This document shows, piece by piece, positions 1 through 64,000 of a DNA stretch of 64,000 bases (the first letter of the stretch is position 1; each line of letters opens with the position of its first letter). The position numbers and the translations under genes were made by a program. Source of the stretch: Planctomycetota bacterium (lineage in GTDB: Bacteria > Planctomycetota > Planctomycetia > Pirellulales > Pirellulaceae); contig VGZC01000032.1 in the NCBI GenBank assembly GCA_016872725.1, forward strand, positions 1 through 64,000, written 5' to 3'. Below the pieces are notes generated by a model. It was not told the DNA's origin. It was given only the letters and a program-made list of their open reading frames with translations, and searched no databases.

Positions 1-105
1 ACGCTGCTCAAACGCGGCAAGTCCGAGAAGGAAAGCGTGCGTGGACGGATGCAAATGGCAAGCTGGAGTACGGACTATTTGGAGCAAGTTCTGCTGGGAT
101 CATGA
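1..105 (+). CDS. 3' end of an unidentified gene cut by the left edge
   Basis: Frame 1 is open from the first base for 34 codons and ends at TGA 103-105. The third positions are G/C rich like those of the neighbours. The tail is charged and then hydrophobic (KSEKESVRGRMQM, later STDYLEQVLLGS), which looks like a real protein C-terminus. The stop overlaps an ATG at 102 that opens a non-conserved extension of the next gene. There is too little sequence to name it, and a chance open frame is possible. Confidence 0.4.
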   Translation, partial: TLLKRGKSEKESVRGRMQMASWSTDYLEQVLLGS

Positions 106-179
106 CTTCGATATGCGCTGGCCCTGCGGTCCGCAGGGCGGCGGCAGGGCGGGTTCCCCGGCGCACGCGAGGCACGCAA

Positions 180-1307
180 ATGGCGCGCGGAAAAGGCAAA
201 AGGAAACACAAGAACCGGGGACCGGGCGGCCTGCTGTCGCAGGTCTCGCGGCCATTCAAGCGGACGACCCGACCCGGATCGCGGGCGGGATTGCCGGACG
301 TCCAAGCCGATGCCGTTCCCCCGAGGGCGACCGTTATCCGATTCGACCCCGAACGAACCGACTTCTTCGGCGAGCGGGAACTGAGCGGATGGGGGGAGCT
401 CGACGTACCGCGAGCCCCGTCGGAAGTCATCTGGCTCAATATCGACGGACTGGGAAACGCGGATTGGATCCGGCGGGTTGGCGAAGCTTTTGACCTGCAC
501 TTGTTGGCGCTTGAGGACGTCATGCACGTCCATCAGCGGGCGAAGGTCGAAGCGTACGGCAATCATCTGTTCATCGTCGCGCGGATGGCGTCGTACGAGG
601 ATCAGTTGCGAACGGAGCAATTGAGTCTTTTCGTGGGCCGGGACTTCGTTGTGACGTTCCAGGAAGGTCGGCCCGGCGATTCGCTCGAACCCGTTCGCCA
701 GCGGCTCCGCTCGTCGCACGGCATGCTCCGCGCGCGGGGTACCGACCACTTGGCCTACGCCATCCTCGACGCGGTGATCGACGGGTATTTCCCGATCGTC
801 GAGTTGTACGGCGATCGCCTGAACGAGCTCGACGATCGGCTGTCCGAAACGGGCAATACGGTGCCGCTCGGCGAGATCCACCATATCCGCAGCGAGTTGC
901 TCCTTCTGCGGCGCGCGATTTGGCCGCACCGCGAGGCGGTCAATCATCTGCTCCGCGAGGACACTCCGCTGATTTCGGCCGACGCGCGCATCTATCTCCG
1001 CGACTGCTACGATCACACGCTGCAGATCATCGATGTCGTCGAAACCTACCGCGAAATGTGCGGCGACCTGCGCGATTTCCACTTGTCGGCGGCGAGCCAC
1101 CGGGCGAACGAGATCATGAAGGTCCTGACGATCATCTCGACGATCTTCATTCCGTTGAGCTTCATCGCGGGTGTTTACGGAATGAACTTCGACAACATGC
1201 CCGAGCTGCACTGGACCTACGGTTACGGCTTCGCGCTGATCGTGATGGGCACGTCGGCGGCCGGGCTGGTCGCGTTCATCGCGCGCCGCGGCTGGTTCCG
1301 CGTATAG
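180..1307 (+). CDS. corA: CorA-family magnesium/divalent cation channel
   Basis: 375 aa, a usual CorA length. CorA forms a homopentameric inner-membrane channel for Mg2+ and sometimes Co2+ or Ni2+. The N-terminal half is a soluble cytoplasmic domain and the middle is a long helical region. Two hydrophobic segments lie near the C-terminus (about residues 317-334 and 347-366), separated by the signature YGMNF at about 333-337; the GMN triad is the family's selectivity-filter motif. The start at 180 is chosen because GAGG lies 7 nt upstream. The frame is open back to an ATG at 102, but that extension looks random. The first 40 residues are very basic (ARGKGKRKHKNRG). The gene is convergent with the MFS gene downstream. 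Confidence 0.93.
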   Translation: MARGKGKRKHKNRGPGGLLSQVSRPFKRTTRPGSRAGLPDVQADAVPPRATVIRFDPERTDFFGERELSGWGELDVPRAPSEVIWLNIDGLGNADWIRRVGEAFDLHLLALEDVMHVHQRAKVEAYGNHLFIVARMASYEDQLRTEQLSLFVGRDFVVTFQEGRPGDSLEPVRQRLRSSHGMLRARGTDHLAYAILDAVIDGYFPIVELYGDRLNELDDRLSETGNTVPLGEIHHIRSELLLLRRAIWPHREAVNHLLREDTPLISADARIYLRDCYDHTLQIIDVVETYREMCGDLRDFHLSAASHRANEIMKVLTIISTIFIPLSFIAGVYGMNFDNMPELHWTYGYGFALIVMGTSAAGLVAFIARRGWFRV

Positions 1308-1343
1308 GCGCCGCGCGCCGAGCCGACATGAACCGCGGCCCCG

Positions 1344-2711
1344 TCACACGGCCGTTTGGTTGCTCGGCGCGCGGCCGCGCCGGGATTCCGCGACCGGGAC
1401 CGGCCGCGCCGTTGATCCGGCGGCGGGTTGGGCCGTCAGGGCGCGCACCGTGACCGGCGCGGCTTCGATGAGCCGCTGCGCGGCGCCGGGGAGCGCGACG
1501 ATCGAAAGGCCCCGGGCGATCGAGGAAACGGCGAAGAGCGTGAGGTAGCTGGACGTCGCGTCGCCCATCCATCGGAGGAGGCCGGCGCCGAGCAATGCGC
1601 CGACGACCATGGCGAGCGCGTTGCCGACGTTGTACCACGTCAGCAAGCGAAGCCGCTGTGAGGCCGGAATCGCCTCGAAAAATAACAGGAAGACGGCCAA
1701 TTCGTGCGCGGCCCACACCACGCCGCACACGAATTGCATCGCCAGGAGATACGTGAACGAGTCGGAAACGATCCATGCCGCGGCGACCGGAACAATGCCG
1801 ATGCCGCCCAGCCAGAGCAGACGGTTCGCTCCCGCGCGCTTCGCGTACGCGCCGAACCACGGCAACGCGACGATCTTCCCCAAGAAGGCCGCGCTCAGCA
1901 GGAGCATGTACTCGAAATAGGGCAACCGGAGTTTGGTCAGCATATACGGAGTGAAATAGGGGCCCGCGAGATAGACGCCGACCTGAACGCACATCAGGTA
2001 GAAGACCAGCCGCGCTCCCGATCCGCGCCAGGGAAACGCGCTCGTGCGATCGGAACTTGGCGCCCGAGGTTCGCGGCTGCAGCGGTCGGTTTGCCGGGCG
2101 ATGAGCAGTGCCGAGACCAGACGCGCGACGGCGCCGGAGACGAAGAGGAGTCCGAACGTCGCGCGGAGCCCAAACGGGGCGGCGCGGAGCAGTACGCCGC
2201 CCGTGACCAGACCGAGCAGGATGAAGCTCTGGCAAACGCGAACCCGCCGAGCGAAAAACAAGGCCCGAAGCCGCTTGGGAACGAGGAACTCGGCCCACGC
2301 GTTCCACGCCGGGCCCGCGGCGAACCCCATGCCCCAGTAGAACGCGGCGGCCACGAAGACGAGCGACGGCGGCCACGAAGGATTCCAAGCCAGAAAGGCC
2401 ATCAACCAGAGACTGGCCGATTGACCCGCCGCGCACGAAGCGACCCAAACGCGGTAACTCCCGACCGCCCGCACCAGCCGCGGCGCGGCGAGCTGCAACA
2501 AGCTGCCCGCGAGAAGGGGAACCGTCGCGACGAGTCCCGCCGCCACATGGCCCAGCCCCAGCGCGAGGACAAACGCCGGCACGTATGTCTCGCCGATGCC
2601 CACCATCCAACTGAACGCGGCACCGTCGCCGAGCATCGAGCGGAGGTTCAAGCGAAGCGGCCCGCGCGCGATGGGGCGAACGGGTACGCGAATCGAAGGC
2701 AATACGATCAT
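1344..2711 (-). CDS. Major facilitator superfamily transporter
   Basis: 455 aa and strongly hydrophobic along its whole length, consistent with about 12 membrane helices; an inner-membrane secondary transporter. The first helix follows GETYVPAFVLALGLG, and a basic cytoplasmic loop (ARRVRVCQSF) lies before the central part. No substrate can be deduced and no biosynthetic partner is adjacent. The frame is open upstream to 2999, but that part is compositionally poor, so the ATG at 2711 is preferred although no clear Shine-Dalgarno is visible; an ATG at 2636 is a later alternative. The gene converges on corA with a 36-base gap. Confidence 0.8.
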   Translation of the reverse strand: MIVLPSIRVPVRPIARGPLRLNLRSMLGDGAAFSWMVGIGETYVPAFVLALGLGHVAAGLVATVPLLAGSLLQLAAPRLVRAVGSYRVWVASCAAGQSASLWLMAFLAWNPSWPPSLVFVAAAFYWGMGFAAGPAWNAWAEFLVPKRLRALFFARRVRVCQSFILLGLVTGGVLLRAAPFGLRATFGLLFVSGAVARLVSALLIARQTDRCSREPRAPSSDRTSAFPWRGSGARLVFYLMCVQVGVYLAGPYFTPYMLTKLRLPYFEYMLLLSAAFLGKIVALPWFGAYAKRAGANRLLWLGGIGIVPVAAAWIVSDSFTYLLAMQFVCGVVWAAHELAVFLLFFEAIPASQRLRLLTWYNVGNALAMVVGALLGAGLLRWMGDATSSYLTLFAVSSIARGLSIVALPGAAQRLIEAAPVTVRALTAQPAAGSTARPVPVAESRRGRAPSNQTAV

Positions 2712-2858
2712 GGCAACGCATCCGTGCGTCGCGAGGGCGCAGCGGTTGACGAACGAGTTCAATTCAATCGATGGCTGGACACCCGACTCCCCACGCGGGT
2801 TCGCGCCGGATTTCCGGCGTGTCCGCCGCTCCGCCCCGATCATACCCGCGAACGGCCC

Positions 2859-2880
2859 ACCGGCGACAGGCCGGTTTTTT
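2859..2880 (+). terminator. Intrinsic-terminator-like hairpin with T-run
   Basis: A perfect 6-bp stem (ACCGGC / GCCGGT) with loop GACAG is followed directly by six T residues. It has the form of a rho-independent terminator for the + strand. No + strand gene lies directly upstream, since the MFS gene diverges, so either it ends an unseen transcript or it is fortuitous. Confidence 0.4.
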
Positions 2881-2964
2881 CGGAATTGCCGAGCGATTGA
2901 CGATCTTCGGCGCCGGGGCGGCATCGCGGTACAACCCGGGTCGGGGCGGCTCGGGAGGCCGGAC

Positions 2965-3108
2965 ATGTCATCCGCGGAAAAGGCCGATTTGAGGCTCACC
3001 TACGCGCAGTACGTGCTCTTTCCGAACGATGGGGAACAGTCGCACGGCGACGAAGTGCGCTTGGCCATCGTGCCGGAGATGCGCATTCCCTTTGCGAAGA
3101 TCTGGTGA
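2965..3108 (+). pseudogene. Uma2-family (DUF820) remnant with internal deletion
   Basis: A 47-codon ORF. Its first part, LTYAQYVLFPNDGEQ, resembles the conserved N-terminus of Uma2 nuclease-fold proteins (LTYEDYLxLPDDGxR). Its end, GDEVRLAIVPEMRIPFAKIW, resembles their C-terminus (pG-L-x-L-x-EIF). The roughly 140 residues normally between them, including the PD-(D/E)XK nuclease core, are absent, yet the frame is kept. I infer an in-frame internal deletion of a full-length gene. It could not act as a nuclease. Both matches are from memory of the family, not from an alignment. Confidence 0.55.
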
Positions 3109-3138
3109 CTCGGCGCGGATTCGATCGCTGCCGCTCAC

Positions 3139-4464
3139 CTACACGACGTCGGGCATCGGTCGCGGATGCCAACGATCGGGCTCCCGTGACAGATCCACGA
3201 TCGTCCGCGAGCTCGACGGATCCTCCGCATCCCACACCTCGACGACCGGTCGATCATAACGGTCGCGGTTGGTTCGAAGGACGCGCCCGACGGTTGTCCC
3301 AGCCAAGGCGATGTTCGATCCCACGGGGAAGAGCGAAACGGTCTGAAGGAGGGCCCGCATGGCCCGCGCGTCGAAGAGGCCGACGCGGACGCCGTCGAGC
3401 AGCGCGACCATGGCGTAATAGGGTATGAGCGCCGGGCGATAGGGGCGGGGTGAGCAGAGAGCCACGAACGCGTCGGCGACGGCTGCCACCTTCGCGGCGG
3501 GATGGATCTGGCCGCCGCTCCGGCCCGACGGATAGCCCGTCCCGTTGCACCGCTCATGCATCTGGTACGCGACCATCCGCGATGTGTCCGAATGATCCGA
3601 CCACTGGTGTTTGAGAAGATCCAGTGTATGGACGGGATGCGCCGCGACCGCCGTGATCTCGGCCGCTCCAAACGCGCGCGGGGCGCGCACGTCGATGGCG
3701 TCGAGTTGTTGCATGCCCGCGTCGTGAAGGAAGCAGCCGAGCGCCACATCGATGAGCGTCGGTTCGTCCCAACCGAGCGTCGATGCGACGGCCATCGCGA
3801 CGATCGCCGTGTGCAGACTGTGGCGCGCCGGATAGTCGCCGTGCGTCGGGCGGATCGCCATACAGGCGAGCAGGTCCTGGTCGGCCGCGTATCGGGCGAG
3901 GTATTCCGCGGCGAGCCCGCGCCAGACGTCGATCTGGCTCGTGCCGCGATTCCGCAACGATTCAAACTGCCGCGACACGTCATCCAGCGTGGAATGATAA
4001 CGGTTGGCCAGCGATTCCATCGCCGACCGATCGTACTCCGGTCGCGCGGGCGAGCTCAGCTTCAGGCGAAAGGCCGTCGACTGCGCAGGCAGGTGCAGGA
4101 CGCGGCCGGTTTCGATCTGCCGATCGAGCGAACGACTCACGTCCGACTCGATCGGCGAGCGGATGTTGAGCCGGTGCGGTCGCGACTCGCGGATCGATCC
4201 ATGCGAACGGAAGATGCGCGGTAGGGGCGGCGGGGCGCCCCGCTTCGATTCAAACGACCGGCCCGGACCGTGAACCCGGGGATCGGCGGCGGCGGTCGAC
4301 GTGTTCAGCGTCGTTCCGCAATGGGCACAGCGCCATGAAGCGGCCTTCGCGCCCGGGAGGGTGAGCTGAACCGACATGGGCCGGCCACAGCCCGGACAGG
4401 CACTCAAACGGCCAACAAAGAACTCCACCGCGTGCGCGTTATCGCGCGCTACGTCGTCCGCCAC
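3139..4464 (-). CDS. Zinc-ribbon plus HD-GYP-like domain protein
   Basis: 441 aa. Cys23, Cys26, Cys46 and Cys49 (CPGCG and CAHCG) form a probable zinc ribbon. A linker of about 150 residues is followed by an HD-GYP-type domain: HSLHTAIVAMAVAS, then FLHDAGM, HPVHT, then HERCNGTGYPSG, and ADAFVALCSPRPYRP. HD-GYP enzymes hydrolyse cyclic di-GMP. Here the HD is followed by AGM instead of the usual IGK, so one conserved lysine is lost and activity is uncertain. The PRPYRP block and the GYP motif are good. The start is GTG at 4464; a later candidate is Met30, but it would remove the first Cys pair. It lies on the same strand as the oxidoreductase upstream, 233 bases away. Confidence 0.75.
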   Translation of the reverse strand: MADDVARDNAHAVEFFVGRLSACPGCGRPMSVQLTLPGAKAASWRCAHCGTTLNTSTAAADPRVHGPGRSFESKRGAPPPLPRIFRSHGSIRESRPHRLNIRSPIESDVSRSLDRQIETGRVLHLPAQSTAFRLKLSSPARPEYDRSAMESLANRYHSTLDDVSRQFESLRNRGTSQIDVWRGLAAEYLARYAADQDLLACMAIRPTHGDYPARHSLHTAIVAMAVASTLGWDEPTLIDVALGCFLHDAGMQQLDAIDVRAPRAFGAAEITAVAAHPVHTLDLLKHQWSDHSDTSRMVAYQMHERCNGTGYPSGRSGGQIHPAAKVAAVADAFVALCSPRPYRPALIPYYAMVALLDGVRVGLFDARAMRALLQTVSLFPVGSNIALAGTTVGRVLRTNRDRYDRPVVEVWDAEDPSSSRTIVDLSREPDRWHPRPMPDVV

Positions 4465-4697
4465 TGCTCGGTCCGATCCAGCCCCACACGAATTCCGCGA
4501 CTTTGACGTCCACTCGAACAGGTCCGTGCCCCCTTCGGGCGACCCCCGTTACTGCAATCGTCATCCCCGCGGGGGAGGGTAAACCGTTTCGCGGGCGCCG
4601 CGACCGATTGTTCGATCCGGCGACCCTTCGCAATCCCTACATCCTCCCGAAACACGACGCTTTGCGTCCCCGCCGCCGTTCCACTCGATCGGCCGTG

Positions 4698-5687
4698 TCA
4701 CCCGTCGGGTTCCGCGAGTTGTTCCATCCAGCGCAACATCCGCAGCCCGTCGTCATAGGTCGCGCCCCTCGGAACCGGTTGAACACCGCGCGCCACGCGG
4801 CAGAAAGCGCGCTGGAGTTCGGCGAGCATTCCGGTCGCCGATTCATTCTCCAAGGCGATCTCGAGGCCCATCGGCCACTCGGCTCGGTCGCCGAAAAACT
4901 CGAACGGTCGAGGATTGGGTGTGATGCGAGCCGCCCAACCGCGACCAAAAACCTCCATCCGATCGAATCCGTCCGACGCCATGCCCGTCGGCGTCAGGAA
5001 CGACGCGCACAGCGTGGCGACCGTGCCTTCCCGCCATTCCAAGCGGGCGAACGCGAGGTCGATCCGGCCATCGTCCGTTCGATGGACATGGCCGGTCAAT
5101 CGAGTCGGTTCCTCGCCATCCATCCATGCGAAAAGGAGATAGAGGTCGTGGACCATGGTGAGATGGAATGGATCTTCGCCGGGGAAGGCATCGAGCGTCG
5201 CGGCGGGCCGATGTCGGACGCAGTCGATGTACACGATCGGCCCGCGCCGCCGCGATGCGTCGCAAAGCGCGCGGAACTCGCTGTTGAACAGGGCGACATG
5301 GCCGAGCATCACGTTGGCTGAATCGGGCCGGACCCACGGCCGGAGCGACTCGGCAAGGGCGGCGTCGGAGGCGAGGGGCTTTTCGATCAATACGGTCTTG
5401 CCCGCCGCGAGCAGCGTTCGAGCGAGTGGAACGTGGGCTTCGGTCGACGCCGCGACGATCCAGGCTTCGGCATCCGACGCGTCGACGGCCTGTTCGAGGT
5501 TGGTCCAGCGCCGCGCGCGGGGTGACTCGGGCCAGGCCGAAAGGCGACCTTCGTCGTGATCGACGAGCGCCACAAGGTCCGCCTCGGCGATCCGCGCGGC
5601 GGTGCGCGCGTGCACGGCGCCGAAGCGGCCCAGTCCCACGATTCCCAGTCGAACGGGTGATACGAGTTTTCCGTGTCCTTGCGTCAT
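4698..5687 (-). CDS. Gfo/Idh/MocA-family NAD(P)-dependent oxidoreductase
   Basis: 329 aa, a typical length. The N-terminal Rossmann fold carries GLGRFG at residues 18-23 and a following HARTAARI helix. The family's EKP motif (VLIEKPLA, about residue 100) contains the lysine that contacts the nicotinamide and substrate. The C-terminal alpha/beta domain includes HLTMVHDLYLLFAW, with the HD/H pair common in sugar dehydrogenases. These cytoplasmic enzymes oxidise or reduce sugars, inositols and related compounds; the substrate cannot be read from sequence. It stands alone, with no obvious carbohydrate operon. Confidence 0.85.
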   Translation of the reverse strand: MTQGHGKLVSPVRLGIVGLGRFGAVHARTAARIAEADLVALVDHDEGRLSAWPESPRARRWTNLEQAVDASDAEAWIVAASTEAHVPLARTLLAAGKTVLIEKPLASDAALAESLRPWVRPDSANVMLGHVALFNSEFRALCDASRRRGPIVYIDCVRHRPAATLDAFPGEDPFHLTMVHDLYLLFAWMDGEEPTRLTGHVHRTDDGRIDLAFARLEWREGTVATLCASFLTPTGMASDGFDRMEVFGRGWAARITPNPRPFEFFGDRAEWPMGLEIALENESATGMLAELQRAFCRVARGVQPVPRGATYDDGLRMLRWMEQLAEPDG

Positions 5688-6022
5688 GATCCGCGAACCT
5701 CCAGGTCAAGCGGCGCATGCCAGGAGCTTAGGCGGATCGGCCGCCCCGGGAAACCGGGTAGGATTCGACCGACGGCGCCGATTCCGCGGTCTGCGCCGAC
5801 CGCGCGGCCCTCCGCGGAGGGGAAACCTCCGCGCATTCGATCGCCATAGGCGCGTTCCATGCCCCTTAACCGCCATCGAACGGGGCGCTTTCGCGCTCCG
5901 ACGCATGGCGCGAGCTATTCTTCGAGAGAACAACACGCGGGTCGTCGCGCGCACGCGGCGCCGCCCTGGGAAGGCGGCATCGAGTGTCGTGCGCGGCGGC
6001 CTGGGGCAATCGGAGTCGGAAC
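5688..6022. other. Divergent intergenic region without a gene
   Basis: 335 bases between two divergently transcribed genes, so it should hold both promoters. I see a perfect 14-base palindrome (CCCTCCGCGGAGGG, 5808-5821) and a smaller inverted repeat (GCCGCC at 5960-5965 with GGCGGC at 5973-5978). No convincing ORF, tRNA or sigma-70 promoter was recognised. Confidence 0.5.
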
Positions 6023-7669
6023 ATGGAGATGCGCGGGTCGGAAACCACGATACTCGTCGTCGACGATGACTCGGCCTTGCAGCGCCTGCTCGCCAAATGG
6101 CTCGAAAACGCCGGCTATCGGGTTCGCACGGCGGGAAGCGGTCGGGCGGCGATCGAGGAAATCGAAGCCGATTGTCCAGGGATCTTGATCACCGATTGGG
6201 AAATGCCCGACATCGACGGCCTCGAGTTGTGTCGCTGGATCCGCGGCCGCGAGATGCCCCGGTACATCTACTCCTATCTCCTGACGATGCGCACGGGGAC
6301 CACCGACATCGTCAAGGGGCTCGAGGCCGGCGCCGACGACTTCCTCAAGAAACCCGTCGACCGCAACGAACTGCTCGCCCGAATGCGGTCGGGAACGCGG
6401 GTCCTGGACCTCGAAACACGCCTGAACGAATCGGCTCGGCGCGATTCGCTCACCGGCCTGCTCACCCAACGCGCCTTCTTCGACAGTTTCCGGCAGGAAT
6501 GGAAGCGAGCGACCCGATACGGTTCACCCGTCTCGTGCGTCATCCTGGACATCGACCATTTCAAGCGGATCAACGACGAACATGGCCACCTGGTCGGCGA
6601 CCGCGCGATTCGCGGCACGGCTTCGTGGTTGATGCGGAATACGCGATCGAGCGATGTGGTGAGTCGATTCGGTGGCGATGAATTCTGCGTGCTGCTCGCC
6701 GAAGCCACCGAGGCCCAGGCCGTGCAGTGGGCCGAACGGGCCCGCGCGTCGCTCGAGGAATCCTCCGCGTCGTTCACCAATGAGCACGTGCCGTTCACGG
6801 CAAGCTTCGGGATCGCGCAACGGATGGACGACACACCCGCTCCCGATCGTCTGGTCGACATGGCGGACCAGGCGATGCTCGTCGCCAAGCAAGCGGGGCG
6901 CAATCGGGTTCTCGGTTATCAGGGCCTGTTCGGCCTCGAAATCCGAAGCCCCGCCTCCACGCCTACCCGCCTGATGAAGAACGTCCTCGCCCGCGACGCG
7001 ATGACGCCGGTCGTCGCCGGACTGTCGGCCGACTCGCCGATCGGAAACGCGGCCGAGTACCTCTTGAATCTGCGCATGAGCTCGGCGCCGGTCGTGGACG
7101 ATGCGTCGAACCTGGTCGGAACGCTTTCCGAGAAGGGCGTGCTCGAGGCACTGCTCGCCGATCACGGTTCCGGTCGGACGGTGCGGGACGTCATGTCGAG
7201 CAACGTGGTGTGGTACGACGAGTTGACTCCCCTTCTGACCATCTACGAGTTCCTCGGCCGCGTCTCGCTGCGGAGCGTCGTGATTGTCCGCGATCGCCGG
7301 CCGGTCGGCGTCATCAGTCGGGGCGTCATTCTCCGATGGTGCATCAACACGCTCATGTCGGCCGGGCACGCCTCCCCGAGTCCTCCGGAGTCGGGGGGAT
7401 CGGATCGCGACGCGCCGGGTTCGCCGAGCGCGGTCGAGTTCGCGATGGACCGCACGGCGGACGCGATCGTCTCGGAAGCGGCGAGGATCCGCAACTCGCT
7501 TCGCGACGAATCGCGGACCTCCGTCCCATGCGTGATCGGCGGGGCATCGCGGCTGCAGGAGCTGATCAGCGATCTTCTGGGCGCCGTGCACTCGCTCCAG
7601 GGAATCGGAGACGGCTCGATCGAGCGCCGATCGCTGTCGACAACGGTGATGGTCGACGCGATGGGATGA
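6023..7669 (+). CDS. Response regulator with receiver, GGDEF (diguanylate cyclase) and tandem CBS domains
   Basis: 548 aa, cytoplasmic. Residues 8-125 are a receiver domain with acidic residues D14-D16, phosphoacceptor D58 (TDWEMPD) and the conserved lysine in DFLKKPV. Residues about 145-305 are a GGDEF domain with intact RFGGDEF near residue 215. RSSD lies exactly five residues before GGDEF and matches the product-inhibition I-site. Residues about 320-445 are two CBS motifs (RDAMTPVV and VRDVMSSNVV), which in other proteins bind adenosyl ligands. A helical tail follows. I infer cyclic di-GMP synthesis controlled by phosphorylation and by CBS ligand binding. No histidine kinase is adjacent. 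Start ATG 6023 is chosen because the receiver begins directly after it. Confidence 0.9.
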   Translation: MEMRGSETTILVVDDDSALQRLLAKWLENAGYRVRTAGSGRAAIEEIEADCPGILITDWEMPDIDGLELCRWIRGREMPRYIYSYLLTMRTGTTDIVKGLEAGADDFLKKPVDRNELLARMRSGTRVLDLETRLNESARRDSLTGLLTQRAFFDSFRQEWKRATRYGSPVSCVILDIDHFKRINDEHGHLVGDRAIRGTASWLMRNTRSSDVVSRFGGDEFCVLLAEATEAQAVQWAERARASLEESSASFTNEHVPFTASFGIAQRMDDTPAPDRLVDMADQAMLVAKQAGRNRVLGYQGLFGLEIRSPASTPTRLMKNVLARDAMTPVVAGLSADSPIGNAAEYLLNLRMSSAPVVDDASNLVGTLSEKGVLEALLADHGSGRTVRDVMSSNVVWYDELTPLLTIYEFLGRVSLRSVVIVRDRRPVGVISRGVILRWCINTLMSAGHASPSPPESGGSDRDAPGSPSAVEFAMDRTADAIVSEAARIRNSLRDESRTSVPCVIGGASRLQELISDLLGAVHSLQGIGDGSIERRSLSTTVMVDAMG

Positions 7670-7757
7670 GTCGTCCGGCGCTCTGGCGACGCACGTCGAA
7701 AAGCGATACAAGGAAAGGGATCGCTTACGGAACGGTCATCCGACTCGCCCAAGTGCC

Positions 7758-9047
7758 ATGCCCGATCCACGGCCTACTTCGACCTTTACCCGGGACGTGC
7801 GGATGCGCGGTTTCGCCGAGCGCGCATCGGTCGACGCGGCATGGGCGTGGATCGCGGAAAACGTCTTGCCCTTGGATGCGGAATGGGTGGACGCGCGGTC
7901 CGCGTCGGGCCGTGTGCTCGCCGCCGACGTGCGAAGCGACGTCGACGTGCCCCTTTTCGATCGCGCCATGATGGATGGGTACGCGGTTCGAGCGTCCGAC
8001 TGCGAAGGCGCGTCGTCATACCACCGCGTCCCGTTCGAGGTCATCGGGGAAGTTCTGCCCGGCCGATCGACGCCGCTGATCGTTACTCCGGGCCGGGCGA
8101 TCCGTGTCATGACCGGAGCGCCCGTGCCCGAGGGGGCGGACGCCGTGCTGCCGTTCGAGAAGACCGAGCGCGATGGGGATCGGATGCTCGCGATCGACGA
8201 ACTTCCGCCCGGCAAGAATATTGGACGGCGCGGTGAGGATATCGCCGTCGACACACGGCTTTTCGCGGCGGCACGCCGCCTGCGTCCCCAGGATGTCGGT
8301 GTCCTCGCGTCGATCGGGGCGGGCTGCGTGTCCGTCGTGCGGCGGCCCAAAGTCCGAATCGTGGTCACCGGCGATGAGCTGCTCCCCGCGGGCGAACGGC
8401 CGCGAGGCCACCAGATCGTCGACGCGAACAGCCCCATGCTCGAAGCCCTCGTGACGCGCGACGGAGGCATCCCGAGACAGCCGGGCATCGTCCGCGATAA
8501 TCGTGAGTCGATTCTCGAGAACATGCGCGACGACGCGGACGTCATTCTCGTCTCCGGAGGTTCGAGCGTTGGAAAGGAGGACCACGCTCCGGCCATCCTC
8601 GCCCAGTACGGAACGCTCGCTATCCACGGTGTGGCGATGCGTCCGAGCAGCCCGGCCGGAATGGGCCGGCTCGACCATCGGTTCGTCTTCCTCTTGCCGG
8701 GCAATCCGGTGAGCTGCCTGTGCGCGTACGATTTCTTCGCGGGCCGCGCGATCCGGCTGCTCGCCGGACGCGGCGCCGCGTGGCCGTACCGAAGCGTCCG
8801 AGCGCCACTGCGCCGAAAACTCGTGTCCCAGGTCGGGCGCGTGGACTACGCGCGCGTGCGGTTCGAGGACGGGGAAGTCGAACCGATCGCGATCGCGGGC
8901 GCCGCCGTGCTCAGTTCGACCAGCCGCGCCGACGGTTTCGTGGTCGTGCCGGCGGACAGCGAAGGGTATCCCGAAAGCGCGATCGTCGAGGTCCATCTCT
9001 ATGACGAGCCTTGCGCGGGGGATTGCGATCGGGCCGCGGCCCCATGA
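7758..9047 (+). CDS. moeA: Molybdopterin molybdenumtransferase MoeA
   Basis: 429 aa. MoeA inserts molybdate into adenylylated molybdopterin, the last step of Moco formation, in the cytoplasm. The visible signatures are VPLFDRAMMDGYAVRA near residue 75, MTGAPVPEGADAVLP, VVTGDELLPAGE followed by VDANSPML, SGGSSVGKEDH (MoCF-like phosphate-binding region) and LPGNPVSCLCAYDFF. The C-terminal domain IV is present. It is the first gene of a coupled operon: its TGA overlaps the ATG of the second moeA. ATG 7803 is a less likely start because it shortens the N-terminus. Confidence 0.93.
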   Translation: MPDPRPTSTFTRDVRMRGFAERASVDAAWAWIAENVLPLDAEWVDARSASGRVLAADVRSDVDVPLFDRAMMDGYAVRASDCEGASSYHRVPFEVIGEVLPGRSTPLIVTPGRAIRVMTGAPVPEGADAVLPFEKTERDGDRMLAIDELPPGKNIGRRGEDIAVDTRLFAAARRLRPQDVGVLASIGAGCVSVVRRPKVRIVVTGDELLPAGERPRGHQIVDANSPMLEALVTRDGGIPRQPGIVRDNRESILENMRDDADVILVSGGSSVGKEDHAPAILAQYGTLAIHGVAMRPSSPAGMGRLDHRFVFLLPGNPVSCLCAYDFFAGRAIRLLAGRGAAWPYRSVRAPLRRKLVSQVGRVDYARVRFEDGEVEPIAIAGAAVLSSTSRADGFVVVPADSEGYPESAIVEVHLYDEPCAGDCDRAAAP

Positions 9048-11011
9048 ATCGGCAGGAACAGTTCCTCGACGTCATCGACCGTGACGAGGCGCGGCGGCGC
9101 TTCGATGCCGCCGTTCCCCACGGCCCGCTCGGCGAAATCCTCGTTCCGCTCGACGCCGCGCTCGGCCGTGTCCTCTCCCGCGATATCCGATCTCCGGTCG
9201 ACGTTCCCATGTTCGACCGTTCGAACTTCGACGGCTTCGCGCTGCGGGCGGCGGATACCGTGGACGCCGACGAGGAACATCCGCGTGGGGTGCGGCTCGT
9301 CGGACCCCCGTTGACGCCGGGAATCGCGCCGACGCGCGCCGTAGGCGTCGGGGAGTCGATCCCGGTCGCGACGGGCGCGATGATCCCCCGCGGCGCGGAT
9401 GCCGTGTTGATGGTCGAGTTCAGCGACGCGGTGGCCGATCGGCTCGCCGTCCGCCGAGCGGTTCCTCCCGGATTCGGGATCACGTACACGGGCACCGACA
9501 TCGCGGCCGATGAAGTCGTGCTGCGCCGCGGAGAACGGCTCACAAGCCGGGAGACCGGCGTCGCGGCGGCGGTCGGCATCGCGCATGTTTGGGTCTTCCG
9601 GACTCCGCGCGTCGCCATCCTGTCGACAGGCGACGAACTCGTCGAGCCGGGTGCGCCCATCCGCCCCGGTCTGATCTACGACTCGAATCAACGCGTTCTC
9701 GCCGATGCGGTGCGCGAGGTCGGCTGCGAACCGAGTGAACTGGGGATACGGCCCGATCGCTTCGATGAACTCGCCGCCGCCGTCGACCAGGCGCTCGACG
9801 ATCATGACGCCGTGCTCCTGTCGGGCGGAACGAGCAAGAGTGACGGCGATGTGTCGTATCGGGTCGCGGGCCGGTTCCGCGATCCGGGGATCGTCGCGCA
9901 CGGCGTCGCGCTCAAGCCGGGAAAACCGATCTGCCTCGCCGTCAGTCGGGGGAAACCGGTCGTCGTGCTTCCCGGTTTCCCGACATCGGCGATCTTCACG
10001 TTCCATGAATTCGTCGCCCCCGCGCTCCGCCGCATGGCGGGTCTCGGACCCGCCATGCGCGAAACGGTCCGCGCGAGGCTGGCCGCCAAGATCAACTCGG
10101 AGATAGGCCGCACCGAATACGTGCTGGTCGGCCTGATCGAACGATCGCGCGGTGATTCGTGTTCCGCGAAAAGGGATACGACCGGCGGGAAGGACGCGCA
10201 TCCCCGATGGGCGGCCTATCCGATGGGCAAAGGTTCCGGCTCCGTTACGGCGTTCGGCCGCGCCGATGGATTCGTGACGATCGCGCGGCAGGTCGAGATC
10301 GTCGACGCGGGTGAACAGGTCGACGTCCAATTGCTCGGATGCGGGCTCGTTCCGGCCGATCTGGTCGTGATCGGCAGCCATTGCCTCGGTTTGGATTGGC
10401 TCCTCGGCGCGCTCCAGGGACGCGGGTGGCGAACGAAACTGCTCAACGTCGGGTCCATGGGAGGGCTCGACGCCGTCCGGCGCGGCGAATGCGATCTGGC
10501 GGCGATCCACCTGTTCGACGCCGAATCGGGATCGTACAACGTGCCGTTCCTTGCCGAGGGTCTCGAATGCATCCCCGGTTACGGGCGCGTTCAAGGCATC
10601 GTGTTCCGGCCGGGGGACGCGCGGTTCGAGGGCCGGACGGTCGAGCAGGCGATGGAACGCGCGAAGACGGATCCGGCGTGCGTCATGGTGAACCGCAATG
10701 CGGGCAGCGGAACGAGGATCCTCATCGATCGACTGCTCGCCGGCGCCCGGCCGAACGGGTATGCGATCGGGTCGCGGAGCCATAACGCGGTCGCCGCCTC
10801 CGTGGACCAACAACGGGCGGACTGGGGCGTCGCCATCGAGGGCGCCGCGCGGCGCCGAGGCCTGGGCTTCGTTCCGATCGCCGAGGAACGGTACGATTTC
10901 ATCGTGCCTCGAGCGCGACTCGATCGGCCCCCCGTGCGGGATTTTATCGCTCTGCTCCGTGAGGACGCGACGCGCGCACAGCTACGCGCGTTCGACCTGC
11001 GGCCCGATTGA
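9044..11011 (+). CDS. MoeA-like molybdotransferase fused to a periplasmic-binding-protein-like domain
   Basis: 655 aa. Residues 1 to about 430 are a complete MoeA: VPMFDRSNFDGFALRAADT, VATGAMIPRGADAVLMVE, ILSTGDELVEPG followed by YDSNQRVL, LLSGGTSKSDGD and VLPGFPTSAIFTFHEF. Residues about 440-655 form a PBP-like domain (IGSHCLGLDWLL, GECDLAAIHLFD, NRNAGSGTRILIDRLL) of the type known fused to MoeA and to ModE-like regulators. It has no signal peptide, so I infer a cytoplasmic sensor or donor of oxyanion or cofactor. The start is ATG 9044, in an ATGA overlap with the upstream moeA; the longer frame from 9011 only reads back into that gene. An insert of 15-20 residues (SRGDSCSAKRDTTGGKD) sits in domain IV. 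Confidence 0.88.
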   Translation: MNRQEQFLDVIDRDEARRRFDAAVPHGPLGEILVPLDAALGRVLSRDIRSPVDVPMFDRSNFDGFALRAADTVDADEEHPRGVRLVGPPLTPGIAPTRAVGVGESIPVATGAMIPRGADAVLMVEFSDAVADRLAVRRAVPPGFGITYTGTDIAADEVVLRRGERLTSRETGVAAAVGIAHVWVFRTPRVAILSTGDELVEPGAPIRPGLIYDSNQRVLADAVREVGCEPSELGIRPDRFDELAAAVDQALDDHDAVLLSGGTSKSDGDVSYRVAGRFRDPGIVAHGVALKPGKPICLAVSRGKPVVVLPGFPTSAIFTFHEFVAPALRRMAGLGPAMRETVRARLAAKINSEIGRTEYVLVGLIERSRGDSCSAKRDTTGGKDAHPRWAAYPMGKGSGSVTAFGRADGFVTIARQVEIVDAGEQVDVQLLGCGLVPADLVVIGSHCLGLDWLLGALQGRGWRTKLLNVGSMGGLDAVRRGECDLAAIHLFDAESGSYNVPFLAEGLECIPGYGRVQGIVFRPGDARFEGRTVEQAMERAKTDPACVMVNRNAGSGTRILIDRLLAGARPNGYAIGSRSHNAVAASVDQQRADWGVAIEGAARRRGLGFVPIAEERYDFIVPRARLDRPPVRDFIALLREDATRAQLRAFDLRPD

Positions 11012-11062
11012 CGGATAGTGGTCCATCATGAATTCCGAACCCAAGCGCGCGGGGTGTCCCGA

Positions 11063-11698
11063 ATGAACACGGTCCCTCGCATCGGCGGCATCGTGCTGTG
11101 CGGAGGCCGCAGCTCGCGGATGGGTTGGTCCAAGGCGTGGCTGCCGTTCGGACCGGAACGCATGCTCCAACGCGTCGTCAGGATCCTCTCCGAAGTGGTT
11201 CAACCGATCGTGGTGGTCGCGGCCCCCGAGCAGGAACTCCCCACGCTGCCCTCGCATATCATGGTGGCCCGCGATCCCGTCGGCGGCCGCGGTCCGCTCG
11301 AAGGACTCGTGGCCGGCCTCGAATCGCTCAACGATTCCGTGGCTGGAGCGTACGCGACCGCGTGCGACATCCCCCTTCTTCGCGCCGCGTTCGTGCTCCG
11401 CATGATCGACTTGCTGGGGGAACACGACGCGGCGGCGGCCGAGGACGGCACTTTTGTCCATCCGCTCGCCGCCGTCTATCGCCGGTCGGTCGCCGAGACG
11501 GCGGTCCGCTTGCTCGCCGAACAGCGTCTTCGTCCGACGCACCTGTTGGACGCGGTCGACACGCGCCGCGTCCCGGCCGAACAACTGCGCGATGTCGACC
11601 CGAATCTCGAATCGCTCAGAAACGTGAACGACTGGAACGACTATCTCGCCGCGCTCGCCGCCGACGGCCGGCCCGAGCCGGATGAGCCGCCTTCATGA
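11063..11698 (+). CDS. mobA: Molybdenum cofactor guanylyltransferase (MobA-like)
   Basis: 211 aa. Nucleotidyltransferase fold: the N-terminal signature is GGIVLCGGRSSRMGWSKAWL, with the GTP-binding LxGGxSxRMGxxK pattern. DPVGGRGPLEGLVAGL and ATACDIPLL supply the substrate-binding and metal-binding acidic residues. MobA attaches GMP to Moco for DMSO-reductase-family enzymes; a CTP-using MocA relative cannot be excluded. It lies 51 bases after the moeA fusion and is probably co-transcribed. The start is ATG 11063, directly before the first beta strand; the frame is open upstream to 11018. Confidence 0.88.
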   Translation: MNTVPRIGGIVLCGGRSSRMGWSKAWLPFGPERMLQRVVRILSEVVQPIVVVAAPEQELPTLPSHIMVARDPVGGRGPLEGLVAGLESLNDSVAGAYATACDIPLLRAAFVLRMIDLLGEHDAAAAEDGTFVHPLAAVYRRSVAETAVRLLAEQRLRPTHLLDAVDTRRVPAEQLRDVDPNLESLRNVNDWNDYLAALAADGRPEPDEPPS

Positions 11699-11722
11699 GA
11701 CCGCGCGGCCGACCCTCGCCGT

Positions 11723-12298
11723 TCATTCATCGTGCCGGGAATTCAGTACGTCGTCCGAGACGCGGCGTTCCACGATGCGCCCGAATTCATCGAGACTCCG
11801 ACGCTGGCCGTACGTATGCCACGCCGACACGTCCTTCAGCTCGGGCATGATCTCCGTGAGCTGTTGGATGAGCGTATCGGCCATGCGGCGCATGCCGACG
11901 GTCGAAGCCTGCTCGCGCATCGCGGCGGCCGTCTTCATGATGCGAACCAATCGAGCCCGTTCGAGAACGGGCGTGGAGAGCGGCGAGTCGGTCTCGACGA
12001 GCAGTTCGGATACGGGAACGTCGAGCACTTCCTGCCAGCGGTAGAGATCGCTGAGCCGGATATCGGTCCGCTCGTCCTCTTGATCGCGAAGGGTCCGAGT
12101 GTCCAAGCCCGTATTGCGCGCGACGGTGCGCAGCGACACGCCCTGTTGCATGCGAACCGTTTGGATCCGATGCAATCCTCGACCATTCGGCGCCTCGGCC
12201 GCCTCGGTGGAGGCCGGCTTGTTGGTCAGCGCGGACAACGACTCGGGGGGGATCGCCGTCGCGGGATGCGACTGGGGGCCAAAGTTGACGGTCGCCAT
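11723..12298 (-). CDS. XRE-family helix-turn-helix DNA-binding protein
   Basis: 191 aa. After a low-complexity N-terminal region of about 40 residues, residues about 43-100 form an XRE HTH: RIQTVRMQQGVSLRTVARN then LDTRTLRDQEDERTDIRLSD and YRWQEVLDVPVSELL. The remaining helical region has no recognised ligand domain. It is probably a cytoplasmic transcription regulator. It converges on mobA (25-base gap) and diverges from the sigma/hemerythrin genes across a long leader, so it could regulate either side; no operator can be shown. Confidence 0.75.
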   Translation of the reverse strand: MATVNFGPQSHPATAIPPESLSALTNKPASTEAAEAPNGRGLHRIQTVRMQQGVSLRTVARNTGLDTRTLRDQEDERTDIRLSDLYRWQEVLDVPVSELLVETDSPLSTPVLERARLVRIMKTAAAMREQASTVGMRRMADTLIQQLTEIMPELKDVSAWHTYGQRRSLDEFGRIVERRVSDDVLNSRHDE

Positions 12299-12851
12299 GC
12301 CTGAAGGTGCCTTCTCTCATGTTCGAGGTTTGCCGCCATGATGAGACCCCGCTGAGGGCGACAAGGATGTTGCAAAACTCGGACGTGCTCCTCCAATCAG
12401 AAGTTCCTGGATCGCAAGAAGTACTCAGACCAAATTCTTGACAAAGATTCGCAGCCCTGTCCGTTTTCCGCGCGCCTGTCCGAAGACCGAACAACGACCG
12501 CCCCGACACGGCAAACTGGGCAATCACCCGCTCCCGACGTGTCCGGTCCCAACGCTCCCGATCGCGCCCATCCGCCCGTCCCGGCATCCAAACGGCGCGC
12601 CGTTCGAGTGGTTCGCGGAGCGAACCACGACAGTGTCGTTGATCGCTCGGCGATCAACTTCCCCACCATCCAGACCGTGCGCCGTTCGAGTGGTTCGCGG
12701 GCGAACCACGACGTTGGCGACCATCGCCCAAAGTCGGACCGCGATCCGCTGCGTCCCGTCCGTTGTGTTCGCGCTGGGCGTGGGATACGATGGACGGTGC
12801 CCTCTTGGAGGTTTTCGGTTTCTCCCCTCCGATTCTCGCTGCCCTCGTTCC
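12299..12851. other. Long divergent intergenic region rich in hairpins
   Basis: 553 bases between the XRE gene and the sigma gene. Open frames run through it on several strands but none shows protein-like composition. It holds the hairpin cluster at 12598-12712 and, between about 12380 and 12450, a relatively A/T-rich stretch that may contain promoters. A TTGACA at 12436-12441 has no acceptable -10 partner on the + strand. Confidence 0.5.
12598..12712. repeat. Hairpin repeat cluster (two direct copies plus a third hairpin)
   Basis: Two near-identical copies (12598-12631 and 12679-12712) share the core CGCCGTTCGAGTGGTTCGCG, and each forms a hairpin GTGGTTCGC / GCGAACCAC (12609-12628 and 12690-12709). 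The second copy lacks one A of the loop. Between them lies GTTGATCGC / GCGATCAAC (12638-12658). The first two hairpins are joined by ACGACAGTGTCGT, itself palindromic, so they are arranged head to head as in bacterial interspersed mosaic elements. The sequence is unrelated to the REP units at 42-44 kb. Confidence 0.7.
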
Positions 12852-13535
12852 ATGTTCGGAAGATCGACCAATCACGATCGCGAGACGGATGACGATGATA
12901 CAAACCTGTCGCTCTTGAATAAGACACAGGCGTATCTCCGTATTGTGCTCACCGCGCAAGTACCTGATTCGTTCCTTGTCGCGGCGTGGAGCGAATTCTA
13001 TCGGGTCTACAACGAATTGATCCGGCGAGCGGTTGCCGCGCGAGGCGTATTGCTGCGTGAGACGGACATCGAGGATTGCGCGCAGGAGGTGTGGATGTCG
13101 GTCGCCCGGCATCTCGTCCATTTCCGGCATCCGAAGGAACGGCCCGGTTTGCGCGCGTGGCTTTATCGGCTCGTTCAGACCAAGACGGCTGATGTCTTGC
13201 GGAAGCGTTCCAGGATTCCGCTCGCGCCCACGGAAGTCGCCGATGCGAGCGCCGTTCAATCGAATGCGCGACGCGCGGTCGATCCCTGGCAAATGCTGCT
13301 CGTCGAAACCATCCTCGACGACATGGCGTCAAGGGAATCGCCGTTGGATTGCCGCATTTTCCGGATGCGGGTCTTCGACGGGTGCGCGTTCGACGAGATT
13401 GCCGAGTCGCTTCGGATCACGACGCCGGCCACGCGTTATCGTTTTGGGCGCATGTTGAGAAAGGTCAGGGACCGGATCGCGGTCTACACCGGTTCGTCCC
13501 TCGATCGACGATCTCGACGATCGGTCGCCGGATAG
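12852..13535 (+). CDS. ECF-type RNA polymerase sigma factor
   Basis: 227 aa. The region 2 signature is ETDIEDCAQEVWMSVARHL followed by LRAWLYRLVQTKTADVLRKR; region 4 is DCRIFRMRVFDGCAFDEIAE then TTPATRYRFGRMLRKVRDRI, a helix-turn-helix for the -35 element. It directs RNA polymerase to a small regulon. The start ATG 12852 is chosen because upstream codons in the open frame look non-coding. The next gene, a hemerythrin-like protein, begins 38 bases downstream and is probably co-transcribed. No anti-sigma factor or kinase is attached here, unlike the other two sigma genes in the window. Confidence 0.82.
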   Translation: MFGRSTNHDRETDDDDTNLSLLNKTQAYLRIVLTAQVPDSFLVAAWSEFYRVYNELIRRAVAARGVLLRETDIEDCAQEVWMSVARHLVHFRHPKERPGLRAWLYRLVQTKTADVLRKRSRIPLAPTEVADASAVQSNARRAVDPWQMLLVETILDDMASRESPLDCRIFRMRVFDGCAFDEIAESLRITTPATRYRFGRMLRKVRDRIAVYTGSSLDRRSRRSVAG

Positions 13536-13573
13536 GGCCGCGTTTCGTCGAACGCCATGCGGGAGGAGAACCG

Positions 13574-14059
13574 ATGCCGACGATCGACACGCTGACGAGG
13601 ACCATAACCGTCAATCCGGCGTTCCTCCAGGAGATCAAGGAGGCGCACCGGGAGCTTTGGGCCGTCTTGGCCGACTGCCGTCGCCTGAGCGAGACGCCGA
13701 TCCATGGCCGTCGGCGGGCGAACGAATTCGCCGAGCGGCTTCGCGAACTGTGCGACCGGCTTGCCTTCCATTTCTCGCTCGAGGAAGCGTACGGGTACTT
13801 CGAGGAGCCGGTGCGGGCGGCGCCCCGGCTGGTACGCCGGTGCGAGCGGCTGCGCGACGAGCACGCCGTGCTCTACGTCGATCTCGCGCAGCTCGCCGAT
13901 CTCGCCGAAAGCCGGCTCGTCGAATCCGACGGCGCCGACCGGATGGTGACGGTGCAATCCGCGTTCATCGCGTTCGACGAACGGTTCCGCGACCATGAGG
14001 CCGCCGAAATCGAGCTCATTCAATCCGCATTGGGCGACGACCTGGGCGAAGGCGACTAA
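13574..14059 (+). CDS. Hemerythrin-like (HHE cation-binding) protein
   Basis: 161 aa, all helical. Metal-ligand-type residues fall in the right order: EAHREL near residue 25, HFSLEEAYGYFEE near 72, LRDEHAVLY near 98 and FRDHEAAEIELI near 142. This is the HHE pattern of a non-haem di-iron four-helix bundle, used elsewhere for O2, NO or iron sensing or storage. Pairing with an ECF sigma factor suggests stress sensing, which is inference. The start is fixed by a strong Shine-Dalgarno (GGGAGGAGAA) just before ATG 13574. The stop TAA runs directly into a REP-like unit. Confidence 0.72.
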   Translation: MPTIDTLTRTITVNPAFLQEIKEAHRELWAVLADCRRLSETPIHGRRRANEFAERLRELCDRLAFHFSLEEAYGYFEEPVRAAPRLVRRCERLRDEHAVLYVDLAQLADLAESRLVESDGADRMVTVQSAFIAFDERFRDHEAAEIELIQSALGDDLGEGD

Positions 14060-14136
14060 TGTCGCACGCCCCTCCGGGGCGTGTTGCGCCTCGACACGGT
14101 TTTGGGTGAGGGAACTCGCCTCGGAGAGGCGAGCGA
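14059..14136. repeat. Solitary REP-like two-hairpin unit
   Basis: It contains CACGCCCCTCCGGGGCGTG (stem of 8, loop TCC) and, 35 bases on, CTCGCCTCGGAGAGGCGAG (stem of 8, loop GGA), with flanks TGTCG and CGAC. It is the same architecture as the units in the arrays at 41961-42484 and 43461-44051. Relative to them the first stem has a T-A pair replaced by C-G on both sides, a compensatory change. It sits between convergent genes and could act as a bidirectional terminator. Confidence 0.8.
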
Positions 14137-14138
14137 CG

Positions 14139-16094
14139 TCAGCCGTTCCCGACAGGTCCCGCCGTCAGCGGCGGCATCGGGCAATCGAGCGCATCCGCGA
14201 CGACCCGCAGCAATTCGGCCTCGGTGTACGAGATCGACGCGTCGCTCGCCGCCGCGCCGAACAAACCGGCGAGCACGCGCTTCTTGACCATCGGACCGCT
14301 CTGTTCGAGCTGGACGAGCGTTTCATCGAGCGCGAGGGTGGTGCATTCCGACTTCGAAAGAATCGGCGGAATGGCCTTGAGGCCGAGCGAGGCGGCGCCC
14401 GACTGGTAGGCTCGGAGCGCGTCCGCCTCGTCGTCGTGCGACACGTGCGCCAGAATGGAAATCAGCGCCGTGGCCGGGCCGGTCACCGACGTCACCGTCA
14501 GGTACCGGGCGCGGGGCGGCTTCGCGTTCGTGAACGCGCGATCGAGGTGCGTGAGCAGCATGCGCTGCAGGATGAACTCGAAAAACGAAATCCGATCGTC
14601 GGCGCCGACCAGTGCGAGCACCGTCTTGCGGAATCGTTGGTATTGATCGTCCGACAGCTCCCGGAGCGCCGATTGGAGTTTCTCCATGAGCGGAAGACGG
14701 GCCTCGACGGGGCACTTCGCGACCTCGGGAACGATGCCGAGGAGCGAATCGAGCGTGGCCCGCCCTTCGATCGTTCGCACGAGCTCCAATTGCCGCGCGC
14801 GAACGGCGTCGTCGGCCTCGAGAAGCAAGGCCATCGCGACGACCCGCGCGTCGAAGGGATCCTCGGCCGCATCGCGCACCCGGTCCGGAATCGATGTGAC
14901 GATCCGGCCGACGTTGGCGATCGCATCGGGTCCCACCGAACCGATCGCCTGCATGGCGAACAGCGCGTCGAGCTTGACCCGTTTCGTGATCTTCTCGGGG
15001 AGTATTTCGAACGGACCCCGCGTCGCGCGGCCTTTCGGAGCCGCCCGTTCCTCGACCGGCGCCCGCGGTTCGACCTTCGGAAAGACGCCGTCGAACCGCG
15101 GGTCGATACGCTGGATGCGCACGACGAGCGGCGGATGGGTGGCCAACCAACCGCCGAAGTGCGAACGGAACGACGATGCGAAAAACATGTGGCTCGCCGT
15201 TTCCGCTTCCGCGTGCATCACGCGGGATCCGATCGACAGGCCGCCGATCTTCTTGAGCGCTCCCCCGATGCCTTCGGGATTGCGCGTGAATTGCACGGCC
15301 GACGCGTCGGCGAGGTATTCGCGCTGGCGCGAAATGGCTGACTTGATCAGGCGCGCGGCGAGCAATCCGATCGAACCGATGGCCCACATCGCCAGACCGA
15401 TCAGGAAGATCTGGGCTCCCGCGTTCTTGCTGTCCTTCCCGCGGCTTCTCGAGGAACTCCGGCCGCTGCTCCCGACGCTCCGCATGATGTAATAGCCGAT
15501 CAGCGAGATGAGCAGGATGCCGTGCAAGAGGCCGATCAGCCGCAAGTTCAGCCGCATGTCGCCGTTCAGGACGTGGCTGAATTCGTGCGCGATGACGCCT
15601 TGCAGCTCGTCACGGTTGAGATTGTCGAGCGTGCCTCGATTGACGCCGATCACCGCGTCGCTCGGCGTGTGTCCCGCCGCGAACGCGTTGATGCCCCGCT
15701 CCTCGTCGAGCACATAGACGGGCGGAGCCGGAATGCCAGACGCCAGGGCCATTTCCTCGACGATGTTGAGCAGGCGGCGTTCGGCGACGTCGGTCGAATT
15801 GGCGAGGATCCGGCGTCCGCCGAGCAACTGGGCGATCCGGTCACCGCCCGCCCGCAACTCGAATGTCTTGTAAAGGCTGCCGATCAGGATGATCGACGAT
15901 ACGCCGATCGCGACGCCGGCAAGCAAGTCCGGACGCCACAACGACGCGCCGGTCGGCCGTTGCGAGGACATTCCGAGCGCGGCGAGTGCGACGGCGTAGA
16001 GGACCGCCGTCATCGCGACGATCGCGACGACGAAAAGGACCAGCAGTTTCCGCGACTGCCGACGCGCATGGTCCTGGCTCGCGAAGAAGTCCAT
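14139..16094 (-). CDS. M48-family (HtpX-like) membrane zinc metalloprotease
   Basis: 651 aa. Two N-terminal membrane segments (about 17-40 and 57-74) precede the protease core: HEFSH at 170-174 supplies the zinc histidines and catalytic glutamate, and REYLADASA carries the third ligand E259. Two more hydrophobic segments lie at about 185-204 and 227-247. The C-terminal half from about 330 is a long soluble region absent from short HtpX proteins; it contains a helical stretch resembling a TerB-like fold (VLALVGADDRISFFEFIL), an uncertain resemblance. M48 membrane proteases degrade damaged membrane proteins. It is transcribed 10 bases after lemA, a widespread pairing. The 3' end abuts the solitary REP unit. 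Confidence 0.9.
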   Translation of the reverse strand: MDFFASQDHARRQSRKLLVLFVVAIVAMTAVLYAVALAALGMSSQRPTGASLWRPDLLAGVAIGVSSIILIGSLYKTFELRAGGDRIAQLLGGRRILANSTDVAERRLLNIVEEMALASGIPAPPVYVLDEERGINAFAAGHTPSDAVIGVNRGTLDNLNRDELQGVIAHEFSHVLNGDMRLNLRLIGLLHGILLISLIGYYIMRSVGSSGRSSSRSRGKDSKNAGAQIFLIGLAMWAIGSIGLLAARLIKSAISRQREYLADASAVQFTRNPEGIGGALKKIGGLSIGSRVMHAEAETASHMFFASSFRSHFGGWLATHPPLVVRIQRIDPRFDGVFPKVEPRAPVEERAAPKGRATRGPFEILPEKITKRVKLDALFAMQAIGSVGPDAIANVGRIVTSIPDRVRDAAEDPFDARVVAMALLLEADDAVRARQLELVRTIEGRATLDSLLGIVPEVAKCPVEARLPLMEKLQSALRELSDDQYQRFRKTVLALVGADDRISFFEFILQRMLLTHLDRAFTNAKPPRARYLTVTSVTGPATALISILAHVSHDDEADALRAYQSGAASLGLKAIPPILSKSECTTLALDETLVQLEQSGPMVKKRVLAGLFGAAASDASISYTEAELLRVVADALDCPMPPLTAGPVGNG

Positions 16095-16104
16095 GCGGAC
16101 GCTC

Positions 16105-16710
16105 CTAGAACTTCACCTGGGGCGCCTGACGCTCCTTTTCGCTTTCGACCTCGAACAATTGGGCTTCGCGGAATCCGAGCGCGCCCGCGAAGAGCACGGC
16201 GGGAAAGGTCTCGCGGCTCGTGTTGTACTTCGTCACCGAGTCGTTGTATCCTTGCCGAGCGAACGCGACCTTGTTCTCCGTCGACGTGAGCTCTTCCTGG
16301 AGCATCATCATGTTCTGATTGGCCTTGAGGTCGGGGTAAGCTTCGGCCACGACCATCAGCCGGCTCAGCGCGCCGCCGAGCGCGCCTTCGGCCGACGCGA
16401 GTCCCCGCATCGCATTGGGATCGCCGGGATTCTGGGCGGCGACCTGTTCGGCCTTGTAGGCCGCGTTGCGCGCCGCGATGACGGCTTCGAGCGTTTCCCG
16501 TTCGTGTTTCAGGTACCCTTTCGCCGTTTCGACCAGGTTCGGGATCAGGTCGTATCGCCGTTTGAGCTGCACGTCGATCTGGGAAAACGCGTTCTCGTAC
16601 CGATTGCGCAGCGAGACGAGTCCGTTGTAGACGGCGATGCAATAGAAGGCGATCAGAACGGCGAACAGGGCGATACCGCCCAGAATGATCAGCGCGGCGT
16701 TGGAACCCAT
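16105..16710 (-). CDS. lemA: LemA family protein
   Basis: 201 aa, usual LemA size. One N-terminal transmembrane helix (about residues 6-27) is followed by the conserved block YNGLVSLRNRYENAFSQIDV and QLKRRYDLIPNLVETAKGYL, then LSRLMVVAEAYPDLKANQNM and NKVAFARQGYNDSVTKYNT. The protein is expected to have a short N-terminus outside and a coiled helical domain; its biochemical role is unknown. The start ATG 16710 has a GAGGAG ahead of it; the open frame continues to 16773 without conserved residues. It is followed by the M48 protease gene. Confidence 0.92.
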   Translation of the reverse strand: MGSNAALIILGGIALFAVLIAFYCIAVYNGLVSLRNRYENAFSQIDVQLKRRYDLIPNLVETAKGYLKHERETLEAVIAARNAAYKAEQVAAQNPGDPNAMRGLASAEGALGGALSRLMVVAEAYPDLKANQNMMMLQEELTSTENKVAFARQGYNDSVTKYNTSRETFPAVLFAGALGFREAQLFEVESEKERQAPQVKF

Positions 16711-16935
16711 GTCGGAACTCCTCGGAGAAAGTGGGGGTCGGGCCGAATGCGCGGCCAACCGGGCGCATGGCACCGCCCAGGCTCGCCGATCGCCTTCCCG
16801 GTATTCGATGAGCGGACCGGCCTTATTTGTACCCGGAACGGATTATGGGGCAAGCGTCCTTGCCCCGGTTCCGCCGCGGGCCGACGCCCGGCGACCGGTT
16901 TCTCGAACCCCCAGTTCCCCCCTCGCGACAACGCA

Positions 16936-19900
16936 CTAGTGCCGCACGACGCGATACCGCTTCTTGTTTCCGCGAAGCACGTCGTCCAGGTCCGCGAAGA
17001 TCAAGTCGTTGCCCGCGCCCCCGAACAACTGATCCACGCCGTCATTGGATTCGTCGATTTCCAAGGCGGAAACCACTGCGTTCACCCGATCGTCCATCGT
17101 CGCACAGGAGTTCCAGGTTCCCAGCAAGGCGAACAGCGCGTCGACGTCCGAATCGAGCTGCGTGGACGCGTCCACCATCACGTCGCCCCTGTTGCCCGCC
17201 CGCAGCGTGTCCGCTCCGGCGCCCCCGATGAGGATATTTCCTCCAAGGCCTCCGGCCAGACGATCGTCCCCCGCGCCGCCAACCACGATCGCAGGGCCTC
17301 CGGCGAAGTGGATGTCGTCGTTGCCGGATCCGCCGTGCGCGTACGTCGGAACACTCACATTTCCCGCCGTCGTGAGAGTGTCGTTGCCACCGCATAGATA
17401 AATGACAACACGGTCGAAATTCGTCTGCGAATAGTCGCGGCGCGGTCCCTTCGGCAGGAAGTCCGCATGCACGCGTACGTTGGTATGCGAAAAACCATTG
17501 AGATGTACCCGATCGGCGCCGCTCGTCCCGACCACGTAGAGCACTCGATCGACGATTCCCACGCCGACAATCGTCGCCGATGTCATGGCGGACGCCAAAC
17601 CGCCGTCGTCGTCCGTCAGCGAGACGGCGATGCCGTAAACACCACCGACCGCGTAAGCGTGATTCGAGGCAATCGTCCGTACGCCCGCCGCGATTGAGAC
17701 GGTGGTCGTCGTTCCATCGCCCCAGTCAATCACCGTCGTGTGCGTGTCACCCATGCCGGGATCAACGAACACCAAGGAAACCGTAACGGTCTGGTTCTCG
17801 ATAATACCCGAGCAAGGCACAGCGCTACTCGAGAAACCTGAGATTCGCGGCGCGACATTTTTCACGACCAGATCGAAGGCCACGGAACTCGACGCGCCTT
17901 GGCTATCGGTCGCCGTGATCGTGACCTGTTGGCTTTCGGTCGGGCCATCGGTCGTCGCGAACGACCAGCTCCAGCTTCCGCTCGAACCGGCGTCCTGCGT
18001 AATCGCGCCGATCGACGCCGTGATCGTCACCGTGTCGCTCGCGTCCATGTCCGCGAAACCGCCCGAGTTCAACGCCGAAGTTCCCTCGGGCACCGTCACC
18101 GAACCATTCAGTACGCTCACGCTCGGCCCGTCGTTTTCGCCGGTGATCGTCACCGTGACGATGCCCGTCGCCGTACCGCCGTCTCCATCGGAGATCGAAT
18201 ACGCGAACGTATCGGTCGCCGTTTCGCCGAGTGCGAGCGATTCGAACTGGCCGTTCGGGTCGTACGTGACTTGGCTCGCCGTAAACCCGACCGAGCCCAG
18301 CGTTCCCGAGGTGTTCACGCCGGTGATCGAGAGCGGATCAGCCGCGCCCGCCGGATCGGTGTCATTCGCCAGAACGTTGATCGAGATCGTCGCGCCGTTC
18401 TCTGTCACGCTCCCCGTATCGGCGTTCGCCGTCGGGCGGGCGTTCTGAATCGCGATCTGTGTTTGGGCGAAATCGACCTCGCCCATCGCATCGGTCACTC
18501 GCAGTCCAATGCCAATCAAGGCGTATCCATCGATACCGGTGGCGGAGAAGATCGGGTTGACCCCCGATGCGTCATCGTACGCCCCATCGCTGTCATAGTC
18601 CCATTCATACACGAGGACGTCGTTCGGCAGATCCGGATCGGTTGTCGCGCCGGCGTCGAGCTGAATCAGCCCTCCCTCGGCCAAGTCGCCGGGTGCCGCG
18701 ATGCGCGCCGTTGGAGGCTGGTTCGTGAAGATGATGGGAGCGCCGGGATCGACGACAAGGCCGTTTTCGGACAGATCATCATCGCCCCGCGCGCCATCCA
18801 CGAAATGAATCACGACCTGATTGCCGGTAATGACGGCTCCGGTTCCCGTATCCGCATCGTAGAGGAACTCATACCAATGAGGTGTCCCATCGTCCGGAGT
18901 CGGACCATACTTGTAATACGATTGCGCGACGGTATCCGGAGGCAATAGGAGCGTCACGGCCGTCGCGGCGCCGTTGGCGATTCCGGCGACCGTGAATTCA
19001 AGAAACCCTACGGGAAAGTCGATGCCTGGTGGAGTGTTCTCCGACGAGGGATTTGTTGCCGCGACGACGTCGCCGAAAAGGACATCGGGGTCTCCCGCCA
19101 ACGTAACGTAACGGCCGTCGGCCGCATTGGGGAGGGACGCGACGTTTTCCTGGATCGAGTCGGCGATTCCATCGAGGTTTCCGTCACCGTTGTTCGGCGC
19201 GCCTGATTCGAGATCGTCGGGCAACCCATCGCTGTCGCCCATCGAGACCCACAGTTCCTCGCCATGCACGTGATCATCGACGGTCAGAAACAAGCGACCT
19301 CGCACGTTCGTGAGGTTATCCGCCCATGCGTCGTCATCCATGCCTCGCACGCGAACCGTTCCGTCGGAAGTGCCGTTGCTTCTCCATACGACTCGACCGC
19401 CGACGTCTGTGCTTGCGGTGAGGTAGAGCGTGTCATGGACAACCGTCAAGTTCCTGGGGAAGGACCCCGAACTGGGCCTCAAGTCCTTCACTTGGTAGGT
19501 TCCGACGGTCGTGCCGTCACTTCGCCACAATTCCTGGCCCGGTGAACTGGAGTACATCGGACTCGCCGAAAAGTACACGATCCCGGCGAGGCTCACGAAC
19601 CGATCGGACTCGCCGCCACCCTCGTAGATTCCACTCGAATTGCCAGGCAGGACATCCAGAACCAGCGACGTTCCCCCGGTCGTTCCGTTCGACACCCACA
19701 ATTCGCGACCATGGCTGCCGTCATTGCACGTGAACAGGAGCCAGCCAGGAATGGCCGTCAGATCATCAGGCGCCGAACCCGCGCTGCCGGGCGCGAGATC
19801 GGCGACCATCGTCGTCCCGACCGACGTTCCATTGCTCTTCCAAAGCTCGTCGCCGTGCACCCCATCGTTGGCGACGAAGTAAAGTTGTCCCTCAATATTC

Positions 19901-22900
19901 GTCAAATTGCGTGGTGCCGAGCCGCCGGCGCCCGGGCGAATATCGGCGACAAGTTCGGTCCCATCCGCCGTGCCATCGCTCCGCCAGAGTTCCGCGCCAT
20001 GAACCCCGTCGTCGGTCACGAAGTAGAGTTGATCGTCAATCGTCACGAGATGCGACAGCGGTGAGCTGTTGCCGCCGGGGGCAATCGTCTTGATGGGCCT
20101 CGTTCCCTCCATCGTGCCGTCGGTCGTCCAAAGGCCTCCCATGCCGCTCCCGAAATCCGTTGCCGAAAAGACTAGCGACCCTTGGAGGTTCGTGAGGCCC
20201 CCGACGCTGAAGGATGCGAATTGCCAGAATAGGATGCTCGTACCGGCGGACGTGCCATCGGATTTCCAGAGGCGCGACCCGTCGGTGAAATAGCAAACGG
20301 CGCCATTGATTGCAATGACTTCTCGTGGTTGGACGATGGCACCGCTGATGAGCGCGGTGGTTCCAGTCGTGGTGCCGTCGCTTTGGAACAGGGTGGATGC
20401 GTATATCTCCGATGACGCGTTAAAGAAGAGTTGTCCGTCTACATCCGTTAACATCCACGGAAAGGACCCTCGCGCGGTCGTCTCAATATCCTTGACCATG
20501 TGGGTATTGGATTCCGTTCCATCGCTAATCCAAAGTTCCAACCCATGAACGCGGTCATCCGCGTTGAACAGGATCTGGTTCCCAAGTGTAACGATTCCCG
20601 ATGTCGCGCCCTGAGGGACAGCGTCCTTTGCTCCAGGGCCGATTTCCTTGACAAGCCTCGTCGTCGCATCGGTGCCGTCCGTCGCCCAAAGCTCCTTGCC
20701 GCCGGCCCCGTTATTGGCGAAGAAGAAGAGCGTTTCACCACCGCGAACAAGCCCGCTTGGCACCGAACTCGCCGCGCCCGGATTGATGTCGCTCACCATC
20801 TGCGTTCCGTCGGCCGTTCCGTCCGATTTCCATAGTTCCCAACCATGGGTCGAGCTGTAGCTGCTGAAATACACGATCCCGTCAACGTCCGTTAATTCGG
20901 TTCCTCCACTGGGCGCCATTCCGGGCACAAGATCCTTGACGAGTACGGTGCCGAGCGCCGAACCGTCCGTCTTCCACAATTCCCTTCCGTGGGCACCGTC
21001 GTCCGCTGTGAAATAAACCATCCCACCCGACACCGTCATCTCGATGGGGTATGCCGAACCGTTGCCGGGAAGGACGTCCATGACCAACTCGGTACCGGCC
21101 GCGCTGCCGTCGGTCTTCCACAATTCCCTTCCGTGGATGCCGTCGTCCGCTGTGAAATAGACTCGGTTTCCCGCAAGCGTCAGGTCTCGAGGATCCGCGT
21201 TTCCCGTCGGGTTGATTTCCGTGATCAATCCGGTCCCCGCGGCCGTACCATCGCTAGCCCAGAGTTGGCTGCGTCCATTCTCCAATCGGACGACGAAGAC
21301 GAGCTTCCCGTTTGCCGGGACGCACGCTCCCATCGGCTGGCCGCCGAGCGCGACGACCGGGGACGTTCCGAGCGAGGTTCCATCCGATTTCCAAAGGGCC
21401 GAGCCCAGAGCGGGATCATGAACGGTGAAGTACAGACTGTCATCCATCACGGCGAGATGACCGAAGTACTGATCCACACTCCCGTTGAGCAGTGCGATCG
21501 TGCCATCCTCCGATCCGTCGCTCGTCCAGAGTGTTTGGTGGGTATTGCCTGTCACGAAGGACAGGACGCCGTTCCGATCGGTGAGCTCTCTGGGAAAACT
21601 CGCCAGGCTAGCCGACGCCATCGATTGGACACGCGCCGTCCCAGTGAGCGTGCCGTCCGTTCGCCAGAGCATCTCCGTGCCCTGAGCCTCGGTCGTGGCG
21701 GTGAAGTACACCACATCGCCGATGGCCTTGAAGTTGCGGGAGAAGGACGCTCCACCATTGGGCTCGATGTCCTTTACCAATTGAACCGCACCGATCGGCG
21801 ATTCATTCAGATCGAGCACGGAAACCACAAACGACGCATCCGTAAAGAGGTTCGTACGATCGGTGGCGCGCACGATGATTGAAAGGGTTGACGTTGACTC
21901 GTAGTCGATGTTCCCGGCGACGCGCATCTTCGTGCCGGATAGGTAAAGCCGTCCATTGGCGTCGTCCAACAGTGAGAACTGCACTTCATCGCCCGCATCC
22001 GGATCCGATGCGCTCAATTCGCCGACGTAGGTTCCGACACTGCTGTTTTCGAATACCGACGACCCGCGCAGACGGATGTCCCCGGGCCGTTCGGGGGCGT
22101 CCGTAATGTGGATCATCATCTCGCGATCCAAGTACAATCCACCCGAATCCGTTCCTCGGATGACAATCACGTATTCCGACGCCGATTCGTAGTCCGCGCT
22201 ATGGTCCACATGCAATTGATCCCCGGCGATCCGGAAGTAGCCGCCGGCATCGTTGATCAGCGAGAATGTAAGTCCATCGCCCGCATCCGGATCGATACCG
22301 GAGATCACGCCCACCTGACCCAGCCAATTCTCCGCGATGGTGTCGTTGCTCAAGGTGATCGCCGTCGGAGTCTCGTTGCGGTCCGTAACCGACACCGAAA
22401 ACGCCTTGTCAAGAGACAGTCCTTGGGAGTCCACGGCGCGCACAATGATCGAGAGGGCCGGCGTCGACTCGAAGTCAATGGCTCCTCGCGCCTGCAACTG
22501 ATGGCCCACGATCTGGAACCGGCCACCCGCGTCGTTCACCAGCGTAAGGGTATGACTATCGCCGATGTCCGGGTCCTCGACCGACAGCTCGCCGACTGGC
22601 GTACCGCTCGCGCTGTTTTCCGCAACCGTTGCGCCGCTCAGGAACACGTCCGTCGGAGCGTTGTTGCCGGTGTCCGAGTAAATGAACGCCTCGGCGCCAT
22701 AGGTGCTGTGGAAGGCGTAGAAGACGAGTTTGTCGTTCCAGGACGCGAGAAACTGCGGATACGCATTCGACGGGCCCGTGGCGAGATCGGCGACGAGATT
22801 CGTACCGAGCGCTGTGCCATCGGAACGCCAGAGCTCATAGCCGTGCGCGCCGTCGGTCGCGGAGAAGAAGAACTGATCGCCGACCACGGCGAACTGGGGA

Positions 22901-25434
22901 GCTATTGAACCCGCTTCGAGCATGCTTCCCGCGCCGGGATTCACGTCCTTGACGAGCACCGTGCCGATCGACGTGCCGCTCGTACGCCACAACTCCCTGC
23001 CAATCGTGCCGCTAATGGCCGTGAAATAGAGCGCACCGTCGAATTCCCCGAGGATTGCGGGTTCCGAGCTTCCAACGCCGGGCTGAATGTCTTTCACGAG
23101 CTCCGTGCCGATCGCCGTACCGTCCGTTCTCCACAACTCCTTTCCCGCGCCGGACTGCGCGGGGACAAAGTACAGCCGGTTCCCAAATACGACCCCCTTG
23201 GACGGATAGGATCCGGTGGAGCCGGGGTAGATGTTCGCGACGAGTTGCGTGCCGTCGAACGTACCGTCGGATTTCCACAATTCGGATCCGTTCACCGCGT
23301 CATCGGCCGAGAAGTAGACAAGGCCGTTGAAACTCGTCATGCCCGACGGGCTCGACCCGGCCGAACCGGATACGATGTCGCGTACGATCGCTGTTCCCGC
23401 CGCCGTACCGTCGCTTTTCCAGAGTTCCGTGCCGTTCACGGTGGTCGTCGCGCTGAACAACAGCCACCCACTACCGTTCGTCAAGCCGGTTGGGGACGAG
23501 CTGCCGCTTCCCGACACAATGTCCTTCACCAGAACCGTGCCCGCCGAAGTGCCGTTGCTTTTCCATAGCTCCCGGCCGTACGTCGTGTTGGTTGCCGTGA
23601 AGTACAACGTGCCGTCCACGGCGACGAGTTGCTCCGGAGCGGAACTCGAACCACCGAATGCAATGTCCATCACCAAGGTGGTGCCGGCCGCGGTACCATC
23701 GGATCTCCACAGCTCATAGCCGCTGGTTCCGTCCGTCGCGACGAAGTAGAGCAATGCTCCGACTTTCGTAAGCGATTCCGCATAGGAACTGGCGGCCCCT
23801 GGGTAGATGTCCTTGACGAGTGACGGGCCGGTCGGCGAGCCATCGTATTTCCACAGTTCTCTCCCATGGAGGGGATCGGACGCGACGAAGAACAACGTCC
23901 CTCCCACGTCGGTGAAGTAGGCTGGCGCCGATCCTTTGGGGATCGCATTGACGTCGGCCAGGAGCGATGTGCCCCCGGCTGTTCCGTCGCTGTGATAGAG
24001 TTCGACCCCGTTTAGGCCGTCGTCCGCCGCGAAGAGCAGTTTGCCATTGAGAACGCCGAGTGGACTTGGGAATGCGTTGGCCGCTCCCGAGTTGATATCC
24101 TTGACAAGCTGGGTCCCGGCTGGCGTGCCATCCGTAACCCAAATCTCGTTACCCGTCGCCGAACCTGTCGCGGAAAAGGCGAGCAGGCCATTGATTCTCG
24201 CAAACCGCCACGGATACCCACTCCCAACACCGACGTAAATGTCCTTCAGCAATGTCGTACCGGCGGCGGTGCCGTCGGTCACCCACAACTCCGTTCCGTT
24301 CACCCCATCATCCGCTCGGAAGTATATCGCGCCGTTGTATTCGGTCATCTCCGCGGAATCAGACCCCAGGCCTCCCGGTCGGACGTCCTTAATCAACATC
24401 GTGCCGCCCGCGGTTCCGTCACTTCGCCATGGCTCAGCGCCGAAGGAGGCCGTTTTGGCGGTGAAGTAGAGAATTCCGCCAATGCTTGTGACGTTCGCGG
24501 GATCGGCTCCAGCAAAACCGGCGTAGATGTCCGCCACCAATACGGTCCCTGCCGGCGTTCCATCGCTGGTCCAAAGCTCCATTCCGCTGACACCGTCATT
24601 GGCGCTGAAGTACAATATGCCGTTGTTCAAGGTGAGCGCGGAAGGTGACGAGCTCGCCGTGCCGGAGCGGATATCCTTGACCAGGATCGTACCGGCGGTC
24701 GTACCATCGCTCTTCCATAACTCAACGCCGCCGGTCCCGTCCGTCGCCGTAAAGAACAAGGTATTTCCAACAGCGATCAGATTCGTCGCCGATGACGGCG
24801 TCGACCCAGCGAAAATATCTTTGACGAGGGCGGTTACTCCGGTGGCGCTGTCGCTCTTCCATAGCTCCGCGCCGGTCCCCGGACTATTCGCGACAAAGAA
24901 GAGCACCCCATTGACGTTGGTAAGCGATTGAGGATTCGAGGAACTGGGTCCCGTGTAGATGTCCCTCACGAGTACGGTCCCGGAGGCCGTTCCGTCACTC
25001 TTCCACAACTCGGTTCCATTCAGCCCGTCGTCCGCAACGAAATAGAGTAAACCGTTGACGTTCGTCAGCCGTTGGGGCGAGGACGCGCCTAGGCCGCCAT
25101 AGATACTATGGATATCCTTGACCAATGTGGTTCCCGCTGGAGTGCCGTCGGTCTTCCACAACTCGCGCCCATGCGTACCGTCGTCGGCGGCAAAGAAACA
25201 GTGACTTCCGATCACGATCGAGTTCCCAGGACTCGATGCACTGGTGCCGGGGTAGATATCCGCCAACAGATCGATCGACGACGTCAGCACGCGCCGATCC
25301 TCGAGCGTCTCGAATCCGAGCGGGACGCGGTTCTGGTCGCGGCGCCACTTCCGACGGCGGCGAGCCTCGTCGCGCAAGAGTGCAATGGACGATCGAACGC
25401 GACGACGCAATGGCTGGTTCATCGGTTGGCTCAT
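16936..25434 (-). CDS. Giant secreted ELWxxDGT-repeat protein with cadherin, PKD and RTX-like modules
   Basis: 2832 aa. The basic N-terminus contains FETLEDRRVL, the LExR-type motif typical of planctomycete exported giants. Residues about 35-925 hold some 17-18 ELWxxDGT repeats. About 925-1215 hold three cadherin-like domains (each with an AENS, AENW or FENS motif and DPDxGD). About 1215-2060 hold another 18 ELWxxDGT-type repeats. Then come a choice-of-anchor-like domain (about 2065-2240), a PKD domain with YEWDYDSDG, Ig/VCBS-like segments, a second PKD domain (VIDWGDGTTTTVS), and a C-terminal RTX-like GGxGxD calcium-binding region (GGSGNDDIHF, GGAGDDRLAG, GGAGADTLRA, GGAGNDLIFA). I infer an extracellular adhesive or surface protein. 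ATG 25434 is preferred over the longer open frame to 25659; ATG 25422 is an alternative. Confidence 0.9.
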   Translation of the reverse strand: MSQPMNQPLRRRVRSSIALLRDEARRRRKWRRDQNRVPLGFETLEDRRVLTSSIDLLADIYPGTSASSPGNSIVIGSHCFFAADDGTHGRELWKTDGTPAGTTLVKDIHSIYGGLGASSPQRLTNVNGLLYFVADDGLNGTELWKSDGTASGTVLVRDIYTGPSSSNPQSLTNVNGVLFFVANSPGTGAELWKSDSATGVTALVKDIFAGSTPSSATNLIAVGNTLFFTATDGTGGVELWKSDGTTAGTILVKDIRSGTASSSPSALTLNNGILYFSANDGVSGMELWTSDGTPAGTVLVADIYAGFAGADPANVTSIGGILYFTAKTASFGAEPWRSDGTAGGTMLIKDVRPGGLGSDSAEMTEYNGAIYFRADDGVNGTELWVTDGTAAGTTLLKDIYVGVGSGYPWRFARINGLLAFSATGSATGNEIWVTDGTPAGTQLVKDINSGAANAFPSPLGVLNGKLLFAADDGLNGVELYHSDGTAGGTSLLADVNAIPKGSAPAYFTDVGGTLFFVASDPLHGRELWKYDGSPTGPSLVKDIYPGAASSYAESLTKVGALLYFVATDGTSGYELWRSDGTAAGTTLVMDIAFGGSSSAPEQLVAVDGTLYFTATNTTYGRELWKSNGTSAGTVLVKDIVSGSGSSSPTGLTNGSGWLLFSATTTVNGTELWKSDGTAAGTAIVRDIVSGSAGSSPSGMTSFNGLVYFSADDAVNGSELWKSDGTFDGTQLVANIYPGSTGSYPSKGVVFGNRLYFVPAQSGAGKELWRTDGTAIGTELVKDIQPGVGSSEPAILGEFDGALYFTAISGTIGRELWRTSGTSIGTVLVKDVNPGAGSMLEAGSIAPQFAVVGDQFFFSATDGAHGYELWRSDGTALGTNLVADLATGPSNAYPQFLASWNDKLVFYAFHSTYGAEAFIYSDTGNNAPTDVFLSGATVAENSASGTPVGELSVEDPDIGDSHTLTLVNDAGGRFQIVGHQLQARGAIDFESTPALSIIVRAVDSQGLSLDKAFSVSVTDRNETPTAITLSNDTIAENWLGQVGVISGIDPDAGDGLTFSLINDAGGYFRIAGDQLHVDHSADYESASEYVIVIRGTDSGGLYLDREMMIHITDAPERPGDIRLRGSSVFENSSVGTYVGELSASDPDAGDEVQFSLLDDANGRLYLSGTKMRVAGNIDYESTSTLSIIVRATDRTNLFTDASFVVSVLDLNESPIGAVQLVKDIEPNGGASFSRNFKAIGDVVYFTATTEAQGTEMLWRTDGTLTGTARVQSMASASLASFPRELTDRNGVLSFVTGNTHQTLWTSDGSEDGTIALLNGSVDQYFGHLAVMDDSLYFTVHDPALGSALWKSDGTSLGTSPVVALGGQPMGACVPANGKLVFVVRLENGRSQLWASDGTAAGTGLITEINPTGNADPRDLTLAGNRVYFTADDGIHGRELWKTDGSAAGTELVMDVLPGNGSAYPIEMTVSGGMVYFTADDGAHGRELWKTDGSALGTVLVKDLVPGMAPSGGTELTDVDGIVYFSSYSSTHGWELWKSDGTADGTQMVSDINPGAASSVPSGLVRGGETLFFFANNGAGGKELWATDGTDATTRLVKEIGPGAKDAVPQGATSGIVTLGNQILFNADDRVHGLELWISDGTESNTHMVKDIETTARGSFPWMLTDVDGQLFFNASSEIYASTLFQSDGTTTGTTALISGAIVQPREVIAINGAVCYFTDGSRLWKSDGTSAGTSILFWQFASFSVGGLTNLQGSLVFSATDFGSGMGGLWTTDGTMEGTRPIKTIAPGGNSSPLSHLVTIDDQLYFVTDDGVHGAELWRSDGTADGTELVADIRPGAGGSAPRNLTNIEGQLYFVANDGVHGDELWKSNGTSVGTTMVADLAPGSAGSAPDDLTAIPGWLLFTCNDGSHGRELWVSNGTTGGTSLVLDVLPGNSSGIYEGGGESDRFVSLAGIVYFSASPMYSSSPGQELWRSDGTTVGTYQVKDLRPSSGSFPRNLTVVHDTLYLTASTDVGGRVVWRSNGTSDGTVRVRGMDDDAWADNLTNVRGRLFLTVDDHVHGEELWVSMGDSDGLPDDLESGAPNNGDGNLDGIADSIQENVASLPNAADGRYVTLAGDPDVLFGDVVAATNPSSENTPPGIDFPVGFLEFTVAGIANGAATAVTLLLPPDTVAQSYYKYGPTPDDGTPHWYEFLYDADTGTGAVITGNQVVIHFVDGARGDDDLSENGLVVDPGAPIIFTNQPPTARIAAPGDLAEGGLIQLDAGATTDPDLPNDVLVYEWDYDSDGAYDDASGVNPIFSATGIDGYALIGIGLRVTDAMGEVDFAQTQIAIQNARPTANADTGSVTENGATISINVLANDTDPAGAADPLSITGVNTSGTLGSVGFTASQVTYDPNGQFESLALGETATDTFAYSISDGDGGTATGIVTVTITGENDGPSVSVLNGSVTVPEGTSALNSGGFADMDASDTVTITASIGAITQDAGSSGSWSWSFATTDGPTESQQVTITATDSQGASSSVAFDLVVKNVAPRISGFSSSAVPCSGIIENQTVTVSLVFVDPGMGDTHTTVIDWGDGTTTTVSIAAGVRTIASNHAYAVGGVYGIAVSLTDDDGGLASAMTSATIVGVGIVDRVLYVVGTSGADRVHLNGFSHTNVRVHADFLPKGPRRDYSQTNFDRVVIYLCGGNDTLTTAGNVSVPTYAHGGSGNDDIHFAGGPAIVVGGAGDDRLAGGLGGNILIGGAGADTLRAGNRGDVMVDASTQLDSDVDALFALLGTWNSCATMDDRVNAVVSALEIDESNDGVDQLFGGAGNDLIFADLDDVLRGNKKRYRVVRH

Positions 25435-25763
25435 GTCCGTTGGGTAGTGATCGTTGGATTCGTGGGTTCGAAATGGGGTATCGGTCCCTGCCGATCCACG
25501 GTGGCGCCGCTGCCCCGCATTAGGCGCCCGCCGCTCGGCGCGGATCCGCAGTGACGGCCGCCGCGCACAGCCCCGCACGAGAACAAGACAAGATTTCGCG
25601 CCCGACCGGACGCGATTGCCGAGCGGATCGTACCCCCAAGCCCCCCCTGCGGCATTCACCTGATTCCACCGTCGACTTGCGATCGCCAGCTTCGGCGTCT
25701 ATCTTGAAGGTCGATAAGTGGCGAAGGTCACACGGATTGGAGCGCAACGCGGTTGCTCGACGC
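25435..25763. other. Divergent intergenic region
   Basis: 329 bases between the giant gene and the sigma gene. Open frames extend into it from both sides but have poor composition. It contains the candidate promoter at 25677-25705 for the sigma operon. I see no convincing promoter for the giant gene. Confidence 0.5.
25677..25705 (+). promoter_or_regulatory. Candidate sigma-70 promoter of the sigma/kinase-WD40 operon
   Basis: TTGCGA (-35, 25677-25682), a 17-base spacer and TATCTT (-10, 25700-25705). Each hexamer matches the consensus at 4 of 6 positions. The predicted start near 25712 would give a leader of about 50 bases before ATG 25764. Confidence 0.4.
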
Positions 25764-26402
25764 ATGGTGATGAACGGAGCCGAATCGCGAATACGGAAGG
25801 CCGTGGACGACCATGCGATCGACGTCCGGGACCTGCTCCGGGAACTGCGGGACCTGCCGAGCGATCGGGCGGGGCCGTTGCTCGAACAATTCCGACCCTA
25901 TCTGCTGGCGATCGCCGTCGGCGAGTTTCCCGAACGACTCCAGGCTAAGGTCGGAAACTCCGATCTCGTCCAGGAAACCCTTCTGCGCGGGTTCGAGTCG
26001 CTCGCCGAATTCCGCGGCGAATCGATCGAGGAACTGGCCCGCTGGCTCCGCCGGATCCTCGTCAACCACATGACCAACGTCGCGACCGCGTTCGCCACCG
26101 AGAAACGCAACGTGGCGCACGAGGTGCCCCTCGACAGCCACGTCGTCGACCCACTGTGCGAATCACCGAGCGCCGAGGTGTTGTCCGGCGAGGAATGGGA
26201 CCGTCTGCGGTCGGCGATCGGGACCCTTTCCGAGATCCATCAACAGATTGTCTTGCTGCGCCACCGCGAGAATCTATCGTTCGCCGCCATCGGAAAACTC
26301 CTCGATCGGTCGGAAGACGCCGCCCGAAAGCTTTGGTGCCGGGCCATCGAACGCCTGCAAAGCGAGCTCGACGTCGTCGAGCCAAGGAAGCGACCGAAGT
26401 GA
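25764..26402 (+). CDS. ECF-type RNA polymerase sigma factor paired with a kinase
   Basis: 212 aa. Region 2: VGNSDLVQETLLRGFESLAE and ARWLRRILVNHMTNVATAF. Region 4: HQQIVLLRHRENLSFAAIGK with the following LLDRSEDAARKLWCRAIERL. The pattern SDLVQETL resembles the planctomycete sigma/kinase class. Its TGA overlaps the GTG start of the kinase-WD40 gene by four bases (GTGA), so translation is probably coupled. ATG 25764 fits the promoter candidate upstream; ATG 25770 is equally possible, and the frame is open to 25551. Confidence 0.85.
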   Translation: MVMNGAESRIRKAVDDHAIDVRDLLRELRDLPSDRAGPLLEQFRPYLLAIAVGEFPERLQAKVGNSDLVQETLLRGFESLAEFRGESIEELARWLRRILVNHMTNVATAFATEKRNVAHEVPLDSHVVDPLCESPSAEVLSGEEWDRLRSAIGTLSEIHQQIVLLRHRENLSFAAIGKLLDRSEDAARKLWCRAIERLQSELDVVEPRKRPK

Positions 26403-29400
26403 ACCCGTTCGAGGCTTCACCGACCCCGTCGGCGAAATCGTCCGATTCGGAATCGGTCGAGCTCGCGGCATTCGACGAGTGCCTACGAAGGGGGCAGTCA
26501 CCCGCTTCGGCCGACTTGGGAGCGCGCGCCGATCTCCGTTCGCCGGACCCCGATTCCGAGAAGCTCGCCGACTGCCTGAGGCTCCTGGAACGCGCTTGGC
26601 CGCGCGCGGCGGCTCGCGCTGCGGGGTCCGACGCTCCGGAGCGCGTCGGTCGGTTCGAAATCGAGCGTATCCTGGGCGTCGGCGGGTTCGGCACGGTCTA
26701 TCTCGCGCGGGATCCCGTGTTGCATCGGCTCATTGCCCTGAAGGTGCCGCATCCCCATGTCGCGGCTCGACAAGGCCAGGAGTCCCGGTTGCTGCGCGAA
26801 GCGCGGGCGGCCGCCAAGCTCGACCATCCCCATATCGTTCCCGTCCACGAAATGGTGATCGGGAGCGGCCGCGACCACATTGCGCAGGCGTATTGCCCGG
26901 GTCCGACGTTGGCCGAGTGGCTCAAGGCGAGGACGAGTCCGGTGCCGCCGCGTCTCGCGGCGTCGCTTATCGCCTGCCTTGCCGACGCGATCCAGTACAG
27001 CCACGACAAGGGTGTGCTGCATCGCGACGTCAAGCCGGGCAACATCATCCTGAGCCCGTGTTCCTCCGACGCGCCGATCGCGCCGGACGCGTTGCCGTTC
27101 CACCCGAGGCTCACCGATTTCGGGCTCGCGAAACTGCTCGAAGACGACCCGGCATCGGTGAGCCTGGCTCTGGGGACGCCCGCCTACATGGCGCCGGAGC
27201 AGGCCGGTCCGGCGCCGCGCGACGTGGGACCGGCATGCGATATCCATGCGCTCGGCGCGGTTCTCTATGAACTGCTCGTCGGCCGCCCGCCGTACGTCGG
27301 GGATACGGCGGTCGAGGTGCTCGACGCGGTCCGCCATCGGCAACCTTTGCCTCCCCGTCGCCTTCGTCCGATCGTACCGCGCGATCTCGAGACGATCTGT
27401 TTGAAGTGCCTCGAAAAAGGGCCGGCTCGCCGATACGCGGCCGCGCGCGAGCTGGCCGACGACCTGCGTCGTTTTCTCGACGGTCTGGCGCCACGCGCGC
27501 GGCGTCCCGGCGCCGCCGCGATCGCATGGCGTGCGGTGCGGCGCCGCCCGGTGATCGCCGGACTCGCGGCCGCGCTGTTCACCGCGGTCGTCACGTTCAC
27601 GTCGTTGCTCGCCGTCAATAACCGCCGGCTGACCCAACTGACCGGCGACCTCCACGCGTCGTTGGAAAACGCCACGCGCCTTCAGCGGGACTCGGACCAA
27701 TTGCGCATCGAGGCGGAGCGAGCGGCCGACCTCGCGCGGGAACGCCAACAGGACGCCCAAGCCGCTTCGGAGCGGGCCGAATTCCACGAACGGGCGGCTT
27801 CGCGCATCGCCTTCGCGTCGGCCGTGCAGCTCGCCAATCTCGCGTGGCGCGACGGCGACATCCGCCAATGCCGAACGCTGCTCGCAACCGCGCAAGAGCA
27901 CCTCGGCGCGCACGATTCGCCGAGTCTCGCGTGGGCGTTCCTCGACCATCGAACCCGCGAGGAAGGCCGTGCATGGGGCGACGGCGAGGGTACCATGTAT
28001 TGCGTGGCCGTCGCGACGGATGGCCGGCGCGTCGCGGTCGGAGGTCACAACGGCGTCGTGCGGATTTTCGACGCCCATGCGGGCTCGATTGAATCCACGC
28101 TGCGAACCGATCACGCCGACGTCCGCGGTATGGCGTTCAGCCGGGCGGCGGACCGGTTGGCGGTGTGCGGCGAATCGACGACCGTCAGCGTCTACGACCT
28201 CGCGACGGGAGATCGTCTCATGGTCTCACCGCCCGCCGCCGGACCGCTCAAGGCGGTCGTCTGGCTCCACGACGACCAGTGGATCGCGGCGCACGGTTCG
28301 TTCGCGTCGATCCGTCTCTGGAACACGATCCAATCCGGCACGACGGTCGATCTGGACACCGACGACGCCGTGGTTTCCTCGCTCACCGCGACGTGGGACG
28401 GGCGATACGTCGTCGCCGGGAGCCGCGACGGTTCCATCCGGATTTGGGACGCGGCGACACGCGCGCGCATCGACCACTTCGGGCGTCATGACGACGTCGT
28501 GTCATGCCTCGCCTTCTCTCCCGACGGCCGGATCCTCGCCGCCGGACGCAACAGGCATCGCATCGATTTCTTCAAGTCGAGCGATCATGGTTTCGGATTT
28601 GAGGGCGAGATCGCGCTCACCGACGACGCGCGCGGTATCGCCTTTTCGCCGACCGGCGACCGACTGGCCGTGCTCGAACAGTTCGGCACCTTGCGATTGT
28701 GGACGATCGAAAGGACGGGTGAGGGGCCCATCGAGCCGCGGGTCGTCCGAGGTTGGTTGGCGCACGCGGAGCGAGGTTCGCAGGTGGCCTTCCTGCCGGA
28801 TGGCCGGCGACTCGTGTCCGTGGGCCGAGGCCCGACTTCGTTGGTCGCGTGGACCCTGCATCCCGAATCGGGCGCGGCGGTCCTTTCCGAATCGATGCCG
28901 CCGGAAATCCATCCGGATCGCGGCGTGCTGTTCGAAGCCCGCCAAGGACGGGTCATCGCGGCCCAACCCGAGCCGATGGTCCTTTCGATCGACGGCTTGC
29001 GGCCGATCGCGCGTTTCGGCCGCGAACCCCGAGAGCGGTTGGCCGTTTCGCGCGATGGAGCGTGGCTCGCCGCCTCGGCGATGAAGGACGGCGAACGCGA
29101 CACCGACGAGGATCTGCTCGAGATGTGGAACATGGATTCGAACGGGGAGGAACCGCCCGTTTGGCGGCGGAGCGAAGTCGCCGTGAACGCGATGGCGTTC
29201 TCGCCGGACACGTCGCTCCTGGCCGTCGTGAGCTGGCGCGAGGATCGCGTGCGATTGTTCCGACGCGACACGGGCGACGAGCTTCCCGCCTTGCCGGCGC
29301 GCCAGTGCCATCAATGCGTGTTCTCGACCGATGGACGTTTCCTCGCCGTCGACGCGCTCGACGACATTTTGATCTACGACACGTCCAACGGGTTGCCCAC

Positions 29401-29812
29401 GCAGCGGCTCAAGGGCCACCTGTCGACGGTGCTCGCGATCGAGTTCAGTCCGGACGGCCGATGGTTGGCCAGCGCGGGGCGCGATCGCGTCATCCACATT
29501 TGGGACGCGACGCGATGGGAACGGGTGCACACGATGTCGGGACACCTGTTCGACATCATCCAGTTGTGCTGGACGCCCGATGGCCGTGATTTGGCGTCGT
29601 TGGACGTCGAGCACCGAGTCAAGATCTGGGATCCGATCGTCGGCCTCGGGCTGGGCGACTTGCGCACGCCCCGCGATGGTCCGGCGATTCGGATCGCCGT
29701 CTCTCCGGACGAGCGCTTTCTGCTCGCTCGACTGCAATCCGGCGCGATCGAACGGCAACGACTTCGCGCCGACTCGCCTAACCCAAGTTACGCAGTTGAG
29801 TCGATCGAATAA
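26399..29812 (+). CDS. Membrane-anchored Ser/Thr protein kinase fused to WD40 repeats
   Basis: 1137 aa. After about 85 N-terminal residues comes a Hanks-type kinase (about 85-350): GVGGFGTVYLARD glycine loop, ALKVPHPH lysine, HRDVKPGNIIL catalytic loop, DFGLAKLL and GTPAYMAPEQA activation segment. A juxtamembrane region leads to one transmembrane helix (about 382-404), a short coiled segment, and then about 650 residues of WD40-like repeats (for example RDGSIRIWDA, FSPDGRWLASAGRDRVIHIW) forming one or two propellers outside the cytoplasm. I infer a receptor-like kinase that senses through the propeller. The start is GTG 26399 inside the upstream stop (GTGA). The 3' end overlaps a Tat-like remnant on the other strand by 25 bases. 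Confidence 0.92.
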   Translation: MNPFEASPTPSAKSSDSESVELAAFDECLRRGQSPASADLGARADLRSPDPDSEKLADCLRLLERAWPRAAARAAGSDAPERVGRFEIERILGVGGFGTVYLARDPVLHRLIALKVPHPHVAARQGQESRLLREARAAAKLDHPHIVPVHEMVIGSGRDHIAQAYCPGPTLAEWLKARTSPVPPRLAASLIACLADAIQYSHDKGVLHRDVKPGNIILSPCSSDAPIAPDALPFHPRLTDFGLAKLLEDDPASVSLALGTPAYMAPEQAGPAPRDVGPACDIHALGAVLYELLVGRPPYVGDTAVEVLDAVRHRQPLPPRRLRPIVPRDLETICLKCLEKGPARRYAAARELADDLRRFLDGLAPRARRPGAAAIAWRAVRRRPVIAGLAAALFTAVVTFTSLLAVNNRRLTQLTGDLHASLENATRLQRDSDQLRIEAERAADLARERQQDAQAASERAEFHERAASRIAFASAVQLANLAWRDGDIRQCRTLLATAQEHLGAHDSPSLAWAFLDHRTREEGRAWGDGEGTMYCVAVATDGRRVAVGGHNGVVRIFDAHAGSIESTLRTDHADVRGMAFSRAADRLAVCGESTTVSVYDLATGDRLMVSPPAAGPLKAVVWLHDDQWIAAHGSFASIRLWNTIQSGTTVDLDTDDAVVSSLTATWDGRYVVAGSRDGSIRIWDAATRARIDHFGRHDDVVSCLAFSPDGRILAAGRNRHRIDFFKSSDHGFGFEGEIALTDDARGIAFSPTGDRLAVLEQFGTLRLWTIERTGEGPIEPRVVRGWLAHAERGSQVAFLPDGRRLVSVGRGPTSLVAWTLHPESGAAVLSESMPPEIHPDRGVLFEARQGRVIAAQPEPMVLSIDGLRPIARFGREPRERLAVSRDGAWLAASAMKDGERDTDEDLLEMWNMDSNGEEPPVWRRSEVAVNAMAFSPDTSLLAVVSWREDRVRLFRRDTGDELPALPARQCHQCVFSTDGRFLAVDALDDILIYDTSNGLPTQRLKGHLSTVLAIEFSPDGRWLASAGRDRVIHIWDATRWERVHTMSGHLFDIIQLCWTPDGRDLASLDVEHRVKIWDPIVGLGLGDLRTPRDGPAIRIAVSPDERFLLARLQSGAIERQRLRADSPNPSYAVESIE

Positions 29813-29910
29813 GGACCTTTCGCAAGTGGAATGGGCGTTCCGGTTAGCGCGGCGACCGCCAGGGCGCTTGATGTCAGGACCGACGTCTTGACAAGATCGA
29901 CGCGTTTCAT
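29788..29910 (-). pseudogene. Possible orphaned Tat-type signal leader (gene remnant)
   Basis: ATG 29908-29910 opens 40 codons ending at TAA 29788-29790. The first residues, MKRVDLVKTSVLTSSALA, followed by VAALTG, resemble the leader of Tat-exported planctomycete oxidoreductases (MxRRDxLKTSA...), but the twin arginine is reduced to KR-V and nothing follows. I infer the 5' stub of a deleted secreted-protein gene. It overlaps the WD40 gene end. No clear ribosome binding site is visible, and chance is possible. Confidence 0.35.
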
Positions 29911-29956
29911 GAAATCAACAGGGGACTGACGTCCCCCGCTCGCCCGGTCACGCACG

Positions 29957-31243
29957 TCACTTTCCGCCGCGCACGTCGTAGCGGAGCAGGACGTCCTGGT
30001 CGCGGATGTAGAGCCGTCCGTCCGCGATGGCCGGATGCGGCCAGCTCCGGTCGAGGTTCACCGCCAGCTTGAACTGTCCCTTGACGCGGTATTCCTTCGG
30101 CGTCGCCTCGATCAGCGCCATTTCGCCGTTCTCGTACCGGAAATAGAGGTGGCCGTCGGCGTAGGCGACCGCCGCCGAACCGCTCCCGACGCCCCGGCCG
30201 GGCCTCCATGCGTCCTGGCCCGTGCGGAGGTCGAGACAGAGCGGAAGTCCGTTATTCTGGCCGTGCCCCATGTAGAGATACTCGTCGATCAGGATCATAC
30301 CGCCATGGTGGTTCTGAACCTGGTTCGCCGTGTAGTAGAACACCTCGCGCGCGGCGACCTGCCCGCGCCCCGCGCGGCCCAGTTCCAACAACACCGATCC
30401 GCCGTCTCCGTATCCCGACGACGCGAAAACGAAATTGCCCGAGACGACCGGAGTCGGACAGTTCGCCGTTCCGTTGGCGATCTTGTCATAGACCCAAAGC
30501 AGCTTCCCCGTCTCCGCGTCGACTCCGATTACGCCTCGGCCGACGAGCTGGACGTACTGCTTCACGCCTCCGCCCCGGCTGATCACGATCGACGCGTACG
30601 CCGCGCCGGGCTGCCCCTTCTCACCCACGTTGTCGGCGACGGGTGTCGTCCAAATCGGATTGCCCGTGGCCTTGTCGAGCGCGGCGAGCATGGCGTTGGG
30701 CGATCCTGGAGTACAGACGAGCCGGTCGCCGTCGATGAGCGGCGATTCGGCGTAGCCCCATCCCGACATCATGCGACCTCCAAAATCCTTCGCGAAGTCC
30801 TTGGTCCATTCGACCTTGCCGTCTCGCGCGGAGCAGCAGGCGAGCGTGCCTTGGAAGGTCAGTCCGTAGACCCGGTCGCCGTCGATCGTCGGCGTGCAGT
30901 TCGGCGCCTGTTCCCCTTCGCCGCCGACCGGGGTGGCCCAGACCACGGCTCCGCCGCGCGCGTCGAGCGCGATCAGGTGCGGACGGTTGTCGCGAAGGCC
31001 CATGGTGTAGATCCGGTCACCCACCACCGCGACGCTCGCATAACCTCGACCAAGCCCCTCGGCCTTCCACTCGAGCGGCGGGCCGCCCTCGGGCCACGAT
31101 CGCAACAGGTTCTTCTCCGCGCTCTTTCCGTCGCGGCCCGGTCCGCGCCACTGGGGCCAATCGTCGGCCCGCGCGGCATGCGCGGTCGCCATGAACGCCA
31201 TCACGATGCCAAAACAAATCCGGAACGTCGTTCGCCGTGCCAT
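29957..31243 (-). CDS. Secreted PQQ-like beta-propeller repeat protein
   Basis: 428 aa. A signal peptide (MARRTTFRICFGIVMAFMAT, then AHAARA) is followed at once by DDWPQWRGPGRDGKSAEK, the WPQWRG start seen on many planctomycete secreted propellers. Repeated strand motifs such as GDRIYTMGL, LIALDARGGAVVWATP, GDRVYGLTF and ETGKLLWVYDK fit PQQ-like (YVTN/PQQ enzyme) blades. No quinoprotein active-site residues can be assigned, so it may be a binding or scaffold propeller rather than an enzyme. It shares family and layout with the gene at 40527-41819. It lies downstream of the FAD oxidoreductase gene on the same strand, about 110 bases away. Confidence 0.85.
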   Translation of the reverse strand: MARRTTFRICFGIVMAFMATAHAARADDWPQWRGPGRDGKSAEKNLLRSWPEGGPPLEWKAEGLGRGYASVAVVGDRIYTMGLRDNRPHLIALDARGGAVVWATPVGGEGEQAPNCTPTIDGDRVYGLTFQGTLACCSARDGKVEWTKDFAKDFGGRMMSGWGYAESPLIDGDRLVCTPGSPNAMLAALDKATGNPIWTTPVADNVGEKGQPGAAYASIVISRGGGVKQYVQLVGRGVIGVDAETGKLLWVYDKIANGTANCPTPVVSGNFVFASSGYGDGGSVLLELGRAGRGQVAAREVFYYTANQVQNHHGGMILIDEYLYMGHGQNNGLPLCLDLRTGQDAWRPGRGVGSGSAAVAYADGHLYFRYENGEMALIEATPKEYRVKGQFKLAVNLDRSWPHPAIADGRLYIRDQDVLLRYDVRGGK

Positions 31244-31255
31244 CGGTTGCTCCGC

Positions 31256-31342
31256 GCCGTCGCGCGGTCCCTTTTGGGATTTCGGATCTCGCCGTCGTTG
31301 CCGTCGCGCGGTCCTTTTGGGATTTCGGATCTCGCCGTCGTT
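31256..31342. repeat. Tandem duplication of a 43-44 bp unit
   Basis: Two adjacent copies, 31256-31299 and 31300-31342, both run GCCGTCGCGCGGTCC...GATTTCGGATCTCGCC...GTCGTT; the first has one extra C. They lie between the FAD oxidoreductase stop and the beta-propeller start, in the leader of the latter. Confidence 0.85.
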
Positions 31343-31352
31343 TGGGGAACAA

Positions 31353-33449
31353 TCACTGTTTCAGGAACTGGACCGCGTCGATCACGACGTGCCCGTTCGC
31401 GCCCGCGTTGCTCACTTCCACCTCGGCCGGCGACGCGCCGAAAGGGTAGACGCCGAGCGACACGAACGGATCGTCGGCGGGTCGCGGCGCGCGCTGGTCG
31501 CAGGTCTTTTCCGCGCTGCCGTCGGCGTGCCGGATCGTGATCCGGACATTGGTCGCCCGGTTGGGGTTCGACGTGAAGGAAAAACGGACTTCGTATCGGC
31601 CGGGTTCGAGCTTCGCTCGGTACGTCGCCTTGCGCTCGCCCTGCCGCTCGTTGCCGTCGTGCCAATATCGCTCGCCCACGTAGCCTCCCACCGATCGGCT
31701 CGGCGACCAGCCCGGCGACCGTTCCGCGTCGCCGTCGTCGATCACGATGCCCGGCAGTTTCTGGATATCGATCGAGGCGCGCGTCGGAACGGGGCCGGTC
31801 CAAGCGAGGATCTGGCCGTCCGATTCGAGGCGTGCCCGAAGGGCCGCGAATTCGACGTCCTGGATATCCGAACGCGCATCGAGGGCGAGGCAGGCGGCGG
31901 TCGCCGCCGATTGGCCGAGCACCATGAACACGGGTTCCATGCGGATTGAACCGTACGCGATGTGCGACGCGGAAAGCGCGACGGGAACCAGGAGGTTCCG
32001 GCATTCCTCCTTCCTCGGGCGGATCGACCGGTACGCGATCGGATAGGGCGGGAACCCGCCGACCTGCACGTCTCCCTCGTTCCGAACGTGACCCTTCGCG
32101 TCGACGTAGCGCTGGACGTTGTGCGAGTCCATCGTATAGGCGGCGAGCCCGACGGGATCGTCGACGACCTCGCGGCCCTGGCAATGATGCTGCGTCATGA
32201 CGCAATCGGCGATCATGCGGCGCGCCTCGCGGACATAGATCTGATGCGGCCAACCACCATGATCGGCGAACTCATCCCGGCACAAGCCCCATCGGGCCAC
32301 CTCGGACCGGATCGACTCGGGAACGCGCGGATCATGGGCGAGCGTCCAGATGAGCCCTTGTTGGTAGTCGAGGTGATCGCGGAAAATCCGCTCGCGCTCG
32401 GCGCGGCTCGCCGAGGGCCACGCGTAGCTCATCCCGATATGATCGGTCGAGAACCCGTGGTTGTTGTTGATGTCGGTCTTGCGGTTCGGCATGAGGATGA
32501 GCGACCACGGCGCGCGGGTTTCTCCCGCTTCGAAATTGCGCAGCACGAGTTCGTAGCGAAGCGGATCGTAGGCTTCGGGCTTTTGGATCGGCAGGATGTT
32601 GGCCGGATCGTCGGTGAGGCACATGCGGAAGTTGTACGCCTGAACGCGGGAATCGCCGCTTCCCTCGTCGCCCGCGGGCCCCGCATGGACGCCCGGCAAA
32701 AGGCCGCTCGACGGATCTCCGCGCCGCACGTACGGGTCGACACCCGGTACGAATTGGTGATGGACGGCGTTGCGGGTCTGGACTCCGTTGAGCGTTTCGT
32801 TGTGGGCGCTGTTGGCTTCGCGCCCGACATGGAACCGAACGCCCGCCGCGGCCATCAGGTCGCCTTCGTACGTCGCGTCGATGAACAGCTCGCCTGAGAC
32901 GACCATGCCGCTCGCCAACCGGATCCGCTCGATGCGCCCGCCGCGCATCACGAGCGGATCGGTTTCGTCGAGCCACTCGCCCTCGAGCACCGTGGCGTCG
33001 CATTCGCGGAGCATCTCGCGGTAGATCGACTCGGCGACGTGCGGTTCGAACGTCCACATCGTGTCTTCGTCGGTCGACTGCCTCGGACTGCGGTACGCTT
33101 CGCGCGGTTGTTGCTTCCACGCCGCCGGATTGTCGTAATACCGTTTCACGCGCCGGTAGAACTCGCGCGCGATTCCGCCGATCGCCTTCTTGTTGCCGAT
33201 ATCGGTCGCTCCAAGTCCCCCCGACGTCAAACCGCCAAGATGGTGCCCGGGTTCGATGAGCAGGCACGACTTGCCCATGCGGCGCGCCTGGATGGCCGCG
33301 GCGATCCCGCCCGACGTGCCGCCGTAGACGACGATATCGACCTCGACGTCCGCCCGCGCGCTCGGCTCAAGAGCTCGAACGGGCCGCGGGCAGGCGCCGG
33401 TCATGACCACGACAACCGGGATGATCCAGGAAACAGGTCGGAATCGCAT
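31353..33449 (-). CDS. Secreted FAD-dependent oxidoreductase with golvesin/xanthan-lyase-like C-terminal domain
   Basis: 698 aa. A signal peptide (about residues 1-27, ending PVRA) is followed by a Rossmann FAD-binding motif, DIVVYGGTSGGIAAAIQARR, near residue 40, and HHLGGLTSGGLGATD. The central region contains the substrate part typical of the FAD_oxidored family (IPYRSIRP-like AYRSIRPRKEECRNLLVPV). The last 130 residues (VIDDGDAERSPGWSPS ... GYVGERYWHDGN ... KATYRAKLEPGRYEVRFSF) resemble the golvesin or xanthan-lyase C-terminal carbohydrate-associated domain. I infer an exported enzyme acting on polysaccharide or sugar substrates. Start ATG 33449 is chosen because the hydrophobic signal begins there; the frame is open to 33485. 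Confidence 0.85.
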   Translation of the reverse strand: MRFRPVSWIIPVVVVMTGACPRPVRALEPSARADVEVDIVVYGGTSGGIAAAIQARRMGKSCLLIEPGHHLGGLTSGGLGATDIGNKKAIGGIAREFYRRVKRYYDNPAAWKQQPREAYRSPRQSTDEDTMWTFEPHVAESIYREMLRECDATVLEGEWLDETDPLVMRGGRIERIRLASGMVVSGELFIDATYEGDLMAAAGVRFHVGREANSAHNETLNGVQTRNAVHHQFVPGVDPYVRRGDPSSGLLPGVHAGPAGDEGSGDSRVQAYNFRMCLTDDPANILPIQKPEAYDPLRYELVLRNFEAGETRAPWSLILMPNRKTDINNNHGFSTDHIGMSYAWPSASRAERERIFRDHLDYQQGLIWTLAHDPRVPESIRSEVARWGLCRDEFADHGGWPHQIYVREARRMIADCVMTQHHCQGREVVDDPVGLAAYTMDSHNVQRYVDAKGHVRNEGDVQVGGFPPYPIAYRSIRPRKEECRNLLVPVALSASHIAYGSIRMEPVFMVLGQSAATAACLALDARSDIQDVEFAALRARLESDGQILAWTGPVPTRASIDIQKLPGIVIDDGDAERSPGWSPSRSVGGYVGERYWHDGNERQGERKATYRAKLEPGRYEVRFSFTSNPNRATNVRITIRHADGSAEKTCDQRAPRPADDPFVSLGVYPFGASPAEVEVSNAGANGHVVIDAVQFLKQ

Positions 33450-33685
33450 GACAACGCCCTTGGGGGAAACGGGGGAGGTCATCACGGCCCGCGTCGGCGG
33501 CGCGGGGCGCGAGGTGGGCTTCGATTATCATCTGCGCGGCCACACGCCGCAACGGAAGGCGCGGAATCGCCGGTCGCTTCGGACGACGGGGACCGTCGTC
33601 CTACGTGGAAGGCACATCCGCCATCGGTTAAGCTGGAACCGGGGCGTCTAGGGGTTTCCGCACTTTCGAATTCCGATGAACGGCC

Positions 33686-34852
33686 ATGTCCGACGATGCG
33701 TTCGACCCGTACCGCCAGTGGCTGGGCATCGATTCCGGCGAACGGCCCATCGATTGCTATCGGTTGCTCGGCCTTGATCGGTTCGAGTCCGACGGCGATC
33801 GGATCGCGGAGGCGGCGGAGGAACGGATGCGGCATGTCCGTACGTTCCAAACGGGTCCGCGCGGCGTCCATACGCAGAGAATCTTGAATGAACTCGCGCG
33901 AGCCAAGCTGCGACTGCTCGATCCGAAATCCAAGGCGGCGTACGACGAACGGCTTCACGAGTCGGCCCGGGCGGCCGCCGATTTCCTGCAGGATGACGAC
34001 ATCGGCTTGCCCGAGCCGGTGGGTGTCGCCGTAGGGTCCCACGCCGGTTTCGACGTGGACTTGCCTCAGCCGACGATTCCCATGACGTACTCGGTGCTCG
34101 CCGCCCCCGTGCTTCCGGCGCCAACCCCGCATCCGACCGGTCCCGCGCTCGGAACGCCGCGGATGATCGGCGGCCCTTTCCCTCAGCAACCGGAGACCGG
34201 ACCCCACATCCACACGGCGCGGCGCGGCGCACGGCGCCGTAGTCCGGTCATCGCCTATGTCGGTCTCGTCATCGGTGCCGCGCTGACGATCGGCGTCGGC
34301 CTGTTTGTACTCCCCTATGTGCGCGACCGGCTGCGATCAGCGCGCGACGGTCGGCCGGAATTCGAAACGGGGCAATCGGGCGAAAGAGCCCCCGCGCCCG
34401 GCGGCCATGGGTCGCTGGTGACCTACCAGGACGCCGCCGGAAAGCTCACGCTGACCCCCGGACGCGCGAAGCTCGACGGCCCGACAGCGGAGCGGATCGA
34501 TCGACCGGGCGGCGGAACGACGGTCGAGTTGAGGACTCGGGAAGACACGGTCGCATGGCGGGTCCATTTTCGAAAGCGGGGCCCGTTCCAGGTGAAAGTC
34601 CAATACCGCGCGCCGGCATCGCCGGCGGGAGTTCGATTCCGTGTCGAGCTTGCGGGCCGGACGGCCGAACGGGACCTGCAGCGCGGCGAGGATGACGGCC
34701 CGTTCGTCGAGGATACGCTGGTGCTCGACGTTTCGCGGCCCGGGGAGTGCGATTTGACGTTGCGATTGAGCGGGAACTCACCCGAGACGGACATCATCGT
34801 GCGTTCGGTGGTGGTCGTGCCGTACCGCGGTCCGAGCCGTCCGGGTCCGTGA
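33686..34852 (+). CDS. J-domain-like, single-pass membrane protein (planctomycete family)
   Basis: 388 aa. Residues 1-95 (DPYRQWLGIDSGERP, CYRLLGLDRFESDGD, HVRTFQTGPRG, LDPKSKAAYDERL) match a planctomycete N-terminal module that looks like a divergent J domain, without a clear HPD. A proline-rich linker leads to one membrane helix (about 191-212, VIAYVGLVIGAALTIGVGLF). The C-terminal 170 residues outside the membrane are beta-rich (TVELRTREDTVAWRVHFRKR, VKVQYRAPASPAGVRFRVEL), a possible jelly-roll. The function is unknown. It diverges from the FAD oxidoreductase. Confidence 0.72.
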   Translation: MSDDAFDPYRQWLGIDSGERPIDCYRLLGLDRFESDGDRIAEAAEERMRHVRTFQTGPRGVHTQRILNELARAKLRLLDPKSKAAYDERLHESARAAADFLQDDDIGLPEPVGVAVGSHAGFDVDLPQPTIPMTYSVLAAPVLPAPTPHPTGPALGTPRMIGGPFPQQPETGPHIHTARRGARRRSPVIAYVGLVIGAALTIGVGLFVLPYVRDRLRSARDGRPEFETGQSGERAPAPGGHGSLVTYQDAAGKLTLTPGRAKLDGPTAERIDRPGGGTTVELRTREDTVAWRVHFRKRGPFQVKVQYRAPASPAGVRFRVELAGRTAERDLQRGEDDGPFVEDTLVLDVSRPGECDLTLRLSGNSPETDIIVRSVVVVPYRGPSRPGP

Positions 34853-35096
34853 CGTCCGGACGTCCTCGCGAGCCGTTCCCTCGGCTCCGCCCGTGTCATC
34901 GTGGCGTCACTCGACCGGTCCGTCGCGCGCCGAAGTGGGTGAATCGGTCCGATTTCGGACATTTTGCCTGAAAAACGGTGGACGGAGCGCGGCGCCGATT
35001 CCTAGAATGCGGCCAACCACGGAGGTGGGCTTCGGGTGTGTCTTTTCGTGACGGAGCGTGAACCATCGTTGAAGGTCGCCCGAGGGAGTGCGCGGC

Positions 35097-35684
35097 ATGT
35101 CCACGGGTCATTCGGTGAGCGAATGGGTGCGCGGTCTGGCGGAAGGCGATCGCGGCGCGGCGGTGCAATTGTGGCGACGGTATTATCCGCGCCTGGTCGG
35201 GTTCGCGAGGCGGCGTGCGCAAACGCCGTCGGTGGTCTGCGACGAGGAGGATCTCGCGTCCCAGACGATGCAGAGTTTCCTCGAACGCGCGGAGCGGGGC
35301 CGGTTCGCGTCGATCACGAATCGGCAAGCCCTGTGGTGCCTGCTGAGGACGATCGTGATGCGCAAGGCGGCCAACGCGCGCCGCGACGCGTATCGCCGAA
35401 AACGCGACCCGCGCGCGACGGCGGCCGTCGCCGTCGATTCGATCGGAGTCGCCGAACGACGGGGAGGATCAGCCGAGGACACCGCATGCCTGCGCGAACG
35501 GTTCGACCGTGTGCTCGGCGGCCTCGACGGTGAACTCCGCGCGATCCTCGATGATCGTATCCGCGGATACACCAACGTCGAGATCGCGGCGCGCGCCCGT
35601 CGTTCGGTGCCCACCATCGAACGCCGTTTGCGGTTGATCCGCGAACGATGCCGCGAGGAGGGGATCGATTGTCTGTTCGAATGA
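35097..35684 (+). CDS. ECF-type RNA polymerase sigma factor paired with a kinase
   Basis: 195 aa. Region 2: DEEDLASQTMQSFLERAERG and LWCLLRTIVMRKAANARRDA. Region 4: ELRAILDDRIRGYTNVEIAA then RSVPTIERRLRLIRERCREE. This is the planctomycete ECF class that is encoded with Ser/Thr kinases. The start ATG 35097 follows GAGGGAG. Its TGA overlaps the ATG of the kinase gene (ATGA), so the two are translationally coupled. Confidence 0.87.
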   Translation: MSTGHSVSEWVRGLAEGDRGAAVQLWRRYYPRLVGFARRRAQTPSVVCDEEDLASQTMQSFLERAERGRFASITNRQALWCLLRTIVMRKAANARRDAYRRKRDPRATAAVAVDSIGVAERRGGSAEDTACLRERFDRVLGGLDGELRAILDDRIRGYTNVEIAARARRSVPTIERRLRLIRERCREEGIDCLFE

Positions 35685-37546
35685 GACGACAGGCGCCGGA
35701 AGACGCCGCGCGCGATGCGACGGGAAACGGTTCGCCGGAAGCCGCCCGTTGGATCGCCGAGCGGATCGACCGGGTGTGCATGCGCTTTGAGGACGCATGG
35801 CTGGGCGGGGAGCGTCCGAGCCTCGAGGATGCGCTCCGCGGCGCTTCCGATTGTCCGGACGGGCCGCTCTTCCTCGCGCTGCTCGCCGTCGATCTCGTCT
35901 ATCGCCGGCGCGCGGGGGACGAGCCGGAACCCGGCGCGTACGGCGAACGCTTTCCGCGGTTCCTCGCGGAGATTGACGAGGCGTTCGGCATGTTCGGCGG
36001 CGCGCGGAACGCGGCCGATGCGACGTTCGATGAGGAATCCTCGGTGCGCGAAGGAGCGAGGCTTGGACGCTACCGCGTGGTCCGCCGGCTCGGCCAGGGC
36101 GCGTTCGGAACGGTGCATTTGGCGGAGGACGAGGAATTGGACCGGCGCGTCGCGATCAAGGTCGCCGGCGACGGGCGGGCCCCGTCGGGGGACCAGATCG
36201 CGCGGCTTTTCGAGGAAGCGCGGGCCGCCGCGCGGTTACGGCATCCGGGCATCGTGATGATCCACGATGTGCAGCCGCTCGGAGCCCGTTCCTTTTTCAC
36301 GGTCCAGGAATTCGTCGACGGTCCGACGCTCCGGAACGCGCTCGACGGGTCGCGCGATCCTCGCGAGCTCGCCGCACTCTTCGCGCGGATCGCCGATGCC
36401 GTCGCGTTCGCGCATTCGGAAGGGTTCGTGCACCGGGACCTCAACCCCAGGAACATCTTGATCGATTCGCACGGCCAACCGCGCGTCACCGACTTTGGGC
36501 TCGCCCTTCAGATCGATCGCCAGGCGGAGCACGCGCACGAGCGGGCCGGGTCGTGGTCGTACATGTCACCCGAACAGGTGCGCGGCGAATCCCACAGGCT
36601 CGACGGCCGCGCCGACATCTGGGCGATCGGCGTCATGCTCTATCAAGGGCTCACCGGCCGCAGGCCGTTCGCCGCCGAAACGACCGAACAGCTCGCCGAT
36701 GAGATCCTGCATCGGCCGCCGAGGCCGCCGAGGCAATTCGTGGCGGGGATTCCGGCGGAGATCGAGCGCGCGTGCCTCAAGTGCCTCGCGAAATCGCCCG
36801 AGGACCGGTTCGCGACCGCCGGAGACCTCGCCAACGCGCTGCGCAACGCGCTGCCCGACCCTTCGCGGCGCACCGCGCGGCGCGCGCTGCTCGCCGCCGC
36901 GCCGCTCGGATTGCTCGCCGCCTACGCCGCATGGCGCGGGACGCGGCGCGGCGCCGACGACGGACAAGCCCTCGCGTTCCTTGACTTCTCCGTCTGGCGC
37001 CGTCGCGCATGGCGAGGACTCGGCGATCCCGACATCGTCCCGCTTCGAGCCGGCGATCAGGTCCGCTTGACCATCCGATGCAATCCGGCCCGCTACGCGT
37101 ACGTCGTCTGGATCGACGCGCGCGGCACCGCCGCGCCCGTCTTTCCGTGGCGAAACGGCGCTTGGGCCGATCACCACCGCGTCGCGCCGGCATCCACCCT
37201 GCATCTGCCCGAGGACGATCCCGACGCCGTATGGACCATGGAAGTCCATCGACCCGGCTGCGAATTGCTCATGCTGCTCACGCGAGACGCCCCGTGGTCC
37301 ATCGAATCCGATCGCATCCCGCGCGCGTTGTTCACGGACCTCGCGATTCCTCCCGAACCGCCTCCCGAGGCCATTCGCATCGATTACGATCGCATCGAAC
37401 CGATCTCGATCGCGGGACGCGGAATCGACGGCGCCGTTCGCCGGATCGATGATCCGATCGTCCGTTTGCAGACCGAACTGCGGAGACGTCTGCGCGATGC
37501 GTTCACGGTGAGCCAGTTCCTCTTGCTGCCCGTCGCGCCGTCGTGA
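35681..37546 (+). CDS. Ser/Thr protein kinase with a DUF4384-like C-terminal domain
   Basis: 621 aa. An N-terminal region of about 125 residues is followed by a Hanks kinase (about 127-390): RLGQGAFGTVHLAEDEE, RRVAIKVAG, HRDLNPRNILI, VTDFGLALQI, SWSYMSPEQVRG. The catalytic loop reads HRDLN, not HRDLK, so the usual lysine is replaced. A hydrophobic stretch (about 405-422, LLAAAPLGLLAAYAAW) probably anchors it. The C-terminus (ARYAYVVWIDARGTAAPVFP) resembles DUF4384, found on other bacterial kinases. It starts within the stop codon of the upstream sigma gene, which may be its target or regulator. Confidence 0.87.
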   Translation: MRRQAPEDAARDATGNGSPEAARWIAERIDRVCMRFEDAWLGGERPSLEDALRGASDCPDGPLFLALLAVDLVYRRRAGDEPEPGAYGERFPRFLAEIDEAFGMFGGARNAADATFDEESSVREGARLGRYRVVRRLGQGAFGTVHLAEDEELDRRVAIKVAGDGRAPSGDQIARLFEEARAAARLRHPGIVMIHDVQPLGARSFFTVQEFVDGPTLRNALDGSRDPRELAALFARIADAVAFAHSEGFVHRDLNPRNILIDSHGQPRVTDFGLALQIDRQAEHAHERAGSWSYMSPEQVRGESHRLDGRADIWAIGVMLYQGLTGRRPFAAETTEQLADEILHRPPRPPRQFVAGIPAEIERACLKCLAKSPEDRFATAGDLANALRNALPDPSRRTARRALLAAAPLGLLAAYAAWRGTRRGADDGQALAFLDFSVWRRRAWRGLGDPDIVPLRAGDQVRLTIRCNPARYAYVVWIDARGTAAPVFPWRNGAWADHHRVAPASTLHLPEDDPDAVWTMEVHRPGCELLMLLTRDAPWSIESDRIPRALFTDLAIPPEPPPEAIRIDYDRIEPISIAGRGIDGAVRRIDDPIVRLQTELRRRLRDAFTVSQFLLLPVAPS

Positions 37547-37574
37547 TCGCGGAGCGACGCGGACGGGCGCGGGG

Positions 37575-38096
37575 CTATGCCTTCGGATCGCGCGGAGGAT
37601 CGTCGAGCGGCGCGCTGTCGACGCCGAATGTGTCGTTCGCGGAATCCTCGGACAGAAGGTCCTCCGGCCGATACAGTTCCGATTCGGTCAACGGAACCAC
37701 ACTGTCGGACGGCCGAAGGCGAGGCCGCTTTCCTCCCGGCGCGACCATGACGGTGCCGTCGAGCCGCACGGTCGCGTGCTCGCCGTCCGCCCCCACGTCA
37801 TCCTCCGGATCCTCGTACATCGCCCGGAACGTCACCGCTCCGATCGTGAGCAGTTCGCCCGACGGCAGAACGCATTCCGTGACGCGCTCGTTGGCGACAA
37901 ACGTGCCGTTCCGCGAGCCGAGATCGCGCACGACAAGACGTCCTTCGCGTTCGAAGATCTCGCAGTGCTGCCGACTCACGAGCGGGTGGGGGAGCGTCAG
38001 CGTGACGTCCCGGCTGCGGCCGATGGTCGCCGGCAATCTCAAGGGAATCTCGGCTCGACCGATATCCCCTCCGACGACAATCAATTTGGCTTCCAT
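37575..38096 (-). CDS. FHA-domain protein
   Basis: 173 aa. The forkhead-associated domain fills residues 1 to about 95: IGRSRDVTLTLP, LVSRQHCEIF and VRDLGSRNGTFVANERV, with the Arg, Ser-x-x-His and Asn needed for phosphothreonine binding. The C-terminal 80 residues are acidic and low complexity. Such proteins read Ser/Thr kinase signals, and a kinase gene converges on it 28 bases away. The start ATG 38096 is chosen because the domain begins there; the frame is open to 38234. Confidence 0.85.
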   Translation of the reverse strand: MEAKLIVVGGDIGRAEIPLRLPATIGRSRDVTLTLPHPLVSRQHCEIFEREGRLVVRDLGSRNGTFVANERVTECVLPSGELLTIGAVTFRAMYEDPEDDVGADGEHATVRLDGTVMVAPGGKRPRLRPSDSVVPLTESELYRPEDLLSEDSANDTFGVDSAPLDDPPRDPKA

Positions 38097-38288
38097 CCAG
38101 AGTATCCCGTTTCCTACCCCGCCGTCTCTTCCCCGATTGTACCTCCGATCGCCGTTCCGTCCACAACGGGGGAACCGCCCGGTGACAGGCCCCGTACCTC
38201 GGGAGCCCCGTGAAAGACGCGTTCGCCCGATCACGGGAGGTCGGCTGCCGCCTCACCACGCCGAACGCGCGTGTCGATCGGCCGCGCT

Positions 38289-38789
38289 TCATGCGCAAGG
38301 ATATTGGCGGCAGTATTCGTACAACGCCATGTCGGCCGCGCTCGCCGCATTGTAGCTGAGCGGTCGGCCGAAGACGGGAATCTCGACGGCCGCGTCAAGC
38401 AGCGCGAGAACCGATTCGTCGATGCCCAGCCGTTCGTTGCCGATCACGAGGACCGCGCGGCGCGGAAACGCGTAGGTATGGATGTCGATCGACTCGGTTG
38501 TCTGCTCGATTCCGATGATCGCGTATCCATCCCGCTTGAGACGGGCGAGCACGGGAGGAAGCGAGCGGTGTGTTTCGAGCGCGACGCATTCGAGCGCGTC
38601 CCGGACGATTTCGGGATCGAGCCGAGGCCGACCGCACGCGATCACACGGGACACGCCGCAGCATCCGGCCGTCCGTACGATCCGCGCGAGGTTCACATTG
38701 CTGCGCATCGGGCAACACGCCACGATCAACTCGCGCGGCGCGGAGAGCGTGCGAGGCGGCTTGTGCCGCTGGTGGATGAACGGTGCCAT
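38289..38789 (-). CDS. TrmH/SpoU-family RNA methyltransferase
   Basis: 166 aa, a single SpoU domain without an extra substrate domain. The three family motifs are visible: RSNVNLARIVRTAGCCGV (motif 1), AVLVIGNERLGID (motif 2) and IPVFGRPLSYNAASAADMAL (motif 3), which form the knotted SAM-binding site. These enzymes make 2'-O-methyl ribose in tRNA or rRNA. The target is not predictable, but the short form resembles TrmL/TrmH. It starts 14 bases after the stop of the HI0933-like gene on the same strand, so the two are probably co-transcribed. The open frame to 39446 is a shadow of that gene. Confidence 0.85.
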   Translation of the reverse strand: MAPFIHQRHKPPRTLSAPRELIVACCPMRSNVNLARIVRTAGCCGVSRVIACGRPRLDPEIVRDALECVALETHRSLPPVLARLKRDGYAIIGIEQTTESIDIHTYAFPRRAVLVIGNERLGIDESVLALLDAAVEIPVFGRPLSYNAASAADMALYEYCRQYPCA

Positions 38790-38803
38790 GCGTGCCGATC
38801 CCG

Positions 38804-40054
38804 TCACTCGTCCTGCGAACCGATCCGCGAGCCGGCGGCCCAGCCCGTGCTGAACGCGGCTTGGAAATTGTAACCGCCGATCGGTCCGTCGAGATCCAGG
38901 ATTTCGCCGGCGAAAAAGAGCCCCGGTACGCGCCGACTCTCCATCGTCCGTGAATCCACTTCGTTCAAACAAACGCCGCCCGCCGTGACCTCGGCCTTGC
39001 GGAATCCAAGCGTTCCGGAGACCGGGATCTCCAGCCGCTTCAGTCGATCGATGGCCGTGCGTCGCGGGCCGCGCGGCAGTTCCGCCAGACGCGCGTGCGG
39101 CCCGATCCCGGCCCGCGCCGCGAGCGATTCGGCCAATCGGCGAGGCAGGTGATCGGCGATCCATGCCGCGGCGCGCCGCCCTCCATCCGTCCGCGCGGCG
39201 TCGTCCAGTCGAACCCGCAGATCGTCTTCGCTCAGGTCCGGAACAAAATCCACGACCAGGCACAGCCGACGCGGGTCCGATTGGCCGCTCACCTCGCGGC
39301 TCATGTCCAATATAGCCGGACCCGAGAGTCCGAAATGCGCGAACAACAGCGGGCCTCGACGGGCCGCCAGAGGTCGATTTCGTTCGGGATCGACGAGCCG
39401 GATGGCGGCGTCGTCGAGCGTCACGCCGCGAAGGTCCCGCACCCATGCTTCATCGGTCGTGATGGGCGTCAGCGCGGGTCGCGCCGGGACCAGCGTGTGT
39501 CCGAACCGGGCCGCCCAACCGTAGCCGTCGCCGCGGGTCCCCGAACCGGGATACGAGCATCCGCCCGTGGTGAGCACCAGTCGAGCCGCGTGATGGCATG
39601 CGTCCGAGGTTCGCACTTCGAATCGTCCATCGGCCCGCACGCAATCGAGGACCGTTTCTCCCAAGATCAACGTCGCTCCGCTCCGATCGAGCCGGTTCAC
39701 GAGGGCTCGCACGATGTCGGCCGCGCGATCGCTCACCGGAAACACCTTGCCGCCCCGTTCGACTTTCGTGGCGACCCCTTCCGCCTCCACAAGTCCGATC
39801 ATGGCCGCGGGTGGGAAGGCCGCAAGCGACGATCGGAGGAACGCGCCTTGGTATTTGGGGAACGCGTCGGCGATCCCGCGCGCGTCGGTCGCGTGGGTCA
39901 CGTTGCAGCGCGTGCCGCCGGACATCAGGATCTTGACGCCCGGTTCCCTGTTCCGATCGAAAACGGCCGTGCGCAGGCCTCGACGGCCCGCCCGTTCGGC
40001 GGCGAGCAAGCCGGCCGCGCCGGCTCCGACCACGATCACGTCCCAGTCGCGCAC
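38804..40054 (-). CDS. HI0933/BaiN-like FAD-dependent oxidoreductase
   Basis: 416 aa. The N-terminal FAD motif is DVIVVGAGAAGLLAAERAGR. The family signature GVKILMSGGTRCNVTHATD follows near residue 42. TTGGCSYPGSGTRGDGYGWA and the C-terminal FAGEILDLDGPIGGYNFQAA complete the HI0933 pattern. The family is cytoplasmic and only a few members have a known reaction, so no substrate is assigned. The start is GTG 40054. The trmH-like gene follows 14 bases downstream. Confidence 0.88.
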   Translation of the reverse strand: MRDWDVIVVGAGAAGLLAAERAGRRGLRTAVFDRNREPGVKILMSGGTRCNVTHATDARGIADAFPKYQGAFLRSSLAAFPPAAMIGLVEAEGVATKVERGGKVFPVSDRAADIVRALVNRLDRSGATLILGETVLDCVRADGRFEVRTSDACHHAARLVLTTGGCSYPGSGTRGDGYGWAARFGHTLVPARPALTPITTDEAWVRDLRGVTLDDAAIRLVDPERNRPLAARRGPLLFAHFGLSGPAILDMSREVSGQSDPRRLCLVVDFVPDLSEDDLRVRLDDAARTDGGRRAAAWIADHLPRRLAESLAARAGIGPHARLAELPRGPRRTAIDRLKRLEIPVSGTLGFRKAEVTAGGVCLNEVDSRTMESRRVPGLFFAGEILDLDGPIGGYNFQAAFSTGWAAGSRIGSQDE

Positions 40055-40130
40055 GGCGCCTTCGAGCCTCCCACCAATCCGGACTGGAGTCTTGCGAGCA
40101 CGCCCCGCTCGCCGTCTTCAAGAACCGATC

Positions 40131-40159
40131 TTGACATGTCTTTGGGCATCGAATAGACG
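40131..40159 (+). promoter_or_regulatory. Candidate promoter of csrA
   Basis: A perfect TTGACA (40131-40136), a 17-base spacer and a weak -10 TAGACG (40154-40159). The transcript would start near 40166, about 110 bases before csrA ATG 40275. Confidence 0.35.
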
Positions 40160-40274
40160 GCCCGACGCAAGATCGACGGCCTCCGTTCGAATACAAGCGG
40201 AAATCACGGACCAAGCATCCGTCCAAATACACCGCGTGGGAGTAGATGGGGCTGTTTTTCAGGAGGAAGTCGCC

Positions 40275-40499
40275 ATGTTGGTATTGAGCCGAAAACGGGA
40301 CGAGGAAATCGTCATTGGCGGAGACATTCGGATCACGGTCGTCGAAGTCTCGGGCAATCGAGTGAAACTAGGCATCTCGGCGCCCGCCGAAGTGCCCGTG
40401 CATCGCGCCGAGCTCGGGGAACGGCTGAAGTGGAACCAGCTCTGCGGCACGGCCGGAACGTCGGACGGAGCGCCCTTGGGCGCGATCGATTCGGTTTAG
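40275..40499 (+). CDS. csrA: Carbon storage regulator CsrA
   Basis: 74 aa. MLVLSRKRDEEIVIGGDIRI then VVEVSGNRVKLGISAPAEVP and VHRAELGERL match CsrA closely, including the RNA-binding R44-equivalent region. CsrA dimers bind GGA-containing hairpins in mRNA leaders and control translation or stability. The ribosome binding site AGGAGGAAG (40261-40269) is nearly perfect, and its own GGA motifs are compatible with autoregulation, which is inference. The tail after about residue 60 is divergent. It stands alone between divergent and convergent genes, without flagellar genes nearby. Confidence 0.95.
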   Translation: MLVLSRKRDEEIVIGGDIRITVVEVSGNRVKLGISAPAEVPVHRAELGERLKWNQLCGTAGTSDGAPLGAIDSV

Positions 40500-40526
40500 T
40501 CGTGCGGGTCCCGTCGCACGCTCAAG

Positions 40527-41819
40527 TCAGGGTTTGGCGAGATCGACGCGGACGATTTCCCGGTCGCTCCGAACGAAGACCGACCGATCGGCGAATGCGG
40601 GAGGAGCCCAGCAAACGCCTCCGCGGTCCCGAAGCTGTTCGGTCGTCGGATCGAGGATCTTGGCTCGGCTCTGTTCGACGAATCCGCCGGGCGACAGCTT
40701 GGCGATCAGTAGTTCACCCCGTTCATTGAACATCCAGACACGGTCGCCTTGAGGCACGATGTGGATGTTGCTCCAGCGAGCTCGGGGCGTCGCCGTCTGG
40801 TCCTCCCAAACGCGGTCCCCGTTGGAGGCGAGCAGGCAGCGCAGTTCGCCGTAGCTGTCGACGCCGTAGATATGATCGCCCTGCCAGATCGGCGTGCTGA
40901 TGATCGACTGGAGCGCGTCGGTCTCTTTCTCGCTGGGACCGCATCGGTGCCATGCCGGCTTGGCTTCGGGACGTCCCGGATCGAGTTCCAGCATGAGGGA
41001 TCCGTCGTAGAAAGAGGTCACGAAGAGCCGGTCTTTCCGGATGATCGGCGTCGCGACACCGATCGGCATGCGGCTCGGAGGAAAGGGGTGTCTCCAGTAG
41101 ACCTCGCCGGTGCGCGGCGCGAGTCCGGCCACGCTGTCGCCCGTCCAACAGACGAGAACATCCTGGTGGCCTTGCTGGATGAGGATGGGAGCCGAGTACG
41201 ACGCGCGATCATCGAGACTTCGCCATGCCTCCTCGCCCGTCTCCCGATCGAAAGCGACGATGCACGCGTTCGACGCTCCGATCTGCACAATGACGTTCGG
41301 GCCATGGACAAGCGGCGCGGCGGCGATGCCCCAGATCGGCATTCGGTCGCCGAGCGAGAAATCGGTCTGAGGATCGCGGGCCCACAGGACGGCCCCCGTG
41401 GCCGCATCGAGGCAATGGAGGTGGCCCATGGCGCCGATGGCATACGCCTCATTCCCGTGGATCGTGACGCAGGCGCGGGGGCCCGCCGTATAGCTGATCG
41501 TGTAGACGCAATCGTATGCGAACCGCCAGATCTCCTTGCCCGTTTCCGCGTCCCAGCAGAGGACCTGTTCCTGTTGGCTGGGCTTTGTGACGCGGTCCAT
41601 GCAGAAGACACGGCCGTCGGCGACGGTGGGACCGGTGTACCCGGGTCCGATCGGCGACGTCCATTTCCGTGGTGGGCCCTCGTCGGGAAACCGGTCGATG
41701 ATCTCCGTCTCGCGCCAGATTCCGTCCCGACGCGCTCCTCGCCACTGGGGCCAATCCTCGCCCAACACGACGCCGGCCGACAACGACAACGCGAACGCGA
41801 GCCGGACCGAGGCGCGCAT
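40527..41819 (-). CDS. Secreted PQQ-like beta-propeller repeat protein
   Basis: 430 aa. A signal peptide (MRASVRLAFALSLSAGVVLG) precedes EDWPQWRGARRDGIW. Blade motifs include GRVFCMDRV, QVLCWDAETGKEIWRFAYD, HLHCLDAATGAVLWARDP and CIVAFDRETGEEAWRSLDD. It is a paralogue in layout of the propeller at 29957-31243. A catalytic role is not visible. It converges with csrA (28 bases). Upstream of its start lies about 140 bases and then the first REP array. Confidence 0.85.
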   Translation of the reverse strand: MRASVRLAFALSLSAGVVLGEDWPQWRGARRDGIWRETEIIDRFPDEGPPRKWTSPIGPGYTGPTVADGRVFCMDRVTKPSQQEQVLCWDAETGKEIWRFAYDCVYTISYTAGPRACVTIHGNEAYAIGAMGHLHCLDAATGAVLWARDPQTDFSLGDRMPIWGIAAAPLVHGPNVIVQIGASNACIVAFDRETGEEAWRSLDDRASYSAPILIQQGHQDVLVCWTGDSVAGLAPRTGEVYWRHPFPPSRMPIGVATPIIRKDRLFVTSFYDGSLMLELDPGRPEAKPAWHRCGPSEKETDALQSIISTPIWQGDHIYGVDSYGELRCLLASNGDRVWEDQTATPRARWSNIHIVPQGDRVWMFNERGELLIAKLSPGGFVEQSRAKILDPTTEQLRDRGGVCWAPPAFADRSVFVRSDREIVRVDLAKP

Positions 41820-41960
41820 TCCAGTTCGATCGAATGAGGCTTGTTTCACGGCGCCGGTCCTTCTCGATGGGTGTGGGTGGTCTGGACGGAATGAGGATCG
41901 GGGACTCCAGTCGCCCTTTGATGGTAAGGACCTTCCCGGTGAATTCCAGGGGAGGCGCAT

Positions 41961-42484
41961 TGTCGCACGCCTCTCCGAGGCGTGTCGCGCGCGATGGAGA
42001 CTGGGGGTAGGGCACTCGCCTCGGAGAGGCGTATTGTCGCACGCCTCTCCGAGGCGTGTTACGCGAAAGAAAACTCGAACCGCGAAGAACTCGCCTCGGA
42101 GAGGCGAGCGACTTTCTCCGAGGCGTGTTGCCCGAAAAGAACTCCAACCGCGAAGAACTCGCCTCGGAGAGGCGAGCGACTTTCTCCGAGGCGTGTTGCC
42201 CGAAAAACTTGCGTGCGCGAAGAACTCGCCTCGGAGAGGCGAGCGACTTTCTCCGAGGCGTGTCGCCCGAAAAACTTGCGTGCACGAAGAACTCGCCTCG
42301 GAGAGGCGCATTGTCGCACGCCTCTCCGAGGCGTGTCGCCCGAAAGAAAACTTGAACCGCGAAGAACTCGCCTCGGAGAGGCGCATTGTCGCACGCCTCT
42401 CCGAGGCGTGTTACGCGAAAGAAAACTCGAACCGCGAAGAACTCGCCTCGGAGAGGCGAGCGACTTTCTCCTCCGAGACGTCGG
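41961..42484. repeat. REP-like array 1 (7 two-hairpin units)
   Basis: Seven units, each with a right hairpin CTCGCCTCGGAGAGGCG, at 42015, 42090, 42159, 42225, 42292, 42367 and 42442. Units 1, 2, 6 and 7 also have a full left hairpin CACGCCTCTCCGAGGCGTG; units 3-5 have a shortened left arm (ACTTTCTCCGAGGCGTG). The period is 75 bases with the full arm and 66-69 with the short one. Left and right hairpin cores are reverse complements of each other. Inner spacers fall into a few families (for example GCGATGGAGACTGGGGGTAG, GAAAACTCGAACCGCGAAGA, AAAAACTTGCGTGC). The array ends in a degenerate half unit. Confidence 0.9.
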
Positions 42485-42647
42485 GCCAACGGCATATCTG
42501 TCTCGGTTGAAAGTTGTCGTGTGACAGCATGCTGGCCAACGTGGAAGTTGCGACACGGTGCGGAGGTTAGATTCAGTGGGATTGTCTGGTTGTTTCTCCC
42601 GGCCGAGACGTCGGTTCGGTTTCGACGTAGGTACTCCCAATGTCCAC

Positions 42648-42694
42648 CCATGTCGCACGGCTCTCCGAGTCGGGACTCCCGTGAGCGAAGAACT
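42648..42694 (+). repeat. Degenerate REP-like unit at the RAYT start
   Basis: TGTCGCACGGCTCTCCGAG followed by a short spacer and GTGAGCGAAGAACT preserves the order of array motifs (TGTCGCACG, CTCTCCGAG, GAAGAACT) but with a collapsed right hairpin. It ends 16 bases before the chosen transposase ATG. Confidence 0.5.
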
Positions 42695-42709
42695 GAAGGA
42701 CCAGAACGT

Positions 42710-43510
42710 ATGGACGCGCAACGCCCGTCGACGCCGCACGATTCCGCGAGTCGTCCTCTCAGCGCACAGCTCCCGCCCGTCGAATGGAACTTCTTGGATC
42801 CGGACGTCGATATTGACGTGTCCGCACGCGATCGCCCTCACTGGGATCAAAACGGCGCCGTGACTTTTGTCACCTTTCGGCTGACGGACTCGATGCCCAA
42901 GTTCGTAGTGGAACGGTGGCTGGCGGAATTGCGGGAGTGGCTGGAAGGCAACCGTGTTGACTTGGGACCGCTCGACTCGGAACGTCGAGCGACGGCGGCT
43001 CGCGACCGGCGAGTCGACGAGCTCCCGAAACATCTGCGACGGGCGTTTGTGAAGTTCAAAAACCAGCGGTGGCACGAACACCTTGACGATTGCCACGGCA
43101 GTTGTCTTCTGCGGCGACCGGAATTTGGCACGATCGTCGCCGATTCGTTGCTCAAGTTCAATGAGGACCGTTATGACATCGACCGTTTCGTGGTGATGCC
43201 CAATCACGTTCATTTACTTGTTCAAATGCGTGTTGGCTGGAGACTTCGCGAACAGTGTGAATCTTGGATGCGATTTACCGCACGGCGGATCAACGCATTG
43301 CGAAAGATCGTGGGCAAAGTCTGGTCCGAACCTTTTGATCACATCGTTCGCAACGAGGGGCAGTTCGAGTATTTGCGACGTTACATCGAGGAAAATCCCG
43401 CGAACGCGAAGCTGTCTGATGAGGACTATTTGTTATGGGTTCATGGATCCGGGTTTGTCTTGTCGCACGCCTCTCCGAGGCGTGTTACGCGCGATGGAGA
43501 CTGGGGGTAG
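42710..43510 (+). CDS. REP-associated tyrosine transposase (RAYT, IS200-like Y1)
   Basis: 266 aa. It is a relative of the IS200/IS605 TnpA family that single-strand-cleaves REP hairpins. The HUH motif is MPNHVHLLVQM with H166 and H168; the catalytic tyrosine is probably Y225 in RRYIEENPANAKL. VTFVTFRLTDSMPKFVVERW near residue 50 is the conserved N-terminal block. ATG 42710 has GAAGGA about 9 bases upstream; ATG 42650 in the same frame would start inside the degenerate REP copy. The last 16 codons (LSHASPRRVTRDGDWG) and the stop come from the first unit of array 2. It has arrays on both sides and no passenger gene. Confidence 0.9.
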   Translation: MDAQRPSTPHDSASRPLSAQLPPVEWNFLDPDVDIDVSARDRPHWDQNGAVTFVTFRLTDSMPKFVVERWLAELREWLEGNRVDLGPLDSERRATAARDRRVDELPKHLRRAFVKFKNQRWHEHLDDCHGSCLLRRPEFGTIVADSLLKFNEDRYDIDRFVVMPNHVHLLVQMRVGWRLREQCESWMRFTARRINALRKIVGKVWSEPFDHIVRNEGQFEYLRRYIEENPANAKLSDEDYLLWVHGSGFVLSHASPRRVTRDGDWG

Positions 43511-44051
43511 GGCACTCGCCTCGGAGAGGCGTATTGTCGCACGCCTCTCCGAGGCGTGTTACGCGAAAGAAAACTCGAACCGCGAAGAACTCGCCTCGGA
43601 GAGGCGCATTGTCGCACGCCTCTCTGAGGCGTGTTACGCGAAAGAAAACTCGAACCGCGAAGAACTCGCCTCGGAGAGGCGTATTGTCGCACGCCTCTCC
43701 GAGGCGTGTTACGCGAAAGAAAACTCGAACCGCGAAGAACTCGCCTCGGAGAGGCGAGCGACTTTCTCCGAGGCGTGTTGTGCGAAAGAAAACCTTGGTA
43801 CCCGAAGAACTCGCCTCGGAGAGGCGTATTGTCGCACGCCTCTCCGAGGCGTGTTACGCGAAAGAAAACCTTGGTACCCGAAGAACTCGCCTCGGAGAGG
43901 CGAGCGACTTTCTCCGAGGCGTGTCGCCCGAAAAAAAAACTTGCGTGCACGAAGAACTCGCCTCGGAGAGGCGAGCGACTTTCTCCGAGGCGTGTTGTGC
44001 GAAAGGAAACCTTGGTACCGCGAAGAACTCGCCTCGGAGAGGCGAGCGACA
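43461..44051. repeat. REP-like array 2 (8 two-hairpin units)
   Basis: Right hairpins start at 43515, 43590, 43665, 43740, 43810, 43886, 43957 and 44028. Units 1-4 and 6 have the full left hairpin (unit 3 with loop TCT); units 5, 7 and 8 have the shortened arm. The first 146 bases match array 1 at all but two positions. A spacer family with CCTTGGTACC, not found in array 1, appears in units 5, 6 and 8. Unit 7 contains a run of nine A residues. The array overlaps the 3' end of the RAYT gene. Confidence 0.9.
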
Positions 44052-44237
44052 TCGCAACCCGCAAGATCCCTACGACCGAGCGGGCGAGCGGCTCATGCGC
44101 CGGGAACGACGGCGCGGGATCTCGTTGTGAGGTAGGCTTGAATGGGTTGATTCTTGTCGATACGAAGGCCCAGGTCCCATCGAGGCCTCCGGTAGCCGGT
44201 CCCTCTCCCACCGAAACCACGTTCGCCCGGGTGCATC

Positions 44238-44672
44238 ATGTCCTTGCCATCTCGACGATTTCGCTGCCTGGTCATCGACGACGATCCGCACGTGCTCGCC
44301 CTGCTTCGCGCGTATCTTGAACACGATCTGGGCGACTTGCTTGCGATCGAGTCGGTCTCGGAGGCGCGCCGCGCGCGAACGATGGTCGCGGACGGATGTT
44401 GGGACATTGTGCTCTTGGATATCGAAATCCCGGGCGCGCGGGACCTGGAGTTCTTGCGGCTAGCGCGCGAAGCCAACCCCTGGTGCCGCGTCCTCGTCGT
44501 CACGGCCCATTCCACGTGGGATCGGATCGCGGAAGCCATCGAGTCCGGCGCGGCCGATTACCTCACCAAACCCGTCGTTCGCGCCGAGTTGTCCGGGGTG
44601 GTCCGCGGTGAATGCGACCGGCTCGCGCGCTGGTCCCGTCGGCTTGTGGGACACGCGTCCGCTTTGCCGTGA
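44238..44672 (+). CDS. Single-domain response regulator
   Basis: 144 aa. A receiver domain fills the protein: CLVIDDDPHVLALLRAYL carries the acidic pair, IVLLDIEIPGARDLEFL has the phosphoacceptor Asp near residue 62, VVTAHSTWDRIAEAIESG has the conserved Thr, and DYLTKPV the Lys. There is no output domain, only a short helical tail, so it probably relays phosphate or binds a partner (CheY/Spo0F style). No histidine kinase is adjacent. It converges with the S1 protein gene, 8 bases apart. Confidence 0.87.
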   Translation: MSLPSRRFRCLVIDDDPHVLALLRAYLEHDLGDLLAIESVSEARRARTMVADGCWDIVLLDIEIPGARDLEFLRLAREANPWCRVLVVTAHSTWDRIAEAIESGAADYLTKPVVRAELSGVVRGECDRLARWSRRLVGHASALP

Positions 44673-44680
44673 AGCGTTCG

Positions 44681-46150
44681 TCACCATTTCAGTCCGAACC
44701 GGTCGCCGCCCGGGCCTCGTTCGAGTCCGCCGCGCAGCGGTTGACGCGCGCGGGGTGGAGCGGGCGCCGCGGAAGGCGTGGCCGATGAGTTCTCCATATC
44801 CGCATCCGATTCGGGCTCGGATTCCGGAGCCGACGCCAGTGCCTTCAACGAGAGGCCGACGCGCTGATTGGCAACGTCCATCGAGACAATCTTCACCTGC
44901 ACATCCTGCCCTTCGGCGACCACGGTGCCCACGCGCGCCACACGATGATGGGCCAGTTCGGAGATGTGGATCAGACCTTCAACGCCGGGCGCCAGCTTCA
45001 CGAACGCGCCGAAATCGGCGATGCGCGTCACGACGCCTCGCGCGACCGATCCGACGGGGAATTGCAGGGGGGCCTTTTCCCACGGGTGCTCCTGGAGCGT
45101 GCGCAGCGAGAGGCCGATCTTGCCCGTCTGCCGATCGACCTTCTCCACGCGCACGCGGACCTTCTGTCCCATCTCAAGCACCTCGCTCGGATGTCCGACC
45201 CGGTCCCAGCTCATCTGGCTCACATGGATCAGGCCGTCGACGCCGCCCAGATCGACGAACGCGCCGAAATCGCGGATGTTTCGGACGACGCCCTCGCGCG
45301 TCTCGCCTTCCCGCAGGCTTTCGAGCAGGCCGCGTCGCGCCTCCTCCTTTTCGCGTTCGAGCACGGACCGGCGGCTCAGCACCAGGTTCTGACGCCGCGG
45401 GTTCGCTTCCGTCACGACACAGAGCAACTTCTGATCGACGAAGTCGGCTAGGTTGTCGACGCGATAGAGGCCCACTTGGCTCGCCGGAATGAACCCGCGC
45501 AGTTGGCTCACCATGCATTCCAGCCCGCCTGTGTTGGCCGCCGTGACCCGGGCTTCGACGAGCGCGCCTTCGACGATGTCCGTCCAATCGCCGACGGTGG
45601 TCGACGCGCCGGGGATCGACACTTCATACAAGCCGTCCTCGGCGTTGTACCCCGTCACGAGGATCTCGAACCGCGCGCCGAGCTCGGGGGGCGTCGCGAA
45701 TTGTCGGACCGAAGCCACGCCTTCATTGTGCCCCCCGAGCGAAAAAAAGACGTTGTCCTTGTGGATGCGTACGATGGACGCCTGGAATCGGCTTTCGAGA
45801 TCGATCGACGGCGGCGCGGTCGGCGGTTCGCATGTCGCCAACAAGTCGTCCATCGAGCGGCCGCCGAGCGCCGCGGCCAGCGCGTCATCCATGGCGGACG
45901 ATCGGAACTGCAACCGGGACGGAACGGGCACACGCCCGGACCCGCCCGCGGACGGCGCGATCCCCGGAACCTCCACCGGGACTTCGTCGCCGGGCTCCGT
46001 GTCCTGTGCCATCACCGACTTGATGCGGGCCCGCAGGCCAATCCCTCCATCCCGTTCGACGGCGCTGGGGGCGGACGCCGGTGTCGGCGCGGCGCGTTCG
46101 ACCGGATGGGGATCGTTCGACGATGGGCGGCTCTTCGGATCGGTGTTCAT
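44681..46150 (-). CDS. S1 RNA-binding-domain protein (ribosomal S1-like, four domains)
   Basis: 489 aa. A low-complexity N-terminus of about 150 residues is followed by four S1 (OB-fold) domains: around 165 (ASIVRIHKDNVFFSLGGHNE), 235 (VEARVTAANTGGLECMVSQL), 320 (REGVVRNIRDFGAFVDLGGV) and 400 (ARGVVTRIADFGAFVKLAPG). The last two are canonical. It probably binds mRNA at the ribosome. It has fewer domains than the six of E. coli S1, so it may be a short S1 or a paralogue. The start ATG 46150 precedes the polar N-terminus; the frame is open to 46336. The PYROXD2-like gene lies upstream on the same strand. Confidence 0.85.
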   Translation of the reverse strand: MNTDPKSRPSSNDPHPVERAAPTPASAPSAVERDGGIGLRARIKSVMAQDTEPGDEVPVEVPGIAPSAGGSGRVPVPSRLQFRSSAMDDALAAALGGRSMDDLLATCEPPTAPPSIDLESRFQASIVRIHKDNVFFSLGGHNEGVASVRQFATPPELGARFEILVTGYNAEDGLYEVSIPGASTTVGDWTDIVEGALVEARVTAANTGGLECMVSQLRGFIPASQVGLYRVDNLADFVDQKLLCVVTEANPRRQNLVLSRRSVLEREKEEARRGLLESLREGETREGVVRNIRDFGAFVDLGGVDGLIHVSQMSWDRVGHPSEVLEMGQKVRVRVEKVDRQTGKIGLSLRTLQEHPWEKAPLQFPVGSVARGVVTRIADFGAFVKLAPGVEGLIHISELAHHRVARVGTVVAEGQDVQVKIVSMDVANQRVGLSLKALASAPESEPESDADMENSSATPSAAPAPPRARQPLRGGLERGPGGDRFGLKW

Positions 46151-46277
46151 GGCGGCTTCGGGGTTATCGTGTCGACCGTCAAGGAAAGGTGCCCGCGGAC
46201 CGGGCCCGTCACGCGCGGAACTCGGAGGGAATGGGGAATGGGGTTGGATGGAGTGTACCAATCGAGCGACGAACGGT

Positions 46278-47912
46278 TCAATCGCGGAGGATTTCCCGAG
46301 CCGCGTTCCTGCCCGCCACCCCCATGACGCCTCCACCAGGATGACTCGCCGCCCCGCATAGGTAAAGGCCTCGGATGGGCGACCGATGATCGGCGTAGCC
46401 GGGTACCGGCCGGAGGAAGAGCATTTGATGGACGTGCATGGCGCCCTGCATGATGTTCCCGCCGGTCAACCGGTAGGTGCGTTCCAGATCGAGCGGACTG
46501 AGCACTTGGCGGTGTTCGACGGCCGCCGGGACATTGGGAGCGTATTGGCCGAGCAGGGCGACGCACCGGTCGGCGAAGTCCTCTTTCAAGGAATCCCAGT
46601 TCCCGTCGGCGACGGCGTAGGGCGCGTACTGCGCGAACATCGACATGACATGTTTCCCGGTCGGCGCGAGCGACGGGTCGACGATCGAGGGGATCGTGAT
46701 TTCCAGAACCGGTTCGCCGCTCGGACGGCCCAGCCGCGCGTCGGCGTAGGCCCGTTCGATATGGTCGAGCGTCGGCGCGATATGGATCGTACCATGCGGG
46801 CACTCCCCGTCCGTACTCGGCGGCGCGGCGCGGAATCGCGGCAATTCGCCGAGCGCGAGGTTGATCTTGAGCGACGCGGACGCGTAGTCGATCCGCGCGA
46901 CGGCCTTCCGAAACCCGTCGGGCAACTCGTCGGCCGCGACGAACCGCTCGAACGTCCAATGCGCATCGACGCTCGACGCTACGCACGGCGCCTCGATCAC
47001 GCGGTGGTCGGCGAGCACAACGCCGCGCGTGCGACCTTGTTCGACGACCACGCGGACGACTTCGCATTCCCGTTCGATGGTCACACCCAGATCGACGCAC
47101 GCGCGTTCGAGCGCGTCGGCGAGCCCGCCCATGCCGCCCCGCACATAACCCCAAACGCCGCGGGCTCCGCCCGCTTCCCCCATGACATGATGGAGCAGAA
47201 CATAAGCGGTGCCGGGCGCCGAGATCGACGCGAAGGCGCCGATAATCGCGTCGGTCGCGAGCGTCGCCCGCAATACGTCCGATTCGAACCAACGTTCCAG
47301 GATCGGACGCGCGGCGCCCACCAGGAACTCAATCGCCTCGGGAAGCCGCGCCCCGAGTCGATCGAGCGTGCGGTAGAAGGCCCACATCGCACCCGCGTCG
47401 CGCGCGCGTTTCGCCAGCCCGACCCTCCGCCACTCGGCCGGAAGCGGAAGCGGATCGGGCGCCGAGCGTTGCAAGAGAGGCTCGAGCGCGGCCGCGATCT
47501 CTTCGAGCATCGCGTTGTAGCTCGGATACCGCTCCGCGTCCGTACGGCTGAACCGGCCGATCGACTCGCACGTCGCCCGCTCGTCCGGGCCCATCACGAG
47601 GGATCGCCCGTCGAGCAGCGGCGTGAAGCTCGACGGATTCCTCGGCAGGATGTCGAGCCCGTACGGTTTGAGCCGCAGGTCGCGAATGATCTCGGGCAGG
47701 AAAAGGCTAATCACGTAGGCGGCGGCCGAGACACGATAGCCGGGCCAAAGGGGCTCGGTCGACGCGCAGCCGCCGAGGATCGCGCGGCGTTCGAGCACGC
47801 GGACGCGCTTGCCCGCTTTCGCGAGGTACGCGGCGCAGACGAGCCCGTTGTGGCCGCCGCCGATCACGATCGCATCATAGGCGCCTTCCGACCGCGCCGA
47901 TTCATGTCCCAT
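46278..47912 (-). CDS. Phytoene-desaturase/PYROXD2-like FAD oxidoreductase
   Basis: 544 aa. The N-terminal FAD motif DAIVIGGGHNGLVCAAYLAK is followed by RVRVLERRAILGGCASTEPL, as in the carotenoid desaturase/PYROXD2 group. The C-terminal NAD/FAD motif is GLYLCGAASHPGGGVMGVAG. The family oxidises varied isoprenoid or unknown substrates. No crt genes are adjacent, so a carotenoid role is not supported. Its first 11 bases overlap the EamA fragment. Confidence 0.87.
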   Translation of the reverse strand: MGHESARSEGAYDAIVIGGGHNGLVCAAYLAKAGKRVRVLERRAILGGCASTEPLWPGYRVSAAAYVISLFLPEIIRDLRLKPYGLDILPRNPSSFTPLLDGRSLVMGPDERATCESIGRFSRTDAERYPSYNAMLEEIAAALEPLLQRSAPDPLPLPAEWRRVGLAKRARDAGAMWAFYRTLDRLGARLPEAIEFLVGAARPILERWFESDVLRATLATDAIIGAFASISAPGTAYVLLHHVMGEAGGARGVWGYVRGGMGGLADALERACVDLGVTIERECEVVRVVVEQGRTRGVVLADHRVIEAPCVASSVDAHWTFERFVAADELPDGFRKAVARIDYASASLKINLALGELPRFRAAPPSTDGECPHGTIHIAPTLDHIERAYADARLGRPSGEPVLEITIPSIVDPSLAPTGKHVMSMFAQYAPYAVADGNWDSLKEDFADRCVALLGQYAPNVPAAVEHRQVLSPLDLERTYRLTGGNIMQGAMHVHQMLFLRPVPGYADHRSPIRGLYLCGAASHPGGGVMGVAGRNAAREILRD

Positions 47913-48282
47913 GCCCGTGAACTCCCCTCATACCCGCGTGCCGATACAACAGTCCGGCCATGATACATAGACCGCCCGCGATCGTCCAAACCGGCGCCGT
48001 GTTTTGCAGCCAAATGGCAACCGATGCCTCGGCCTGCGCCATGGCCGACAAATAGGTCGCGTTCATCAGCGCGAACACGAGCACCATGGGGATCAGACCG
48101 GGCGACCATGTCGGACGGCGGACACACGGCACCAGCAGCACACTCGCGAAGACCGCTCGCCAAGACGCCAACACCGGACCCGGCCAGTCGGCGAACCAGG
48201 GCGCTTTCGCGAAGAACCCGGTATGGTCGACGCGCCCGTCGATCGCCCGGCCTATTGCGAGAACGGCTGCACCGGAAGACAC
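47902..48282 (-). pseudogene. Truncated EamA/DMT-family transporter fragment
   Basis: 126 codons. WFADWPGPVLASWRAVFASV, RPTWSPGLIPMVLVFALMN and SVAIWLQNTAPVWTIAGGL match the first half of EamA (drug/metabolite) permeases. Whole members have about 300 aa and ten helices. Here the first helix is incomplete, and after the fourth helix the frame ends in a non-conserved tail (YRHAGMRGVHGHGT). It overlaps the M50 gene end by 31 bases and the PYROXD2-like gene start by 11. It is probably a decayed remnant and not a working transporter. Confidence 0.55.
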
Positions 48283-49247
48283 AGGACGGGAATCGCCAAC
48301 GACATCAGGCCCAACGCGAATCGGAATCGTCCGAGCGGCACCGAATCATCCCGGGTCGGCGGATGGTCCGGACCCATCACGAGCACGAGCAGGGCCATGA
48401 GGATCCAAGGCGATAGGGTGCCGTTCGCGAAATACGCCCATGCGATGTGCGCGCCGACACCGGCGAGCAAGCCGCGGGCGATCCAGTGCGCTCGGCGGCC
48501 AAAGAGGCAATAGAGGACATGGCCTCCGTCGAGCTGGCTCACGGGAACCATGTTCAGACCGGTGATCAGGAATCCGACCCATCCCGCGACGAAGAGCGGG
48601 TTGCCCTGCAGATGGCCCAGCCAGATCCGATCGTCGGCCCTCAACTCCTCCGGACCGACCGACTGGATAAGCAAATGGACGCCGAGCGGCATTTCCATGC
48701 GCATGCCGCCCGTGCCGTTGGCTTCGCGCAGGTCGAGCCGGCTCGCGGCGAACCACATCACCGGCACCGCGATGATCAGTCCGGCGATCGGGCCCGCGAT
48801 TCCGATATCAAAGATCTCCTTGCGGTTGGCCGCGCGCCCGTCGATGCCGATGACGGCGCCGAGCGTTCCGATCGGCGTGATGGGAAGAGGAAGGAAGAAC
48901 GGAAGCGATGCGGGAATTCGGTAGACAACCGTGGCGAGGAAATGGCCCATTTCGTGGGCGAAGAGGATGGCGAGCAGCGTCGCCATGTAGAGCAACCCAT
49001 CCGAATAGTTGGCGAGGATCACGCGACGAATCGGCATGAGGCTCGATGCCCGCGCGCTCAGTTCCAGATACTGCGAAGGTTCGACCGCCACTCCCGCCCA
49101 AAACGTCGAAACGCACGTCAAGAGGAACAAGACGATGGGCAAGATCACGCGCCGCCTTCGCGCGGCCGCTCTCGACACGGCCGCCCTCGACACGGCCGCC
49201 CTCGACACGGCCGATCGTCCGCTCGGTTCGAATTCATCCACGCTCAA
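48252..49247 (-). CDS. Site-2-protease-type M50 membrane metalloprotease
   Basis: 331 aa with several membrane helices. The active-site motif FAHEMGHFLATVVYRIP lies in a membrane segment near residue 95, and the second motif, PVSQLDGGHVLYCLFG, supplies the third zinc ligand Asp. Both fit M50 rhomboid-independent intramembrane cleavage of anti-sigma factors or signal peptides; the substrate is unknown. The start is uncertain: TTG 49247 has AAGGGAG six bases upstream, GTG 49241 is close, and the frame is open to 49298. Near the N-terminus is a 5-residue tandem repeat (AVSRA three times). Confidence 0.82.
   Translation of the reverse strand: MSVDEFEPSGRSAVSRAAVSRAAVSRAAARRRRVILPIVLFLLTCVSTFWAGVAVEPSQYLELSARASSLMPIRRVILANYSDGLLYMATLLAILFAHEMGHFLATVVYRIPASLPFFLPLPITPIGTLGAVIGIDGRAANRKEIFDIGIAGPIAGLIIAVPVMWFAASRLDLREANGTGGMRMEMPLGVHLLIQSVGPEELRADDRIWLGHLQGNPLFVAGWVGFLITGLNMVPVSQLDGGHVLYCLFGRRAHWIARGLLAGVGAHIAWAYFANGTLSPWILMALLVLVMGPDHPPTRDDSVPLGRFRFALGLMSLAIPVLCLPVQPFSQ
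49171..49214. repeat. 15-bp tandem repeat (three copies) inside the M50 gene
   Basis: CTCGACACGGCCGCC occurs at 49171-49185 and 49186-49200, with 14 bases of a third copy at 49201-49214. It encodes AVSRA units in the N-terminal region before the first helix. Repeat number could vary by slippage without breaking the frame. Confidence 0.9.
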
Positions 49248-49446
49248 GCCATGCTCCCTTACCCTGCGCGACACGTGCGGCCCGACGGCTCGCGGCAACT
49301 CGAACCGACAGGCCGAAGTCGCGCCGCGTGTATCCGGACCGTTGACGTCCGGCGCGCCGCGTCAGCTCGCTCCCCGCGGAAAGGATACCATCCCCCGCCC
49401 AAGACGGGACAGACCACCCTCGCCGAGATCCACGGGGGGGCATGGC

Positions 49447-50403
49447 CTACGGCGCGTTGATGAGCCGCGCGGTGATTTGGACCATCGTGATCAGATCGAG
49501 CGCGTTGTGGTGCAGGATCGACCGCATCGGGCCGGGCTCGTTGGAGTGCACGAACGACGCATAGGCGTCCGGGATCTCCGAGCTGGGGATGTCGGCGATC
49601 CGGAATCGGCCGCAAAGACGCTGTTCGAGCGTTTGGAGCCGGAAATTCGGCATCGTCCCCTTCCAATATCGCCGGCTGACATGCAACAGGTCGACGTGCC
49701 GGGGATTCGGGCGCGCATCGTTCCGACCCAGACGATCGCCCAAGAGCGCTCCGGCTTCCCGGCCGGGGATCCGCGGATCCCGACCGAGATGATGGAGCGT
49801 ACTCCGATCGTGGACACAAGGCCAATCAAATGACTTTCCGTTGAAGGTGACCAGCAATCCGCAGGTCGCCGCGATGTTCCACAGCGCCTGCAGGACGGCC
49901 TTCTCCTCGGCGTACGTCCGCGCCAACAACTGGGTGAGCCGCAGGCCGCCGTCGACGGGCCGCACGAGGCCGACAAGGAAGATGGCCGAGCCGGCGAAGC
50001 CGCATGTTTCCAGGTCCACGTACAACGCGTCCCGAGTCCAGCGCCGGGATAGTTCCGACAGGTCCTCATCGGAGCTCGGCGCGGCTCCCTCCCCGGCATC
50101 GCCCGCTCGCGGCTTCGCGGGATTCCGCGGACCTTTGAACGGGCCTTTTTTTTTCTTTTCGGCTTGCGAGTCGGCCGCGAGGCCCGGTATGGATGCCTCG
50201 ACCGGACTCTCGATGCGCCAATACGCGCCCCATGCGTTTTCCTCTTCGAATCCCGAAAGGCCCCGTTTCCCATTCGCGTCCGCGATCACCGGCCGATCGC
50301 GAACGGGCGGGATCGGCTCGCGGAGATTCATCTCCCTCAATCGGTCGATAAGCTCCGCGTCCAGCATACCGAAGGCCCGCCGCGCGCTCGGTCGACTTGG
50401 CAT
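49447..50403 (-). CDS. mrfB: RNase H-like exonuclease MrfB (YprB family)
   Basis: 318 aa. The N-terminal 120 residues are low complexity with KKKK at 83-86 encoded by a run of nine A. The nuclease domain begins at ALYVDLETCGFAGSAIFLVG, with D130 and E132 as the first metal ligands. LLVTFNGKSFDWP and HHNALDLITM (H298, N300, D303) complete the DEDD-type set, the YprB/RNase_H_2 pattern. In Bacillus subtilis MrfB acts with the MrfA helicase in repair of mitomycin-C lesions. Here it is 35 bases downstream of mrfA on the same strand. Confidence 0.82.
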   Translation of the reverse strand: MPSRPSARRAFGMLDAELIDRLREMNLREPIPPVRDRPVIADANGKRGLSGFEEENAWGAYWRIESPVEASIPGLAADSQAEKKKKGPFKGPRNPAKPRAGDAGEGAAPSSDEDLSELSRRWTRDALYVDLETCGFAGSAIFLVGLVRPVDGGLRLTQLLARTYAEEKAVLQALWNIAATCGLLVTFNGKSFDWPCVHDRSTLHHLGRDPRIPGREAGALLGDRLGRNDARPNPRHVDLLHVSRRYWKGTMPNFRLQTLEQRLCGRFRIADIPSSEIPDAYASFVHSNEPGPMRSILHHNALDLITMVQITARLINAP

Positions 50404-50438
50404 GGTCTCGCTTCCTTCACGAATCCGGGGGCGCCCCT

Positions 50439-52817
50439 TCAGACCGCTCCGCGCGACGCGCAGGCCGTAACGGGTTCCGCGACGAGTTGTTCGAGCAGTT
50501 CGATCGTGGCCCGTTTGTCGGGAATCGGATAACCGCGCATCAGATCAGGGTCGCTGTGGATGGCGGGCCGCAGATTCGGGAGCCCCACGCAACTGGGACA
50601 ACCCTCCTCGCAATCGCATTCGGTGACGAGTTGGCGGCAGATGCCGAGCAACTCCTCGATCCGCCGATAGCCTCGCTCGCAATACCCCAGCCCACCGGGA
50701 TACCGGTCGTAAACGATCATCGCGCTGTGGCCCAGGTTGCGGCTGTCGACGACGCCGCTGATATCGCGGCTGTCGCACATCGCGATCATCGGCAGACCGA
50801 CGACCGCGAGATTGCGGAGTCCGCAGAGTCCTTCGGAAGGCCGATACCCGGCCGCCTTCAATCGAGCCCGCACGTCGTCGTCGGGAGCGAGCCAGAAGGC
50901 GGTCGTCGGGAGCGTCTGTTCGGGGATGTCCACCGTGCCGTATCCGATGTTCTCCCGCGTATTGAATTTGACCTTCTTGAAGGCGACCGTCTTCCAGGTC
51001 ACGTCGACTTCGCCGAATGCGAGCGACGCGGGCGCGGCGATCGGTTTCCGCGTCCGTTCGCGGGTGATCCGAACGTTGCTTTCAAGAATCGCCTGCGTGT
51101 AGTAGTCGGTCTCCCGCCGTTCGACATACGCGACCTTGGATGTGAGATCGAGTTCGCGGACGACGAACGACTGGCCGTTGTGCAGATAGACGGCCTCGGG
51201 ATAGATCAGTTCCGGCGCGCTGATCGCATCCACGTTCGCGATCACTTCGTGCGGCTTCGCGTCGCCGGCGGGAACTCCCGGCCGGCGCAGGATGATGCTG
51301 TACGTCTCATCGCTCATGTGCCGCAAGCTGATCCGTTGTGCCGGGTTCTGACCGCTGGTCGCGTAATAGCGGCCCGCCGCCTGCGCGAGCTGTCGCGATT
51401 CGACCAGAATGCCCGCGATCGGCTCGGCGGCCGCTCCGAACGGCTCGGCGATCGACGCCGCCTCGATCGGCAGTTCGTGCGCCGCCGCGCGCAGGTGGTT
51501 CGCGAGCACGTACGGATTCTCGGGATCGACGACCGCTTGCTCGGGCGATTGCTCGAAGAAATAGCGTGGATGGCGGAGCAGATACTGGTCGACCGGATCG
51601 TTGCCGGCGATGAGGACGGCGAGGCTGTCGTCGCACCGCCGTCCGCTCCGGCCCGCCTGCTGCCAGGCGCTCGCGATCGTGCCCGGATAATGCACGAGCA
51701 GGGCGGCGTCGAGCGAGCCGATGTCGACGCCCAGTTCGAGGGCATTCGTCGAGGCGACGCCGCACAAGTCGCCGCGAAACAGGTCCTGCTCGATCTTCCG
51801 CCGCTCGTCGGGCAAGTACCCGCCGCGATAGGCCCGGACTTTTTCGGCGAGCGGCGACGCCTGTTTCGCGAACGCCTCGCGCACATACCGGTCGATCAAC
51901 TCGGCCGCCTGCCGCGTCCGAGTGAACGCGAGGGCCTGGGCTCCGTGCCGCATCAGCTCGGCCATCAACCACACGGCGTCCTCGGTGGCGCCGCGTCGAG
52001 CGAGCCGGTCCTGGCCGTGCGGCGTCGGGTTCCAGAACGCGAAGAACTTGCGGCCGCGCGGCGACCCGTCGTCGTCAATGACGTCGACGGGTCGGTCGAC
52101 AAGTTTCGAGGCCAACTCGCCGGGGTTGGCGATCGTCGCGCTGGCGCAGACGAATTGCGGCCTGGCTCCGTAATGGGCGCAGATGCGCAAGAGCCGCCGC
52201 AGCACGCACGCGACATGCGCGCCCAGGATGCCGCGATACATGTGGATCTCGTCGACCACGACGTACCGCAGCCCGCTGAAGAACCGAGCCCACTTCGGAT
52301 GGTAGGGCAGGATCGACGCGTGAAGCATGTCGGGATTGGTCAGGACCAGATTGGCTTCCGCCTTGATGCGCCGACGCTGCGAAGTCGGCGTGTCGCCGTC
52401 GTAGACGCCCGGTCGGATCCGCTCAGCCACGTCCGGTTCCCCGTCGATGCGTTCGAGGAGTCCGCGGAGTTGGTCCTGGGCGAGGGCCTTGGTCGGGAAA
52501 AGGAAGAGGGCCCGCGCGTCGGGATCCGTCCAGCACGTTTCGAGGATAGGCAGGTGATAGCAGAGCGTCTTGCCGCTCGCCGTTCCCGTCACGATCACCA
52601 GATCGCGCCCGTCGCGCGCCCCGTCGAGCGCCGCCGCCTGGTGCGCGTAGAGCCCGTCGATTCCGCCGCGCCGCAGCATGCCGACGATCGGATCGGGCAA
52701 CGGCCGCTCCGGGGCCTCCCATCGACCGGCCCGTTCGGCGAGGATTTCCAGATGCTCGATTTGCCCGGCATAATCGGGATTTCCCTCGATCGCGCCCAGA
52801 AAACGCTCGACGTCCAT
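50439..52817 (-). CDS. mrfA: DEAD/DEAH-box repair helicase MrfA (YprA family, DUF1998)
   Basis: 792 aa. Helicase motifs: VTGTASGKTLCYHLPILE (Walker A), YVVVDEIHMYRG (DEVH/DEIH box), CASATIANP (motif III), NALELGVDIGSLDAALLVHY and WQQAGRSGRRCD (motif VI). The C-terminal DUF1998 has the metal-binding cysteine cluster ECDCEEGCPSCVGLPN. This is the SF2 helicase known in B. subtilis for excision repair of mitomycin adducts and crosslinks independent of UvrABC. It is the first gene of the pair with mrfB. A promoter candidate lies about 60 bases upstream. Confidence 0.9.
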   Translation of the reverse strand: MDVERFLGAIEGNPDYAGQIEHLEILAERAGRWEAPERPLPDPIVGMLRRGGIDGLYAHQAAALDGARDGRDLVIVTGTASGKTLCYHLPILETCWTDPDARALFLFPTKALAQDQLRGLLERIDGEPDVAERIRPGVYDGDTPTSQRRRIKAEANLVLTNPDMLHASILPYHPKWARFFSGLRYVVVDEIHMYRGILGAHVACVLRRLLRICAHYGARPQFVCASATIANPGELASKLVDRPVDVIDDDGSPRGRKFFAFWNPTPHGQDRLARRGATEDAVWLMAELMRHGAQALAFTRTRQAAELIDRYVREAFAKQASPLAEKVRAYRGGYLPDERRKIEQDLFRGDLCGVASTNALELGVDIGSLDAALLVHYPGTIASAWQQAGRSGRRCDDSLAVLIAGNDPVDQYLLRHPRYFFEQSPEQAVVDPENPYVLANHLRAAAHELPIEAASIAEPFGAAAEPIAGILVESRQLAQAAGRYYATSGQNPAQRISLRHMSDETYSIILRRPGVPAGDAKPHEVIANVDAISAPELIYPEAVYLHNGQSFVVRELDLTSKVAYVERRETDYYTQAILESNVRITRERTRKPIAAPASLAFGEVDVTWKTVAFKKVKFNTRENIGYGTVDIPEQTLPTTAFWLAPDDDVRARLKAAGYRPSEGLCGLRNLAVVGLPMIAMCDSRDISGVVDSRNLGHSAMIVYDRYPGGLGYCERGYRRIEELLGICRQLVTECDCEEGCPSCVGLPNLRPAIHSDPDLMRGYPIPDKRATIELLEQLVAEPVTACASRGAV

Positions 52818-52876
52818 GCGAAGTCCCTTTTCCGTCCAACGCGCACGACATCCGTGAGCCTAAACAAACGTCTACT

Positions 52877-52904
52877 ACTATAGGAAGTCGCACCGATCGA
52901 TCAA
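52877..52904 (-). promoter_or_regulatory. Candidate sigma-70 promoter of mrfAB
   Basis: On the minus strand: TTGATC (-35, 52899-52904), a 16-base spacer, and TATAGT (-10, 52877-52882), which matches 5 of 6 consensus positions. It sits in one of the few A/T-rich patches of the window, about 60 bases before mrfA. I see no LexA-like box. Confidence 0.45.
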
Positions 52905-53032
52905 GGTCAAGTTGTCGAGTCCGCACGGCGCGGAACCTGAGCGACAAGATGAGGTCAGGGGCCTGGAATCCTGGGACGCACGGACGGGGACTTGGACTGG
53001 ACTTGGATTCGCGTTCATGCCAAAACGGTGGG

Positions 53033-53080
53033 ATGGACCCTGTCATCGAAGTCTACAAACGCGACGTGACGGGAACATGA
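53033..53080 (+). pseudogene. N-terminal stub of a conserved small protein (MDPVIExYKRDV family)
   Basis: A 15-codon ORF, MDPVIEVYKRDVTGT, followed by TGA. The first 12 residues match the start of a conserved planctomycete hypothetical protein of about 50-60 aa (MxPVIExYKxDVDxTLLRENL) that usually lies just before a nucleotidyltransferase gene. The rest is missing. Its TGA overlaps the ATG of the next remnant (ATGA). Confidence 0.45.
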
Positions 53081-53244
53081 CGGACACCCGATTTCACGAT
53101 ATCCTGTCGCTCCTGAAGGCAGCCGATGTGGAGTTCACCTTGGAGAAACGGATCCACCTCAAGCGGGCGGCTGGTCGACCCGAGGACTTCGAGAGCGTCG
53201 CCGAATTGGAAATCCTGCTTGAGGAACGCGCTCGCCCATCGTAA
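53077..53244 (+). pseudogene. Nucleotidyltransferase remnant with internal deletion
   Basis: 55 codons. The start, FHDILSLLKAADVEF, resembles the N-terminus of a minimal nucleotidyltransferase (FxxILxxLxxAGVxFIVVGG). The end, IHLKRAAGRPEDFESVAELE, resembles its C-terminus (LIxxKRAAGRPKDLExIAELE). The catalytic GG...DxD core between them is gone but the frame is kept. I infer an in-frame deletion; together with the upstream stub it represents a collapsed two-gene unit. Confidence 0.5.
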
Positions 53245-53251
53245 GGCCCTT

Positions 53252-53305
53252 GGATCACCGGGCATGGAACGGCCGACGGAATCGTCCGCCTTCGCCCGGT
53301 GATCC
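53252..53305. terminator. Long inverted repeat after the nucleotidyltransferase remnant
   Basis: Perfect 12-base arms GGATCACCGGGC (53252-53263) and GCCCGGTGATCC (53294-53305) with a 30-base loop. It lies just after the remnant and before the membrane-protein start. There is no T-run, so terminator action is uncertain. Confidence 0.45.
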
Positions 53306-53361
53306 CGTTGCTTGGACGACGCGACCGAATGCACGGGAAACGGAATCCGCGGGAACAACCG

Positions 53362-54948
53362 ATGGGCTTGACCTTGGCCCGCGCGCCGCGCGAGTCGAAC
53401 GTCCGTCGGGCGACGCTGTTCGGAATGGCGGGCGTGTTCCTCGCGTCGCTCAGCAGCCTGACCGTGGTGGATCTCGACCTGTTTCACGAAATGGCGCTGG
53501 CCCGCGAGGCGATCCGGATCGGCCATTTGCCGCGGACCGATCCGTTCGCCTATACGCCGACCGTGGATCCCGTCGTGCATCATGAATGGGGCACCGGCAT
53601 CGTGCTCTATGCGGTCTGCTCGGCTTCCGGCCTGGGATCGGTCGGATTGATGGCCTTCCGGTACGCCGTGAGTTTCGGGATCGGATGGGGCGCGCTGGCG
53701 TGCGCGCGGCGCCGCGGCGCGGGACTCGCGCTCGCGTCCTTCCTCGCGCCGCTCGCCATCAGCCTTTCCTGGATGGGGTTCACGGTCGTCCGTGCCCAGT
53801 TATTCACGCTTGCCGGCCTGGTCGCCCTGCTTTGGTTCCTGACGGAAGCCGAACGAGGGCGCGCGTGGTGGATTCCGGCGTGGCTGATCGTCCACGTCCT
53901 CTGGTTGAACGCGCATGCCGGTTTCCTCGTGGGTGTCGGCCTGCTCGGCCTGTTCACGGTCGAACGGTCGGTTTGCGCGTGGATCGATCGGAGCGACCCG
54001 CTCGCGGCGCGCGCGGCGCGGATCGCCCTATGGGCTTTCGCGGCGACCGTCGCCGCGATCGTCGTGAATCCGTACGGGATCGCGTACCCCGCCTATCTCT
54101 GGCGCGCGGTCCGCATGCCTCGACCGCTCATCCCCGAATGGGCGCCCCTTTGGCAAGGTGGCTCGGCGATTCTACTCGCGCTCTTCGCGATTTCCTTACT
54201 GATTGGGATCTACGCGGCCGCGGCGGGGCGGGGCGGGGCGGCGCGCGGGATCGCCTTCGTGTGGTTGGCGATCCCGGCGCTCCTCGCGTGGAGGCACACG
54301 CGGCACCTTTCGCTCTATGCCGCGGTGTGGATCTGCCTCGTGCCCGGATGGCTCGCCGCCACCCGGATCGGCGACGAACTCGAACGCCTCGCGCGGCGCC
54401 GCGCCGCATGGTTCGCCGTCTTGTGGGCCGTGTGCGGCGCGTTGGGGATCGGATTGGCCGCGCGCCAACGATTCTGGGAACTACGCGTCCCGACATCGGC
54501 GCGCGGCGAACGCGAGGGTGTTCCGATCTATCCGGCCGGCGCGGTCGACTACTTGGAGGCCAACCGATTCGCGGGCAATCTGATGGTCCCGTTCGGAGCC
54601 GGCGGTTTCGTATCGTGGAGGCTCTTTCCGGATGTGCGAGTGAGCATCGACAGCCGCTACGAAGTCGCCTATCCGCCGGGCGCCGTCGAGGAATCGGTTT
54701 TCTTTTTCTCGGGAACGGCCGACACGCGCGCCGTTCTCGCGCGCCATCCGACCGACGCGATCCTCGCCCCCGTCGAAAGTCCGATCCTCGATCGGCTCAC
54801 CGAGCCGGCCGTCGAACCCGGTTCTCGCTCCGATTGGGTCATCGTCTATCGCGACGATGCCTTCGCGGTATTGGCGCCGCGCGGCGCGGCGGATCGGTTC
54901 CTTCCCGCGGATCGTCGCGGCGAGCGGATCATCGCCGAATTCCCTTGA
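53362..54948 (+). CDS. Polytopic membrane protein, GT-C-like
   Basis: 528 aa with about ten hydrophobic segments in the first 370 residues and a soluble C-terminal region. VVDLDLFHEMALAREAIRIG followed by HLPRTDPFAYTP and HHEWGTGIVLY resemble the first luminal loop of GT-C glycosyltransferase-like proteins (DxDLWxHLxxGRxI...TDPFSYT). The C-terminal GGFVSWRLFPDVRVSIDSRYE also fits that family of uncharacterised proteins. No substrate can be proposed. The start ATG 53362 is the last Met before the first helix; ATG 53329 and 53299 are alternatives, the last lying inside the inverted repeat. Confidence 0.65.
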   Translation: MGLTLARAPRESNVRRATLFGMAGVFLASLSSLTVVDLDLFHEMALAREAIRIGHLPRTDPFAYTPTVDPVVHHEWGTGIVLYAVCSASGLGSVGLMAFRYAVSFGIGWGALACARRRGAGLALASFLAPLAISLSWMGFTVVRAQLFTLAGLVALLWFLTEAERGRAWWIPAWLIVHVLWLNAHAGFLVGVGLLGLFTVERSVCAWIDRSDPLAARAARIALWAFAATVAAIVVNPYGIAYPAYLWRAVRMPRPLIPEWAPLWQGGSAILLALFAISLLIGIYAAAAGRGGAARGIAFVWLAIPALLAWRHTRHLSLYAAVWICLVPGWLAATRIGDELERLARRRAAWFAVLWAVCGALGIGLAARQRFWELRVPTSARGEREGVPIYPAGAVDYLEANRFAGNLMVPFGAGGFVSWRLFPDVRVSIDSRYEVAYPPGAVEESVFFFSGTADTRAVLARHPTDAILAPVESPILDRLTEPAVEPGSRSDWVIVYRDDAFAVLAPRGAADRFLPADRRGERIIAEFP

Positions 54949-54969
54949 TCGCGGCGCGACGAGGACTTT

Positions 54970-56826
54970 TCAAAGCGGCGCGCGTTGGAGGAATCGCGCG
55001 AGGGGCCCGCCGCGAGCCGCCACGGCGTCCACGCGCCGCGCGGTCTCGGCGTCGGGTTCGAGCGCCGGGGCGTGGTGCGGCTTTGAGCGCGCGTCGATTA
55101 CGAGCGAACCTTCACAGCCCCAGTGTTTTTGCCGCACGAACGGACCGATGCCATGGATGTCGGCCGCCGGGTTGCTGCGCGTGAAGACGACCCAAAGGAA
55201 ATTGCGGAGGTCGCGAGCCGTGAACAGGCTGTCGTCGACGACCACGATCAAGGCATGCGCGTTGATCGCGTCGTGAACGCGGTACGCGCCGCAAAACCGA
55301 GCCATGTCGGGATCGATGTCCTCGACGGTTCGCCGGCACGTGGGCCCCCGTACCACCAGCACGCCGGGCAGCGCGATCCGAGGTTGATTGAAGTCCGAGG
55401 GCAGGTTCAGGTCGGGCGCCACATGTTCGACTAGCCTTCGGCGCGGAGGACCGGCGGCGGCGAGCACGACCTTCGAACCTCGGTGGATCGCGTCGCCCGT
55501 GTAGTCGAGCGTGTCGATCGTCGTCGCCGTCTGGAAATGGACGTCCCGTTGCCAGTCGATCCGTTCGAGCCAATGGCGGAAGAAGCCCCGAATGTCGGTC
55601 GCGCGCAGTTCGGTATTCTCGTTGCCGTCCACGATCAAGAGGTATTTGCTGAGCGACATCTGGCCGTGGCCCAGGATCGCGTTGGCCTGTGTCAGGATCT
55701 CTTGGGGCTCGTCGAGTTTCCGATAGGGCGCGTACCGTTCGCTCCCGATCGCGAGCATCAACGGATGCACGCCCGCCTCGTCGACGGCCCGTACCTCGCG
55801 CACTCCGTGCACCAGCGTCGGCAGAACGGGAGCGGAGAGCTCGTGGATCAGCTCGGCGAAGACCGTGTCTTCCTGCGGCGGACGGCCGACCACGGTGAAC
55901 GGCCAGATCGCTCCCCGCCGGCGCGTCACCCGCTCGACGCGCAGGACCGGAAAGGGATGGGCCAAGCTGTAATATCCCAAGTGGTCGCCGAACGGACCTT
56001 CGGGAAGCGTCTTTCCGGGATCGATGACGCCCGTGACGCAAAAATCGGCTTCGGCGTAGACGGGTGGACCGGACGGTTGCCGCACGAGGGGAATCCGGTG
56101 ACCGGCCAGCGCGCCTGCGAACGCGACTTCGGGCATGTTTTCGGGGAGCGGCATGACGGCGGCGAGCATCATTGCGGGCGAGCCGCCGACCCAGACATGC
56201 ACGCGAAACGGTTGGTCGCGGCGCATGGCGATCGAATGGTGGATTCCGATCCCGCGGTGCAATTGGTAGTGAATGCCGATCTCCGCGTCGGGACGATACG
56301 CGTTCCCGCCGAGTTGGACTCGGTACATGCCCAGGTTTGAATGGGCCCATCCAGGTCGCTCGACGTCCTCGCTGTAAACCTGGGGCAACGTGATGAACGG
56401 GCCTCCGTCGAGCGGCCAGGACTGGATGCGGGGCAGGTCGGAGACGCGGATGGTCTCGTCGAACACCGGCCCCCGCGCGCGCATGCGCGGCACCATGGCC
56501 ATCGCGAGCCGCGCGGCTTTCGCGTAGCCCCACGGTCGCCGCGCGCCGGCCGCCCAATCCGCCTTGAGTTCGATCAGTTTCCGGACCGCGTCCAGTGTGT
56601 CGCGGAAAAGGTAACGAGCCCGTTCGGCCGTTCCGAACAGGTTGCACAGCAGGGGAAAACGGCATCCGATCGGGTTGGTCAGCAGAACGGCCGGCCCCCG
56701 GTTCGCGTAGAGGCGGCGCTGGATCTCGGCCGCTTCGAACCGCGGATCGACCGGCCCTTCCATCCGGACCAGATGACCGGTCCGCTCCAGATCGTCGACG
56801 CATTGCCTCAGATTGCGATAGCCCAT
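54970..56826 (-). CDS. UbiD-family prenylated-FMN decarboxylase
   Basis: 618 aa, longer than E. coli UbiD (497). It carries the family features: LLTNPIGCRFPLLCNLFGT near residue 50, GMYRVQLGGNAYRPDAEIG, YAEADFCVTGVIDPGKTLPE followed by GPFGDHLGYYSL (the E-x-P-[FY]-G-[DE] active-site loop), and VARFCGAYRVHDAINAHALI. UbiD enzymes decarboxylate aromatic or unsaturated acids with prenylated FMN. No ubiX (flavin prenyltransferase) gene is in the window. The start ATG 56826 lies at MGYRNLRQCVDDLERTG, matching the usual N-terminus. It diverges from the aminopeptidase gene. Confidence 0.88.
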   Translation of the reverse strand: MGYRNLRQCVDDLERTGHLVRMEGPVDPRFEAAEIQRRLYANRGPAVLLTNPIGCRFPLLCNLFGTAERARYLFRDTLDAVRKLIELKADWAAGARRPWGYAKAARLAMAMVPRMRARGPVFDETIRVSDLPRIQSWPLDGGPFITLPQVYSEDVERPGWAHSNLGMYRVQLGGNAYRPDAEIGIHYQLHRGIGIHHSIAMRRDQPFRVHVWVGGSPAMMLAAVMPLPENMPEVAFAGALAGHRIPLVRQPSGPPVYAEADFCVTGVIDPGKTLPEGPFGDHLGYYSLAHPFPVLRVERVTRRRGAIWPFTVVGRPPQEDTVFAELIHELSAPVLPTLVHGVREVRAVDEAGVHPLMLAIGSERYAPYRKLDEPQEILTQANAILGHGQMSLSKYLLIVDGNENTELRATDIRGFFRHWLERIDWQRDVHFQTATTIDTLDYTGDAIHRGSKVVLAAAGPPRRRLVEHVAPDLNLPSDFNQPRIALPGVLVVRGPTCRRTVEDIDPDMARFCGAYRVHDAINAHALIVVVDDSLFTARDLRNFLWVVFTRSNPAADIHGIGPFVRQKHWGCEGSLVIDARSKPHHAPALEPDAETARRVDAVAARGGPLARFLQRAPL

Positions 56827-56967
56827 GCGTGCGTCGCGGACTCGCGGTCCGTTGCCGGGAATTGCCGCCCGAGGAACCCGCCCAACCCAATGGGACAATC
56901 GAGGGGCAGCGACTAGAATAACGCCGAACGGCGAAGGGGGACATCACGGGGGCGGAGGCGACAGGGC

Positions 56968-58440
56968 ATGAGGATCACACCGGCCGTCGAGGATTTGGCC
57001 GAACACGAGGCGGATACACTGGTGATTGGGATCCCCGACGATCCCGCGTGGCCCGGACCTTCGAGGCGCGTCGACGCGTTGTCGCGCGGTCTACTCGGAC
57101 GGCTCTTCGAATCCCGTGATGTTGCTGGCAAGGTCGGCGAGACGACCCTGGTGCTCGAACCACCCGGTCTGCGCGCGAAGGCGCTGCTCACCGTCGGGCT
57201 CGGCAAGCAGGCGGCCCTGGATCGGGGCGTCGCAAACCGCGCGGCGGGTTCGGCCGCCCGACAGCTCGCGCGCCGCCGTCGGGGGCGCGTCGCCTTCGCG
57301 CTGGGCGATGATTGGCCCGAGGACCGGGTCGCCGGGGCGATCTGCGGCGCGATGGTCGGGTGCGCCGGGCAAGACCTTTTCCGAGCCGAGAAGAAGTCGT
57401 TTTCCTTCGACGAGATGACCTGGTTTGGTGCGACCGCGGAGGCGTGCGAACAGGGCCGCATTCTCGGAGAGAGCGTCAATCTGGCAAGGCGCCTCGTCAA
57501 TCAGCCGCCCAACGTCTTGTTTCCGGATTCGTTCGCCGACATCGCGCGGACCGTCTGTGCCGAGCACGGCATCGAGTGCGAGGTCTGGGACGACCGGCGG
57601 CTCGAACAGGAACGGTGCGGCGCGATGCTCGCCGTCGGTCGCGCGTCGACGCAACCGCCCCGCATGCTCATCCTGCGATATCGCGGCGCGCCCGGCGAGA
57701 TGCCCCCCGTCGCGCTTGTCGGAAAGGGAGTGACGTTCGATTCGGGAGGCCTGTCGATCAAACCGTCCGACGGAATGAAGACGATGAAGGGGGATATGGC
57801 GGGCGCGGCGGCCGTGCTCGCCGCGATGTGCGCCGCCGCGCGCCGCGGGTTCCCCGCGCATCTCATCGGAGTCCTCGGGCTCGTCGAGAACGTCATCAGC
57901 GGTTCGGCCTACAAACTGGGCGATGTCCTGACGGCGCGGAGCGGGACGACGATCGAGGTCTTGAACACGGATGCCGAAGGTCGCCTTGTGCTCGCCGACG
58001 CGCTGAACGTGGCGGTCGAGCTCGGCGCGGCCGCGATCATCGACGTCGCGACGTTGACCGGCGCCTGTTCCGTCGCGCTGGGCCAGCACGTCGTCGGCGT
58101 GATGACGAACCATCAGCCGTGGTGCGATCGGGTCCTTTCGGCGGCGCGCGAGTGCGGCGAACCCGCCTGGCAGCTCCCGATGTTCCCGGATTACGGCGAG
58201 TTGATCCGGAGCCAGGTCGCCGACATCAAGAATGTCGGCGACGGTCGGTATGCCGGAACGATCACAGGCGCGAAGTTCCTCGAGGAATTCGTCGGCGGCC
58301 GACCGTGGGTCCATGCCGATATCGCGGGATCGGCGTTCAGCGAAAGCGCGAGGGCCTGGATCGACGGGGGAGGTACGGGCGTGTTCGTTCGGACGTTGAT
58401 CGAAGTCGTTCGAAACTGGAGCGGCGCGGCGCCCGCGTGA
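56968..58440 (+). CDS. pepA: Leucyl aminopeptidase (M17 family)
   Basis: 490 aa, usual size. The dizinc catalytic region is intact: LVGKGVTFDSGGLSIKPSDG and MKTMKGDMAGAAAVLAAM, then LNTDAEGRLVLADALN. The N-terminal macro-like domain is present (ITPAVEDLAEHEADTLVIGI). The enzyme is a cytoplasmic hexamer that removes N-terminal residues from peptides. It diverges from ubiD and is followed at 31 bases by the LarA-like gene. Confidence 0.95.
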   Translation: MRITPAVEDLAEHEADTLVIGIPDDPAWPGPSRRVDALSRGLLGRLFESRDVAGKVGETTLVLEPPGLRAKALLTVGLGKQAALDRGVANRAAGSAARQLARRRRGRVAFALGDDWPEDRVAGAICGAMVGCAGQDLFRAEKKSFSFDEMTWFGATAEACEQGRILGESVNLARRLVNQPPNVLFPDSFADIARTVCAEHGIECEVWDDRRLEQERCGAMLAVGRASTQPPRMLILRYRGAPGEMPPVALVGKGVTFDSGGLSIKPSDGMKTMKGDMAGAAAVLAAMCAAARRGFPAHLIGVLGLVENVISGSAYKLGDVLTARSGTTIEVLNTDAEGRLVLADALNVAVELGAAAIIDVATLTGACSVALGQHVVGVMTNHQPWCDRVLSAARECGEPAWQLPMFPDYGELIRSQVADIKNVGDGRYAGTITGAKFLEEFVGGRPWVHADIAGSAFSESARAWIDGGGTGVFVRTLIEVVRNWSGAAPA

Positions 58441-58471
58441 CCGCGCGGACCGATCGATCGCCGAGGGTCCC

Positions 58472-59773
58472 ATGCCCTGGATTTCCGAATCCGGTCCGCA
58501 CCTGTCGCGCGAGCAGATCCTGCGGGTCGCGCGCGCCGCGGCCGATGAAGCGAGGCGGCGCGTGTGCGCGAATCCGCGCCGTGTGCTCCTGCTGCCGCCC
58601 GACATCACCCGCATGCACTCGGGATGCGGGTGGATCACCGAGGCGTTCTACAACATCTTCGACGACGAGGCCGACGTCCACGTCATACCGACGCTGGGCC
58701 AGCACGAACCGCACACGGCCGAACAAAACGCCGCCATGTTCGGCCAGATTCCGCTCGACCATATCCATGTCCACGATTGGATCGGCGGCGTGAGGGAGAT
58801 CGGCGCGATCTCCGCCGAGATCGTGCGCCGATGGACGGGCGGCGCCGCCGACTGGCCCATTCCGATCGCGCTGAACACGAAGGTGCTCGACGAACCCTGG
58901 GACCTGATCATCCACATCGGGCATGTCGTTCCCCATGAAGTGCTCGGTTTCGCGAACCACAACAAGAACTACTTCATCGGACTCGGCGGCAAGGCGACAA
59001 TCCGCGCCGCGCACATGGCGGCCGCGTGCTGCGGCATCGAAAACAACCTCGGCAATCTGATGACTCCCGTCCGCAGGTGTTTTCAGCTCGCCGAGGACGA
59101 GTATCTCGGACACTTGCCCGACTTTTACGTCCAGGTGGTCCTCGCCCGGGATGATTCGGGCGCGCTCGCGCACACGGGAGTCCACGTCGGCGACGATCCG
59201 GAAACGTATCTGGCCGCCGCGCGCCAATCGAGGGATCAGAATATCACGGTCCTCGACGAACCGTTGTCCAAGGTCGTCTGCGTGATGCAGGGGGACGAGT
59301 TCTTCAGCACGTGGGTCGCGAACAAAGCCGTCTATCGCACTCGCATGGCGATCGCCGACGGCGGCGAACTGCTCGTGCTGGCTCCCGGCCTGAGGCGTTT
59401 CGGCGAACAACCCGACGTCGATCGGTTGATTCGGAAGTACGGCTATCCGGGGACGGACCGCGTGATGGCCGCATATCGGACGCGGGACGAGTTGCGGGAC
59501 CTCGCGCACGCGGCGGCCCATTTGATCCACGGTTCGACCGAGGGCCGGTTCCGCGTGCGTTACGCGCCCGGCCATTTGTCCGCCGCGGAAATCGAGGGCG
59601 TGCACTACGAGTTCGCCGACCTGAATGAAATGCTCGCGAAATACCGGCCCGATACGCTGCGCGAGGGGTTCCACGAGATCGACGGGGAGCGGATATACTT
59701 CATACCTACACCGTCCGCGGGTCTTTGGGCCACGCGAAGGAAGTTGTACGAACGGCCGACCGGGTTCTCGTAG
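58472..59773 (+). CDS. LarA-like (DUF2088) nickel-pincer-nucleotide-type protein
   Basis: 433 aa. LLLPPDITRMHSGCGWITEA near residue 39 is the DxTR-type nucleotide loop of LarA/DUF2088 proteins. IIHIGHVVPHEVLGFANHNK and NYFIGLGGKATIRAAHMAAA form the middle block with His residues placed like the catalytic pair. The family includes lactate racemase and other 2-hydroxyacid epimerases using the nickel-pincer cofactor. LarB, LarC and LarE are not in the window, so the reaction is uncertain. It follows pepA closely and may be co-transcribed. Confidence 0.75.
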   Translation: MPWISESGPHLSREQILRVARAAADEARRRVCANPRRVLLLPPDITRMHSGCGWITEAFYNIFDDEADVHVIPTLGQHEPHTAEQNAAMFGQIPLDHIHVHDWIGGVREIGAISAEIVRRWTGGAADWPIPIALNTKVLDEPWDLIIHIGHVVPHEVLGFANHNKNYFIGLGGKATIRAAHMAAACCGIENNLGNLMTPVRRCFQLAEDEYLGHLPDFYVQVVLARDDSGALAHTGVHVGDDPETYLAAARQSRDQNITVLDEPLSKVVCVMQGDEFFSTWVANKAVYRTRMAIADGGELLVLAPGLRRFGEQPDVDRLIRKYGYPGTDRVMAAYRTRDELRDLAHAAAHLIHGSTEGRFRVRYAPGHLSAAEIEGVHYEFADLNEMLAKYRPDTLREGFHEIDGERIYFIPTPSAGLWATRRKLYERPTGFS

Positions 59774-59861
59774 CCAGGCTCGCCGGAGCGTGGAGGAAGT
59801 GGAGCGCGCGTCGGCCACCGTCTGGCGACGGCGGCTTCGGGCGACGGGGATTTCGGAATCG

Positions 59862-60527
59862 ATGGGAATGATGGCCTATTCCGCGCTGCATGTGGCGGTG
59901 GCTCTGGTGCCGGTCGCCGCGTACTGCCTGCTGATGGGGTGGATCCATTGCGGGCGGCGTCCGTTCGTGCTCACCGGAACGCGCGACGCCGCCGCGCTGG
60001 GGATCGCGCTGATCGGCTTTGTGGCGGTGGGTCCGATGGAGTTGTTCATGCCGTCGACGGCCGCGAACCAGTTCGGACCGTACGTCTGGCTGTTGTTGCT
60101 CGCCCTCTACCTGCTCACCCTTTTCCTGATCGTGCTGATCCTGCCGCCGCGGCTCATGATCTACAATGCGACGCTCGACCAGCTCCGCCCCGTGCTGGCC
60201 GATGCCGTCTTCTCGCTCGATGCCGACGCGCGCTGGGCGGGTGAGTGCCTTTGCATGCCGAACGCCGGAATCCAGCTCCACATCTCCGCATCACCCGCTT
60301 TTCGGCTCGTGCAATTGACGGCGGTCGGAGGACGCCAGGATTTCACCGGTTGGCGGCGGCTCGAACGGGCACTGGCCGAACGGTTGCGGGATCAATCGGG
60401 TCCGCGCCGAGCGTGGGGCGGCGTGCTCATCCTCGCCGCGCTGGTCCTCCTCGGTTTGGCCTTGTTCGGCGTCGCGCGTGATCCGAGTGCGGTGGCCGAC
60501 AGCCTTCGGCAAACCCTGCGGTGGTAA
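59862..60527 (+). CDS. Small integral membrane protein of unknown function
   Basis: 221 aa. Three hydrophobic segments lie in the first 110 residues (AYSALHVAVALVPVAAYCLL, AALGIALIGFVAVGPMELFM, PYVWLLLLALYLLTLFLIVL), then a soluble region (NAGIQLHISASPAFRLVQLT) and a last segment (WGGVLILAALVLLGLALFG). I do not recognise the family. The start is uncertain: ATG 59862 is used, ATG 59868 and a GTG near 59791 are possible. It sits between the LarA-like and HAD genes on the same strand. Confidence 0.6.
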   Translation: MGMMAYSALHVAVALVPVAAYCLLMGWIHCGRRPFVLTGTRDAAALGIALIGFVAVGPMELFMPSTAANQFGPYVWLLLLALYLLTLFLIVLILPPRLMIYNATLDQLRPVLADAVFSLDADARWAGECLCMPNAGIQLHISASPAFRLVQLTAVGGRQDFTGWRRLERALAERLRDQSGPRRAWGGVLILAALVLLGLALFGVARDPSAVADSLRQTLRW

Positions 60528-60546
60528 CGGAGGAGTCTATTCGCCC

Positions 60547-61407
60547 ATGCCCGAATCCGTATCGCGTCCTTCCGACCCGGAACCCGCCTTGGGGGCCGCG
60601 CCGATCGAGATCATCCGCGGGGATTTTCCGCGCGGGGCGTTTCGAGCCGTGATTTTCGATTTCGACGGAACGCTGTCGCTCCTTCGCCGCAACTGGCAAG
60701 ACGTCATGATCCCGATGATGGTCGAGATCCTCGCGGAGACCGGAACCGGCGAATCCTCCGAACGGCTCGGCGAGGTCGTCGAGGACTTCGTCATGAGGCT
60801 CAACGGCAAACAGACGATCTACCAGATGATCCAATTGCGCGACGAAGTGACGAGGCGGGGAGGCGCGCCCCTCGATCCGCTCGACTACAAACGGATCTAC
60901 CACGATCGCCTTTACGAGCAGGTCGGCGTGCGGGTCGAGGCGGTGCGGTCGGGGCGCGTTCCCGCCGAGACGATGACCGTGCCGGGGACGCGCCGGTTGC
61001 TCGAGTCGTTGACCGAGCGGGGTCTCGCCCTCTATCTCGCCTCGGGCACCGACCTCGCGTATGTCAGGGACGAGGCCGACCTGTTGGGTGTCGGGCCATT
61101 TTTCGGCGAACGGATCTTCGGCGCGCTCGACGACTACAGGAAATTCTCCAAGCAGATGATCATCCAGCGCATGATCGCGGAGATGGATCTCGACGGATCA
61201 TCGATCCTCGGCATCGGCGACGGATTCGTCGAGATCGAGGAAGTGAAGCGGGTCGGGGGCGCGGCGCTCGGCGTGGCGAGCAACGAGGAAACGAGAACGG
61301 GCGTGAACGCATGGAAGCGCGCGCGGTTGATCCGTGCCGGCGCCGATCTGATCATCGGCGATTATCGCGCCCACGACGCGCTGCTCCGGACCCTGGGTTT
61401 GGAGTAG
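60547..61407 (+). CDS. HAD-superfamily phosphatase
   Basis: 286 aa. The catalytic motif AVIFDFDGTLSLLRRNW supplies the nucleophile Asp and general acid Asp. A helical cap with YQMIQLRDEVTRRGGAPLDP follows, then LYLASGTDLAYV (motif II Ser/Thr region), a lysine in DDYRKFSKQMII (motif III), and LGIGDGFVEIEEVKRVGG (motif IV acidic pair). It resembles phosphoglycolate/beta-phosphoglucomutase-type HAD enzymes and probably dephosphorylates a small sugar phosphate. It is the first gene of a three-gene unit with spacings of 6 bases and -4 bases. Confidence 0.83.
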   Translation: MPESVSRPSDPEPALGAAPIEIIRGDFPRGAFRAVIFDFDGTLSLLRRNWQDVMIPMMVEILAETGTGESSERLGEVVEDFVMRLNGKQTIYQMIQLRDEVTRRGGAPLDPLDYKRIYHDRLYEQVGVRVEAVRSGRVPAETMTVPGTRRLLESLTERGLALYLASGTDLAYVRDEADLLGVGPFFGERIFGALDDYRKFSKQMIIQRMIAEMDLDGSSILGIGDGFVEIEEVKRVGGAALGVASNEETRTGVNAWKRARLIRAGADLIIGDYRAHDALLRTLGLE

Positions 61408-61413
61408 CCGCCC

Positions 61414-62400
61414 GTGCACCCGCAATTCGACCGATCGCGGCTCCGCATCCGACCGCTCGCCGAGCGGCAACACGATTTGTCGCACGCGACCCTGCTGGCG
61501 CTCGAGGAACCACCGGAGGCGCTGCCCGACGCCGCGCTCGCCGATCTCCGTGTCCTGGGCCGACGCCTGTGCGACGCGCGGCGAACCGGCGCGGCGCGGC
61601 TCCTGCTGATGGGCGCGCATGTGATCCGCGCGGGTGTCGCTCGCCAATTGATCGACATGATGGAACGCGGGTTCATCTCGCACATCGGAATGAACGGCGC
61701 GGGGCCGATCCACGACTACGAGTTGGCTCGGATCGGCGCGACGTGCGAGAGCGTCGCGCGGTATATCCGGACGGGCGAATTCGGACTGTGGCGGGAGACG
61801 GCGGAGATCAACGACATCGTTCGCGAAGGAGCGACCGACGGACGGGGGCTGGGAGAGAGCATCGGCCGCGCGATTCTCGCGAGTGATTTTCCGCACAAGG
61901 ACACCAGCGTCCTCGCCGCCGGAGCGCGGCTCGGCATCCCCGTCACCGTGCACGTCGGTATCGGTTACGACATCCTCCATGAACATCCCAATTTCGATCC
62001 GGCCGCGTTCGGCGTCGCGAGCTATCACGACTTCCTCGCCGTTTGCCATGCCGTCGAGCGGCTTGAGGGCGGCGTCTTTCTGTGCGCGGGAAGCGCGGTG
62101 ATGGGACCCGAGGTCTATCTCAAGGCGCTCTCGATGGCGCGCAACGTCGCCGAACAGGAAGGCCGGAAGATCGCGCGGTTCACAACGGCCGCGTTCGATC
62201 TGATCCCGATCGAAGGCGCGTTCCATCGCGAAGCCCCCAAATCCGATCCCAAATACTATTATCGGCCGTGGAAGACGGTTCTCGTCCGCACCGTCGCCGA
62301 CGGCGGCGAGAGTTTCTACGTGTGCGGCGACCACCGGCGGACGATCCCTTATCTTCGGCTCGCGGCCCTGCGCGCCGAACGCGAGGCTGCGAACGCATGA
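61414..62400 (+). CDS. Conserved protein of unknown function between HAD and PfkB genes
   Basis: 328 aa, soluble. It contains conserved-looking blocks LLMGAHVIRAGVARQLIDMM, HIGMNGAGPIHDYELARIG, SDFPHKDTSVLAAGARLGIP, TVHVGIGYDILHEHPNFD, LCAGSAVMGPEVYLKALSMA and DPKYYYRPWKTVLVRTVADG. Glycine-rich loops suggest a Rossmann-like or deoxyhypusine-synthase-like nucleotide-binding fold, but I cannot assign it. The context (phosphatase before, carbohydrate kinase overlapping after) suggests a sugar-phosphate pathway. Its TGA overlaps the ATG of the kinase gene. Confidence 0.7.
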   Translation: MHPQFDRSRLRIRPLAERQHDLSHATLLALEEPPEALPDAALADLRVLGRRLCDARRTGAARLLLMGAHVIRAGVARQLIDMMERGFISHIGMNGAGPIHDYELARIGATCESVARYIRTGEFGLWRETAEINDIVREGATDGRGLGESIGRAILASDFPHKDTSVLAAGARLGIPVTVHVGIGYDILHEHPNFDPAAFGVASYHDFLAVCHAVERLEGGVFLCAGSAVMGPEVYLKALSMARNVAEQEGRKIARFTTAAFDLIPIEGAFHREAPKSDPKYYYRPWKTVLVRTVADGGESFYVCGDHRRTIPYLRLAALRAEREAANA

Positions 62401-63449
62401 TGACCCTGCGCCCCGACCGATTGCGCGCGATCACCGCGCGTTTTCCCGGCCTCACTCTCGGACTGCTCGGCGATCTCTTCCTCGATCGCTACCTCGACAT
62501 CGACCCCTCGATCCGGGAGACCTCGATCGAGACCGGACTCCCCGCGCATCAGGTCGTCGCCGTGCGGAACGCCGCCGGCGCGCTCGGCACGGTCCTCAAT
62601 AACCTCGCCGCCCTCCAAGTCGGCAGGATCGTGCCGGTGACGGTCATCGGTGAGGACGGCCACGGCGATGATCTGATGCGGTGCCTCGAGGGACTTCCCG
62701 TCGAAAGGGCTCATATCCTGCGTCGAGCCGACCGGCTCACTCCGACCTACATCAAACCGCTCCAGCGCGTCGATTCCGGGTCCGTACGCGAGCTCGAACG
62801 GCTCGATGTCCGCACCCGAGCGCCGCTCGGTGATGACGCGCACGGGGAGCTGGCGGATCGACTGGAGCGGCTATTCGGCGAATGCGATGGTTGGATTGTC
62901 CTGGACCAGGTCCCCGAGCGCGACATGGGCGTCGTCGACGCGCGCATGCGGCGCGTCTTGTTCGAGCTCGCGCGGCGCCGCGCCGACCGTCTCGTGCTGA
63001 TCGACAGCCGCAAGCGGCTTGGCGAATTCGAGGTGGGCTCGCCGAAAGGGAACCGGCACGAATTCGCCGACGCGGCCGGCTCGCGCGATGCGTCCAATGC
63101 GTCGGCCGCCGCCGCGGCGAGGGACTTGGCGCGGAGGATGGGGCGCGCCGCCTACTGCACGCTCGGCGAAGACGGCATGCTCGTCGTTCGGCCCGACGGC
63201 GCGTCCCTTCGCGCCGGCGCGATTCGCGTCGCGGGTCCGATCGATATTGTCGGAGCCGGCGACGCGGCGACCAGCGGTCTTGCCGCCGCCCTGCTCGCCG
63301 GCGCGGACGATTGGGAAGCGGCCGTCGTCGGAAACCTCGCGTCGTCGATCACCATCGAGCAGATCGGAACGACGGGAGTCGCCACGCCGGACGAACTGCA
63401 CGAGCGGTTGGAGAGCGCGGGCTGTCCCCCGATCGAACGGTTGTCCTGA
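62397..63449 (+). CDS. PfkB/RfaE-like carbohydrate kinase
   Basis: 350 aa. The N-terminus (LTLGLLGDLFLDRYLDIDPS) resembles ribokinase-family RfaE/HldE kinases. The C-terminal signature IDIVGAGDAATSGLAAALLA contains the GAGD anion hole and catalytic Asp, and EQIGTTGVATPDEL is the usual terminal segment. It is likely to phosphorylate a sugar or sugar phosphate. No nucleotidyltransferase domain is fused, unlike E. coli HldE. It starts within the stop of the previous gene (ATGA). Confidence 0.83.
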   Translation: MMTLRPDRLRAITARFPGLTLGLLGDLFLDRYLDIDPSIRETSIETGLPAHQVVAVRNAAGALGTVLNNLAALQVGRIVPVTVIGEDGHGDDLMRCLEGLPVERAHILRRADRLTPTYIKPLQRVDSGSVRELERLDVRTRAPLGDDAHGELADRLERLFGECDGWIVLDQVPERDMGVVDARMRRVLFELARRRADRLVLIDSRKRLGEFEVGSPKGNRHEFADAAGSRDASNASAAAAARDLARRMGRAAYCTLGEDGMLVVRPDGASLRAGAIRVAGPIDIVGAGDAATSGLAAALLAGADDWEAAVVGNLASSITIEQIGTTGVATPDELHERLESAGCPPIERLS

Positions 63450-63479
63450 GCCTATCCGCGCCGCTCCCGCTCGCTGACG

Positions 63480-63501
63480 CGTGGGGCCACGTGGCCCCAC
63501 G
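63480..63501. terminator. Perfect palindrome between convergent genes
   Basis: The core GTGGGGCCACGTGGCCCCAC (63481-63500) is a perfect 20-base palindrome, extended by one C-G pair to 63480-63501. It lies 30 bases after pfkB and 28 before the end of the WYL gene, so it may act as a bidirectional terminator or barrier. There is no T-run. Confidence 0.5.
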
Positions 63502-63528
63502 ACGGGTCCGGCCGATGGATGGCCCCTT

Positions 63529-64000
63529 TCAGGCGATGCGGCTGGCCAGCTCCGTGTTGCTCTCCATTCGCGATCGAAATCCGTGCGGAACGCGGTAGGC
63601 GTCGTCGAGCAGGCGAATGGATCGGATGGCCGACGTCGGAATCCGAACCGTGCGGCCGTGGAGCGACGAACGACCGACGATCCACCAATCCTCGAGACCG
63701 GCGATGAGCCGGTACACGGAGAATTCGGTCGTGCCCCGGCCGTCGCGGACCTCGAATCGCTGATCGAGATCGAGGCGGACTTGCTTCTGGCGGACGATCG
63801 CGGCGAGGAGCATCTCGATCGTCTCGACGTGCTGGTCCACATAGTCCGGCTTGGGCAGCTCGACCGCGCAACAGCTCAGCAGGTGGGAGATCGTTTCCCG
63901 GATCCGGCGCGGATAATGCGCGAGGAGCCGCGTCATCGATTCCCGGCACGACATGGCGAAATGGGGCCAACTGTTGAGCACCGAGAGTTGGGAGGTCAGG
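63529..64000 (-). CDS. WYL-domain transcription regulator, partial
   Basis: The frame is open from the right edge, so the gene starts outside the window; about 157 residues are seen. EDWWIVGRSSLHGRTVRIP then TSAIRSIRLLDDAYRVPHGF match the WYL domain (WYLVGRSSLHG...FRLDRI). Upstream, VETIEMLLAAIVRQKQVRLD is the linker before it. WYL regulators usually have an N-terminal winged helix, which would lie to the right of 64000. WYL binds ligands such as nucleic-acid fragments in other bacteria. Confidence 0.7.
   Translation of the reverse strand, partial: LTSQLSVLNSWPHFAMSCRESMTRLLAHYPRRIRETISHLLSCCAVELPKPDYVDQHVETIEMLLAAIVRQKQVRLDLDQRFEVRDGRGTTEFSVYRLIAGLEDWWIVGRSSLHGRTVRIPTSAIRSIRLLDDAYRVPHGFRSRMESNTELASRIA

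Follow-up and report, generated by a model that had tools for sequence, protein, structure and literature searches.

The locus described here is very probably a REPtron, in which a domesticated IS200/IS605-like transposase gene (RAYT, or TnpA_REP) lies beside the hairpins upon which its product would act, a reading that we base on comparison of sequence and fold. Its layout appears to be that of an ordinary REPtron, and what seems to be new is an unusual REP tag, GTCG, together with a candidate residue for the recognition of that tag.

A RAYT gene between two REP arrays

The window, by which we mean the whole 64,000-nt stretch of DNA analysed, corresponds to bases 1-64000 of contig C32 in the draft genome of an uncultured planctomycete (5.24 Mb, 100 contigs, 95.8% complete). 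The locus is bordered on its left by a minus-strand gene and on its right by a response-regulator-like gene that starts at 44238, and it comprises the following features.

41949-41960, plus strand: stump of a preceding unit (12 nt), left edge of the 5' array
41957-42464, plus strand: 5' array of seven tandem REPIN-like units of 67-75 nt
41961-42106, plus strand: direct-repeat copy 1, the first two units of the 5' array, 99% to 43461-43606
42652-42672, plus strand: lone degenerate REP in the stretch that separates the 5' array from the gene, 0 mismatches to GTCGCNCGNCTCTCCGAGNCG
42710-43510, plus strand: RAYT/TnpA_REP gene, 266 aa
42726-42755, plus strand: decayed REP-like stretch at the 5' end of the coding sequence, aligned by eye
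42973-42993, minus strand: decayed REP within the coding sequence, before the HUH codons, 2 mismatches, 0.05 expected per window
43457-44050, plus strand: 3' array of eight tandem REPIN-like units, the first overlapping the last RAYT codons and the stop
43461-43606, plus strand: direct-repeat copy 2, the first two units of the 3' array, 99% to 41961-42106

Where shuffles predict 0.05 tagged hairpins, the window has 21, which excludes chance; the numbers of units and the near-identity of the two arrays are those of the draft assembly, in which several other contigs end inside such arrays. The stump, inside which the 5' array opens, was called by comparing 41885-41990 with its own genome, where inner array units match at up to 98% from query base 65 onwards. 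The single REP at 42652-42672 has arms that are unpaired at the variable position, and the REP-like call at 42726-42755 is weaker than the other REP calls, its reference being L064, a homologue in which this place is taken by a complete REPIN in frame. The window also holds one more single REPIN of the same family (14061-14137), in which one REP has a CCCC/GGGG stem variant.

The RAYT gene is intact, with AAGGA about 9 nt upstream, and its product carries R42 before a PHW motif, HVH at 166-168 and a likely catalytic Tyr225. H166, H168 and Y225 are invariant in the family alignment, as befits an HUH nuclease with a single Y1 tyrosine. The Pfam Y1_Tnp profile scores above its cut-off, the best sequence match in the PDB, with E 5.5e-5, is 4er8, in which E. 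coli TnpA_REP is in complex with a REP, and 4er8 is also the only Foldseek match of the predicted model (pLDDT 82) at E <= 0.001, with modest TM-scores of 0.35/0.54. Motifs, profile and fold mark the protein as a TnpA_REP relative. Its score of 46.8 bits with the NCBIfam equivalog model NF047646 (REP_Tyr_transpos) is far below the cut-off of 80, so that it is related to that model without being classed under it. The closest named homologue is found in a Planctomycetaceae MAG.

This is the one intact RAYT of its family in the draft genome, and the REPs that flank it are also dispersed genome-wide. A second homologue in the same genome (L013, G000:C4:39696-40322) contains an internal TGA and has no clear flanking REPs. 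The genome carries two other Y1 transposases, and another of its enzymes could act on these REPs. At L009 (G000:C2:15881-16225), a different Y1 transposase is flanked by GTAG-tagged hairpins (gtagcctggggc...), and this is probably a second, unrelated REPtron.

The REP consensus is GTCGC-N-CGCCTC-TCC-GAGGCG-N-GT, and the complete element reads GTCGC-N-CGCCTCTCCGAGGCG-N-GT, followed by a spacer of about 25-30 nt and an inverse REP. Such paired inverted REPs, present in many copies and able to form one hairpin, are what defines a REPIN or BIME; folded as single-stranded DNA, an 81-nt unit is computed to reach -31.9 kcal/mol (z -8.1). Among 138 REPs from loci of this genome, pairing is kept at the variable stem position by C-G in 118, G-C in eight, T-A in six and A-T in four (others, two), while a second variable position is mostly T-A, A-T or G-C. 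Junctions are common to the units within one array, and it is the spacers, not the REP ends, that vary between loci.

Much of the original prediction for this locus held up. The Y1/HUH transposase that it placed at 42710-43510 is an intact open reading frame with HVH and YIEENP motifs at family-invariant columns, and its arrays of seven and eight units were correct in count and coordinates. Its description of every unit as two hairpins fits most of them, six of the 15 (67-71 nt) being without the left arm of the first palindrome. Its two long direct repeats, 41961-42106 and 43461-43606, align over all 146 positions at 99%, the two differences being CG/TA at 41986-41987. The offset of exactly 1500 to which it drew attention is merely the distance between two related array starts and adds no information, because homologous stretches without indels always show one fixed offset. 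Its proposal that the arrays are related is borne out, since both open with the same distinctive spacer, one not closely matched anywhere else in the genome, and both mix the same spacer types; the two arrays therefore share ancestry. Its further suggestions, that recombination could remove the transposase and that the module was inserted as a unit, are speculative. The GTCG tag, the REP sequence within the gene and the tag-residue association described below were not part of it. Most likely, one unit pair was copied across the gene or has been held alike by gene conversion, in either direction.

The arrangement resembles the E. coli REPtron, where a single RAYT gene (yafM/rayt) lies between BIME-2 arrays (PMC2817692): in both, inverted-REP arrays stand on either side of one RAYT, and the fold is shared by the best Foldseek match. 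Here, however, the tag is GTCG rather than GTAG, the first 3' REP overlaps the 3' end of the RAYT gene, and the protein is longer than its E. coli counterpart, being extended at the N terminus and carrying a helical insert ahead of the HUH motif. Like REPINs and BIMEs, the units consist of two inverted REPs and a spacer, occur singly or in tandem and are species-specific, but they differ in the GTCG tag, in a perfect short stem with a TCC loop and in junctions that are partly truncated.

REP sequence also extends into the genes themselves: the RAYT takes its final codons and its stop from the first unit of the 3' array. The closest homologue, L064, which is 56% identical over its best segment, has complete in-frame REPs near its start, at its stop and at the inner position that corresponds to 42973-42993; L232 has an in-frame REP array upstream of the conserved core; and L112, L117, L163 and L176 have tagged hairpins before the HUH motif, where the reading frame is open. 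In-frame REPs are known in RAYTs of TnpA_Y1 subclasses 2.4 and 2.8, generally between HuH and Y (PMC6006769). The RAYT of the window is like these in having a REP within an unbroken frame (PMC6006769), whereas in it and its relatives the REP positions are the termini and the stretch before the HUH motif.

Dispersal of the REPs and other readings of the locus

The genome-wide census of these elements comes from sequence and pattern searches. The tagged-hairpin pattern has 195 matches in its own genome at up to two mismatches, against three for a reversed-pattern control, and 174 against 0 at up to one mismatch; in 59 other genomes it has 0 matches in 49 and between 1 and 17 in the remaining 10. 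The 146-nt segment itself has 102 matching places in its own genome. In one relative, G016, same-stem hairpins lie on several contigs with a GTTG tag in 15 of 17 matches, and the RAYT search found none there.

RAYT homologues occur in 27 of the 60 genomes in the relatives search, the source genome included, and a search of 397 genomes of the order at E 1e-25 found them in 106. Tagged hairpins with a sequence particular to each homologue generally stand on either side of it, in other genera too, and at least two flanking hairpins with the majority tag were found at 83 of 117 RAYT loci, those without a tag call being scored as none. Within 900 bp, the median is three majority-tag hairpins and the maximum 17, reached by both the window and L027, so that the density of units around this gene, which the original prediction called unusual, is equalled around a relative's RAYT. 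That prediction had also stated that the link to the transposase would be fortuitous if relatives had the arrays at this site without the transposase and the repeats were absent from the rest of the genome. The repeats are abundant there and nearly absent in relatives, and the homologues have flanking hairpins of their own; the link is therefore not fortuitous.

It might still be argued that recombination and slippage spread the arrays as ordinary tandem repeats and that the RAYT, as a bystander, inserted next to one, given that arrays lie on about 29 contigs of the genome, nearly all without a RAYT, and that within-array junctions recur as slippage would give. Arrays could indeed be kept by recombination alone. 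We nevertheless consider a bystander very unlikely, because homologues in other genera are flanked by different tagged hairpins of their own, because the tag tracks enzyme residue 42 (see below) and because spacers change from locus to locus around constant REP ends. A possible artefact concerns the 146-base repeats, whose near-identity could stem from collapsed or misjoined short-read arrays of the kind in which other contigs end; but the copies differ at two positions, their flanks and the unit orders that follow them differ, and RAYTs of relatives as a rule have REPs on either side, leaving this origin even less credible. Least probable of all is that gene and arrays together form a classical IS200/IS605 insertion sequence whose ends are the arrays. 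The nuclease superfamily is the same, but the gene has a single intact copy, queries with the 146-nt segment and the protein found no second complete block, the protein scores 14.3 bits with the IS200 model against a cut-off of 55, and the hairpins are dispersed without the gene; a complete multi-copy element of the IS200/IS605 type was thus not seen. A REPtron remains our preferred reading.

At four loci (L046, L048, L053 and L058), the arrays begin a few bases past the apparent stop codon of a neighbouring gene. An insertion-site preference, suggested by 51 array edges (C at -5 in 30, A at -3 in 29), was dropped and is not claimed, because several flanks resemble stumps of neighbouring units.

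The GTCG tag and residue 42

REPs that flank RAYTs have been described with GT[AG]G tags and guide-directed cleavage (PMC6006769, PMC8266576). The tag of the window REPs is GTCG, in the right place 5' of the hairpin, and so departs from this canonical form. A degenerate GTMG tag has been mentioned for some families, and CGTC REPs have been reported without a RAYT (PMC3733652). The latter share GTC at the hairpin foot with the window REPs, which differ in having a RAYT and a free base before GTC (A in 51, C in 47 and T in 40 of the own-genome REPs), and identity with the CGTC family was dropped on the lack of conservation at that base. With GTCG in the right place and a GTMG precedent, the system is therefore regarded as a variant RAYT/REP system. 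A word search of the paper collection used found none with both 'GTCG' and 'RAYT', which is weak evidence of novelty.

The tag was seen to vary with the residue before PHW in a 14-sequence alignment, where R went with GTCG and L with GTAG. Tags were called automatically as the first GTNG near the stem foot; a second version that took the last GTNG read into the stem, gave spurious GTTG calls and was dropped, and the third returned to the first match, with fallbacks. The uncorrected automatic table covers 117 distinct RAYTs. In those with R, the third tag base was C in 38, G in two, T in one and A in none, with no call in four; in those with L or M, it was A in 50, C in two, G in three and T in three, with no call in 13; the single K had no call. 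Sixteen loci were then edited by eye, of which 12 were given a tag, either GTAG (L016, L042, L073, L115, L138 and L153) or GTCG (L088, L095, L098, L117, L134 and L176), and four with G or T calls were set to no call (L132, L148, L157 and L174). These calls were not blind, because the residue was known when they were made, and all 12 fit the rule. The edited set holds 56 cases of L/M with GTAG, 44 of R/K with GTCG, two of L with GTCG and two of R with GTGG, and it underlies the tree, the column scan, the counts of flanking hairpins and of cleavage bases, and the combined table. Two loci, L131 and L161, have L before PHW together with GTCG-like tags and are exceptions to the rule.

On a tree built without residue 42, R arises about three times (in the window clade with L064 and L135, in L147 and in a 42-row clade), each time with a tag switch, and one further switch to GTCG occurs without R; a sign test cannot reach 0.05 with so few switches. 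In a column scan, the 25-row clade of the window was kept for scoring and the other rows were used for fitting; in each part, position 42 came top of the 218 columns, with balanced accuracies of 1.0 and 0.83. This is neither an independent nor a blind test, the pattern having been seen beforehand in both parts and the labels being those of the eye-edited set, in which all added calls fit position 42 (L016, L073 and L138 among the scored rows). The scan shows that no other column equals position 42 on these labels; it is not a measure of the rule's predictive power.

For replication, 49 further loci were used, with the prediction written before they were fetched and tags taken from the automatic caller; one locus was left without a frame by the script. 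As printed, R/K loci had C in four, G in two, T in one and A in none, and L/M/F loci had A in 22, G in five, T in three and C in two. Two edits followed: L209 was assigned K with GTCG after its frame was read, and no call was kept for L251, an F with ambiguous hairpins. The outcome is weaker than in the discovery set, in that R/K never occurs with GTAG, GTCG is not guaranteed and GTGG appears in both classes. Across the 165 distinct RAYTs combined, some with tags called by eye, R/K is paired with GTCG in 49, with GTGG in four, with GTTG in one and with GTAG in none, L/M with GTAG in 77, F with GTAG in one and L with GTCG in two. A phylum-wide search for further R lineages found none, the 14 readable RAYTs among the matches listed all having L.

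Proposed mechanism and change of specificity

Both the mobility of the REPs and their recognition by the RAYT are inferred from sequence patterns. Most likely, the enzyme would bind a REP as a folded single strand, reading the GTCG tag and the hairpin, would cleave nearby through Tyr225 and would join the ends elsewhere. Over time, such cleavage and joining may have seeded the more than 170 copies, with tandem units forming locally through rejoining or slippage.

In the published guide model (PMC8266576), tag bases 3 and 4 select the cleavage dinucleotide, GTAG specifying CT and GTGG specifying CC, so that GTCG is here predicted to favour CG. Directly 3' of the hairpin foot, CG is found at 45% of GTCG loci against 14% of GTAG loci, and CA lies at -4 of the tag at 49% against 17%. 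A claim of a CG cleavage site was dropped, as the bias among loci may reflect shared descent and no clear fixed CG is seen in the bases that follow the REPs of the window itself.

It is possible, though we put it forward tentatively, that residue 42 helps to read the third tag base, with L or M for GTAG and R or K for GTCG, and that the roughly three joint switches represent a simple, portable change of specificity. If true, REP families would change specificity by such a change, which bears on how RAYTs recognise REPs and on how a fast-evolving enzyme and its repeats stay matched. A GTCG system with one candidate residue would make that specificity testable by swapping a single residue and a single tag base.
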